The notes under the pieces: generated by a model
Seen by the model: only the letters and a program-made list of their open reading frames with translations
Databases searched by the model: none
What the model was told of the DNA's origin: nothing
Source of the DNA: a virus
Reading direction: 5' to 3' (one strand)
Virus record (IMG/VR): IMGVR_UViG_3300030117_000934
Coordinates: 1 to 30,607 of that record
DNA length: 30,607 nt
Made by a program: the position numbers and the translations under genes
Shown: positions 1-30,607 of the stretch, one piece after another
How the letters are laid out: every line of letters starts with the position of its first letter
Numbering within the stretch: position 1 is the stretch's first letter

Positions 1-287
1 TTCGTGAACCAAGCGCTACTGATGCTGGAGTTTTTGATGAGAGTGAGTTTATTGCTGTTTTTAAAAGATTAAAAGTAAGCGAGTATCAAAAAGCAGTAGA
101 GGAAAAAACAGAATTTGAAATGATGAAAATGATGCTTGTTGGATGGGAGCAGATGAAAGAAGAAGATGGTGAAGATATACCTTTTAATAATCAAAATTTA
201 AAAGATATGATGGAGGACTCTTACTGGTTAAAAGCAGTTTCTAATTCATATACTGCATCTCTTATAGATGAAAAAGTAAAAAACTAA
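1..287 (+). CDS. G: Tail assembly chaperone, lambda gpG-like (5' end outside window)
   Basis: The reading frame is open from base 3 to the TAA at 285-287, giving 94 residues of an N-terminally truncated protein that is acidic and helix-rich, with an ending like ...SLIDEKVKN. In lambda-type phages the gene just before the tape measure encodes gpG, a cytoplasmic chaperone that coats the tape measure protein during tail assembly and is absent from the virion. The assignment rests mainly on position (second gene before the tape measure), on size, and on the slippery site at its last codons leading into a recognisable T-type domain. The sequence itself diverges from lambda G. The gene would normally follow the major tail tube gene, which lies upstream of the window. 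Confidence 0.75.
   Translation, partial: REPSATDAGVFDESEFIAVFKRLKVSEYQKAVEEKTEFEMMKMMLVGWEQMKEEDGEDIPFNNQNLKDMMEDSYWLKAVSNSYTASLIDEKVKN
278..284 (+). promoter_or_regulatory. Programmed -1 ribosomal frameshift site (A AAA AAC)
   Basis: The heptamer A-AAA-AAC is in the correct phase: the zero-frame codons are AAA (279-281) and AAC (282-284), and the next codon is the TAA stop at 285-287. The -1 frame is closed by TGA at 269-271 and open from 272 to 625, so any productive shift must occur in this short interval, and this is the only X-XXY-YYZ site there. After slippage, translation resumes with CTA at 284. The G/GT frameshift is widely conserved in long-tailed phages (Xu, Hendrix and Duda). I did not identify a 3' stimulatory structure or an upstream internal Shine-Dalgarno-like site. 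Confidence 0.85.
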
Positions 288-625
288 AAGAGGCAGTTCT
301 TTATTGGTTAGGCTCTGGCAAAGAAGTAATTGATCAGACACAAGATGATGCAAAAGCATTTGGACTAGAACTGCCGCAAGAAAAGAAGAAAGAAGAAGAT
401 TTTGAGGTTTTGGAAGATAACTGGGATTCTTTAATGATCTTCTGTAATATGCAGACACAATGGACTACTTCCTTTGGCGGTTATGTAGGATTAAAGTATG
501 AGATACTTCTTATGCAAGGAGGCTTGTTTGACCTTTACAATATTACAGAAAGGTCTAAAATCTTAGAAGAGATCCAAATTATGGAAGCTACTGCTTTGAA
601 AGAATTAAATAAGGATAATAAATAA
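284..625 (+). CDS. T: T domain of the G-T frameshift protein (DUF1799-like)
   Basis: This 113-residue -1-frame extension is expected to be made only as a fusion to the upstream chaperone. Its coding character runs far upstream of the first usable internal start (TTG at 410): the 42 residues from 284 read as ordinary protein (LKEAVLYWLGSGKEV...). That supports frameshift entry rather than independent initiation. The C-terminal part (W-D-x-L-x-x-F...TQW....G..GL.Y, ending in an ME-A-x-x-L helix) matches my memory of DUF1799, the T-type domain of tail chaperones. In lambda the gpGT fusion recruits the tail tube protein to the tape measure-chaperone complex. The stop lies 1 nt before the tape measure ATG. 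Confidence 0.8.
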   Translation, partial: LKEAVLYWLGSGKEVIDQTQDDAKAFGLELPQEKKKEEDFEVLEDNWDSLMIFCNMQTQWTTSFGGYVGLKYEILLMQGGLFDLYNITERSKILEEIQIMEATALKELNKDNK

Positions 626-626
626 T

Positions 627-2705
627 ATGGCTGAGTCAGTAACTGTTGTTGGTATACAATTTAAAACTTTTAAAGATGCTCAAGTTTCAAAAGCATTCAA
701 GAAGTTAGGAAGAGAAGTTGGTGTATTAAAAAAGAATTTTGGGAGTCTAAGTGATAAGCAATTAAAAAAAGTAAAAACACAATTATTAGCTGTTAATAAA
801 GCTACCGGAAACAGTATTAATAGTATGCAAGCACAGAAAACTGCCTTGCAAGGTCTGCGTAACATGGCAGATGTTACTGGTAGAGAATTTAAAGAACTTA
901 CAAGAGATATAGCATTATTAGATCAGAAGATGAAACAGGCTGCTGCTGGAGGTGGTGCTGGTGGACTAAAAAGTAGATTAAAAGGATTCGCAAAGGGTGC
1001 TGGAGCTATTGCGGCTGGTGGTATTTTTGGAGGGCCAGAAGGCGCTATTGGTGGTGCTATTGGACTTAGTATGGGTGGCCCTGCTGGTGCTGCTGTTGGT
1101 GCTGCAATAGGTGCGCAAGTTGGTATGGTACGTCAACAGATTGCCGGATTGGCTGAATATTCTGCATCACTTGCATTGCAAAGAAAAGCATTAAGATTAG
1201 TTATAAATGATACTAATCAATACAATAAATCACAAAAATTCTTACTTACAACATCAAGAGAATTAGCGATACCACAGGAAGTAATTACAAGACAATTCAC
1301 TTCTTTAACTGCATCAGTTGTTGGTGCTGGTCAATCAGTAGCAGATTCAGAGAAAGTCTTTCAAGCTATTGCTGCTGGTATTAGAGGTACTGGTGGTAAC
1401 TTAGAAGACATGAAAGCTGCTATGCGTGCAACTAGCCAGGTGTTCTCAAAAGGCAAAGTATCAGCCGAAGAATTGAGACAACAATTGGGCGAGAGACTAC
1501 CCGGTGCGTTTACTTTATTCGCTGATTCAATGAATAAAACACCAGCAGAATTAGATAAAGCATTGGAGCAAGGAAAGGTAACTCTTGAAGACTTTATGGG
1601 TTTTGCAGACCTTTTATTTAAAAAATATGGAGAGAATGCAAAAATTCTTGCACAAGGCCCAGAAGCTGCTGGCGATAGATTAACAACAGCAACATCCGAA
1701 CTTAAAGACGCAATAGGTAAAGCTATTACTCCAATCGGTGCTTTATTCCAAGGAACATTTTCAGAAATAGTTGTTGCAATTACTAATTCTGAGGGTGCGA
1801 TGAAAGCAATAACACATACTTTAAAAGGTATAGGTCTTGCTGCTTTTGTTAGTGTTGAGGGTGTTAGATTCTTAATTAGAACATTAGTGGATTTAGCAAA
1901 AATACAATTAGCAATAGTTCAGTTAGATTTTAAAAAGGCAATTGAGATTGCTAATAAAGGTTTAAAAGATACATCAGAGCAAGCTAAAAAGAATTTACAA
2001 AGATTTAAAGATCTTTATGGTATTGGCGCTGACTCAGATTCTATTCCTTCTTCAAGAAGAGAAGATGCAACAGGAACAGGTGACGGAGCCGAAGGTGGAA
2101 CAGGAGATGGAAAAGATGATAAAGCATTAGGTGCTATACAGATTGGCGCACAAAAATATTTCAGTACAATAAAGAGCTTTGCAGAAGAAACTGGTGCGGC
2201 AGTAGCTAAAGCATTTCAAGGAATGGAGGATGCGTTAGTTAAATTTGTAATGACAGGTAAATTAAACTTTTCTGACCTAACCCGATCAATACTTGCTGAC
2301 ATGGCAAGAATTGCAATTAGACAAGCAATAATGAAACCATTTACAGGATTTATAGAGGGTTTATTTAGCGCAAACGGAAATGCATTTGCAGCTAATGGCG
2401 TTGTTCCATATCGCAAAGGTGGCGTTGTTAATTCACCAACATATTTTAAATATGGAGGATCTCAACTTGGCATCATGGGAGAAGCTGGCCCGGAGGCAGT
2501 CATGCCGCTGAAACGTGGTCGTGGTGGTAAATTGGGTGTTATTGCACAGGGCGGTGGCGCTGGTAATATAACTGTAAATGTTGATGCTTCTGGTAGTTCT
2601 GTTGAAGGTGATGGTGACGGAGGTCGTCAGCTTGGAGAGGTTATTGCAGCAGCGATACAATCAGAATTAATTCAACAAAAAAGACCAGGAGGTATTCTTG
2701 CATAA
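627..2705 (+). CDS. H: Tape measure protein (lambda gpH-like)
   Basis: The 692-residue protein sets tail length and is thought to enter the cell envelope during DNA ejection. It has a charged helical N-terminus (1-105), a Gly/Ala-rich hydrophobic stretch (about 110-170) and a TIGR02675-like tape-measure N-terminal domain (about 175-365, with a GLARxxG-type core and E-L-R-Q-Q-L-G-E-R-L-P-G-A). A second hydrophobic section follows (about 395-450). The lambda-type C-terminal domain (about 530-692) includes RKGGVV, GEAGPEAVMPL and RGRGGKLGV. At about 0.15 nm per residue the tail would be near 100 nm, somewhat shorter than lambda. The stop and the next start overlap as TAATG. In lambda the C-terminus is removed by proteolysis; whether that happens here cannot be seen. 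Confidence 0.93.
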   Translation: MAESVTVVGIQFKTFKDAQVSKAFKKLGREVGVLKKNFGSLSDKQLKKVKTQLLAVNKATGNSINSMQAQKTALQGLRNMADVTGREFKELTRDIALLDQKMKQAAAGGGAGGLKSRLKGFAKGAGAIAAGGIFGGPEGAIGGAIGLSMGGPAGAAVGAAIGAQVGMVRQQIAGLAEYSASLALQRKALRLVINDTNQYNKSQKFLLTTSRELAIPQEVITRQFTSLTASVVGAGQSVADSEKVFQAIAAGIRGTGGNLEDMKAAMRATSQVFSKGKVSAEELRQQLGERLPGAFTLFADSMNKTPAELDKALEQGKVTLEDFMGFADLLFKKYGENAKILAQGPEAAGDRLTTATSELKDAIGKAITPIGALFQGTFSEIVVAITNSEGAMKAITHTLKGIGLAAFVSVEGVRFLIRTLVDLAKIQLAIVQLDFKKAIEIANKGLKDTSEQAKKNLQRFKDLYGIGADSDSIPSSRREDATGTGDGAEGGTGDGKDDKALGAIQIGAQKYFSTIKSFAEETGAAVAKAFQGMEDALVKFVMTGKLNFSDLTRSILADMARIAIRQAIMKPFTGFIEGLFSANGNAFAANGVVPYRKGGVVNSPTYFKYGGSQLGIMGEAGPEAVMPLKRGRGGKLGVIAQGGGAGNITVNVDASGSSVEGDGDGGRQLGEVIAAAIQSELIQQKRPGGILA

Positions 2706-3052
2706 TGGCAAATTTTCCAAATGTTGAACCATCGTTTCCGGTAAGAAAAATATCAAAACCTAAAACAAGAACTGTTCAGTTTGGTGATGGATATGAACAC
2801 AGATTATTATTTGGATTAAATCAAAATCCAAAAATTTTCAATCTTACATGGAAAAATATCACAGAAAATGAAAGCGATACTATTGAGACTTTTTTAGATG
2901 CAAGAGCAGTTGATAATCAAAGCTTTACATACACACCACCAAGAGAATCGAGTGCTATGCAATTTAAATGTACTGATTGGAGTAAAAGTATAGAATTTCC
3001 CAACAGAGCAACTATACAAGCAACATTTACACAAGTATTTGAACCAGCATAG
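2705..3052 (+). CDS. M: Minor tail protein M-like
   Basis: This 115-residue protein fits the lambda gpM family (Phage_min_tail) in length, position and sequence. It has an FP-V-x-x-S-x-x-x-x-x-x-P-K-x-R-x-x-x-F-G-D-G-Y-E start, an LTW core, and a YTPP motif before the C-terminal strand that carries the CTDWS and EF motifs. In lambda, gpM is part of the tail tip near the distal end of the tube and is needed to complete the initiator complex. It starts inside the tape measure stop (TAATG) and is followed 2 nt later by the L-like gene, so translation is probably coupled. Confidence 0.9.
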   Translation: MANFPNVEPSFPVRKISKPKTRTVQFGDGYEHRLLFGLNQNPKIFNLTWKNITENESDTIETFLDARAVDNQSFTYTPPRESSAMQFKCTDWSKSIEFPNRATIQATFTQVFEPA

Positions 3053-3054
3053 TA

Positions 3055-3804
3055 ATGGCAACTACATGGAGTGCTAACACTAGCTTATCTTTAGGCAATA
3101 TAATTGCCCCAACTTCAGCTAATGCTGGCCTGTTTTTTAAAGTCACAGTAGCTGGTACTACCGGTTCTTCTGAGCCTAATTGGGCGACATCAATTGGAGA
3201 AACAGTATACGATAATAATGTTCAATATGTTTCATTTAGTGCTACTTTTAGTGATTTACAGCCTATAAATCCAAGTGCAATTATTGAATTGTATACATTG
3301 CAATTATCAAATACATTGCATGGCGATACTACAATATATCGTTTCCACTCTGGTAGTAATATGAATGCTAATGGAAAAATAATTTGGGCTGGTAATGAAT
3401 ATTTAAGATTTCCAATACAAATTTCTGGTTTTGCTTTTCAAAACGGGCAAATACCTCGTCCAAAATTAGTTGTAAGTAATGCAACAGGACTTATCTCTGC
3501 AATATTATTAACTGTTAATGAAACAACTGCTGGAAATGATTTAACAGGAGCAACAGTAACAAGAATTAGAACATTAGCTAAATTTTTAGACGCTGGTAAT
3601 TTTACTGGTGGTAGTAATCCATATGGTACTCCAGATCCTACAGCAGAATTTCCTAAAGAAATATACTCTATAGATCGTAAAGCAACAGAAACCAGAGAAA
3701 TTGTTGAATTTGAATTAGCTTCAGTATTAGATCTTGCTGGTATAACTTGCCCTAAACGTCAATGCACTAGGGCTGATTTCCCATCTATAGGAACTTTTGC
3801 ATAA
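3055..3804 (+). CDS. L: Minor tail protein L-like with an extra N-terminal domain
   Basis: The C-terminal 170 or so residues of this 249-residue protein match the lambda gpL family (tail tip, hub of the initiator), with L-x-N-T-L-H-G-D, an IxWxGxEYxxFP segment and a final ELAS...LDLAGI strand. The first ~65 residues look like a separate small beta domain (W...LGNIIAPTSANAG.F.KVTVAGTTGSSEPNW, then DNNVQYVS). This resembles carbohydrate-binding-like modules found on many phage tip proteins. Lambda gpL binds an iron-sulphur cluster with four C-terminal cysteines. Here the chain stops shortly after CPKRQC, and these are the only two cysteines in the protein, so the classical cluster cannot form in one chain. 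Confidence 0.87.
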   Translation: MATTWSANTSLSLGNIIAPTSANAGLFFKVTVAGTTGSSEPNWATSIGETVYDNNVQYVSFSATFSDLQPINPSAIIELYTLQLSNTLHGDTTIYRFHSGSNMNANGKIIWAGNEYLRFPIQISGFAFQNGQIPRPKLVVSNATGLISAILLTVNETTAGNDLTGATVTRIRTLAKFLDAGNFTGGSNPYGTPDPTAEFPKEIYSIDRKATETREIVEFELASVLDLAGITCPKRQCTRADFPSIGTFA

Positions 3805-4505
3805 TGAAATGGAAAAATGATGCATTAATTCATGCAAAACAACAAGATCCAAAGGAATCTGTTGGTCTTTTATTAAATATTCGAGGAAAAGAAAAATATT
3901 ACCCATGTCGTAATTTATCTATGACTTCATATCAATGTTTTATTCTTGATCCAGAAGACTATATTGCTGCTTCAAATGTCGGAGAAATAATTGCTATTAT
4001 TCATAGCCATCCAATAACACCTCCTATTCCTAGTCAAGCAGATAAAGTAAGTTGTGAGAATAGTAATTTACCTTGGCATATTGTTAATCCAAAAACTGAG
4101 CAATGGGGTTATTGTGAGCCATGTGGATATCAAGCTCCTATATTAGGTAGACAATGGGTTTGGGGTATAACAGATTGTTGGAGTTTAGTAAGAGATTGGT
4201 ATAAAGAAGAAAAAAATATTGTTTTGCGTGATTGGGAAAGACCTCCAACTCCAGAAGACTTTTTAAAAGATCCTATGTTTGAGAGATGTGCTTGGCGTAC
4301 TGGTTTTAGGCAGCTAAGAACTGATGAGAAACTTATAAATGGTGATTTATTATTTATGTCTATTTTAGGAAATGGCTTAAATCATGTAGCAATTTTTTTA
4401 GATGGAGATGTATTGCATCATTTAACCGATAGACTATCTTGTATAGAGCCTTATTCTGAATGGTTATTAAAATGTACAGGAGGAAGATATCGTTATGTTG
4501 CGTAA
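3804..4505 (+). CDS. K: Tail tip K-like protein: JAB/MPN peptidase plus NlpC/P60 domain
   Basis: The 233-residue protein has two hydrolase-like domains, as in lambda gpK. The N-terminal JAB/MPN domain keeps the complete JAMM zinc-peptidase signature: Glu18, His67-Ser-His69-Pro, Ser77 and Asp80. The C-terminal NlpC/P60-type domain has the likely nucleophile Cys125 (ITDCWSLVRDWY) and His194 (LNHVAIFL). In related phages this protein acts in tail assembly, and the NlpC half may cut peptidoglycan at entry. With both active sites apparently intact it is the only peptidoglycan-hydrolase-like protein I recognise here. It overlaps L by 1 nt and I by 11 nt. Confidence 0.93.
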   Translation: MKWKNDALIHAKQQDPKESVGLLLNIRGKEKYYPCRNLSMTSYQCFILDPEDYIAASNVGEIIAIIHSHPITPPIPSQADKVSCENSNLPWHIVNPKTEQWGYCEPCGYQAPILGRQWVWGITDCWSLVRDWYKEEKNIVLRDWERPPTPEDFLKDPMFERCAWRTGFRQLRTDEKLINGDLLFMSILGNGLNHVAIFLDGDVLHHLTDRLSCIEPYSEWLLKCTGGRYRYVA

Positions 4506-5085
4506 AATAAAATTACATGGTCAATTAGCAAAATATGTTGGTCATAAAGAATTTGATGTAGAGGTTGATAGCGTTGCTAAAGCAGTTAGTTTTTTAATTA
4601 ATAATTTTCCAAATTTAGAAGCATACATGAATCCTAAATATTATGAAGTAAAAGTTGGAAATTATTCTATTGATAAGGATGAAATTTCTTATCCAATTGG
4701 TAATGAGGATATACATTTTATACCAGCTATTTATGGTGCTGGTGGGGGGCTAGGAAAAATTCTATTAGGCGCTGCTTTAATAGGTTTTGCTTTTGCTGGT
4801 GGCGCTGGTTTTTTTGGTGCTGCATTTGCAAAAAATACTGGATTATTTGCTTTTACAAAGAAGATAGGTTTTGCTTTAATGATTGGAGGGGCAAGTCAAT
4901 TATTGTTTCCTGTTCCAGAGCCACAAAAATTTGAATCTGAAGAAGATCCAAAATTATCTTTTAATTTTAGTGGCGTACAAAATACTAGCCGCGCCGGGAC
5001 TCCAGTACCTATTGTATATGGAGAAATAATGACCGGATCTGTAGTAATCTCCGCAGCAATTGACACTAATCAGGTAGAAGCATGA
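4495..5085 (+). CDS. I: Tail assembly protein I-like
   Basis: The 196-residue protein matches the lambda gpI family. An N-terminal ubiquitin-like beta-grasp domain (about 1-80, ending in IHFIPAIYGAGGG) precedes a Gly/Ala/Phe-rich hydrophobic segment (about 80-140). The C-terminal tail has the family hallmark FNFSGVQNTSRAGTPVPIVYG (about residues 160-180) and G-S-V-V-I-S. In lambda, gpI takes part in tail tip initiation and is not clearly retained in mature virions. It begins inside the K gene (11-nt overlap) and overlaps J by 4 nt (ATGA), which implies stoichiometric coupled translation. Confidence 0.92.
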   Translation: MLRKIKLHGQLAKYVGHKEFDVEVDSVAKAVSFLINNFPNLEAYMNPKYYEVKVGNYSIDKDEISYPIGNEDIHFIPAIYGAGGGLGKILLGAALIGFAFAGGAGFFGAAFAKNTGLFAFTKKIGFALMIGGASQLLFPVPEPQKFESEEDPKLSFNFSGVQNTSRAGTPVPIVYGEIMTGSVVISAAIDTNQVEA

Positions 5086-8000
5086 CAGACGAACCAAGAA
5101 TTATTAAAGGTGCTGGAGGTGGGCCTAAACCGCCCCCACCTCCATATCGTGCGCCAGATACATTACATAGTAGAAGTTTTGCCACTATACAGGATCTTAT
5201 TTCTGAAGGTGAGATAGAGGGTTTTGCAACTGCATCAAAAGAAAATCTAACTAAGGGAACAGCAGCATATGATAATGCAAGTTTAAAAGATGTTTTCCTT
5301 GACGATACGCCAATACTAAATCCTACTGCTAGCAGTACGAGTCCAAGTGATACTGATTTTAATTTTCAAGATGTAACTTTTAAATCAAAATTTGGAACAT
5401 CAAATCAAACTGCAATGAGCGGTATTCCTAATATCGATGAAAGTAGATCTCCTACTTCTGTTGCTGTTACTGTCACAAATAGTGATGGAACTGACAGCGG
5501 TGGTATAACTGGCTCAGTTACAAGACAAATATCAAATCCTAATGTTGATGCCGTTATCGTTACTTTAACTTGGCCTCAAATACAGGTAGCTGAAGAGGAT
5601 GGGGATATAAGAGGAGATACAGTTGCTTATAAAATTCAACTACAACATGATAGCGGTGGTTATGTTACTAAAATCGATACATCAGTAAGTGGAAGAACTG
5701 CTGATGCATATCAAAGAGATCACAGAATACAACTAAATAGTAGTTATAACACAGTAGACATAAGAGTTATTCGTGTCACTATTGATAGCTCAGAATCATC
5801 AAGAGTTAATTCTTTTCAATTTACTAGCTTTCAAGAAGTTATAGATAACAATTCAACTTATCCTAATAGTGCTTATGTTGCTCTTCGTTTAGATAGTAAG
5901 CAGTTTAATCGTATACCAACAAGAAAATATCGTATTAGAGGAATAAAGGTCAGGATACCAGGCGCTGGGGCAAACAGTTCTGGAACTCCTGTTGTCGATA
6001 ATGCTACAGGTAGAATAATTTATCCAGATGGTTATATATTTAATGGAACAATGGGCGCAGCAGTTTACACTAATTGCCCTGCAATGTGCTTACTGGATCT
6101 TTTAACAAGTGAAAGATTTGGATTTGGAGATCATATATCTGATAGTAATTTAGATTTATTCAGTTTTGTTGCAGCAAGCAAATATTCTAATGAATTGGTA
6201 GATGATGGAACTGATTCTGGAGCAAAAGAAGCTAGATTTAGCTGCAATGTTAATATTCAAAGCCCTAAAGAAGCTTTTGATGCAATTAATGAATTATGTG
6301 GGGTTATGAGATGTATGCCTATATGGTCTGCCGGCAGTGTAACTATATCTCAAGATAAACCATTATCCCCAAGCTATTTATTTAATCTTTCTAACGTGAG
6401 TGAGGATGGATTTAGTTACTCAGGAAGCAGTTTAAAGCAAAGACATTCAATCTTTTCTGTAAGTTATTTCAACATGGATTCAAAAGAAATAGATTTTGAG
6501 ACTGTTGGAGATAGTGATAGTGCTGCTGATGTTTCAAGAAGGCAAAAGCTTGGTACTTCAATAAAAAAAGTAAAAGCATTTGCTTGTACTTCTCGTAATC
6601 AAGCAGCGCGCCTTGGTCGTGCAATGATGTTTGCTGAAGAACAGCAATCGGAGGTATGCACTTTTACAACCTCTATAGATGCTGGAGTAATTGTTAGACC
6701 TGGTTCTGTAATCGAAATTAATGATCCTGTACGCGCAGGGCTGAGAACAGGAGGGCGTATCGTGTCAGCCACAACGACAACTGTAAATATTGACGCAGCC
6801 CAAGATACTTCTGTACCAGCATTAGGAGACTCTGCAACTAATCCAATAATTAGTGTAATTTTGTCTAATGGAGTTGTCGAATCTAGAGCTATAAGTTCTG
6901 TTAATTTGGGAGTAGTTACAGTAAGCTCTGCTTTTTCATCTGTTCCAAATGCAAATTCACCATATTTATTATCAAGTACAACATTACAAACACAACAATT
7001 TAGAGTTATACAAGTAGAAGAAAAAGATGGAATTAATTATCAAATATCTGCAATAACCTATCTATCTGGAAAGTATGATTTTATTGAAAACAATACTCCC
7101 TTACCACCAAGAACAATATCAATATTAAACAAACCAGCAGAACCTCCAAGCAGTTTATCGGTTTCAGAAAAACTTGTAATTATTAATAAAACAGTAAGAA
7201 GTAAATTAATTGTAGATTGGCAACCAGTATTAGGTGTTACTCAATATCAAGTGAATTACAAATTAGAAAATAATAACTATGTAAGTCAAACTGTTTTTAG
7301 TAGCGATTTTGAATTATTAGACACACCTGTAGGAAAATATACATTTCAAGTTTTTTCTTATAACGCATTATTAGAATTATCGGCAAATTCAACTACCGCT
7401 GAGTTTACTGCTGTTGGTAAATTTGGAGTTCCAGATGATGTACAAAATCTTACTATTGAGCCAATTAATGAGCAGTTCGCTAGATTAAGATTTCAACAAA
7501 GTACATCTCTTGATGTTTTGCATGGAGGACGGGTTTATATAAGGCATACTAATTTAACTGGGGGGTCTGCAACTTTTCAAACTTCACAAGACATAATTGA
7601 GGCAGTTAGTGGAAACTCAACAGAAGCAATAGTTCCGGCTATGAGTGGAGGAGGTACATATTTGTTAAAATTTCAAGATGATTCTGGGAACTTTAGTGCG
7701 AATGCAGCTTCTATAGGATTTACAAGTGTAAATATTCTTGACTCAATTACTGTAAAAGAAGACCGAGAAGATAATGACACTCCACCTTTTAATAATACAA
7801 CAGCTAGTTTGTTTACTAATACAGAATATAGTAGTCAAAAAGGTGGTTTAATTCTTTCAAATCCAGCTACTAATCCAACTGGTACATATGAATTTAAAGA
7901 CACTTTAGACTTAGGAGCTATTTTTTCTATAAATCTGAAAAGACTATTTCAAGGAGTTGGTTTTTATATAGGAGATTTATTTGACAATAGAAGCGATAAT

Positions 8001-8522
8001 ATCGATACTTGGACGGATTTTGATGGATCCGTTGCTAATGATGTTAATGCAAGAATATCAGTTAGAACAACAAATGATAACCCAAGCGGCTCGCCTACAT
8101 ATGGTAGTTATAATGATTTTGCAAATGGTACTTTTAAAGGTCGTGGATTTCAATTTAAAATAACTCTTGAGAGTAATGATGCAGCACAAAATATAAATTT
8201 ACAACAAGCTGGATATTTAGCTACTCTTCCATCAAGAACTGAGCATAGTACTTCAATAGCGTCAGGAAGTGGATCTAAATCAGTATCATTTTCAGCACCT
8301 TTTTTTGTCGGCACTTCGGCATTAGGAAATTTAAATAACTTCATTCCGTCTGTTAATATTTCTCCAAGAAGTGATAGTGGTAAGGTTATGCAAACAGGAG
8401 ATTATTTTGAGTTAACAAATATCACAGGAACAGGTTTCACAATCCATTTTAAAAACAGTTCTGGTGCTAGTATTGATAGGAACTTTACCTACAGTGCTGT
8501 TGGTTTCGGCAAAGGAGGTTAA
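5082..8522 (+). CDS. J: Central tail fibre / receptor-binding protein J-like
   Basis: At 1146 residues it is close to lambda J (about 1130). The N-terminus has a Gly/Pro-rich lead and then the family signature around DTLHSRSFATIQDLISEGEI, where J docks onto the tail hub. The middle carries the conserved hub domains (RKYRIRGIKVRIP, the CP.....DLL...FGFG region, and a RxGxxxMFAEEQ segment). Residues about 690-890 look like fibronectin type III repeats. The last ~250 residues, beta-rich and Ser/Thr/Asn-rich and ending FTYSAVGFGKG, should hold the receptor-contacting tip, the part that varies most between phages. The gene closes the canonical tail module and is followed by the accessory fibre genes. 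Confidence 0.93.
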   Translation: MTDEPRIIKGAGGGPKPPPPPYRAPDTLHSRSFATIQDLISEGEIEGFATASKENLTKGTAAYDNASLKDVFLDDTPILNPTASSTSPSDTDFNFQDVTFKSKFGTSNQTAMSGIPNIDESRSPTSVAVTVTNSDGTDSGGITGSVTRQISNPNVDAVIVTLTWPQIQVAEEDGDIRGDTVAYKIQLQHDSGGYVTKIDTSVSGRTADAYQRDHRIQLNSSYNTVDIRVIRVTIDSSESSRVNSFQFTSFQEVIDNNSTYPNSAYVALRLDSKQFNRIPTRKYRIRGIKVRIPGAGANSSGTPVVDNATGRIIYPDGYIFNGTMGAAVYTNCPAMCLLDLLTSERFGFGDHISDSNLDLFSFVAASKYSNELVDDGTDSGAKEARFSCNVNIQSPKEAFDAINELCGVMRCMPIWSAGSVTISQDKPLSPSYLFNLSNVSEDGFSYSGSSLKQRHSIFSVSYFNMDSKEIDFETVGDSDSAADVSRRQKLGTSIKKVKAFACTSRNQAARLGRAMMFAEEQQSEVCTFTTSIDAGVIVRPGSVIEINDPVRAGLRTGGRIVSATTTTVNIDAAQDTSVPALGDSATNPIISVILSNGVVESRAISSVNLGVVTVSSAFSSVPNANSPYLLSSTTLQTQQFRVIQVEEKDGINYQISAITYLSGKYDFIENNTPLPPRTISILNKPAEPPSSLSVSEKLVIINKTVRSKLIVDWQPVLGVTQYQVNYKLENNNYVSQTVFSSDFELLDTPVGKYTFQVFSYNALLELSANSTTAEFTAVGKFGVPDDVQNLTIEPINEQFARLRFQQSTSLDVLHGGRVYIRHTNLTGGSATFQTSQDIIEAVSGNSTEAIVPAMSGGGTYLLKFQDDSGNFSANAASIGFTSVNILDSITVKEDREDNDTPPFNNTTASLFTNTEYSSQKGGLILSNPATNPTGTYEFKDTLDLGAIFSINLKRLFQGVGFYIGDLFDNRSDNIDTWTDFDGSVANDVNARISVRTTNDNPSGSPTYGSYNDFANGTFKGRGFQFKITLESNDAAQNINLQQAGYLATLPSRTEHSTSIASGSGSKSVSFSAPFFVGTSALGNLNNFIPSVNISPRSDSGKVMQTGDYFELTNITGTGFTIHFKNSSGASIDRNFTYSAVGFGKGG

Positions 8523-8544
8523 TATGGAGAAAAGATTTTAAGTT

Positions 8545-9429
8545 ATGTCTGACGTTGCAAATTACACAATAGAAAATAACTCAGGAGCAAACGTAAGAAT
8601 TGATTTAAACAATGTTTTCGCTGCGATCCAATCAAGCAATTCAAAATCTACCGATTTAGCTACAAGTCAGTGTGTAGCTGGTATGCCTTTTTTAAATAGT
8701 TCTACAAATATTTTAAAAATACGAAATTCAAGTAATAATGCTTTTACTGAAATAGGGAATATAGATCAGGCTAACTTAGGTTTATTATCTAAAGCTGGTG
8801 GTGCTTTAACAGGGGTTTTAGAACTTGATGATTCAAATAGCATTACTAGTCCAGCACTATGTTTTGACGGGGATGAAGACACTGGCCTATTTAGACACGC
8901 TGCTAACACAATAGGATTTTCTACAGGTGGTGTTTTTCAAGCATTTATAGATGGAAATGGCCTTACATTAAAAGATCAAAATGAGGTAAGGTTTATGGAA
9001 CTTACTTCTCAAGGTACAAATCATATAAGTGTAAGAGCGCCAAACGCTGTAGCGTCAAATAGAGTCATAACATTACCTGATGAAAATGGCACATTACTAA
9101 CAACAGCTACAGGTCTTCAAGCCACAAATATAACAGGAGTATTAATGGCGATAGGAAGTACATCTGTTTCTAGGGGTAACACAATTACAGCATTACCTGG
9201 TATGCATTCAATTACCCCTGCTGCTGATAATACATATACATTAGGAACTTCAAGTTTAAGATGGCGAGATCTATTTACTAATGACTTAGATTTGAGTAAT
9301 GAAGGAAGTCAAAATGATGTTGACGGAACTTGGGGTTCATATAAAATTCAAGAAGGAGAAGAACATCTTTTTTTAATTAACAGAAGAAATGGTAAAAAGT
9401 ACAAATTTGATGTTACGGAGGTAGAATAG
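8545..9429 (+). CDS. Tail fibre-like protein with shared C-terminal module
   Basis: This 294-residue protein follows J by 22 nt, with GGAG about 15 nt before the ATG. Its middle has repeats common in marine phage fibres: a GGALTGVLELDD strand, S-P-A-L-C-F-D-G-D-E-D-T-G-L-F, and RVITLPDENGTLLTT. The last ~70 residues (ADNTYTLGTSSLRW through the end) align with the C-terminus of the 851-residue fibre at 11655-14210, with about 44 of 68 identical positions. That module is probably a trimer-forming or attachment tip. It is likely structural and external; receptor or sugar specificity cannot be read from the sequence. Confidence 0.75.
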   Translation: MSDVANYTIENNSGANVRIDLNNVFAAIQSSNSKSTDLATSQCVAGMPFLNSSTNILKIRNSSNNAFTEIGNIDQANLGLLSKAGGALTGVLELDDSNSITSPALCFDGDEDTGLFRHAANTIGFSTGGVFQAFIDGNGLTLKDQNEVRFMELTSQGTNHISVRAPNAVASNRVITLPDENGTLLTTATGLQATNITGVLMAIGSTSVSRGNTITALPGMHSITPAADNTYTLGTSSLRWRDLFTNDLDLSNEGSQNDVDGTWGSYKIQEGEEHLFLINRRNGKKYKFDVTEVE

Positions 9430-9433
9430 AAAC

Positions 9434-9775
9434 ATGGCAGTTATCCCAGCAACTAAAAATTTTGACCTAGTCAAAAGATCAGATTTCCCACTAAAACTAA
9501 CATTTAAAGATAGCAATGGAGATGCTATTAATCTCACAGGCTATACAGTTGCTGCTCAAGTTTGGGATACTGATAGAAAAGTAAAGTTTGCGGATTGGGG
9601 GGTGACTTACACTAATAGAACAAATGGAATAATTGACATTAAATTAACTGATGTTCAAACTGATAACTTTATTGTTGGAACTTTAAAATATGATGTTAAA
9701 TTAACCGAACCTAGCGGAGATGAATACTATTATATAAAAGGTAATTTAAATGTTACACAAGGTTATACAGCATGA
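9434..9775 (+). CDS. Small beta-sandwich tail protein (BppU-N-like), putative
   Basis: A 113-residue protein with alternating strands: FPLKLTFKDSNGDAINLTGY, then AAQVW, GIIDIKLT and LKYDVKLTEPSG...YYIKGNLNV. This pattern recalls the N-terminal immunoglobulin-like domain of baseplate upper (BppU) proteins, which occurs as a stand-alone protein next to fibre genes in marine phages. It lies 4 nt after the fibre gene and overlaps the next gene by 4 nt (ATGA), so it belongs to the adhesion operon. An adaptor between tip and fibres is plausible but unproven. Confidence 0.6.
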   Translation: MAVIPATKNFDLVKRSDFPLKLTFKDSNGDAINLTGYTVAAQVWDTDRKVKFADWGVTYTNRTNGIIDIKLTDVQTDNFIVGTLKYDVKLTEPSGDEYYYIKGNLNVTQGYTA

Positions 9776-9996
9776 GTAGTCCTAACAAAGTAGAGGTATC
9801 ACAAGTCTCAGATGTTACAACTGTAGAGATAACCACAGTCGGGCCACAAGGCGCACAATTTTCTTTGACAAATACCTCTTTAAATGATTCCAACAAAGTC
9901 AACAATTCAGTAGTGTATTTTGATTCAGGAAGTGGTACATTTAAAGCAGATTCAACTCGTACTGTAGAAAATTTAGTCGATGGAGGTAACTTTTAA
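9772..9996 (+). CDS. Small fibre-associated protein, function unknown
   Basis: This 74-residue, Ser/Thr/Val/Asp-rich protein has a beta-type pattern. The middle, VEITTVGPQGAQ, resembles the short collagen-like or GPQG joints seen at the start of phage fibre proteins, and the end (NSVVYFDSGSGTFKAD) resembles a fibre segment. It overlaps the preceding gene by 4 nt and the next by 1 nt (TAATG), so it is clearly within the fibre operon. It may be a detached N-terminal connector of the following fibre. No catalytic motif is visible. Confidence 0.6.
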   Translation: MSSPNKVEVSQVSDVTTVEITTVGPQGAQFSLTNTSLNDSNKVNNSVVYFDSGSGTFKADSTRTVENLVDGGNF

Positions 9997-11630
9997 TGGC
10001 TAACACAATCAGAATTAAAAGATCAACTGGATCGTCTAATCCAACATCTATGGCTAATGCCGAAGTTGCCTTCAGAGAAGGTGATGAGGTTTTAATATAT
10101 GGTACTGGAACTGGCGGTGCTGGAGGTTCAGCTACAAGTATTATTCCTATTGGTGGTAAGGGAGCATTTTTTGATAAAGCAACAACTAGAAACGCAAATA
10201 TTGTATTAGCCGGCCCGACAACTGGAAGTGCTGCTGCACCTACATTTAGGGCTTTGGTAAGTGATGATATACCTTCGTTAGCACATACCAAGATTAGTGA
10301 TTTTGATACAGGGGTTAGAACAAATAGATTAGATCAAATGGCTGCACCAACAGGTGCGGTAAGTGCAAATAGTCAAAAGATTACAGGATTAGCAGATCCA
10401 ACTGCTGATGCTGATGCTGCAAATAAAGGTTATGTAGACGGAGTCGCACAAGGTCTTGATGTAAAAGATTCTGTAAAGGCAACAACTACAGCGAATGGAA
10501 CTTTAGCTTCTGCTTTTGCCAACGGTCAGACTATAGATGGTGTTTCGTTATCAACCAACGATAGAATTCTTCTTAAAAATCAAAATACTGCAACAGAAAA
10601 TGGTATTTACACTGTTAATGCGTCTGGCGCTCCTACAAGGGCAGATGATTTAGCTACTGGTGCTGACGCTGCTGGTGCATTTGTATTTGTAGAGCAAGGC
10701 ACAGTAAACGCAGAAAATGGCTTTGTTTGTACTTCTAATAAAGGTAGTGCAGTTGTTGGAACGAATAATCTAACTTTTGCTCAGTTTTCTGGTGCTGGTC
10801 AAATTATTGCAGGAGATGGCTTAGATAAATCTGGTAATACACTTTCCCTAGACCTTAAATCAAATGGTGGTGTAGTTATAGAATCAACTGAATTAGCTGT
10901 TGATCTTTCTGCTAGTTCTATAACAGGAACACTTGCGATTGGCGATGGTGGAACGGGTGCTACAAGTGCAAGTGCAGCAAGAACAGCTTTAGGAGTTGCT
11001 ATTGGATCAGATGTACAAGCTTTTGATGCACAGTTAGCAGATGTAGCTGGTCTTACACCTTCTGATAGTGGCTTTATTGTTGGTAACGGATCTAATTTTG
11101 TTATAGAGTCTGGATCTACTGCTAGAGCTAGTCTTGGATTGACTATAGGTACAGATGTAGAACCACATAGCGATAAGTTAACAGAACTTGCGACTATGGC
11201 TCAGACAAGTGCAAATGCTTTGGCAGATTTAACAGAAGCCGAAGTGCAAATATTAGATGGCGCTACATTAACAACTACTGAATTAAATTATGTTGATGGT
11301 GTAACTTCTGCAATTCAAACTCAATTAGATAATAAACAAGCTTTAGATGCTGAACTAACAGAATTAGCCACTATGTCTAGTGGTACTGCTAGTGCATTAG
11401 CTGATTTAACAGGAACAGAGGTAGCAATTCTTGATGGAGCTACAGTTACAACTACTGAACTTAATATCATTGATGGTGGAACGTCAGCAACTTCAACCAC
11501 TCTTGCAACAGCCGATAGAATGGTTATGAATGACGCTGGCACTATGAAACAAGTTGCTTTATCTGATCTTGTTACTTTCTTGGAAGATGGTTCTACTTCG
11601 GGTTTTGATATAGACGGAGGAACTTACTAA
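9996..11630 (+). CDS. Repeat-rich tail fibre protein (544 aa)
   Basis: The N-terminus NTIRIKRSTGSSNPTSMANA...E is the virion-attachment-like start shared with the next fibre (NTIKLKRGSGSDPTASDLAVGE). The middle has the QKITGLADPTADADAANKGYV motif and a domain with DGVSLSTNDRILLKNQNTA and ENGIYTVNASGAPTRADD, both frequent in marine phage fibres. The C-terminal third contains about 59-residue repeats. LTELATM recurs at residues near 395 and 454, each followed by ALADLT and ILDGAT-x-TTTELN. A related repeat pair (ALGVAIGSDVQ / SLGLTIGTDVE) lies just upstream. The end SGFDIDGGTY is typical of such fibres. It probably forms a long trimeric shaft. Confidence 0.8.
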   Translation: MANTIRIKRSTGSSNPTSMANAEVAFREGDEVLIYGTGTGGAGGSATSIIPIGGKGAFFDKATTRNANIVLAGPTTGSAAAPTFRALVSDDIPSLAHTKISDFDTGVRTNRLDQMAAPTGAVSANSQKITGLADPTADADAANKGYVDGVAQGLDVKDSVKATTTANGTLASAFANGQTIDGVSLSTNDRILLKNQNTATENGIYTVNASGAPTRADDLATGADAAGAFVFVEQGTVNAENGFVCTSNKGSAVVGTNNLTFAQFSGAGQIIAGDGLDKSGNTLSLDLKSNGGVVIESTELAVDLSASSITGTLAIGDGGTGATSASAARTALGVAIGSDVQAFDAQLADVAGLTPSDSGFIVGNGSNFVIESGSTARASLGLTIGTDVEPHSDKLTELATMAQTSANALADLTEAEVQILDGATLTTTELNYVDGVTSAIQTQLDNKQALDAELTELATMSSGTASALADLTGTEVAILDGATVTTTELNIIDGGTSATSTTLATADRMVMNDAGTMKQVALSDLVTFLEDGSTSGFDIDGGTY

Positions 11631-11654
11631 ATTTAACCATCAGGAGGCCAAGCA

Positions 11655-14210
11655 ATGTCAAACACAATTAAGCTAAAAAGAGGTTCTGGTAGCGATCCAA
11701 CTGCTAGTGATCTTGCTGTAGGAGAAGTTGCGTTACGGACAGATAATGCAAGTTTATTTACTAAAAAAGATGATGGTAATGTAGCTGAGATAGGTGCTGC
11801 TGCTGGTGTTAGTGATGGAGATAAAGGAGATATAACTGTTAGTAATAGCGGTGCAACTTTTACTATAGATAATAATGTAATAACTTCATCAAAAATTGCT
11901 AATGATGCAGTTACAGGTACAAAAATAGGACAGGTAATTGATAATAGTCACATTACTGCAAGTGCAGCGATAGCAGGGTCAAAGATTTCTCCTACATTTA
12001 CGTCAGATATTACACTTGCATCTACAACAGCTGGACAAAAAATTTCAATTACAAAAGATGGAACTGAAGCTGCACAGTTGGGTCACATAGGAACTGGTAA
12101 TGAAGGAGCATTAATTTTAAAAGATGGAGGTACAGCCACAGTTGTTATTCATGGGGATGCCCCAAGCGGAGTAAGTTATTTCAACTCTGGTAATGTAGCT
12201 ATTGGAAAAACGACTGCAAGTCAAAAATTAGATGTAGTTGGCAATATCGCAGTATCAGGTACAGTAGATGGGGTAGATATTGCTGCTCGTAATACATTAT
12301 TTGGTGGATTGACTTCTAGTTCTGGTGTATTGACTAATGGAGTAACAGCAACGACCCAATCAGCAAGTGATAATTCTACAAAGGTTGCGACAACAGCTTA
12401 CACAGATACAGCAATAGCAAACCTAGTAGACTCTGCACCTGGTACGTTAAATACACTGAATGAACTGGCAGCAGCTTTAGGTGATGATCCAAACTTTGCA
12501 ACAACAGTTACAAACTCAATAGCAACCAAAATGCCTCTTGCTGGTGGCACTTTTACAGGTGATGTTCTTTTTCAATGTGATAGCGGAAATATACTTTTTG
12601 ATAAGTCTGATAATGCTCTTGAATTTTCTGATAGCGTAAAAGCAAAATTTGGAGGTTCTGGGGATTTAGTAATTTTTCACGATGGGAGTGAAAATGTAAT
12701 TAACTGTGCTAATTCTCATAATTTAGAAATTAGAAATGGGTCCGAAAGATTGGCTGAATTTGGACCTAATGGAGCAGTTGATTTGTACTTTGATAACAAT
12801 AAAAAATTTGCTACGGCCACTTCGGGAGTGTCTATAACAGGTAATATCGCAGTATCAGGCACAGTAGATGGTCGTGACGTAGCTAGTGATGGGTCAAAAC
12901 TTGATGGCATTGAGTCTGGGGCTACAGCCGATCAATCAGCTTCAGAAATACTTACTCTTATCAAAACTGTAGATGGTTCTAGTAGTGGGCTAGATGCAGA
13001 TTTGTTAGATGGTCAAGAAGGTTCTTATTATAGAAACGCATCAAATATAAATGCTGGAACAATATCAGATGCAAGATTACCAAGTTCAATATCCTCAGAT
13101 ATTACAGGAAATGCTGCTACTGCGACAACTTCAACAAGAGTTACAGTAACAGACCAATCATCAGATACTTCTTGTTCTGTTTTATTTACACAAGCTGCAA
13201 CAGGTAATCAAACTCCACATAGCGGTAGTAATTTAACTTTTAATTCATCATCAGGACTTTTAACAGCTACATTATTCTCTGGTAATGGTGCTAGTTTAAC
13301 TTCTTTAAATGCTTCTAATATTTCTTCTGGAACAATATCAGACGCAAGATTACCTAGTTCGATATCATCTGATATTACAGGAAACGCAGCTACAGCTACT
13401 CAATTACAAAACGCACGAACAATCGCTGGTACGAGTTTTAATGGAACTGCAAATATCAATATAAATTACAATAATTTAACTAACAAACCAACAATTCCGA
13501 CTAATAACAATCAGCTTACAAATGGTGCTGGATATGTAACCAGCAGTGGAAATACCATAATTGGAACTGACTCAGATATAAATACTTCGGGTGCAACTGT
13601 AATAGACCAGCTAAATATGACAGATGGAGTGATAACTTCTCACAGTACAAGAACTCTTACTTTGGCAAATTTAGGTTATACAGGAGCTACAAATGCTAAC
13701 AATATTACTAATAATAATCAGCTTACAAATGGTGCTGGATACATAACCTCTGCATCATTTTCAGACGTTGCTGGTGGTGGTACGTTCACAGGGGATATAA
13801 GTGTAAGTGGTGGTGCAGCTGCTTTAAATGTTAATGCTAATAGTGATATAAGATTTACCAACGGAACATGGACAGGAAATGCCTGTAAAATTCAACATCA
13901 CAATAATTCTTTATATATAAGTGGTGGTTCTAGTGGAATTATTTTCAGAGAAAGTGGTACTGATCGAGCTAAAATTGATGGAAGTGGTCATTTCCTCCCT
14001 GGTGCTGACAATACATACAGATTAGGAAGTCCAAGTGTTAGGTGGCAAGATGTTTATACAAATGACCTAAATCTATCAAACGAAGGAAGTTCTAATAAAG
14101 TGGACAATACATGGGGAGACTATACAATACAGGAAGGAGCAGATGATCTTTTCATCATTAACAACAGAAATGGTAAGATGTTTAAATTCATGCTACAGGA
14201 GGTCAAATAA
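11655..14210 (+). CDS. Long modular tail fibre protein (851 aa)
   Basis: It is preceded by a strong Shine-Dalgarno (CAGGAGG), unlike most neighbours, which rely on overlap. The N-terminus shares the NTIKLKR-type attachment start with the 544-residue fibre. The shaft has duplicated blocks: NIAVSGTVDG at about residues 197 and 397, GTISDARLPSSISSDITGNA twice, and NNQLTNGAGY twice. Other typical fibre motifs are a TQSASDNSTKVATTAYTD segment and DLLDGQEGSYYRNASN. The C-terminal ~70 residues repeat the tip module of the 294-residue fibre at 8545-9429. It is expected to be a trimeric side or tip fibre that determines adsorption. Confidence 0.85.
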   Translation: MSNTIKLKRGSGSDPTASDLAVGEVALRTDNASLFTKKDDGNVAEIGAAAGVSDGDKGDITVSNSGATFTIDNNVITSSKIANDAVTGTKIGQVIDNSHITASAAIAGSKISPTFTSDITLASTTAGQKISITKDGTEAAQLGHIGTGNEGALILKDGGTATVVIHGDAPSGVSYFNSGNVAIGKTTASQKLDVVGNIAVSGTVDGVDIAARNTLFGGLTSSSGVLTNGVTATTQSASDNSTKVATTAYTDTAIANLVDSAPGTLNTLNELAAALGDDPNFATTVTNSIATKMPLAGGTFTGDVLFQCDSGNILFDKSDNALEFSDSVKAKFGGSGDLVIFHDGSENVINCANSHNLEIRNGSERLAEFGPNGAVDLYFDNNKKFATATSGVSITGNIAVSGTVDGRDVASDGSKLDGIESGATADQSASEILTLIKTVDGSSSGLDADLLDGQEGSYYRNASNINAGTISDARLPSSISSDITGNAATATTSTRVTVTDQSSDTSCSVLFTQAATGNQTPHSGSNLTFNSSSGLLTATLFSGNGASLTSLNASNISSGTISDARLPSSISSDITGNAATATQLQNARTIAGTSFNGTANININYNNLTNKPTIPTNNNQLTNGAGYVTSSGNTIIGTDSDINTSGATVIDQLNMTDGVITSHSTRTLTLANLGYTGATNANNITNNNQLTNGAGYITSASFSDVAGGGTFTGDISVSGGAAALNVNANSDIRFTNGTWTGNACKIQHHNNSLYISGGSSGIIFRESGTDRAKIDGSGHFLPGADNTYRLGSPSVRWQDVYTNDLNLSNEGSSNKVDNTWGDYTIQEGADDLFIINNRNGKMFKFMLQEVK
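12243..12871 (+). repeat. Internal repeat pair in the long fibre gene, exactly 600 nt apart
   Basis: A 29-nt segment at 12243-12271 recurs at 12843-12871 with a single mismatch (T versus C at the 18th base). It encodes the NIAVSGTVDG peptide in the same frame. The exact 600-nt spacing and near identity point to a recent internal duplication or recombination within the shaft. Confidence 0.85.
13056..13397 (+). repeat. 69-nt degenerate repeat pair in the fibre shaft
   Basis: 13056-13124 and 13329-13397 encode the same block (GTISDARLPSSISSDITGNA plus ATA) with scattered third-position changes. The unit period is 273 nt. The DNA is more diverged than the protein, so this is an older duplication under protein-level constraint. 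Confidence 0.8.
13511..13741 (+). repeat. 24-nt perfect direct repeat in the fibre gene
   Basis: The 24-nt stretch beginning TCAGCTTACA and ending GTGCTGGATA is identical at 13511-13534 and 13718-13741, in frame, encoding QLTNGAGY. It is a possible site for unequal recombination that would delete or add about 207 nt (69 residues) of shaft. Confidence 0.85.
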
Positions 14211-14554
14211 TGGCATTTCATAGTAAGTCCAATATGATTTGTGCTTGGGCAGCCCTAAGAGCAGATAACAGTTCTTTGTATGAATCATATAATGTTACAA
14301 GTATTAGTGATTCTGGAAGTGGTAGGCAGAAACTAAATCTAACAACTGCTGTTACAAGTAATACTTATGGAATACTAGGTACTGCAACTTGTGGAAGTGG
14401 AGCGCATAACTATCAAAATAGAGGTCAAATAGTTACCTGTTTTCAAGCAACATCATCAAGTTCTTCATCAGTCCCATACGCTATAGAATACTCTGGAAAT
14501 AATGGTGCTGGTGCGACATCTCATATCACAATCATGGTGGTGGGTAGGCTCTAA
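14210..14554 (+). CDS. Stand-alone fibre-tip domain protein, copy 1
   Basis: A 114-residue protein with the pattern ICAWAALRA...ESYNVTSISDSGSGRQKLNLTTAV. This resembles a C-terminal domain of many phage fibres (AWVNF....SYNVSSITDNGTG.Y.NFTTAM), but here it is an independent protein. Three cysteines (11, 61, 77) are conserved in the neighbouring copy. No signal peptide is seen. It overlaps the fibre gene by 1 nt (TAATG) and the next copy by 1 nt. Role inferred: a receptor-binding or tip-decorating unit, perhaps forming mixed oligomers with copy 2. Confidence 0.7.
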   Translation: MAFHSKSNMICAWAALRADNSSLYESYNVTSISDSGSGRQKLNLTTAVTSNTYGILGTATCGSGAHNYQNRGQIVTCFQATSSSSSSVPYAIEYSGNNGAGATSHITIMVVGRL

Positions 14555-14898
14555 TGGCAGTACACAGCAAATCAAATATGATATGTGCTTGGGCTGCTTT
14601 AAGAGCAGATAACAGCACTTTATATGAGTCTTACAATGTCACAAGCATCAGCGATTCTGGTCAAGGCAGGCAAAAATTAAATCTTACTACTGCTGTTACT
14701 AGCAACACCTATGGCATATTAGGAACTGCAACCTGTGCTAGTGGAGCGCATAATTATCAAAACAGGGGGCAAATTATTACTTGTTTTGAAGCTACTTCTT
14801 CGACTACATCAGCCGTTCCATACGCAATAGAATATGCTAGTAATAATAGTGCCGGTGCTACATCACATATTACAATTATGGTAGTAGGGAGACTCTAA
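14554..14898 (+). CDS. Stand-alone fibre-tip domain protein, copy 2
   Basis: A tandem paralogue of the preceding gene with the same length (114 residues) and about 102 of 114 identical residues; the end ATSHITIMVVGRL is the same. The DNA differs at a large share of third codon positions: in the first 62 codons I count over 30 synonymous changes. The duplication is therefore old, or was assembled from a diverged relative, and the protein is strongly conserved. Substitutions cluster at residues 84-87 and 95-99, which may be a surface loop. The gene overlaps the next one by 1 nt. Confidence 0.7.
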   Translation: MAVHSKSNMICAWAALRADNSTLYESYNVTSISDSGQGRQKLNLTTAVTSNTYGILGTATCASGAHNYQNRGQIITCFEATSSTTSAVPYAIEYASNNSAGATSHITIMVVGRL

Positions 14899-15131
14899 TG
14901 AAAATTATCCACAAAGAAGCAGATGGCTCTGTAACAATCATTCACCCATCACCCACAGAGATTAATCCATCCACAGGTAATGTTTTTACTACTGAAGAAA
15001 TCGCTAAAAAAGATGTACCTACTGGTTTTAAGTATAAAATAGTAGAGGATAACGAAGTACCAACAGATCGTAGTTTTCGAGATGCTTGGGTCGTTGATGA
15101 TTCCGCACTTACAGATGGAGAAGGCGAATGA
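14898..15131 (+). CDS. Small fibre-assembly-like protein, first of a pair
   Basis: A 77-residue acidic protein that begins MKIIHKEADGSVTIIHPSP and ends with VPTDRSFRDAWVVDD. The layout (a strand carrying V-x-I-I-x-P, then a lysine-rich V-P-x-x-x-x-Y-K-I-V, then D-R-x-F-R-D-A-W) is typical of a small protein found after fibre genes in marine phages. It resembles the start of Tfa-type tail-fibre assembly chaperones. It overlaps the following gene by 4 nt (ATGA). The chaperone role is an inference from position and resemblance. Confidence 0.65.
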   Translation: MKIIHKEADGSVTIIHPSPTEINPSTGNVFTTEEIAKKDVPTGFKYKIVEDNEVPTDRSFRDAWVVDDSALTDGEGE

Positions 15132-15394
15132 GTAGTATTATTTCGATAGACTTAGCAAAAGCTAAAACTATTCATAGAACTTATATAAGAAATTCTAGGA
15201 AAGATAGATTTGCTGAACTTGATATAGAATTTATGCTTGCACAAGAATCTGGCTCAGACACTTCATCTATTGTTGCAAAAAAACAAGCATTAAGAGATGC
15301 CCCTGCTGATAGTGCTATAGATGCTGCAACTGATGTAGCTAGTTTGAAGGCTCAATGGAATACCGCTATATTAGGAGATAGCCCTTATTTATGA
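15128..15394 (+). CDS. Small fibre-assembly-like protein, second of a pair
   Basis: An 88-residue helical protein with the pattern D-L-x-K-A-x-x-I-H-R-x-x-I-R-x-x-R, LDIEFMLAQE, and KQALRDAP followed by LKAQWN. This matches my memory of a conserved marine phage family placed beside the preceding protein; the two together look like the halves of a fibre-assembly (Tfa-like) protein. It is probably translated by coupling through the 4-nt overlap with the previous gene. No enzymatic motif is visible. Confidence 0.65.
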   Translation: MSSIISIDLAKAKTIHRTYIRNSRKDRFAELDIEFMLAQESGSDTSSIVAKKQALRDAPADSAIDAATDVASLKAQWNTAILGDSPYL

Positions 15395-15397
15395 TTT

Positions 15398-16018
15398 TTG
15401 AAAGATTTTATTGAAATATACGATAATGCTTTATCAAATGTTAACTGTAAAATAATTATTGACGAATTTGAAAATACAGAAATTTCCGAAAAATATAGTG
15501 CTGATGTAAACAAATTACATAAACAAAATGTAGACAGGTCATTTAGAAACAAAAAACTAAAATCTTCTCAAGATCTAACGATCTCATTTTTAAAGCAAAA
15601 CTATCCAATAAACCAAATAATAATGTCATGTTTACTTAAGCACAGTAAATTTTATTTGAATAAAAATCCACAGCTAAGAATTTTTTCTAATTGGGGATTA
15701 AATGAAATTTATAATATTCAAAAATATCAGCCTAACCAAGGATATTTTGGTGAGCATTTTGAAAACAATCATGTACAAGATCATAAAAGAGTTATGGTAT
15801 GGATGATTTACTTAAACACAGTTTCTAGTAATGGCGGTACATATTTTAGTAACTACGACAAAACTATTAATGCAGTACAAGGAAGATTGGTCATATGGCC
15901 GGCATATTGGACACATACTCATAGAGGTGTAATAAGTACTGAGGAAATTAAGTATATTGCCACTGGATGGTTTGATACTGAGGCTGCTTTCAAGTTCTAT
16001 CCTAAATTTATAAGCTAA
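15398..16018 (+). CDS. 2-oxoglutarate/Fe(II)-dependent oxygenase, prolyl-4-hydroxylase-like
   Basis: A 206-residue protein with the double-stranded beta-helix pattern of the 2OG-Fe(II) family common in cyanophages. Key elements are GEHFEN (residues 118-123), RVMVWMIYLN (131-140), GGTYF, GRLVIWPAYWTHTHRG (162-177) and KYIATGW (185-191). Proposed iron ligands are His120, Glu122 and a histidine of the THTH segment (His173 or His175); Lys185 is a candidate 2OG-binding residue. The acidic ligand is Glu in an HxE arrangement rather than the more usual HxD. The start is TTG: an in-frame TGA at 15392 excludes a longer form, and the nearby ATG at 15391 opens another frame that stops after seven codons. 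The substrate is unknown. Confidence 0.8.
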   Translation: MKDFIEIYDNALSNVNCKIIIDEFENTEISEKYSADVNKLHKQNVDRSFRNKKLKSSQDLTISFLKQNYPINQIIMSCLLKHSKFYLNKNPQLRIFSNWGLNEIYNIQKYQPNQGYFGEHFENNHVQDHKRVMVWMIYLNTVSSNGGTYFSNYDKTINAVQGRLVIWPAYWTHTHRGVISTEEIKYIATGWFDTEAAFKFYPKFIS

Positions 16019-16048
16019 CTTGTAAGAATCTTGAATTACAAGTATATT
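16018..16048 (+). promoter_or_regulatory. Candidate promoter overlapped by an inverted repeat
   Basis: TTGTAA (16020-16025) and TATATT (16043-16048) are separated by exactly 17 nt and would fire rightward toward the gene at 16069. An 8-bp perfect inverted repeat (ACTTGTAA at 16018-16025 and TTACAAGT at 16036-16043) covers the -35 element and most of the spacer, so it could be an operator. No U-run follows it, which argues against an intrinsic terminator. Element quality is 4/6 and 5/6 against sigma-70 consensus, read by eye. Confidence 0.4.
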
Positions 16049-16068
16049 AAAAAAAAAACTAAAAAAAA

Positions 16069-16302
16069 ATGAGATCTATTATTGAAAAACAAATTCTTGA
16101 GTGGCAAGAAGAATTAAAATCACACAAAGAAAGACTTGCACAAGCACAACAAGTTGTTGAGCAAGAAACAAGATTTATTTCGATGATTGAGGGTGGGTTA
16201 CAGGCACAGGAGATGTTGTTGAAAAAGATCGAGTCAAAAGACCAGCAAACAAATAAAGAGGAGCTAGGCCAACAATCAGAAAAAGCACCATCAAAGAAAT
16301 AG
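16069..16302 (+). CDS. Small coiled-coil protein, function unknown
   Basis: A 77-residue, highly charged protein predicted to be one long helix. Heptad-like spacing runs through residues 3-58 (I-x-x-Q-I-L-x-W-x-E-E-L-x-S-H-K-E-R-L...), followed by a polar Gln/Lys tail. It starts at an ATG after two A-runs, with no clear Shine-Dalgarno. It is the first gene after the candidate promoter at 16018-16048 and precedes a one-helix membrane protein. Similar Q-rich coiled-coil proteins occur near lysis or late accessory genes of marine phages, but I cannot assign a role. Confidence 0.6.
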   Translation: MRSIIEKQILEWQEELKSHKERLAQAQQVVEQETRFISMIEGGLQAQEMLLKKIESKDQQTNKEELGQQSEKAPSKK

Positions 16303-16336
16303 GTGCTAAAGCCCTAATTAATGCTTCTTTAAACAT

Positions 16337-16567
16337 ATGTATAGAAAAATTTTAGATGCTTTAACTATCCTATCTACGATTCTTGTATTGGGAATCTTAG
16401 GCGGTAGTTTCTTCACATACAGGTACTTAACCTCAGAAAGCTTCCAAAAGCAAATGATGGATAAAGTTCTTGGGGGTGTTGGCAATATGATGCCTAAAGT
16501 TCTTGATAACAATCTTCCAAAAATGACAGGGCCATCTTTACCATTACCACAAAAACCTAAACTATAG
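16337..16567 (+). CDS. Small single-helix membrane protein (MYRKILDALT family)
   Basis: A 76-residue protein with a short cytoplasmic start (MYRKILDALT), one strong membrane helix (about residues 9-30), and an outward or periplasmic part with Val/Met-rich helix and Pro-rich end (LPLPQKPKL). The start MYRKILDALTILS is one I recognise from small hypothetical proteins of T4-like cyanophages. It could be a holin-, pinholin- or spanin-like factor, or an envelope-modifying protein. No lipobox cysteine is present. Its TAG stop overlaps the GTG of the next gene (TAGTG). Confidence 0.65.
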   Translation: MYRKILDALTILSTILVLGILGGSFFTYRYLTSESFQKQMMDKVLGGVGNMMPKVLDNNLPKMTGPSLPLPQKPKL

Positions 16568-16734
16568 TGAACTGTTGGCATTGTAAAGCTGAATTGATAT
16601 GGGGTGGTGACCATGATATGGATGGTGATGATTATCCATTAAAATCGACTGAGTATAGTATGATTACTAATCTTTCTTGTCCTAAATGCTTTTCATTTGT
16701 AGAAGTATATAAAAGAAGAGATGCCTACGATTAA
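16567..16734 (+). CDS. 55-residue zinc-ribbon protein (GTG start)
   Basis: The frame opens at GTG inside the preceding stop codon (TAGTG) and ends at TAA 16732-16734. The protein starts MNCWHCKAELIWGGDHD and has a second knuckle, LSCPKCFSFVEVY. Cys3, Cys6, Cys38 and Cys41 form two CxxC pairs suited to one zinc ion. I recognise the MNCWHC...ELIWGGDHD...NLSCPKC pattern as a widespread small marine-phage protein of unknown function. A regulatory or protein-binding role is possible. Its 3' end overlaps the next gene by 14 nt, supporting operon membership. It is easily missed because of its length and start codon. Confidence 0.8.
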   Translation: MNCWHCKAELIWGGDHDMDGDDYPLKSTEYSMITNLSCPKCFSFVEVYKRRDAYD

Positions 16735-17413
16735 TCAAATACCCAATACAGCTATCCCGCGTATACCAATAATAGAAATACCTGTAGAGCAATCATTACC
16801 AAATACTATTCATGTAACTAGAACATTACCTCCGGCGTTAACAATGCCTTGTGTAACGCTAAGAAATGACGGCACAAAAAACAGTCAGCTTTTTGTAGAT
16901 GATCCTAGTGGTAATAAATTAATATGTCCTTTGCCATCATATGTGCCTTTGCAATATGACAAAAAAAAGATACTACTTATAGAAGAACAGAAACCTCCAA
17001 CTAATGTAGATCCACCAGAAGCTGATGTAGAACAACCAGAAGTTCCTAATGTGCCACCACAAAAACCACCTTGTCCAGATCCTAAAAAAAATAATCCAAG
17101 GATAGGAGATTTAAATGCAAAAGGTACAGAAAAAGTTGTTGGGTTTAAATGGGTAGAAGAAACAAAAGAATGTGTAGTTCAATATGAACCTACAACATTA
17201 GTTGAAAAATACCTTCCAAGCATTAATACAGTATCAACAACATTTGCAATAACAGTAGTAGCAACAACAGCAGCAACACTTACACCAATACTAAACAGAG
17301 TACTTAAACCTTTATTCAAACAAGCTATAGGTAAAATTAAAAAAGCTATAGGAAAAAAGGGTACAAAGTTTTCTGGCAAAAAACCTATGAAAAGCAAAAT
17401 TAACAAGGTATAA
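16721..17413 (+). CDS. Proline-rich protein with C-terminal membrane segment and basic tail
   Basis: A 230-residue protein in three parts. A first beta-type domain (1-92) has IPRIPIIEIPV and P-C-V-T-L-R-N-D and ends in CPLPSYVPLQYDKKKI. A Pro-rich linker follows (about 93-128), then VGFKWVEETKECVV. A hydrophobic Ala/Thr/Val segment (about 172-194) is followed by a Lys-rich tail of about 30 residues. It resembles a cyanophage conserved hypothetical that may be a virion or envelope-associated protein. It starts inside the zinc-ribbon gene and is the last gene before the terminator, so it closes the rightward late unit. No enzymatic motif is seen. Confidence 0.65.
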   Translation: MPTINQIPNTAIPRIPIIEIPVEQSLPNTIHVTRTLPPALTMPCVTLRNDGTKNSQLFVDDPSGNKLICPLPSYVPLQYDKKKILLIEEQKPPTNVDPPEADVEQPEVPNVPPQKPPCPDPKKNNPRIGDLNAKGTEKVVGFKWVEETKECVVQYEPTTLVEKYLPSINTVSTTFAITVVATTAATLTPILNRVLKPLFKQAIGKIKKAIGKKGTKFSGKKPMKSKINKV

Positions 17414-17435
17414 ACATAAGCAGACTTTTTTACAA

Positions 17436-17468
17436 GCCCCTTACAGACGATTCTGAAGGGGCATTTTT
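17436..17468 (+). terminator. Intrinsic terminator of the rightward late operon
   Basis: GCCCCTT (17436-17442) pairs with AAGGGGC (17456-17462); an inner CAG/CTG pairing shortens the loop, and ATTTTT follows. The U-run lies only on the rightward side. The stem ends 4 nt before the last codon of the convergent gene, so it separates two converging units. Confidence 0.8.
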
Positions 17469-18120
17469 ATGGCTTTTTTTCAATTTTATGCGTATGTGAC
17501 TCAAATTCCAACATTTCTACGTCTTCGCATAATTTTGCCATAGGTGTCCCTTCTTTAAACCTTATTCCATTCTTGTAGTTATCCACGCAAGTTTTTGCAC
17601 GGCTCATTTCAAAGTTAAGGCGCTTTGCTGCTAGTGATGCCTCATATAATTCGTTTTGTTTTTTCATAGCTTCTCGACATTGCCTTATAGGTTCTCGATC
17701 CAATGGAATACTAAACGTAGCAGTTATTCCTCCATTAATAGATACATTTGCTTTTTTTTGACCTGTTCTAACTTGTTCAAAATATAGTATCTCACCTCTG
17801 TAACCTTCATCTACATCGCCATCACCTATAGGTTCATTTTCATCATCAAAATCTCCTTCAGTATCACGCCTTGAGTATACTGGTCTTTCAAAATGAGTTT
17901 CATAGGGCGTGGCAAACCCATAGGTTGTAGAGACAAACGGCGAGATATTAAGAGTAGCACCTTGGCATTGGATAGTATTCATCTGGTAATTAAAATTCCT
18001 AGAAGGTACTACTTGTACAGCCTGGTTAACAACGCTTCCGGACGAATTTGAGGTTGTATTGACAGAATTTGCAAAAACAGGATTATTAAGTAAAAGCAAT
18101 AAACATAGATATCTCTTCAT
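17467..18120 (-). CDS. Secreted protein with acidic middle, cyanophage-type
   Basis: The 217-residue protein has a clear signal peptide (MKRYLCLLLLLNNPVFANS, cleavage probably after Ala17). The mature part starts with an N/S/V-rich stretch, then VVPSRNFNYQMNTIQCQGATL and a beta region with Tyr/Phe (FVSTTYGFATPY). An acidic segment follows (DFDDENEPIGDGDVDEGYRG), then NGGITATFSIPLD, and a C-terminal helical region with CREAMKKQ and CVDN. Five cysteines remain after cleavage. It overlaps the preceding gene of its operon by 4 nt. It belongs to a set of three secreted proteins, probably outer-membrane or periplasmic. Function unknown. Confidence 0.7.
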   Translation of the reverse strand: MKRYLCLLLLLNNPVFANSVNTTSNSSGSVVNQAVQVVPSRNFNYQMNTIQCQGATLNISPFVSTTYGFATPYETHFERPVYSRRDTEGDFDDENEPIGDGDVDEGYRGEILYFEQVRTGQKKANVSINGGITATFSIPLDREPIRQCREAMKKQNELYEASLAAKRLNFEMSRAKTCVDNYKNGIRFKEGTPMAKLCEDVEMLEFESHTHKIEKKP

Positions 18121-18545
18121 TGGCTAAACGTACTGGTTGTGTCAGTTACATTTTCTATCTGGGTGGTCCTAATTATATGAGTGTAATTTGTAATACCCGG
18201 CGCTTCAAGAGTTTCATAGTATTGAAAGCTTTCACCTTCATTTACGATGGAGAAGGTAGGTTTATTATCTAGATTAGGGGAAACATATGTAGTTCCTGTT
18301 CCTTGTATTGTTGTATTTAATTTTGTCCATCCTTCTGGAGCTACATTGCCTGTAGAACTTTTTACGTTTTCGCCACCTACTGTTAGTTGATATCCATTGT
18401 TTATGTCGAAACTTTTTATATCCTCCACTACTGTACTTTTGGTTTCCGACCTCTGGGTAAGCACACCTTGGTTAAAATTTGGAATTACACTATTAGCATA
18501 TACAGGTGCGCTAAAAAGACTTAGCAGAATTGCATACCTATACAT
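18117..18545 (-). CDS. Secreted protein, cyanophage-type, middle gene of the set
   Basis: A 142-residue protein with signal peptide MYRYAILLSLFSAPVYANS (cleavage after Ala17) and a cysteine-free mature region. The latter looks beta-rich: VLTQRSETKSTVVEDIKSF, YQLTVGGENV, TYVSPNLDNKPTFSIVNEGE, FQYYETLEAPGITNYTHIIR. The Tyr/Thr-rich strand pattern and the word LTVGGENV suggest a periplasmic or surface protein. It follows the 168-residue gene by 8 nt and overlaps the 217-residue gene by 4 nt, so all three are co-translated. I recognise no enzymatic domain. Confidence 0.7.
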   Translation of the reverse strand: MYRYAILLSLFSAPVYANSVIPNFNQGVLTQRSETKSTVVEDIKSFDINNGYQLTVGGENVKSSTGNVAPEGWTKLNTTIQGTGTTYVSPNLDNKPTFSIVNEGESFQYYETLEAPGITNYTHIIRTTQIENVTDTTSTFSQ

Positions 18546-18553
18546 AAACTTAC

Positions 18554-19060
18554 CTAATCAACTATTAATGTAGAGGTTATTTGACCAAGAGCCTCAGTGT
18601 TATGTCCTCCAGCTGTAAGTGTGACTGCGCCGGCTGATGTTACTGTGCCGGCTAGGTCACCGGCTGTACCGCCAGCAATACTTGTAACATTATCAGAAAA
18701 ATTAGGATTAGCACCAACTGTAGCTGCTGATGTTGGTATAGCGTCTGCTTGATTATATGACTGACTAAATGTGAAGCTGTTCCCGGCTGTTTTCTGAGTA
18801 ACTGTAATAGCTGGAGCTTCAGCTACACCACTTGTGACATTTAATGATCCTAATCCATCACTAACTGTATTACCAGCGTCAGTAGTGTAACTTGTATCCA
18901 CTCCAGAACCGCTAATGCTATAGCTGTTACCTAGTCTCGAAGAAGTCGTACTAGCGCCTCCTACTGTAAGTTTTGTAGAGGCCGTGATGCTATGAGAAAG
19001 ATCTGCATAGCTAGGGGTTGCTGCCGTTAGTGCAAAGATAAACGGAAGAAGCTTTTTCAT
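18554..19060 (-). CDS. Secreted Ser/Thr/Gly-rich protein, cyanophage-type
   Basis: A 168-residue protein with signal peptide MKKLLPFIFALTAATPSYAD. The mature chain has no cysteine and very low complexity: it is dominated by Ser, Thr, Gly, Ala and Asn, with ISHSITAST-like beginnings (LSHSITASTKLTVGGAST). A long beta pattern follows (NSYSISGSGVDTSY, APAITVTQKTAGNSF, GGTAGDLAGTVTSAGAVTLTAGG). T4-like cyanophages carry similar small exported proteins (as I recall them) in gene neighbourhoods of unknown role. An autotransporter-like, adhesin-like or surface-masking protein is possible. It overlaps the membrane gene by 4 nt. Confidence 0.7.
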   Translation of the reverse strand: MKKLLPFIFALTAATPSYADLSHSITASTKLTVGGASTTSSRLGNSYSISGSGVDTSYTTDAGNTVSDGLGSLNVTSGVAEAPAITVTQKTAGNSFTFSQSYNQADAIPTSAATVGANPNFSDNVTSIAGGTAGDLAGTVTSAGAVTLTAGGHNTEALGQITSTLIVD

Positions 19061-19422
19061 TTGTTTGGTTTTGGATCGATTACTTCAGCACCTTCTATTT
19101 TGATAGGTGTTATTACTCTTATAGTCTGCACCATACCTTGGTTTTCGGCAACTGTGTCGTCTTTCTTGCTACCTTTCTTGGCTTGCTCTAATCCAAAACT
19201 AGAAAGTGCCGTTGCTAGCAAACTGGCCGGAAAAGTTATATCCTGTTTTTCTCCAGTTGTAAGGCCAGGTATTTTTGGCAAGTAATTGCTGGTAACAAGA
19301 AGTCCGCTCCAAAAAACCACCAGAAGCCTAACTGCAATTGAAATATACTCAAATTGCTCTTCTTTATCGTCAATCTTTTCTTTAATTTTTTGCAAAAGAT
19401 TTTTAGGTTTCTTAACTGTCAT
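19057..19422 (-). CDS. Two-helix membrane protein, holin-like candidate
   Basis: A 121-residue protein with a Lys-rich N-terminus (MTVKKPKNLLQKIKEKIDDK), a first membrane helix (about 26-46) and a second, weaker one (about 62-80), followed by a charged C-terminal tail with VITPIKIEGAEVIDP. Size, two helices and charged ends are compatible with a class II holin, and no other clear holin is seen nearby. A structural partner for the three secreted proteins is equally possible. It is the first gene of the leftward four-gene operon and is divergent from 19466-19696. Confidence 0.5.
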   Translation of the reverse strand: MTVKKPKNLLQKIKEKIDDKEEQFEYISIAVRLLVVFWSGLLVTSNYLPKIPGLTTGEKQDITFPASLLATALSSFGLEQAKKGSKKDDTVAENQGMVQTIRVITPIKIEGAEVIDPKPNK

Positions 19423-19465
19423 AAGCCTTTTCTGTCATAATAGTAATATATTGAGGACTCGTAAA
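19412..19465. promoter_or_regulatory. Candidate overlapping divergent promoters
   Basis: The 43-nt gap between divergent genes holds weak elements in both directions. Rightward: TTAACT (19412-19417), an 18-nt spacer and CATAAT (19436-19441). Leftward: TTTACG, a 17-nt spacer and TATTAT (the -10 on the minus strand, plus positions 19437-19442). The leftward site would leave an untranslated leader of under 10 nt. The rightward gene has a good ribosome site, GAGG at 19453-19456. Confidence 0.3.
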
Positions 19466-19696
19466 GTGATTGAGGTAATAGCAGCTACTGGTGGTGCATT
19501 GTTAACAGCTTGTTTTGTATCAGTCGGTTCTATATCTTATCGCGGCAGACAATCGCGTGATGATCTCGTGCGAAACACCACAGCGATCGAATTGCTAAGT
19601 ACGAAAATTGATGATATGCATGACGATATGAAAGAAGTGTTTCATAGGTTAAAAGAAGTAGAACTAGCAGTTGTAGAGATAAAACCAAGAAGATAA
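19466..19696 (+). CDS. Small membrane/coiled-coil protein (GTG start)
   Basis: The reading frame extends far upstream, but the real start is most likely GTG at 19466, nine bases after GAGG. The resulting 76-residue protein begins MIEVIAATGGALLTACFVSV, which is one membrane helix. It continues with YRGRQSRDDLVRNTTAIELLSTKI and a Glu/Lys-rich helix suited to a coiled coil. I remember small MIEVIAAT... proteins with this layout (helix plus dimerising tail) from cyanophage genomes. A holin, antiholin or spanin-like role is possible. The upstream codons overlap the minus-strand membrane gene and look like its shadow. Confidence 0.65.
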   Translation: MIEVIAATGGALLTACFVSVGSISYRGRQSRDDLVRNTTAIELLSTKIDDMHDDMKEVFHRLKEVELAVVEIKPRR

Positions 19697-19723
19697 AAAA
19701 AAAGACCTCTATTGCTAGAAGTC
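19695..19723 (-). terminator. Leftward terminator-like hairpin A
   Basis: On the minus strand the stem GACTTCT / AGAGGTC (one mismatch) with loop AGCAAT-type bases is followed by nine U. The A-run is at 19695-19703 and the hairpin at 19704-19723. Loop and stem resemble hairpin B. It would stop transcription arriving from the right before it runs antisense into 19466-19696. Confidence 0.6.
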
Positions 19724-19765
19724 AAAATTTTCAGTGTGCGAGAAAACTCTCAATTTAAATTTAAC

Positions 19766-19794
19766 AAAAAAAGACTCCTATTGCTAGGAGTCTT
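19766..19794 (-). terminator. Leftward intrinsic terminator B
   Basis: A perfect 9-bp stem (19771-19779 with 19786-19794; core GACTCCT / AGGAGTC) with loop ATTGCT. On the minus strand a run of U follows (A-run 19766-19772). The core is nearly the same as hairpin A, which indicates a duplicated element. Confidence 0.7.
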
Positions 19795-19798
19795 AGTT

Positions 19799-19844
19799 CT
19801 TGTAAGTGTCTAGTGTAGCCTAGTTTCCACTAGTCACTCACAAG
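19799..19844. repeat. 17-bp imperfect inverted repeat with 12-nt loop
   Basis: Left arm 19799-19815 (CTTGTAAGTGTCTAGTG) and right arm 19828-19844 (CACTAGTCACTCACAAG) match at 15 of 17 positions around a 12-nt spacer. It sits in the 207-nt gene-free gap between terminators B and C, and no U-run follows on either strand. It could be an RNA stem-loop, a protein-binding site or an attachment-like site. No recombinase is visible in the window. Confidence 0.7.
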
Positions 19845-19871
19845 TTCTCACACACGCGGATACAATAACAC

Positions 19872-19897
19872 AAAAAAAAGCCCCCTGCATGGGGGCT
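19872..19897 (-). terminator. Leftward intrinsic terminator C after the 148-residue gene
   Basis: AGCCCCC (19879-19885) and GGGGGCT (19891-19897) form a 7-bp stem with a 5-nt loop (TGCAT). On the minus strand a run of about 8 U follows (A-run 19872-19879). It lies 7 nt after the stop of the leftward gene at 19904. Strong and unambiguous. Confidence 0.85.
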
Positions 19898-19903
19898 GTA
19901 ACA

Positions 19904-20350
19904 TTACTGTTTTATCCAGTAACTATAAACACATCTTGTTTCTCCTCTACTAGGATCATAGGTGTCGTTTATAACTCCATCTATAACAGCGCAATAATGT
20001 CTGCTTAGATTACAGATAATTCTACCTTTTGGTAACTCATCTGCTTTTAAATGGACTTTGCAACCAGTTCCAATACCCATCGTAGCAACAGATATAAATC
20101 CTAAACTTTGCATATAGTCTTGAAACCATTTGCGTTTAGTATTGATTCCGTTTCTAGCAGTCCTAACACCACGTCTTGATTTCTTCATGCGTTTAGTAAC
20201 TCTTTGAGTAGCGTTACCTTCTGCAAGTCGATCATAGACTTCTTTGTAAGGAAGCTCTGCTGCAATTGCTATTGCTCTGGCTACACAGTCTCCTGTAAGT
20301 CCTTTGTAACCAGCTTTAGCTCTACCGCCGTCATTGAAATTAAATTCCAT
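19904..20350 (-). CDS. Putative papain/transglutaminase-fold protein, family unknown
   Basis: A 148-residue protein with the order GDCVARAIAIA (Cys22 at the start of a helix), a basic middle region (QRVTKRMKKSRRGVRTARNG), LPKGRIICNLSRHYCAVIDG (His near residue 117) and NDTYDPSRGETRCVYSYW (Asp near 128-131). The Cys-helix, then His-strand and Asp-turn order is that of papain-like cysteine peptidases and transglutaminases. I recall similar GDC.ARA...RH..AVIDG..DT.DPSR proteins in plasmids and phages. Catalysis is an inference. The gene ends at terminator C and stands 54 nt after the 112-residue gene, separated from it by a UUCG hairpin. Confidence 0.6.
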   Translation of the reverse strand: MEFNFNDGGRAKAGYKGLTGDCVARAIAIAAELPYKEVYDRLAEGNATQRVTKRMKKSRRGVRTARNGINTKRKWFQDYMQSLGFISVATMGIGTGCKVHLKADELPKGRIICNLSRHYCAVIDGVINDTYDPSRGETRCVYSYWIKQ

Positions 20351-20377
20351 AATAAAGTATAAAATGTAAGATGTAAT

Positions 20378-20393
20378 GCCCTCCGAAGAGGGC
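20378..20393 (-). promoter_or_regulatory. UUCG-capped hairpin between two leftward genes
   Basis: GCCCTC and GAGGGC form a 6-bp G+C-rich stem. On the minus strand the loop reads C(TTCG)G, the extra-stable tetraloop type. It lies 12 nt after one gene and 28 nt before the next. It has no U-run, so a stability or processing element is likelier than a terminator. Confidence 0.55.
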
Positions 20394-20404
20394 GATAAGT
20401 GAAG

Positions 20405-20743
20405 TTACCTTCCTGTCCACACTTCGTGAACTTCTTGTCCATAGTATTTTGTACACTCTGGATCAGGATCTTTAACGTGTGGATCGAAGTCAGACCAATA
20501 ACTTGTTCCTGTTCTACCAATAATATTGTCTCTTATTGCATGACAATAAGCGGCAAGTTTACTGTTGTAGATAAAACGATCTAAGTTGAAACCAATATAC
20601 ATACCGCTAGGGTAGAACATTGATTTTGGGTCTTTAGGTCGATGTAATTCTTTTTCTAAACCATTTGGAAAATGATTAGAAATGAAAGCATCTACTTCTT
20701 TGAGAGTTTTACACTCTCTAAGCTCAATGAAAGCTTTTTCCAT
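20405..20743 (-). CDS. Hypothetical 112-residue protein
   Basis: I do not recognise this protein. I take ATG at 20743 (MEKAFIELRECKTLKEVDAF) over the TTG three codons earlier. It is mixed alpha/beta and rich in aromatic residues and Asp/Pro in the second half (YPSGMYIGFNLDRFIYNSKL, SYWSDFDPHVKDPDPECTKYYG, EVWTG). The sequence is consistent with a small soluble phage protein such as an inhibitor or adaptor. Upstream on the minus strand, a 6-bp hairpin (20768-20789) lies in its leader. A 54-nt gap with the UUCG hairpin separates it from the next leftward gene. Confidence 0.5.
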   Translation of the reverse strand: MEKAFIELRECKTLKEVDAFISNHFPNGLEKELHRPKDPKSMFYPSGMYIGFNLDRFIYNSKLAAYCHAIRDNIIGRTGTSYWSDFDPHVKDPDPECTKYYGQEVHEVWTGR

Positions 20744-20767
20744 AATATTCAAGAGTCGAGTTGCAAT

Positions 20768-20789
20768 TAGCCGATGCTTCCACCGGCTA
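20768..20789 (-). promoter_or_regulatory. Small leader hairpin upstream of the leftward gene
   Basis: TAGCCG (20768-20773) and CGGCTA (20784-20789) form a 6-bp stem with a 10-nt loop, located 25 nt upstream of the ATG at 20743. No U-run follows on either strand. It may be a leader structure or a protein-binding site; significance is uncertain. Confidence 0.35.
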
Positions 20790-20825
20790 TCCTTATTATA
20801 AAGACAACTAATCAGGAATAGAATT

Positions 20826-20865
20826 TTAGTGTGACACTAATTTAATTGGCACACTAGGTTTGACA
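20826..20865 (+). promoter_or_regulatory. 15-bp perfect palindrome next to a TTGACA element
   Basis: TTAGTGT-G-ACACTAA (20826-20840) is a perfect 7-1-7 palindrome. A partial second copy of the right half, ACACTA, lies at 20851-20856. A consensus -35 hexamer, TTGACA, follows at 20860-20865 and points rightward toward the candidate RNA. A matching -10 at 17 nt is not obvious; TAGTAA (20888) and TAATAT (20891) are further than usual. I call it a likely operator beside a tentative promoter. Confidence 0.45.
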
Positions 20866-20906
20866 TAAAGTTTTTTTCTGCAAATTGTAGTAATATTAGT
20901 AATAAG

Positions 20907-21040
20907 TCGGGAAGCCTGACGATCTCTTGCAAAGCGGATCTGAAAGCTATACCTCTTGATAATATCAAGTTCGGGTTGGGCTTGATGAGAGTAAGGCAGG
21001 GCAGTCTTAAGAGTTCGACTGACTGATCTCCCGATCTTTT
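20907..21040 (+). ncRNA. Candidate structured non-coding RNA
   Basis: This part of the 312-nt gene-free stretch (20744-21055) has no credible ORF on either strand. By hand count 62 of 128 bases (20907-21034) are G or C, about 48 %, far above its surroundings. The ends pair: TCGGGA (20907-20912) with TCCCGA (21029-21034), followed by a T-rich TCTTTTCTT. Internal hairpins are CTTGAT/ATCAAG (20955-20969) and CAGTC/GACTG (21002-21021). ATCAAG (20964-20969) can alternatively pair with a second CTTGAT at 20981-20986, a switch-like arrangement. I recognise no Rfam family. It could instead be the leader of the gene at 21056, which starts 15-20 nt later. Confidence 0.45.
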
Positions 21041-21055
21041 CTTATATACAAAATC

Positions 21056-21217
21056 ATGCTCAAAATTATTGAACCTATTTTATTTGCCTTTCTCCGTGGG
21101 TCAGCAATAAAAAAACTCGCACTTGATATAGTACGAGCGATGGTTAAGAAGACTGATAATACAGTTGACGACAGGCTTTGCGATGCTTTAGAAAGAGCGC
21201 TATTTCCTGGAAGATAA
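21056..21217 (+). CDS. 53-residue conserved phage protein, unknown
   Basis: The protein MLKIIEPILFAFLRGSAIKK... continues with LDIVRAMVKKTDNTVDDRL and ends ALERALFPGR. The N-terminal hydrophobic helix (IIEPILFAFL) and the TDN-x-VDD motif recall small marine phage proteins I have seen; a membrane-associated helix is possible. It sits 15-20 nt after the candidate RNA and ends 1 nt before the convergent 23-residue gene. There is no strong Shine-Dalgarno. Small size limits confidence, but the coding character is good. Confidence 0.65.
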   Translation: MLKIIEPILFAFLRGSAIKKLALDIVRAMVKKTDNTVDDRLCDALERALFPGR

Positions 21218-21289
21218 CTACTTTTTCTTCTTTTTCTTTTTAGGAGGTCTGCCGACCTTACTTCCGTAAGTTCCTTTTCCTGATGGCAT
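21218..21289 (-). CDS. 23-residue basic GKGTYGSKVGRPP protein
   Basis: The protein reads MPSGKGTYGSKVGRPP followed by seven lysines (23 residues, TAG stop). I recognise this micro-protein as widely conserved in marine phages. The core VGRPPK resembles an AT-hook (GRP flanked by basic residues), which would suit binding to the minor groove of AT-rich DNA or to nucleic acid in general. It is convergent with the 53-residue gene and abuts its stop exactly. It shares an AT-rich divergent upstream region (21290-21343) with the gene at 21344. A protein this short would not be called on its own without the conserved motif. Confidence 0.8.
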   Translation of the reverse strand: MPSGKGTYGSKVGRPPKKKKKKK

Positions 21290-21343
21290 GATGGTGTAAA
21301 TAACTATTTATATAGTAAGATATAAAACCTCACATATCCATAA

Positions 21344-21541
21344 ATGCATAGATTAACTTTTGTAAAATGTCCAAAATGCAGAGAAGTTACTAGACAAAAA
21401 GTAATAAGATCTGAAAGAAACTCAAAAAAAACTATCGTTAGAACAAGATTATGCATGATTTGTGAGCATAGATGGCATACGTTTCAAACACCAGAAAGGA
21501 TAATAAATGATAGAAAAGCTGGCTATCTAAGGGCAAGCTAG
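21344..21541 (+). CDS. NrdR-like zinc-ribbon protein
   Basis: A 65-residue protein with Cys9, Cys12, Cys37 and Cys40 (CPKC ... CMIC) followed by HRWHTFQTPE. The spacing and the R-T-R-x-C-x-x-C-x-x-R-x-x-T-F end match the N-terminal zinc ribbon of NrdR, the repressor of ribonucleotide reductase genes. The ATP-cone domain is absent, so this is a stand-alone ribbon. It may bind NrdR-type DNA boxes or compete with host NrdR to raise dNTP supply, but that is inference. No ribonucleotide reductase gene is in the window. It is followed 13 nt later by the 94-residue gene. Confidence 0.7.
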   Translation: MHRLTFVKCPKCREVTRQKVIRSERNSKKTIVRTRLCMICEHRWHTFQTPERIINDRKAGYLRAS

Positions 21542-21554
21542 CTATTGTTAAGGC

Positions 21555-21839
21555 ATGAGACTACAAATGCCTTGGTCTGGTTGGTTCAGTAACCAAGCTA
21601 AAAAAAGGAAAAAAGTAGAGCCTTGGGTAATGGCTGACGTATCCTATGAAGAGGAATTGCATATTGAGATAGTTCTTAGATCTATTGTTAATTACATTGA
21701 TCCTGATGAAGTGCCTGACCTAATAAGTGCTTTATCAAAAGAAAACTATCGCTTAGTAAAAATTATTCAACAAGCTGGCGATCACATAGATAAAATTAAC
21801 GCTAAATCTTCTTCTCCCAAAAATAAGCGCAGTCTTTAG
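21555..21839 (+). CDS. Hypothetical 94-residue acidic helical protein
   Basis: Not recognised. After a basic patch (NQAKKRKKVEPW) it has a mostly helical chain: YEEELHIEIVLRSIVNYIDPDE, LISALSKENYRLVKIIQQAGDHIDK. It then has a Ser/Lys tail. TAAGGC lies about 6 nt before the ATG. The 3' end overlaps the convergent gene 21802-22116 by 38 nt, an uncommon tail-to-tail arrangement for real genes, but both proteins look coding. A small regulatory or inhibitor protein is possible. Confidence 0.5.
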   Translation: MRLQMPWSGWFSNQAKKRKKVEPWVMADVSYEEELHIEIVLRSIVNYIDPDEVPDLISALSKENYRLVKIIQQAGDHIDKINAKSSSPKNKRSL

Positions 21840-22116
21840 CCCATAAACCTCCACTAGCTCGTCCTTCTGGCATACCAAGACCACATTCTGCCTTTATAAC
21901 CAAATGATGTATGCAATCTATGCATAATGGATGATCTCTACCCATACATCTAGCATCAGCATATAAATATTCTGCTTCTATAAGTGCTGGTTCTAACTCT
22001 TTCGCTTCTAAAGGCAGATTAAGTTTACCTGTTTTTGTTTTTATTTTTACACGCCAAACTGATGGTTCTTTCTCATATAGCACCATGCGTCCAGCATGAT
22101 ACCTAAGAGATGCCAC
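21802..22116 (-). CDS. Hypothetical Cys-rich protein, last gene of leftward operon
   Basis: A 104-residue protein starting at GTG in a TAGTG overlap with the preceding gene. Its first half is a beta sheet (MVLYEKEPSVWRVKIKTKTG). Its second half has C-x-G-x-D-H-P-L-C-x-D-C-I-H-H, A-E-C-G-L-G-M-P-E-G-R and AKDCAYFW. Five cysteines and clustered histidines suggest a metal site. I recall CxxC...C-GLG-PEGR...C-type proteins in other marine phages, but know no function. It overlaps the convergent gene's 3' end. Confidence 0.6.
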   Translation of the reverse strand: MASLRYHAGRMVLYEKEPSVWRVKIKTKTGKLNLPLEAKELEPALIEAEYLYADARCMGRDHPLCIDCIHHLVIKAECGLGMPEGRASGGLWAKDCAYFWEKKI

Positions 22117-22340
22117 TACTCAGTCCAAACTCTGCCGTCAATAGTTTCCCAATCATCAGGTGGTGTACTAATCCATTGTCTTTTTCCATTTATAACCCTA
22201 AATACATGATTACCGCAACATACAAGCTCTCCTAAGTTGTTCTGCTGCTTTTTTTGCCTCTGATTCTGTCTCGTATAATCTACCGGCATAAACTTTTTGT
22301 CCATCAAAATACCAAGGTCTAAATTTTGCTGTAAGTCCAT
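22116..22340 (-). CDS. Small protein with overlapping start, start uncertain
   Basis: The frame contains up to 74 residues, but only the last ~37 (ELVCCGNHVFRVINGKRQW..., ending IDGRVWTE) look like coding sequence; the first half coincides with the gene at 22210-22395 in another frame. No ATG, GTG or TTG start exists in the second half. Possible explanations are a +1 shift from the upstream gene (discussed in findings), an internal ATG (such as MDKKF or MPVDY), or an unusual start. The end overlaps the next start as TAGTG. Product function unknown. Confidence 0.5.
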   Translation of the reverse strand: MDLQQNLDLGILMDKKFMPVDYTRQNQRQKKQQNNLGELVCCGNHVFRVINGKRQWISTPPDDWETIDGRVWTE

Positions 22341-22395
22341 AATATATCGGGTTGACTCCGATTTGTCCTTTGCAGACTAAATGTGTGATATACAA
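22210..22395 (-). CDS. Hypothetical 61-residue protein (TTG start)
   Basis: A 61-residue protein beginning at TTG (22395), three bases after the preceding stop. It has aromatic-rich beta strands (PIYYGLTAKFRPWYFDGQKV) and a basic C-terminal helix: YETESEAKKAAEQLRRACM. The W-x-F-D-G-x-x-x-x-A-G-x-x-Y-E-T-E-x-E-A pattern looks like a small nucleic-acid-binding type protein (AP2-like or dsRNA-like). Function unknown. It overlaps the 74-residue frame by 131 nt. Confidence 0.55.
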   Translation of the reverse strand: MYITHLVCKGQIGVNPIYYGLTAKFRPWYFDGQKVYAGRLYETESEAKKAAEQLRRACMLR

Positions 22396-22398
22396 GAT

Positions 22399-22482
22399 TT
22401 ATTTTTTTTCCCAGCACTTAATTAATATTTTTAATTCTTTAATGCGCTTTTGCGCGGCTTGTATTTTTTCTTTTGTCCTCAC
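22399..22482 (-). CDS. 27-residue helical micro-protein (GTG start)
   Basis: The GTG start overlaps the upstream gene's stop (GTGA), giving MRTKEKIQAAQKRIKELKIL, then a C-terminal WEKK and TAA. It is a single amphipathic helix. The pattern A-x-x-R-I-K-E-L-x-x-L-I-x-x-W is one I recall in short phage proteins. The overlap in an otherwise tightly packed operon supports it, and conservation would have to confirm it. Confidence 0.5.
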   Translation of the reverse strand: MRTKEKIQAAQKRIKELKILIKCWEKK

Positions 22483-22703
22483 TCAACAATCTCCCACTTA
22501 CAATCTTTCCATCTAGCCTCTACATACTTAATAGCTTTTTTTTTGTTTTCTGCATAGGTTGTTAGCTTCATGGGGCAATTGCCAACACCATTAACAATAA
22601 ACCTAAATTTTTTAGTTTTACTGTCTTTTTTTGCTCTAGTAACGCCTTCCATATCAGGTGGCATATCTAGTATTTCTTTGTCAGGAAAGTTGTGTGATCT
22701 CAT
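22479..22703 (-). CDS. Hypothetical 74-residue protein
   Basis: Not recognised by function. A basic middle (RAKKDSKTKKFRFIVNGVGN) is followed by beta and then helix: MKLTTYAENKKKAIKYVEARWKD, ending CKWEIVE. The final A-I-x-Y-V-E-A-R-W-x-x-C-x-x-E-I-V pattern recurs in small marine phage proteins. It is a member of the leftward operon, with a 4-nt overlap to the 27-residue gene and a 47-nt gap upstream, in which no strong Shine-Dalgarno is visible. Confidence 0.55.
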   Translation of the reverse strand: MRSHNFPDKEILDMPPDMEGVTRAKKDSKTKKFRFIVNGVGNCPMKLTTYAENKKKAIKYVEARWKDCKWEIVE

Positions 22704-22750
22704 TGTTCTTGCGTAGGGTTGGTTAATGTTCTTGCGGAGGAGTGGATATA

Positions 22751-23014
22751 TCAGGTTTCTGTAACCTGTTTTATTTCGTTTTGACTGAAATCTGCTATCG
22801 TCATTTTTTTTACTTTGTCAATTTCGATGTTATGTTGGTCAATTACAATTTGTATATTTTCATCAACCCAATCACTTCTTAAACCGCATTTATGATCATC
22901 TTTATAATCAATCAAATGATCATAACCTCTAATATTATGATCTAGCTTTTCTTCTAATTTATCTATTTTTTTTGCTTTTAATTTTTCTAATATTTTTTCG
23001 TCTTCAGTAGACAT
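22751..23014 (-). CDS. Hypothetical charged 87-residue protein
   Basis: Not recognised. The chain is very charged and helical (ILEKLKAKKIDKLEEKLDHNI), with a short His/Asp-rich patch (YDHLIDYKDDHKCGLRSDW) and a C-terminal helix. Start and upstream stop overlap as TAATG. A small 6-bp hairpin (22752-22768) lies at its 3' end. A role as a small binding protein in the early operon can only be guessed. Confidence 0.5.
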   Translation of the reverse strand: MSTEDEKILEKLKAKKIDKLEEKLDHNIRGYDHLIDYKDDHKCGLRSDWVDENIQIVIDQHNIEIDKVKKMTIADFSQNEIKQVTET

Positions 23015-23424
23015 TAGTTTTGCTCCATCAACTCACTTATTGTTAACATATGCGCCTTTTGCTGTATTGCCTCATATGTGCTTTTTCCTAATTTCTTAAT
23101 TAATAAATTAGAAAGTGTTTCTTCGTACTTGTTCTTGTAAGAAGTCTTTTGTTCTTGCTGCATATCTAATATTCTTATGAATTGATTGCAGATATTTATC
23201 TTTTTATTTACCTTATGCAGCCAAGTATTGTTTTCTATAGAAGGTGCTTCTTTCTTAACCCTTCTCTCCATAAAATTCATTTCATCAACAGCAATCCTTA
23301 ATTCATCTCTAAGGACTGTTTGTTGATCTGGCGTTAATTCATTAATCTTATCGACATGAATTATTTGATCTAGACTTATGCTTTTATAAAAAGCGGACAT
23401 GGTGTAATTACAAGATTTATACAT
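23014..23424 (-). CDS. Hypothetical helical 136-residue protein
   Basis: Not recognised. It is nearly all helical, with Gln/Lys/Glu-rich segments (LTPDQQTVLRDELRIAVDEM, NKKINICNQFIRILDMQQEQ) and a Met/Ile-rich end (LTISELMEQN). The true start may be the first ATG (23424) or the second (MSAFYKS, 23400); neither has a strong ribosome site. There is a 44-nt gap to the upstream gene, one of the larger gaps in this operon. Confidence 0.5.
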   Translation of the reverse strand: MYKSCNYTMSAFYKSISLDQIIHVDKINELTPDQQTVLRDELRIAVDEMNFMERRVKKEAPSIENNTWLHKVNKKINICNQFIRILDMQQEQKTSYKNKYEETLSNLLIKKLGKSTYEAIQQKAHMLTISELMEQN

Positions 23425-23468
23425 CTATTTTAGCTTAAATAATAATAATGTTTACAAGGTGTAAGAGT

Positions 23469-23633
23469 TTATTTTAGTTGGTCGGTGATGTCTTTCCATT
23501 CGCACCAATCAGCATGACAGTTGACCATAACTTTTGAAAAATCTTTTTCAACATATTCAAAAGTTCTTTTTAAATCAACGTCATAAAAAATTTGACTAAT
23601 ATAGGGATTTTTAGGAAAGACAACACCAAACAT
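23469..23633 (-). CDS. 54-residue hypothetical protein
   Basis: Starts at ATG (23633), two bases after the stop of the SSB-like gene, and reads MFGVVFPKNPYISQIFYDVD through NCHADWCEWKDITDQLK. Amino-acid composition is natural, with the F-E-Y-V-E-K-D-F-x-K-V-M-V-N-C-H-x-D-W-C-x-W stretch carrying two cysteines and one histidine. It fills an otherwise empty 211-nt interval between annotated-size genes in the operon. Function unknown. Confidence 0.6.
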   Translation of the reverse strand: MFGVVFPKNPYISQIFYDVDLKRTFEYVEKDFSKVMVNCHADWCEWKDITDQLK

Positions 23634-23635
23634 AT

Positions 23636-24028
23636 TTAGAAAGGAATAAAATCTTCTCCAGAATCTTCTGCGGCTGGTACTTTAGGACTGCTTTTCCATT
23701 CTTGGCTAACACCAGATTCTTTTTCCTCTATAGCCTTAAGTGTTTTGTAATCTGGCTCTAGATTAATAGATAGATACTGTAGCCCACTTTTAGATGTATT
23801 AATGTAAGCACTAGCTCTTACAGTAACAGCGCCTTCTGGATGGTAGTCAGTAACTTCTGGTTCTGCTTTCTGCAAATAATTGACCATTTTTACAATGTCC
23901 ATTTGCGTTACTTGCATAGTTCCATTGTATTGTGGATACTTTTTGCTAGGGTCATAATTATCGCCATATCTAGCCTTAAGGCTATCTTCTGTGGCTTTAA
24001 AAAGTGCAAGGTTTACTTTAAATTCCAT
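23636..24028 (-). CDS. Putative single-stranded DNA-binding protein
   Basis: A 130-residue protein with beta-rich N-terminal and middle segments (MEFKVNLALFKATED, YPQYNGTMQVTQMDIVKMV, GAVTVRASAYINTSKSGLQY), consistent with an OB-like fold. It ends in a disordered acidic tail, SGEDFIPF. That tail matches the IPF-ending interaction tip of bacterial SSB, which recruits partner proteins. It sits two genes downstream of the RecT-like annealing protein. Overall sequence does not match classical SSB by eye, so the assignment rests on tail, size and context. Confidence 0.55.
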   Translation of the reverse strand: MEFKVNLALFKATEDSLKARYGDNYDPSKKYPQYNGTMQVTQMDIVKMVNYLQKAEPEVTDYHPEGAVTVRASAYINTSKSGLQYLSINLEPDYKTLKAIEEKESGVSQEWKSSPKVPAAEDSGEDFIPF

Positions 24029-24030
24029 AA

Positions 24031-24231
24031 TTAAGTAATTGGATTAGATTGACGTTTAGCTAATTCGAGAGCCTCTATATCAGCTAACTTATAGAGGATT
24101 TTTCCGTTGATCATAATGTAATCAGGGGGTTTGCCCTCCATTCTCCATCGTGCAACAGAATTGACATGAACTCGCCATCGTTTAGCTAGTTCAGCCGGTG
24201 TTAAAAACTGATCATTACATTCCGTGGTCAT
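24031..24231 (-). CDS. Small helix-turn-helix protein, excisionase/AlpA-like
   Basis: A 66-residue protein with the layout LTPAELAKRWRVHVNSVARWRMEG ... GKILYKLADIEALE. This is the excisionase-type (HTH_17, MerR-like) winged helix: first helix LTPAELAKRW, recognition helix NSVARWRMEG, and the wing IMINGKILYKLADIEAL. It starts inside the RecT-like gene. Such proteins act as excisionases or as transcription regulators. A regulatory role, possibly at the divergent promoter at 26511-26556, is an inference. No integrase is in the window to pair with it. Confidence 0.75.
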   Translation of the reverse strand: MTTECNDQFLTPAELAKRWRVHVNSVARWRMEGKPPDYIMINGKILYKLADIEALELAKRQSNPIT

Positions 24232-24826
24232 CTAAAGTCTCCTTTACTGTCTCAGGTGTAACGTCTAAAGGTTGTATGTCTACAACCTCTTCGCTGGTCT
24301 GTACTCCTAACAATAGGTCAGGAATATATTGTCTGCCAAAAAATGTAGCAGCGCGATTACGCAGCATAAGTTCTGGCATAGATGTGTATTTAGGATTTTT
24401 AGTCCAGCCTTCTAACCTAGCCATCTTCATAGATACTGCTGTGCCTTTCACTATTTTTTGATCCTCTACTCTTTTAGCTACACATTGTACTTCTAATGTT
24501 TCGCCTTCTCCTTTAACTAAGTAATCAAAGTTTTCAAATCTACCGCAGCCCATAATCTGACTACTAATAAATTGTGCTGACCATGTAGGTCTACCATGAA
24601 TGATATTTAAATTTTGCATAACAGTCAAAGGACTAAGGTTCATTCTTTTGCTCATTTCCAATGCCACCAAACAATTAGGTAATCCTTTTTGTCCTTGATA
24701 GCTAATAGGAACTAAATTAGATTCGCATAGACTTTTTGCTTGCCTTTGTGCAAATTCAAAAGAATCTGTGTTCTTGTAAATAGAAGATTCGCCTTCTACT
24801 GGTTGTGTTGTGATTTCTGAAGTCAT
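24215..24826 (-). CDS. recT: RecT-like single-strand annealing protein
   Basis: A 203-residue protein with PISYQGQKGLPNCLVALEMS and KRMNLSPLTVMQNLNIIHGR, then PTWSAQFISSQIMGCGRF, EGWTKN, SMPELMLRNRAATFFGR and a DLLLGVQTSEEV end. This order matches the RecT/annealase group seen in phages. It anneals homologous single strands during phage recombination, partnered with the exonuclease that precedes it (1-nt overlap). It is shorter than E. coli RecT (about 270 residues), as in several phage forms. I hold it to be RecT-like rather than Beta- or ERF-like. Confidence 0.75.
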   Translation of the reverse strand: MTSEITTQPVEGESSIYKNTDSFEFAQRQAKSLCESNLVPISYQGQKGLPNCLVALEMSKRMNLSPLTVMQNLNIIHGRPTWSAQFISSQIMGCGRFENFDYLVKGEGETLEVQCVAKRVEDQKIVKGTAVSMKMARLEGWTKNPKYTSMPELMLRNRAATFFGRQYIPDLLLGVQTSEEVVDIQPLDVTPETVKETLDDHGM

Positions 24827-25674
24827 TAGTAAAGTTCTACCTCCCCATGTAAGTTAGGATCATAATCTGGTTGTTCTTTCTTATCAGTCATCCAAGGTGG
24901 AAGACCGATAGAAGTAATTTCTGGTGTATAGTCTGGAAACTCTTTAGTCTGTAAAGCGTTATCTATTTCTGGAACTAATTTATCTAGTTCTTGCATAGCG
25001 TGATTAATCATATCTCGATCTGCTCTATAAACTCCAACAGAAAAAGGTGGTGTCTTTTCTATTGCAATAAAGATAAAATCATATGTATCAAATCCCAGTT
25101 TCTGTAAACCTCTCATATACCACCCAAGTTGAAGATGGTAGCCCCAGTTTGCAATTGACTTTTGAAATCCTCTAGGACTCGCGTCAGTTGTAGTTTTTAC
25201 ATCTACAACAATTTCTCCAAACTTATCTATCCAATCTGGCCTACATTTACCCTTAACTAAGCCTAAATCATCCCAAAAATAGCTTAATTCTGTTTGTCCT
25301 CCCATATTTTCGTTATAAATCATCTTTGCTGGGCTATCCATAAAAGATTTTTCCATCTCATATAGATTATTACCAAGCTCAGAATCAATAATAATTTTGT
25401 CTTTTTGTTCTAGCGCCCATTCTTTGCCAGCCTTTGTATTAAGTCGCATATCTGCTGGTTTAATAACAAAATCAGTATCAAACTTATCTCGTTCTAGAAA
25501 GAATGCATGAACAGCAGTACCATCTGCCATCGCTTTAGTTTGTTTAACCAAGTCATGGGTCAAACTATACTCAAACTGTTTTTTATTCTTCTTAAATGTG
25601 CGTACACCGGTAGAAGAGATATGTGTTTTTCTGCCGTGATATTCGGCGTTTGTAATGATTTCTGGTTTATACAT
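24826..25674 (-). CDS. RecE/PD-(D/E)XK exonuclease-like protein
   Basis: A 282-residue nuclease of the DUF3799-like (RecE C-terminal) group. Marks are EYHGRKTHISSTGVRTF at the start, DGTAVHAFFLE with His56, Glu129 (QTELSYFW), Asp147 (RPDWID), the metal-binding Asp158-Val-Lys160 (IVVDVKTT) and YHLQLGWYMRG carrying Gln182. In phages such enzymes resect dsDNA 5' to 3' to give the strand that RecT coats. Catalytic residues look complete. The gene is directly upstream of the annealing protein in the operon. The start is ATG, 8 nt inside the upstream gene. Confidence 0.85.
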   Translation of the reverse strand: MYKPEIITNAEYHGRKTHISSTGVRTFKKNKKQFEYSLTHDLVKQTKAMADGTAVHAFFLERDKFDTDFVIKPADMRLNTKAGKEWALEQKDKIIIDSELGNNLYEMEKSFMDSPAKMIYNENMGGQTELSYFWDDLGLVKGKCRPDWIDKFGEIVVDVKTTTDASPRGFQKSIANWGYHLQLGWYMRGLQKLGFDTYDFIFIAIEKTPPFSVGVYRADRDMINHAMQELDKLVPEIDNALQTKEFPDYTPEITSIGLPPWMTDKKEQPDYDPNLHGEVELY

Positions 25675-25921
25675 CTTTTTCTATCCTATCTTTCCAGTTA
25701 TCAAAGCCATCATTGTAAAGCTTGTCTCCCCATCCAAGAAAAGTATCAAGCTCATTACAATCACAAATTTGTTTTAGTAAATCACTAGTCATTATGTTGT
25801 ATAGTTCTTTTTCTCCAAAGCGTTGAAAACCACTATCAACAGCACTACAAAAACCTTTGTAATTATCTGTTCTTACATGAAGTAATAAACGATCTACTAA
25901 TTCTGATTTTGTAAATGACAT
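25667..25921 (-). CDS. Hypothetical 84-residue protein
   Basis: Not recognised. It is helical and acidic at both ends (LVDRLLLHVRTDNYKGF, LLKQICDCNELDTFLGWGDK). It overlaps the nuclease gene by 8 nt and the RHH gene by 1 nt. Position at the start of the recombination cassette makes it a possible modulator of recombination or of host nucleases (for example a RecBCD-type inhibitor), but the sequence has no diagnostic motif for that. Confidence 0.5.
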   Translation of the reverse strand: MSFTKSELVDRLLLHVRTDNYKGFCSAVDSGFQRFGEKELYNIMTSDLLKQICDCNELDTFLGWGDKLYNDGFDNWKDRIEKDV

Positions 25922-26199
25922 TATTTACCCCTCCAAAAATGTGGATCTTCGTCATCGTTAAATGACAAGTCAGGTTCAGCTAAAGTTGTAGGGGCAGATG
26001 CATTTATTCTTTTAAGATGTATTTCTGCATCACGATAGGTTTCTAACTCTATAATAAAATTCTTTTTAAGCCATTCACTAAATCCTTTAGCAACAACCAT
26101 AGAAAATGATGTGCCATGTAGTTCAGCCAATGTTTTTACCATTTTATATTCAAGTGTTGAAAATAAAGTGACGTTAATTCGTTGATCTTTTTTGTCCAT
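25921..26199 (-). CDS. Putative ribbon-helix-helix DNA-binding protein
   Basis: I prefer ATG at 26199 (92 residues; TAATG overlap with the upstream stop) to a GTG four codons earlier. Residues 1-45 have the ribbon-helix-helix layout: basic start, RINVTL beta strand, then EYKMVKTLAELHGTSFSMVV and a second helix, AKGFSEWLKKN. RHH proteins bind DNA as dimers, often at their own promoters, so the palindrome at 26537-26552 is a natural candidate site. The acidic C-terminal tail (DLSFNDDEDPHFW) has no known role. Confidence 0.6.
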   Translation of the reverse strand: MDKKDQRINVTLFSTLEYKMVKTLAELHGTSFSMVVAKGFSEWLKKNFIIELETYRDAEIHLKRINASAPTTLAEPDLSFNDDEDPHFWRGK

Positions 26200-26498
26200 T
26201 ATTCGTACCACTCCACACCAAGATTATTTTTCTTAAGCCATTCTTTGTTAGAAACAACTTCGTTCATAATGCATCTAGCAATAATCATTTTTGATTTATC
26301 ACCACAAAATTGATCCTTTGTTATTTTTTTTAAAAGCTGTTTGTCACCATTTAGAATTTTTTCTATGGTGTGGTTCCACTTGATTGCTACTGATCTTTGC
26401 ATTAAATCTCTTGCATCGTCTAGATCATCTCTGTTAGCACAAGATAAAGATTCTTCTAATAAAACTTGTGCCAGTTTTTCTCGTTGTTCTTCGTTCAT
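26199..26498 (-). CDS. Hypothetical first gene of the leftward operon
   Basis: A 99-residue protein starting at ATG 26498 (a TTG one codon earlier is less likely). It is helical and charged: EEQREKLAQVLLEESLSCAN, DLDDARDLMQRSVAIKWNHT. The rest carries a KDQFCGDKSKMI stretch and ends LGVEWYE. I do not recognise a family. It is closest to the divergent promoter, with a leader of roughly 23 nt, and has no obvious Shine-Dalgarno. Confidence 0.5.
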   Translation of the reverse strand: MNEEQREKLAQVLLEESLSCANRDDLDDARDLMQRSVAIKWNHTIEKILNGDKQLLKKITKDQFCGDKSKMIIARCIMNEVVSNKEWLKKNNLGVEWYE

Positions 26499-26510
26499 CA
26501 AAATAAAAAC

Positions 26511-26556
26511 TTGACTTATTAATTAACATCCTATATCATTTGATAACAAATGTCAA
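26511..26556. promoter_or_regulatory. Interleaved divergent promoters with a shared palindrome
   Basis: Rightward: TTGACT (26511-26516), 17-nt spacer, TATCAT (26534-26539). Leftward: TTGACA (plus 26551-26556), 17-nt spacer, TAGGAT (plus 26528-26533). The two promoters overlap, so polymerase cannot occupy both easily. A palindrome CATTTG-ATAA-CAAATG (26537-26552) covers the rightward -10 end and touches the leftward -35. It is a good operator candidate for a dimeric regulator, for example the RHH or HTH proteins in the leftward operon. Sequence evidence is by eye; no experimental data. Confidence 0.65.
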
Positions 26557-26560
26557 CATA

Positions 26561-28699
26561 ATGCAACTCAGGGATTATCAAACAAAAGCAATATCTGATT
26601 TAAGGTCGTCCTTTAAACAGGGCAACAAATCCCCTCTTCTTGTGATGCCTACAGGATCAGGTAAGACTGTTGTCTTTGCAGAAATATCTAAAGCTTTAGA
26701 ATCTAATAAGAAAAATGTATTAATACTCGTACATAGAAAAGAACTTGTAGACCAAGCATCTAACAAACTTAATATTGTCGATGTAGATCATGGCATTATT
26801 GCATCTGGATATAAAGGTAAAACGAATAATATACAAGTTGCGTCAGTACAAACTTTAGTAAGAAGGCTAGAAACTATTGATTACAAACCAGATTATATAA
26901 TTGTTGATGAGGCGCATCATGCAGCCGCTGGTACTTGGCAAAAAATCATAAATCACTACAAAGACACTTACAAGATAGGTTGTACTGCAACTCCAGAGAG
27001 ATTAGATGGCAAAGGACTAGCAGATTTTTTTGATGACATGATATTAGGCAGAGATACTTCAACTCTCATCGAACAAGGATATTTAGCGCCATATAAGGTA
27101 TATGCACCCCCTTTTAAGGTTAATTTAGACAAAATAACAACGAAAAGAGGAGATTATGCTAAGGGAGAGCTAGTTGAAGAGATGAGCAAAACATCAATTA
27201 TTGGCGATGCAGTAGAACAATATAGAAAACACGCCGATGGTTTACCAGCTATTGCATTTTGCGTTTCTATAAAACACGCAGAAGATGTAAAAAATAAATT
27301 TCTCGAGGCTGGTTATAAAGCAGCAATAGTTCATGGCGAGATGAAAACAACAGAACGCGATGAAGCAATAAAAGGTTTAGCTAATGGTTCTGTACAAGTA
27401 TTAACTTCTGTAGATGTAATTAGTGAGGGGACTGATGTTCCAGTAGTTGCAGCGGCTATCTTATTACGTCCAACACAATCTCTTGCTTTATATCTACAAC
27501 AAGTAGGAAGAATTCTTAGGCCGCAAGCAAACAAAACAGCAATAATATTAGATCATGTAAACAGCACTAGAACTCATGGATTTGTTGATGATGAAAGGCA
27601 ATGGGATCTTAATCCAATAATTAAAACAACAAGAAAAGGTGTTAAAGCTGTAGGTGTAGAAACTTGTAAACAATGTTTTGCTACATATAAACCACAACCA
27701 GTATGTCCAGTATGTGGTTACAAAGCGGAAACTAAGGAGAGAATATTATTAACAGAAGAAGGAGAGTTAGAATTACTAAACAAAGAAAAAGAACCACAAA
27801 CTCTTAAAAATAACTATAAAGATTCTATCTATGCCAGCAAACAATTTAATGACAAGATTACAAGAGAATTTAATAAAATAAATCGTAAATCAAAAATAAT
27901 ATTTGAAACAGAAAGATCTTGGATTACTAGTAATAAATTTGATACTAAAAAAGATACTCAAGTAAAGATTGGAGATAATATTGTTTTTTATGAAGGAATG
28001 AATCAACCTAGATATGGAATTGTTGTTGGTTTTGTTCGTCAAACTATAAAGGTTGGAATTACTTATCCATACTTTGTTCCGGCAGTACCAGATAAACATA
28101 AAAATATGGGGTTTAATTATGCACATCCAGAAATAGTAAAAGAAGGTGTAAACTTTGGAGAAATAAAAGATATAAAAGCAAATAAAGAGATATTAGATAA
28201 AATTGTCTTTCTTGGAAAAAGATTTCAGCCATATGTGAATTTAAAACATAACGAATTTGTTTTTGCTTCTGAGAAACTATATTTACGCAGATTAAGAAGA
28301 AATGATGGTAAATCTTGTAAAGCTTATAAATTAATTCTTCTTACAGACAAAGGTATAGAACAATATGATCCGTCAGATAAAACTGGTAATAATCCATTAC
28401 CAACAATAAATTTTAAGCAAGCATTAAAAGTAAGACAGCAAATAAGAGATATAAAACCAGATAAGTTCTTGATAGAAAAATTTATTAAGATCTGCCGTGA
28501 TGCAAGTTTTAGAGTTAATTACAACGCAGATTGGATTTATAGAAATGTATGCGCCAAGAAATTTATAGACATTATGCAAAAAAAAGCAGAATTAAGAGAT
28601 TGCAAAACTGTAGAAGAGTTTGAAGCAGTTGCACTCAAACATGGTTACAAAAAGGGTTGGGGATATTACCAATGGCAGTTAAGGAATAAAAAAAGATGA
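26561..28699 (+). CDS. DEAH-box superfamily 2 helicase with zinc ribbon and extended C-terminus
   Basis: I choose ATG 26561 (712 residues, starting MQLRDYQTKAI, the usual Q-motif-like beginning) over the TTG at 26540, which lies at the predicted -10 end. Motifs: MPTGSGKT (residues 29-36, Walker A), DEAH (116-119), TATP (142-145) and QQVGRILRP (313-321, arginine finger). A C-x2-C...C-x2-C zinc ribbon follows (Cys369, 372, 382, 385). The remaining ~320 residues carry an unfamiliar beta-rich region (about 450-600) and end in the motif GYKKGWGYYQWQLR, which is typical of this helicase group's tail. It probably unwinds DNA during replication or recombination. It overlaps the next gene by 4 nt. Confidence 0.85.
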   Translation: MQLRDYQTKAISDLRSSFKQGNKSPLLVMPTGSGKTVVFAEISKALESNKKNVLILVHRKELVDQASNKLNIVDVDHGIIASGYKGKTNNIQVASVQTLVRRLETIDYKPDYIIVDEAHHAAAGTWQKIINHYKDTYKIGCTATPERLDGKGLADFFDDMILGRDTSTLIEQGYLAPYKVYAPPFKVNLDKITTKRGDYAKGELVEEMSKTSIIGDAVEQYRKHADGLPAIAFCVSIKHAEDVKNKFLEAGYKAAIVHGEMKTTERDEAIKGLANGSVQVLTSVDVISEGTDVPVVAAAILLRPTQSLALYLQQVGRILRPQANKTAIILDHVNSTRTHGFVDDERQWDLNPIIKTTRKGVKAVGVETCKQCFATYKPQPVCPVCGYKAETKERILLTEEGELELLNKEKEPQTLKNNYKDSIYASKQFNDKITREFNKINRKSKIIFETERSWITSNKFDTKKDTQVKIGDNIVFYEGMNQPRYGIVVGFVRQTIKVGITYPYFVPAVPDKHKNMGFNYAHPEIVKEGVNFGEIKDIKANKEILDKIVFLGKRFQPYVNLKHNEFVFASEKLYLRRLRRNDGKSCKAYKLILLTDKGIEQYDPSDKTGNNPLPTINFKQALKVRQQIRDIKPDKFLIEKFIKICRDASFRVNYNADWIYRNVCAKKFIDIMQKKAELRDCKTVEEFEAVALKHGYKKGWGYYQWQLRNKKR

Positions 28700-29328
28700 G
28701 AAAGAATTTAGCAAATTTAAGAGGCCAAATAGTAGTTTGGATGGGATGGGAAACTAATTCACGCTATAACAATACATGGACTTGTATTTCTAAAGCTACT
28801 GTTACTCCTTGGGATTATAAAACTCCAATTCAAAAATCTTTTACAAAAAATTTAACTAAAGTAGATCATTTTTGGCTCATAGCTAATTACGGTGAAGAAT
28901 ATCATTATGAAAATAATCAATATGAAAAACTTGGAGGAATAGGAATTGTTAAATCATATATGAGAAAAGATGGAACAATTGATTACACAATAAAAAAACC
29001 AGATGAACCAAAATTATATTGCATAGAGGGTTTCATAGATCGATTTAATGAAACTTTTAAAGACATTAAAGATGAAGAAAGAATAAGAGAATTATCTTTT
29101 GTTAAAAAACTTTTAGAAACACATTCAAAAGAAAATCCTACAATTTATTCAATGTTTATTGAGCGTGATGAATTTAAAAAGAGTATTTGTGATGAATTAG
29201 AATTTGTAAAATCGAGTTATGAGGCCACAAATAAAGCACTTAAAACAGTAAAGATGAATGGCAAATGTAAAAAGTTAGATCTTTTAAGAGTAAAAAAACA
29301 AATCAAACCAAAATCAAAAGGATTTTAA
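28696..29328 (+). CDS. Hypothetical 210-residue protein in the replication block
   Basis: Not recognised. The N-terminal half is aromatic-rich: QIVVWMGWETNSRYNN, TPWDYKTP, VDHFWLIANYGEEYHYENNQ. It may form a small beta-barrel. The middle has an EGFIDRFNETF helix. The C-terminal third is helical and very basic (KMNGKCKKLDLLRVKKQIKP), suggesting nucleic-acid binding. It overlaps the helicase stop by 4 nt (ATGA) and so is co-translated with it. The first 70 residues recall the beta-rich region inside the helicase tail, but I did not align them. Confidence 0.5.
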   Translation: MRKNLANLRGQIVVWMGWETNSRYNNTWTCISKATVTPWDYKTPIQKSFTKNLTKVDHFWLIANYGEEYHYENNQYEKLGGIGIVKSYMRKDGTIDYTIKKPDEPKLYCIEGFIDRFNETFKDIKDEERIRELSFVKKLLETHSKENPTIYSMFIERDEFKKSICDELEFVKSSYEATNKALKTVKMNGKCKKLDLLRVKKQIKPKSKGF

Positions 29329-29333
29329 TAATT

Positions 29334-29732
29334 ATGAAAAACTCTGCTATTTTATTATTAGATTTTATAATCTCGACTTTGTCTAATTCAGAGACAAAAA
29401 TTCAACAAGAAATTCGATTAGCTCTTGGACAACGATCTGATTTGCGCTTATTTCGCAACGAAACTGGAAAACTTCCAGATCCTAGAACAGGCAGATGGGT
29501 TCAGTTTGGATTGGCAAAGGGTAGTTCTGACCTTATTGGTTTTAAGACTGTCAAGATTACTCCTGAGATGATAGGACAAGAAGTTGCTCAGTTTGTTTCT
29601 ATTGAAATCAAAACAGAACGTGGCAAACTGACAGATGTACAACAAAATTGGCTTCAAAAGGTAAAGAGTTCTGGCGGCATTGTCGGCGTTGCTCGTACTG
29701 TTAAAGATGCCTTGCAAATTTTAAAAGTCTAA
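29334..29732 (+). CDS. VRR-NUC domain nuclease
   Basis: A 132-residue protein with the VRR-NUC (PD-(D/E)XK) layout: E-x-x-I-Q-Q-E-I-R with Glu20/Glu26, LFRNETGKLPD, QFGLAKGSSDLIGF with Asp66, Glu91-Ile-Lys93 (SIEIKTERGKL), QQNWLQKV and GGIVGVARTVKDAL. The active site appears complete. Such phage enzymes are Holliday-junction or structure-specific nucleases that resolve recombination or replication intermediates, and this one sits between helicase and primase. It is followed by a hairpin and a run of eight T that begins within its last codons. Confidence 0.85.
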   Translation: MKNSAILLLDFIISTLSNSETKIQQEIRLALGQRSDLRLFRNETGKLPDPRTGRWVQFGLAKGSSDLIGFKTVKITPEMIGQEVAQFVSIEIKTERGKLTDVQQNWLQKVKSSGGIVGVARTVKDALQILKV

Positions 29733-29746
29733 CAAGGCTTTTTTTT
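29709..29746 (+). terminator. Intrinsic terminator overlapping the nuclease gene end
   Basis: GCCTTG (29709-29714) pairs with CAAGGC (29733-29738) across an 18-nt loop, followed by eight T (29739-29746). The left arm lies inside the nuclease coding region. It lies 14 nt before the primase ATG, so it may attenuate read-through into the primase, unless a promoter or antitermination acts here. The long loop lowers confidence. Confidence 0.6.
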
Positions 29747-29759
29747 ATCCCTTACACTT

Positions 29760-30607
29760 ATGCTTGCTTTAAATTTAGATCGCAATGAATGGCGATCCTT
29801 TCTTGACATCCTTGGAAAAGATATAAAAACAGTAAGGCTTAGATCTTTTTTTCCAAAAGGACATCCACTAAAAGCTACAGATCATGGAAAGAAATCTCAT
29901 GCTGATGGAGAATGGATACATAGGATGCAATCAGAAGGGCGTGGTGTTTATATAGTTGTTAACGATGGCGGCGATACTGATAGTGAAATAACTGCTTGCC
30001 GGGCGTTTTTTGTGGAATGGGATGACCGGCCAAAAGAAGAACAAATTAATGCATACAAAGAATTAGGACTCCCCGAGCCTACTCTACAGATAGACACCGG
30101 TAATAAATCTATACACAATTACTGGGTTTTAAAAAAAGTAATTGATCCTAAAACATGGAAACCTATTCAAGAAAGATTATTAGATCACGCCGATGCAGAT
30201 AGAGCATTAAAAAATCCATCTAGAGTTATGCGTTTAGCTGGTACTTATCACATGAAAGATAATGGCAAGCAAGGCGGTATGACAAAAATTATTCATACAT
30301 CAGATAAAAAATATTCTTACAAGGATATCGAGGCTTGCTTACCAACACTTAAACAACATGAGAGAGTAAAAAATTCTGTTTCTTTTGACGAATTTGAAAA
30401 AGCACCAATGGATGTTGTAGAAAAAGCTTTGTTCTGTATACCGCCAAGAAAACCTAATACAAACACCTATCATATGTATCGCAATATTTTATGGGGTCTT
30501 ATAAAAGCTTGCGAGGATGCTGGAAAGTCAGCGGCTGATGCAGTTGCATTAATGAAAAACCATTCTCCAGAATGGGGAGGTATTGAGCAAGTTGCTTATT
30601 CTGGAGG
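29760..30607 (+). CDS. Primase of the archaeo-eukaryotic (RepB/PrimPol-like) type, 3' end outside window
   Basis: The frame opens at ATG 29760 and stays open to the window end (282 complete codons seen). The N-terminal domain matches AEP-type primases: GVYIVVNDGGD (72-82), then VEWDD (85-89, acidic metal site in place of DxD), LGLPEPTLQIDTGNKSIHNY with the S-x-H motif at 117-119, then DADRALKNPSRVMRLAG with an acidic residue and the typical ending. From about residue 200 a second, helical region with NTYHMYRNILWGLIKACED begins. Whether a helicase or polymerase domain follows cannot be seen. It probably starts phage DNA synthesis next to the helicase and nuclease. Confidence 0.8.
   Translation, partial: MLALNLDRNEWRSFLDILGKDIKTVRLRSFFPKGHPLKATDHGKKSHADGEWIHRMQSEGRGVYIVVNDGGDTDSEITACRAFFVEWDDRPKEEQINAYKELGLPEPTLQIDTGNKSIHNYWVLKKVIDPKTWKPIQERLLDHADADRALKNPSRVMRLAGTYHMKDNGKQGGMTKIIHTSDKKYSYKDIEACLPTLKQHERVKNSVSFDEFEKAPMDVVEKALFCIPPRKPNTNTYHMYRNILWGLIKACEDAGKSAADAVALMKNHSPEWGGIEQVAYSG

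Follow-up and report, generated by a model that had tools for sequence, protein, structure and literature searches.

A conserved, probable bidirectional promoter between the recombination and replication operons of a group of uncultivated phages

The DNA under study, called the window in the following, is a 30,607-base IMG/VR virus record with siphovirus-type tail genes, in which two operons diverge from a 46-nt interval. The leftward operon comprises a 99-aa gene, an RHH-looking gene and the genes of a RecE-like exonuclease, a RecT-like protein and an HTH_17 protein. The rightward operon comprises the genes of a superfamily 2 helicase, a gene without assigned function, a resolvase-like nuclease and a primase/helicase-like gene. 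A first-pass annotation had placed overlapping divergent promoters between a recombination (left) and a replication (right) operon, and the analysis supports this. The features of the region are as follows:

24031-24231, - strand: 66-aa HTH_17 protein resembling BldC/excisionases, candidate regulator
24215-24826, - strand: RecT-like annealing protein (phrog_561)
24826-25674, - strand: RecE-like exonuclease (DUF3799, phrog_412)
25921-26199, - strand: RHH-looking gene
26199-26498, - strand: 99-aa protein, function unassigned, first leftward gene
26511-26516, + strand: -35 box of the rightward promoter, TTGACT, kept in relatives
26521, - strand: predicted leftward transcription start, approximate, placed from the -10 box
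26528-26533, - strand: -10 box of the leftward promoter, TAGGAT
26532-26535: TATA at the symmetry centre, where the TA of one -10 box meets that of the other; invariant in the representatives
26534-26539, + strand: -10 box of the rightward promoter, TATCAT
26537-26552: palindrome CATTTG-ATAA-CAAATG, proposed at first pass, not conserved
26537-26566, + strand: three loosely similar 10-mers, CATTTGATAA/CAAATGTCAA/CATAATGCAA, a 10-bp direct repeat signal
26546, + strand: predicted rightward transcription start, placed 7 nt past the -10 box and at a conserved purine
26551-26556, - strand: -35 box of the leftward promoter, TTGACA
26561-28699, + strand: superfamily 2 helicase (ResIII, phrog_16), first rightward gene
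29334-29732, + strand: resolvase/endonuclease-like gene of the rightward operon

Elsewhere in the window, a 2OG-Fe(II) oxygenase-like gene was seen at 15398-16018 (phrog_61, 5.2e-36). The leftward block contains an intergenic stretch (19422-19904) with several terminator-like hairpins (19704-19723, 19771-19794, 19879-19897) and a region of about 1.4 kb (20350-21802) in which all reading frames are short and doubtful.

Both hexamer pairs that the first-pass annotation had described are confirmed in the sequence, each with a spacer of exactly 17 nt. The rightward promoter reads TTGACT-17-TATCAT (26511-26539, + strand) and the leftward promoter TTGACA-17-TAGGAT (26556-26528, - strand). Their -10 boxes abut as ATCC-TA/TA-TCAT, the slash marking the boundary, and the interval overall has the form TTGACT-N15-TATA-N15-TGTCAA. 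The hexamers read as sigma70-type. The predicted starts lie 25 bp apart in the window and about 15 bp apart in a clade with a 56-nt version of the interval. The predicted leader of the helicase mRNA (26546-26560) would be about 15 nt long, is without a visible Shine-Dalgarno sequence and contains the leftward -35 box. The -10 box could alternatively be read as TATAnn with a 15-nt spacer. This reading was dropped, because it is TAGTAT/TATCAT at 17 nt that persists in the 56-nt clade, whereas TATA at 15 nt is not kept on its rightward side. A second TTGACT-17-TATCAT inside recT (24628-24600, - strand) has no counterpart in a 50.6-kb relative and was taken as a chance match.

Relatives were found by similarity to the helicase and RecT proteins and by DNA pattern, and the pooled searches gave approximately 30 contigs with the same junction. 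In the approximately 20 contigs from protein similarity alone, the mirrored layout is found wherever the helicase directly adjoins the leftward exonuclease/RecT operon. It usually measures 46 nt overall; in some GC-rich relatives, the leftward half alone is clearly kept. The element is absent where the helicase follows a gene of the same direction (e.g. L003, L026-L045), and it is kept across helicases that are about 50-95% identical to that of the window. In those protein-found loci where the helicase adjoins the leftward operon, the synteny of exonuclease, RecT and HTH on the left and of helicase and resolvase on the right is kept as far as the flanks reach. The first leftward gene varies while the promoter stays; the closest relative (L002), for instance, has an additional 52-aa gene and no RHH gene. 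In relatives of 50.6 and 52.4 kb, the genome diverges chiefly at this junction. At the DNA level, the region had no match among cultured phages, and a pattern scan of bacterial genomes gave two matches, neither of them with a helicase reading frame.

In the alignment across relatives that had been proposed as a check, the key hexamer positions proved strongly conserved. For the main statistic, loci found by patterns containing TATA or CAAC were excluded to avoid circularity, and twelve key positions were considered (TTG of the -35 box and T1, A2 and T6 of the -10 box, on both strands). In ten protein-found representatives these positions reach a mean of 1.85 bits versus 0.69 bits outside the hexamers, a promoter value that occurred in none of 100,000 column permutations. 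The hexamers and their spacing are thus conserved while the surrounding sequence changes. The predicted rightward start at 26546 is an A in all ten protein-found representatives and a purine in 14/14 when the pattern-found ones are added; at the predicted leftward start (26521), no conserved purine was seen.

The element also varies between groups. In one clade (L011-L013, L069, L079) it measures 56 nt instead of 46 and both promoters are whole; the extra 10 bp between the -35 boxes correspond to about one helical turn. L022, L023/L024 and L157 have no clear rightward -35 box, and L007, L087, L108 and the GC-rich groups have -35 boxes of the type TTGC or TTGT, not TTGAC. In L007, L087, L108, L020, L128 and L164, the two -35 boxes vary jointly, with TTGC or TTGT and GCAA in place of TTGAC, which perhaps reflects the sigma preference of the host or a shared binding protein. 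In L047 and L048/L075, a small rightward gene of Cro/XRE-type HTH appearance seems, by eye and from sequence only, to precede the helicase.

In our reading, the interval is very probably a bidirectional promoter of the sigma70 type, made up of two complete, interleaved promoters that are nearly symmetric about the central TATA. We infer promoter activity here, with RNA polymerase binding in either orientation and presumably never in both at once. Transcription of the replication operon would start near 26546 to the right and that of the recombination operon near 26521 to the left. The mutual exclusion of the two promoters that was claimed at first pass agrees with this geometry, which should enforce exclusive binding of the polymerase by steric means. 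As the genome's main point of divergence, the junction is probably an early promoter that supplies both gene blocks from a single site. The 66-aa BldC-like HTH protein of the leftward operon perhaps tunes this promoter or shuts it off.

The first-pass annotation had named two proteins of the left operon as possible regulators, and the HTH protein (24031-24231) remains a plausible one. Its gene was found in 10/10 element-bearing records tested, versus weak matches in 3/14 other records; this distribution is a lead rather than proof, because the two sets of records are also of different ancestry and the comparison set includes several short contigs. The protein has an HTH_17 match and its best PDB matches are the BldC chains 6amk and 6ama (about 1e-4). 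With 66 aa it is also of the size of BldC, which consists of a wHTH only (about 68 residues), although its score of 22.3 bits lies far below the NCBI BldC cut-off of 77. Regulators of the BldC family bind head-to-tail direct repeats; BldC protects tracts at intervals of one helical turn on its repeats (PMC5859096), and the excisionase-like RdfS belongs to the same HTH group (PMC11963761).

A repeat of 10 bp, looked for post hoc, is indeed indicated at the junction. Each half shows self-similarity at a lag of 10 bp and at few others, which include 7 in the left half. For the 10-bp lag, comparison with real DNA of the same loci gave p values of 0.0002 on the right and 0.00065 on the left when eight collapsed clades were used. 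Compared with Markov shuffles and corrected for all lags, the values are 0.0013 (right) and 0.015 (left) with ten clades, but only marginal with eight (0.04 right, 0.09 left). The left half of the window itself has no clear 10-bp repeat. On the right, the three 10-mers span 26537-26566, so that the arms of the palindrome can be read as two units of a 10-bp array. As a tentative addition to the bidirectional promoter, the HTH_17 protein might be a BldC/excisionase-like autoregulator that assembles on such direct repeats across the promoter and sets the direction of the promoter or shuts it.

Conservation by itself cannot separate a promoter from a site of the same shape for another protein. The conserved dyad might mainly bind another phage or host protein, for instance in replication initiation, with the promoter likeness being incidental. 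The long imperfect dyad TTGAC-N36-GTCAA, the joint variation of both -35 boxes in some groups and the start of the replication operon at the junction would fit such a site. We nevertheless consider it improbable, since conservation falls exactly on the positions of -35 and -10 boxes separated by 17 nt, each promoter is whole in the clade with the 10-bp extension and a purine is kept at the predicted start.

Less probable still is the genetic switch that the first-pass annotation had suggested, in which a phage repressor, either RHH or HTH, would use the palindrome as its operator and choose between recombination and replication. The overlapping promoters with a palindrome across them, and two proteins of DNA-binding appearance in the left operon, had spoken for it. 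The palindrome does lie over the promoters, but as an operator it was rejected for its chance-level frequency (palindromes with 6-bp arms occur in 27% of local shuffles) and its lack of conservation. Lack of conservation in relatives had been named at first pass as one of the outcomes that would speak against the switch. In L002 the palindrome contains one mismatch, in L044 it contains two and in L014 three; GC-rich relatives retain 0-2 of 6 pairs, and its positions outside the hexamers reach 0.44 bits in the ten protein-found representatives. As to the two DNA-binding proteins, the HTH_17 match bears out one of them, whereas the RHH label of the other is by appearance alone, family searches with this protein having given no match of weight. 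A regulatory role of the RHH protein was rejected, as its gene is present in the window only and missing from all nine other records tested. The idea of a decision point, in the sense of a lysis-lysogeny switch, found no support either: an integrase was detected in none of ten records, which may be fragments. No regulator gene adjoins the junction, and the pairing of such a gene with a conserved operator, by which a lambda-like switch would be recognized, is absent.

Single promoter-like matches mean little, because such sites are no commoner in the window than in its shuffles. Promoter likeness arising by chance in AT-rich DNA, for which this count would speak, is hardly credible, since the pair is conserved in relatives, GC-rich ones included, and an interleaved divergent pair (a 17-nt spacer and 10/12 matches on either strand) is rare in shuffles. 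It arose in 1/100 dinucleotide shuffles of the whole window and, when the local 62 nt were shuffled, in 5/20,000 cases. Counting both strands, the 50.6-kb relative contains just two copies of TTGAC-N18-TAnnAT, namely its junction promoters.

The bidirectional promoter that we prefer has both viral and bacterial parallels. Closely placed divergent promoters with dedicated regulators and demonstrated switching are known from lambda (PR/PRM) and phi29 (A2b/A2c/A3), and the junction resembles them in the close placement of its promoters. In pLS20, the divergent promoters Pc and Pr overlap as well and likewise lie between two gene blocks, with a dedicated regulator (RcoLS20), looping and demonstrated switching (PMC4207663). 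Established regulators and demonstrated switching set these systems apart from the phage junction.

Similar in form are the bidirectional promoters described by Warman, Grainger and colleagues in E. coli and other prokaryotes. These are short pseudo-symmetric sites with shared or touching -10 boxes, from which divergent mRNAs arise with the polymerase in one orientation at a time (PMC12825309, PMC10268837). At the phage junction, the -10 boxes on opposite strands likewise touch in the TATA at 26532-26535. The predicted starts are about 25 bp apart, versus the separations of 18, 10 and 23 bp, with slight variation, that are reported as common in E. coli (PMC12825309). Unlike the E. coli promoters, the phage site has a good -35 box at 17 nt on both sides and is conserved across a virus group. 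Overlap by itself does not make a switch, because basal firing in E. coli is too low for competition; one direction is repressed only under strong activation of the other, and MerR-type proteins lock one orientation (PMC12825309).

Among cultured phages, Enterobacter phage Arya, Pseudomonas phage Dolphis, Bordetella phage PHB04 and Pseudomonas phage ZRG1 show the same divergence of helicase and recombination genes as the window, and in Arya, Dolphis and PHB04 a relative of the HTH gene lies within the recombination block, as it does in the window. Unlike the window, some of the four have a regulator-like gene at the junction. The interleaved promoter pair was found in none of five cultured-phage junctions scanned, which have similar genes and in part a divergent layout. 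Our literature search, in sources thin in subscription journals, found no paper describing the junction. Bidirectional promoters are an established class, and the junction is very probably a conserved new member of it, at the main divergence point of the phage group.

If this reading is right, early control in a broad group of uncultivated phages would centre on a single two-way promoter of 46 bp, rather than on two distinct promoters flanking a repressor gene. It would also provide a small, directly testable bidirectional promoter that is maintained by selection in viruses, and one conserved small protein, the HTH protein, would become the first candidate for its regulator. It is conceivable, although rather doubtful at present, that in a wide group of uncultivated phages this 66-aa wHTH protein, assembled on 10-bp direct repeats, sets how transcription is divided between recombination and replication, or shuts it off. 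Should this hold true, control would need neither a repressor gene at the junction nor an operator of palindromic form.
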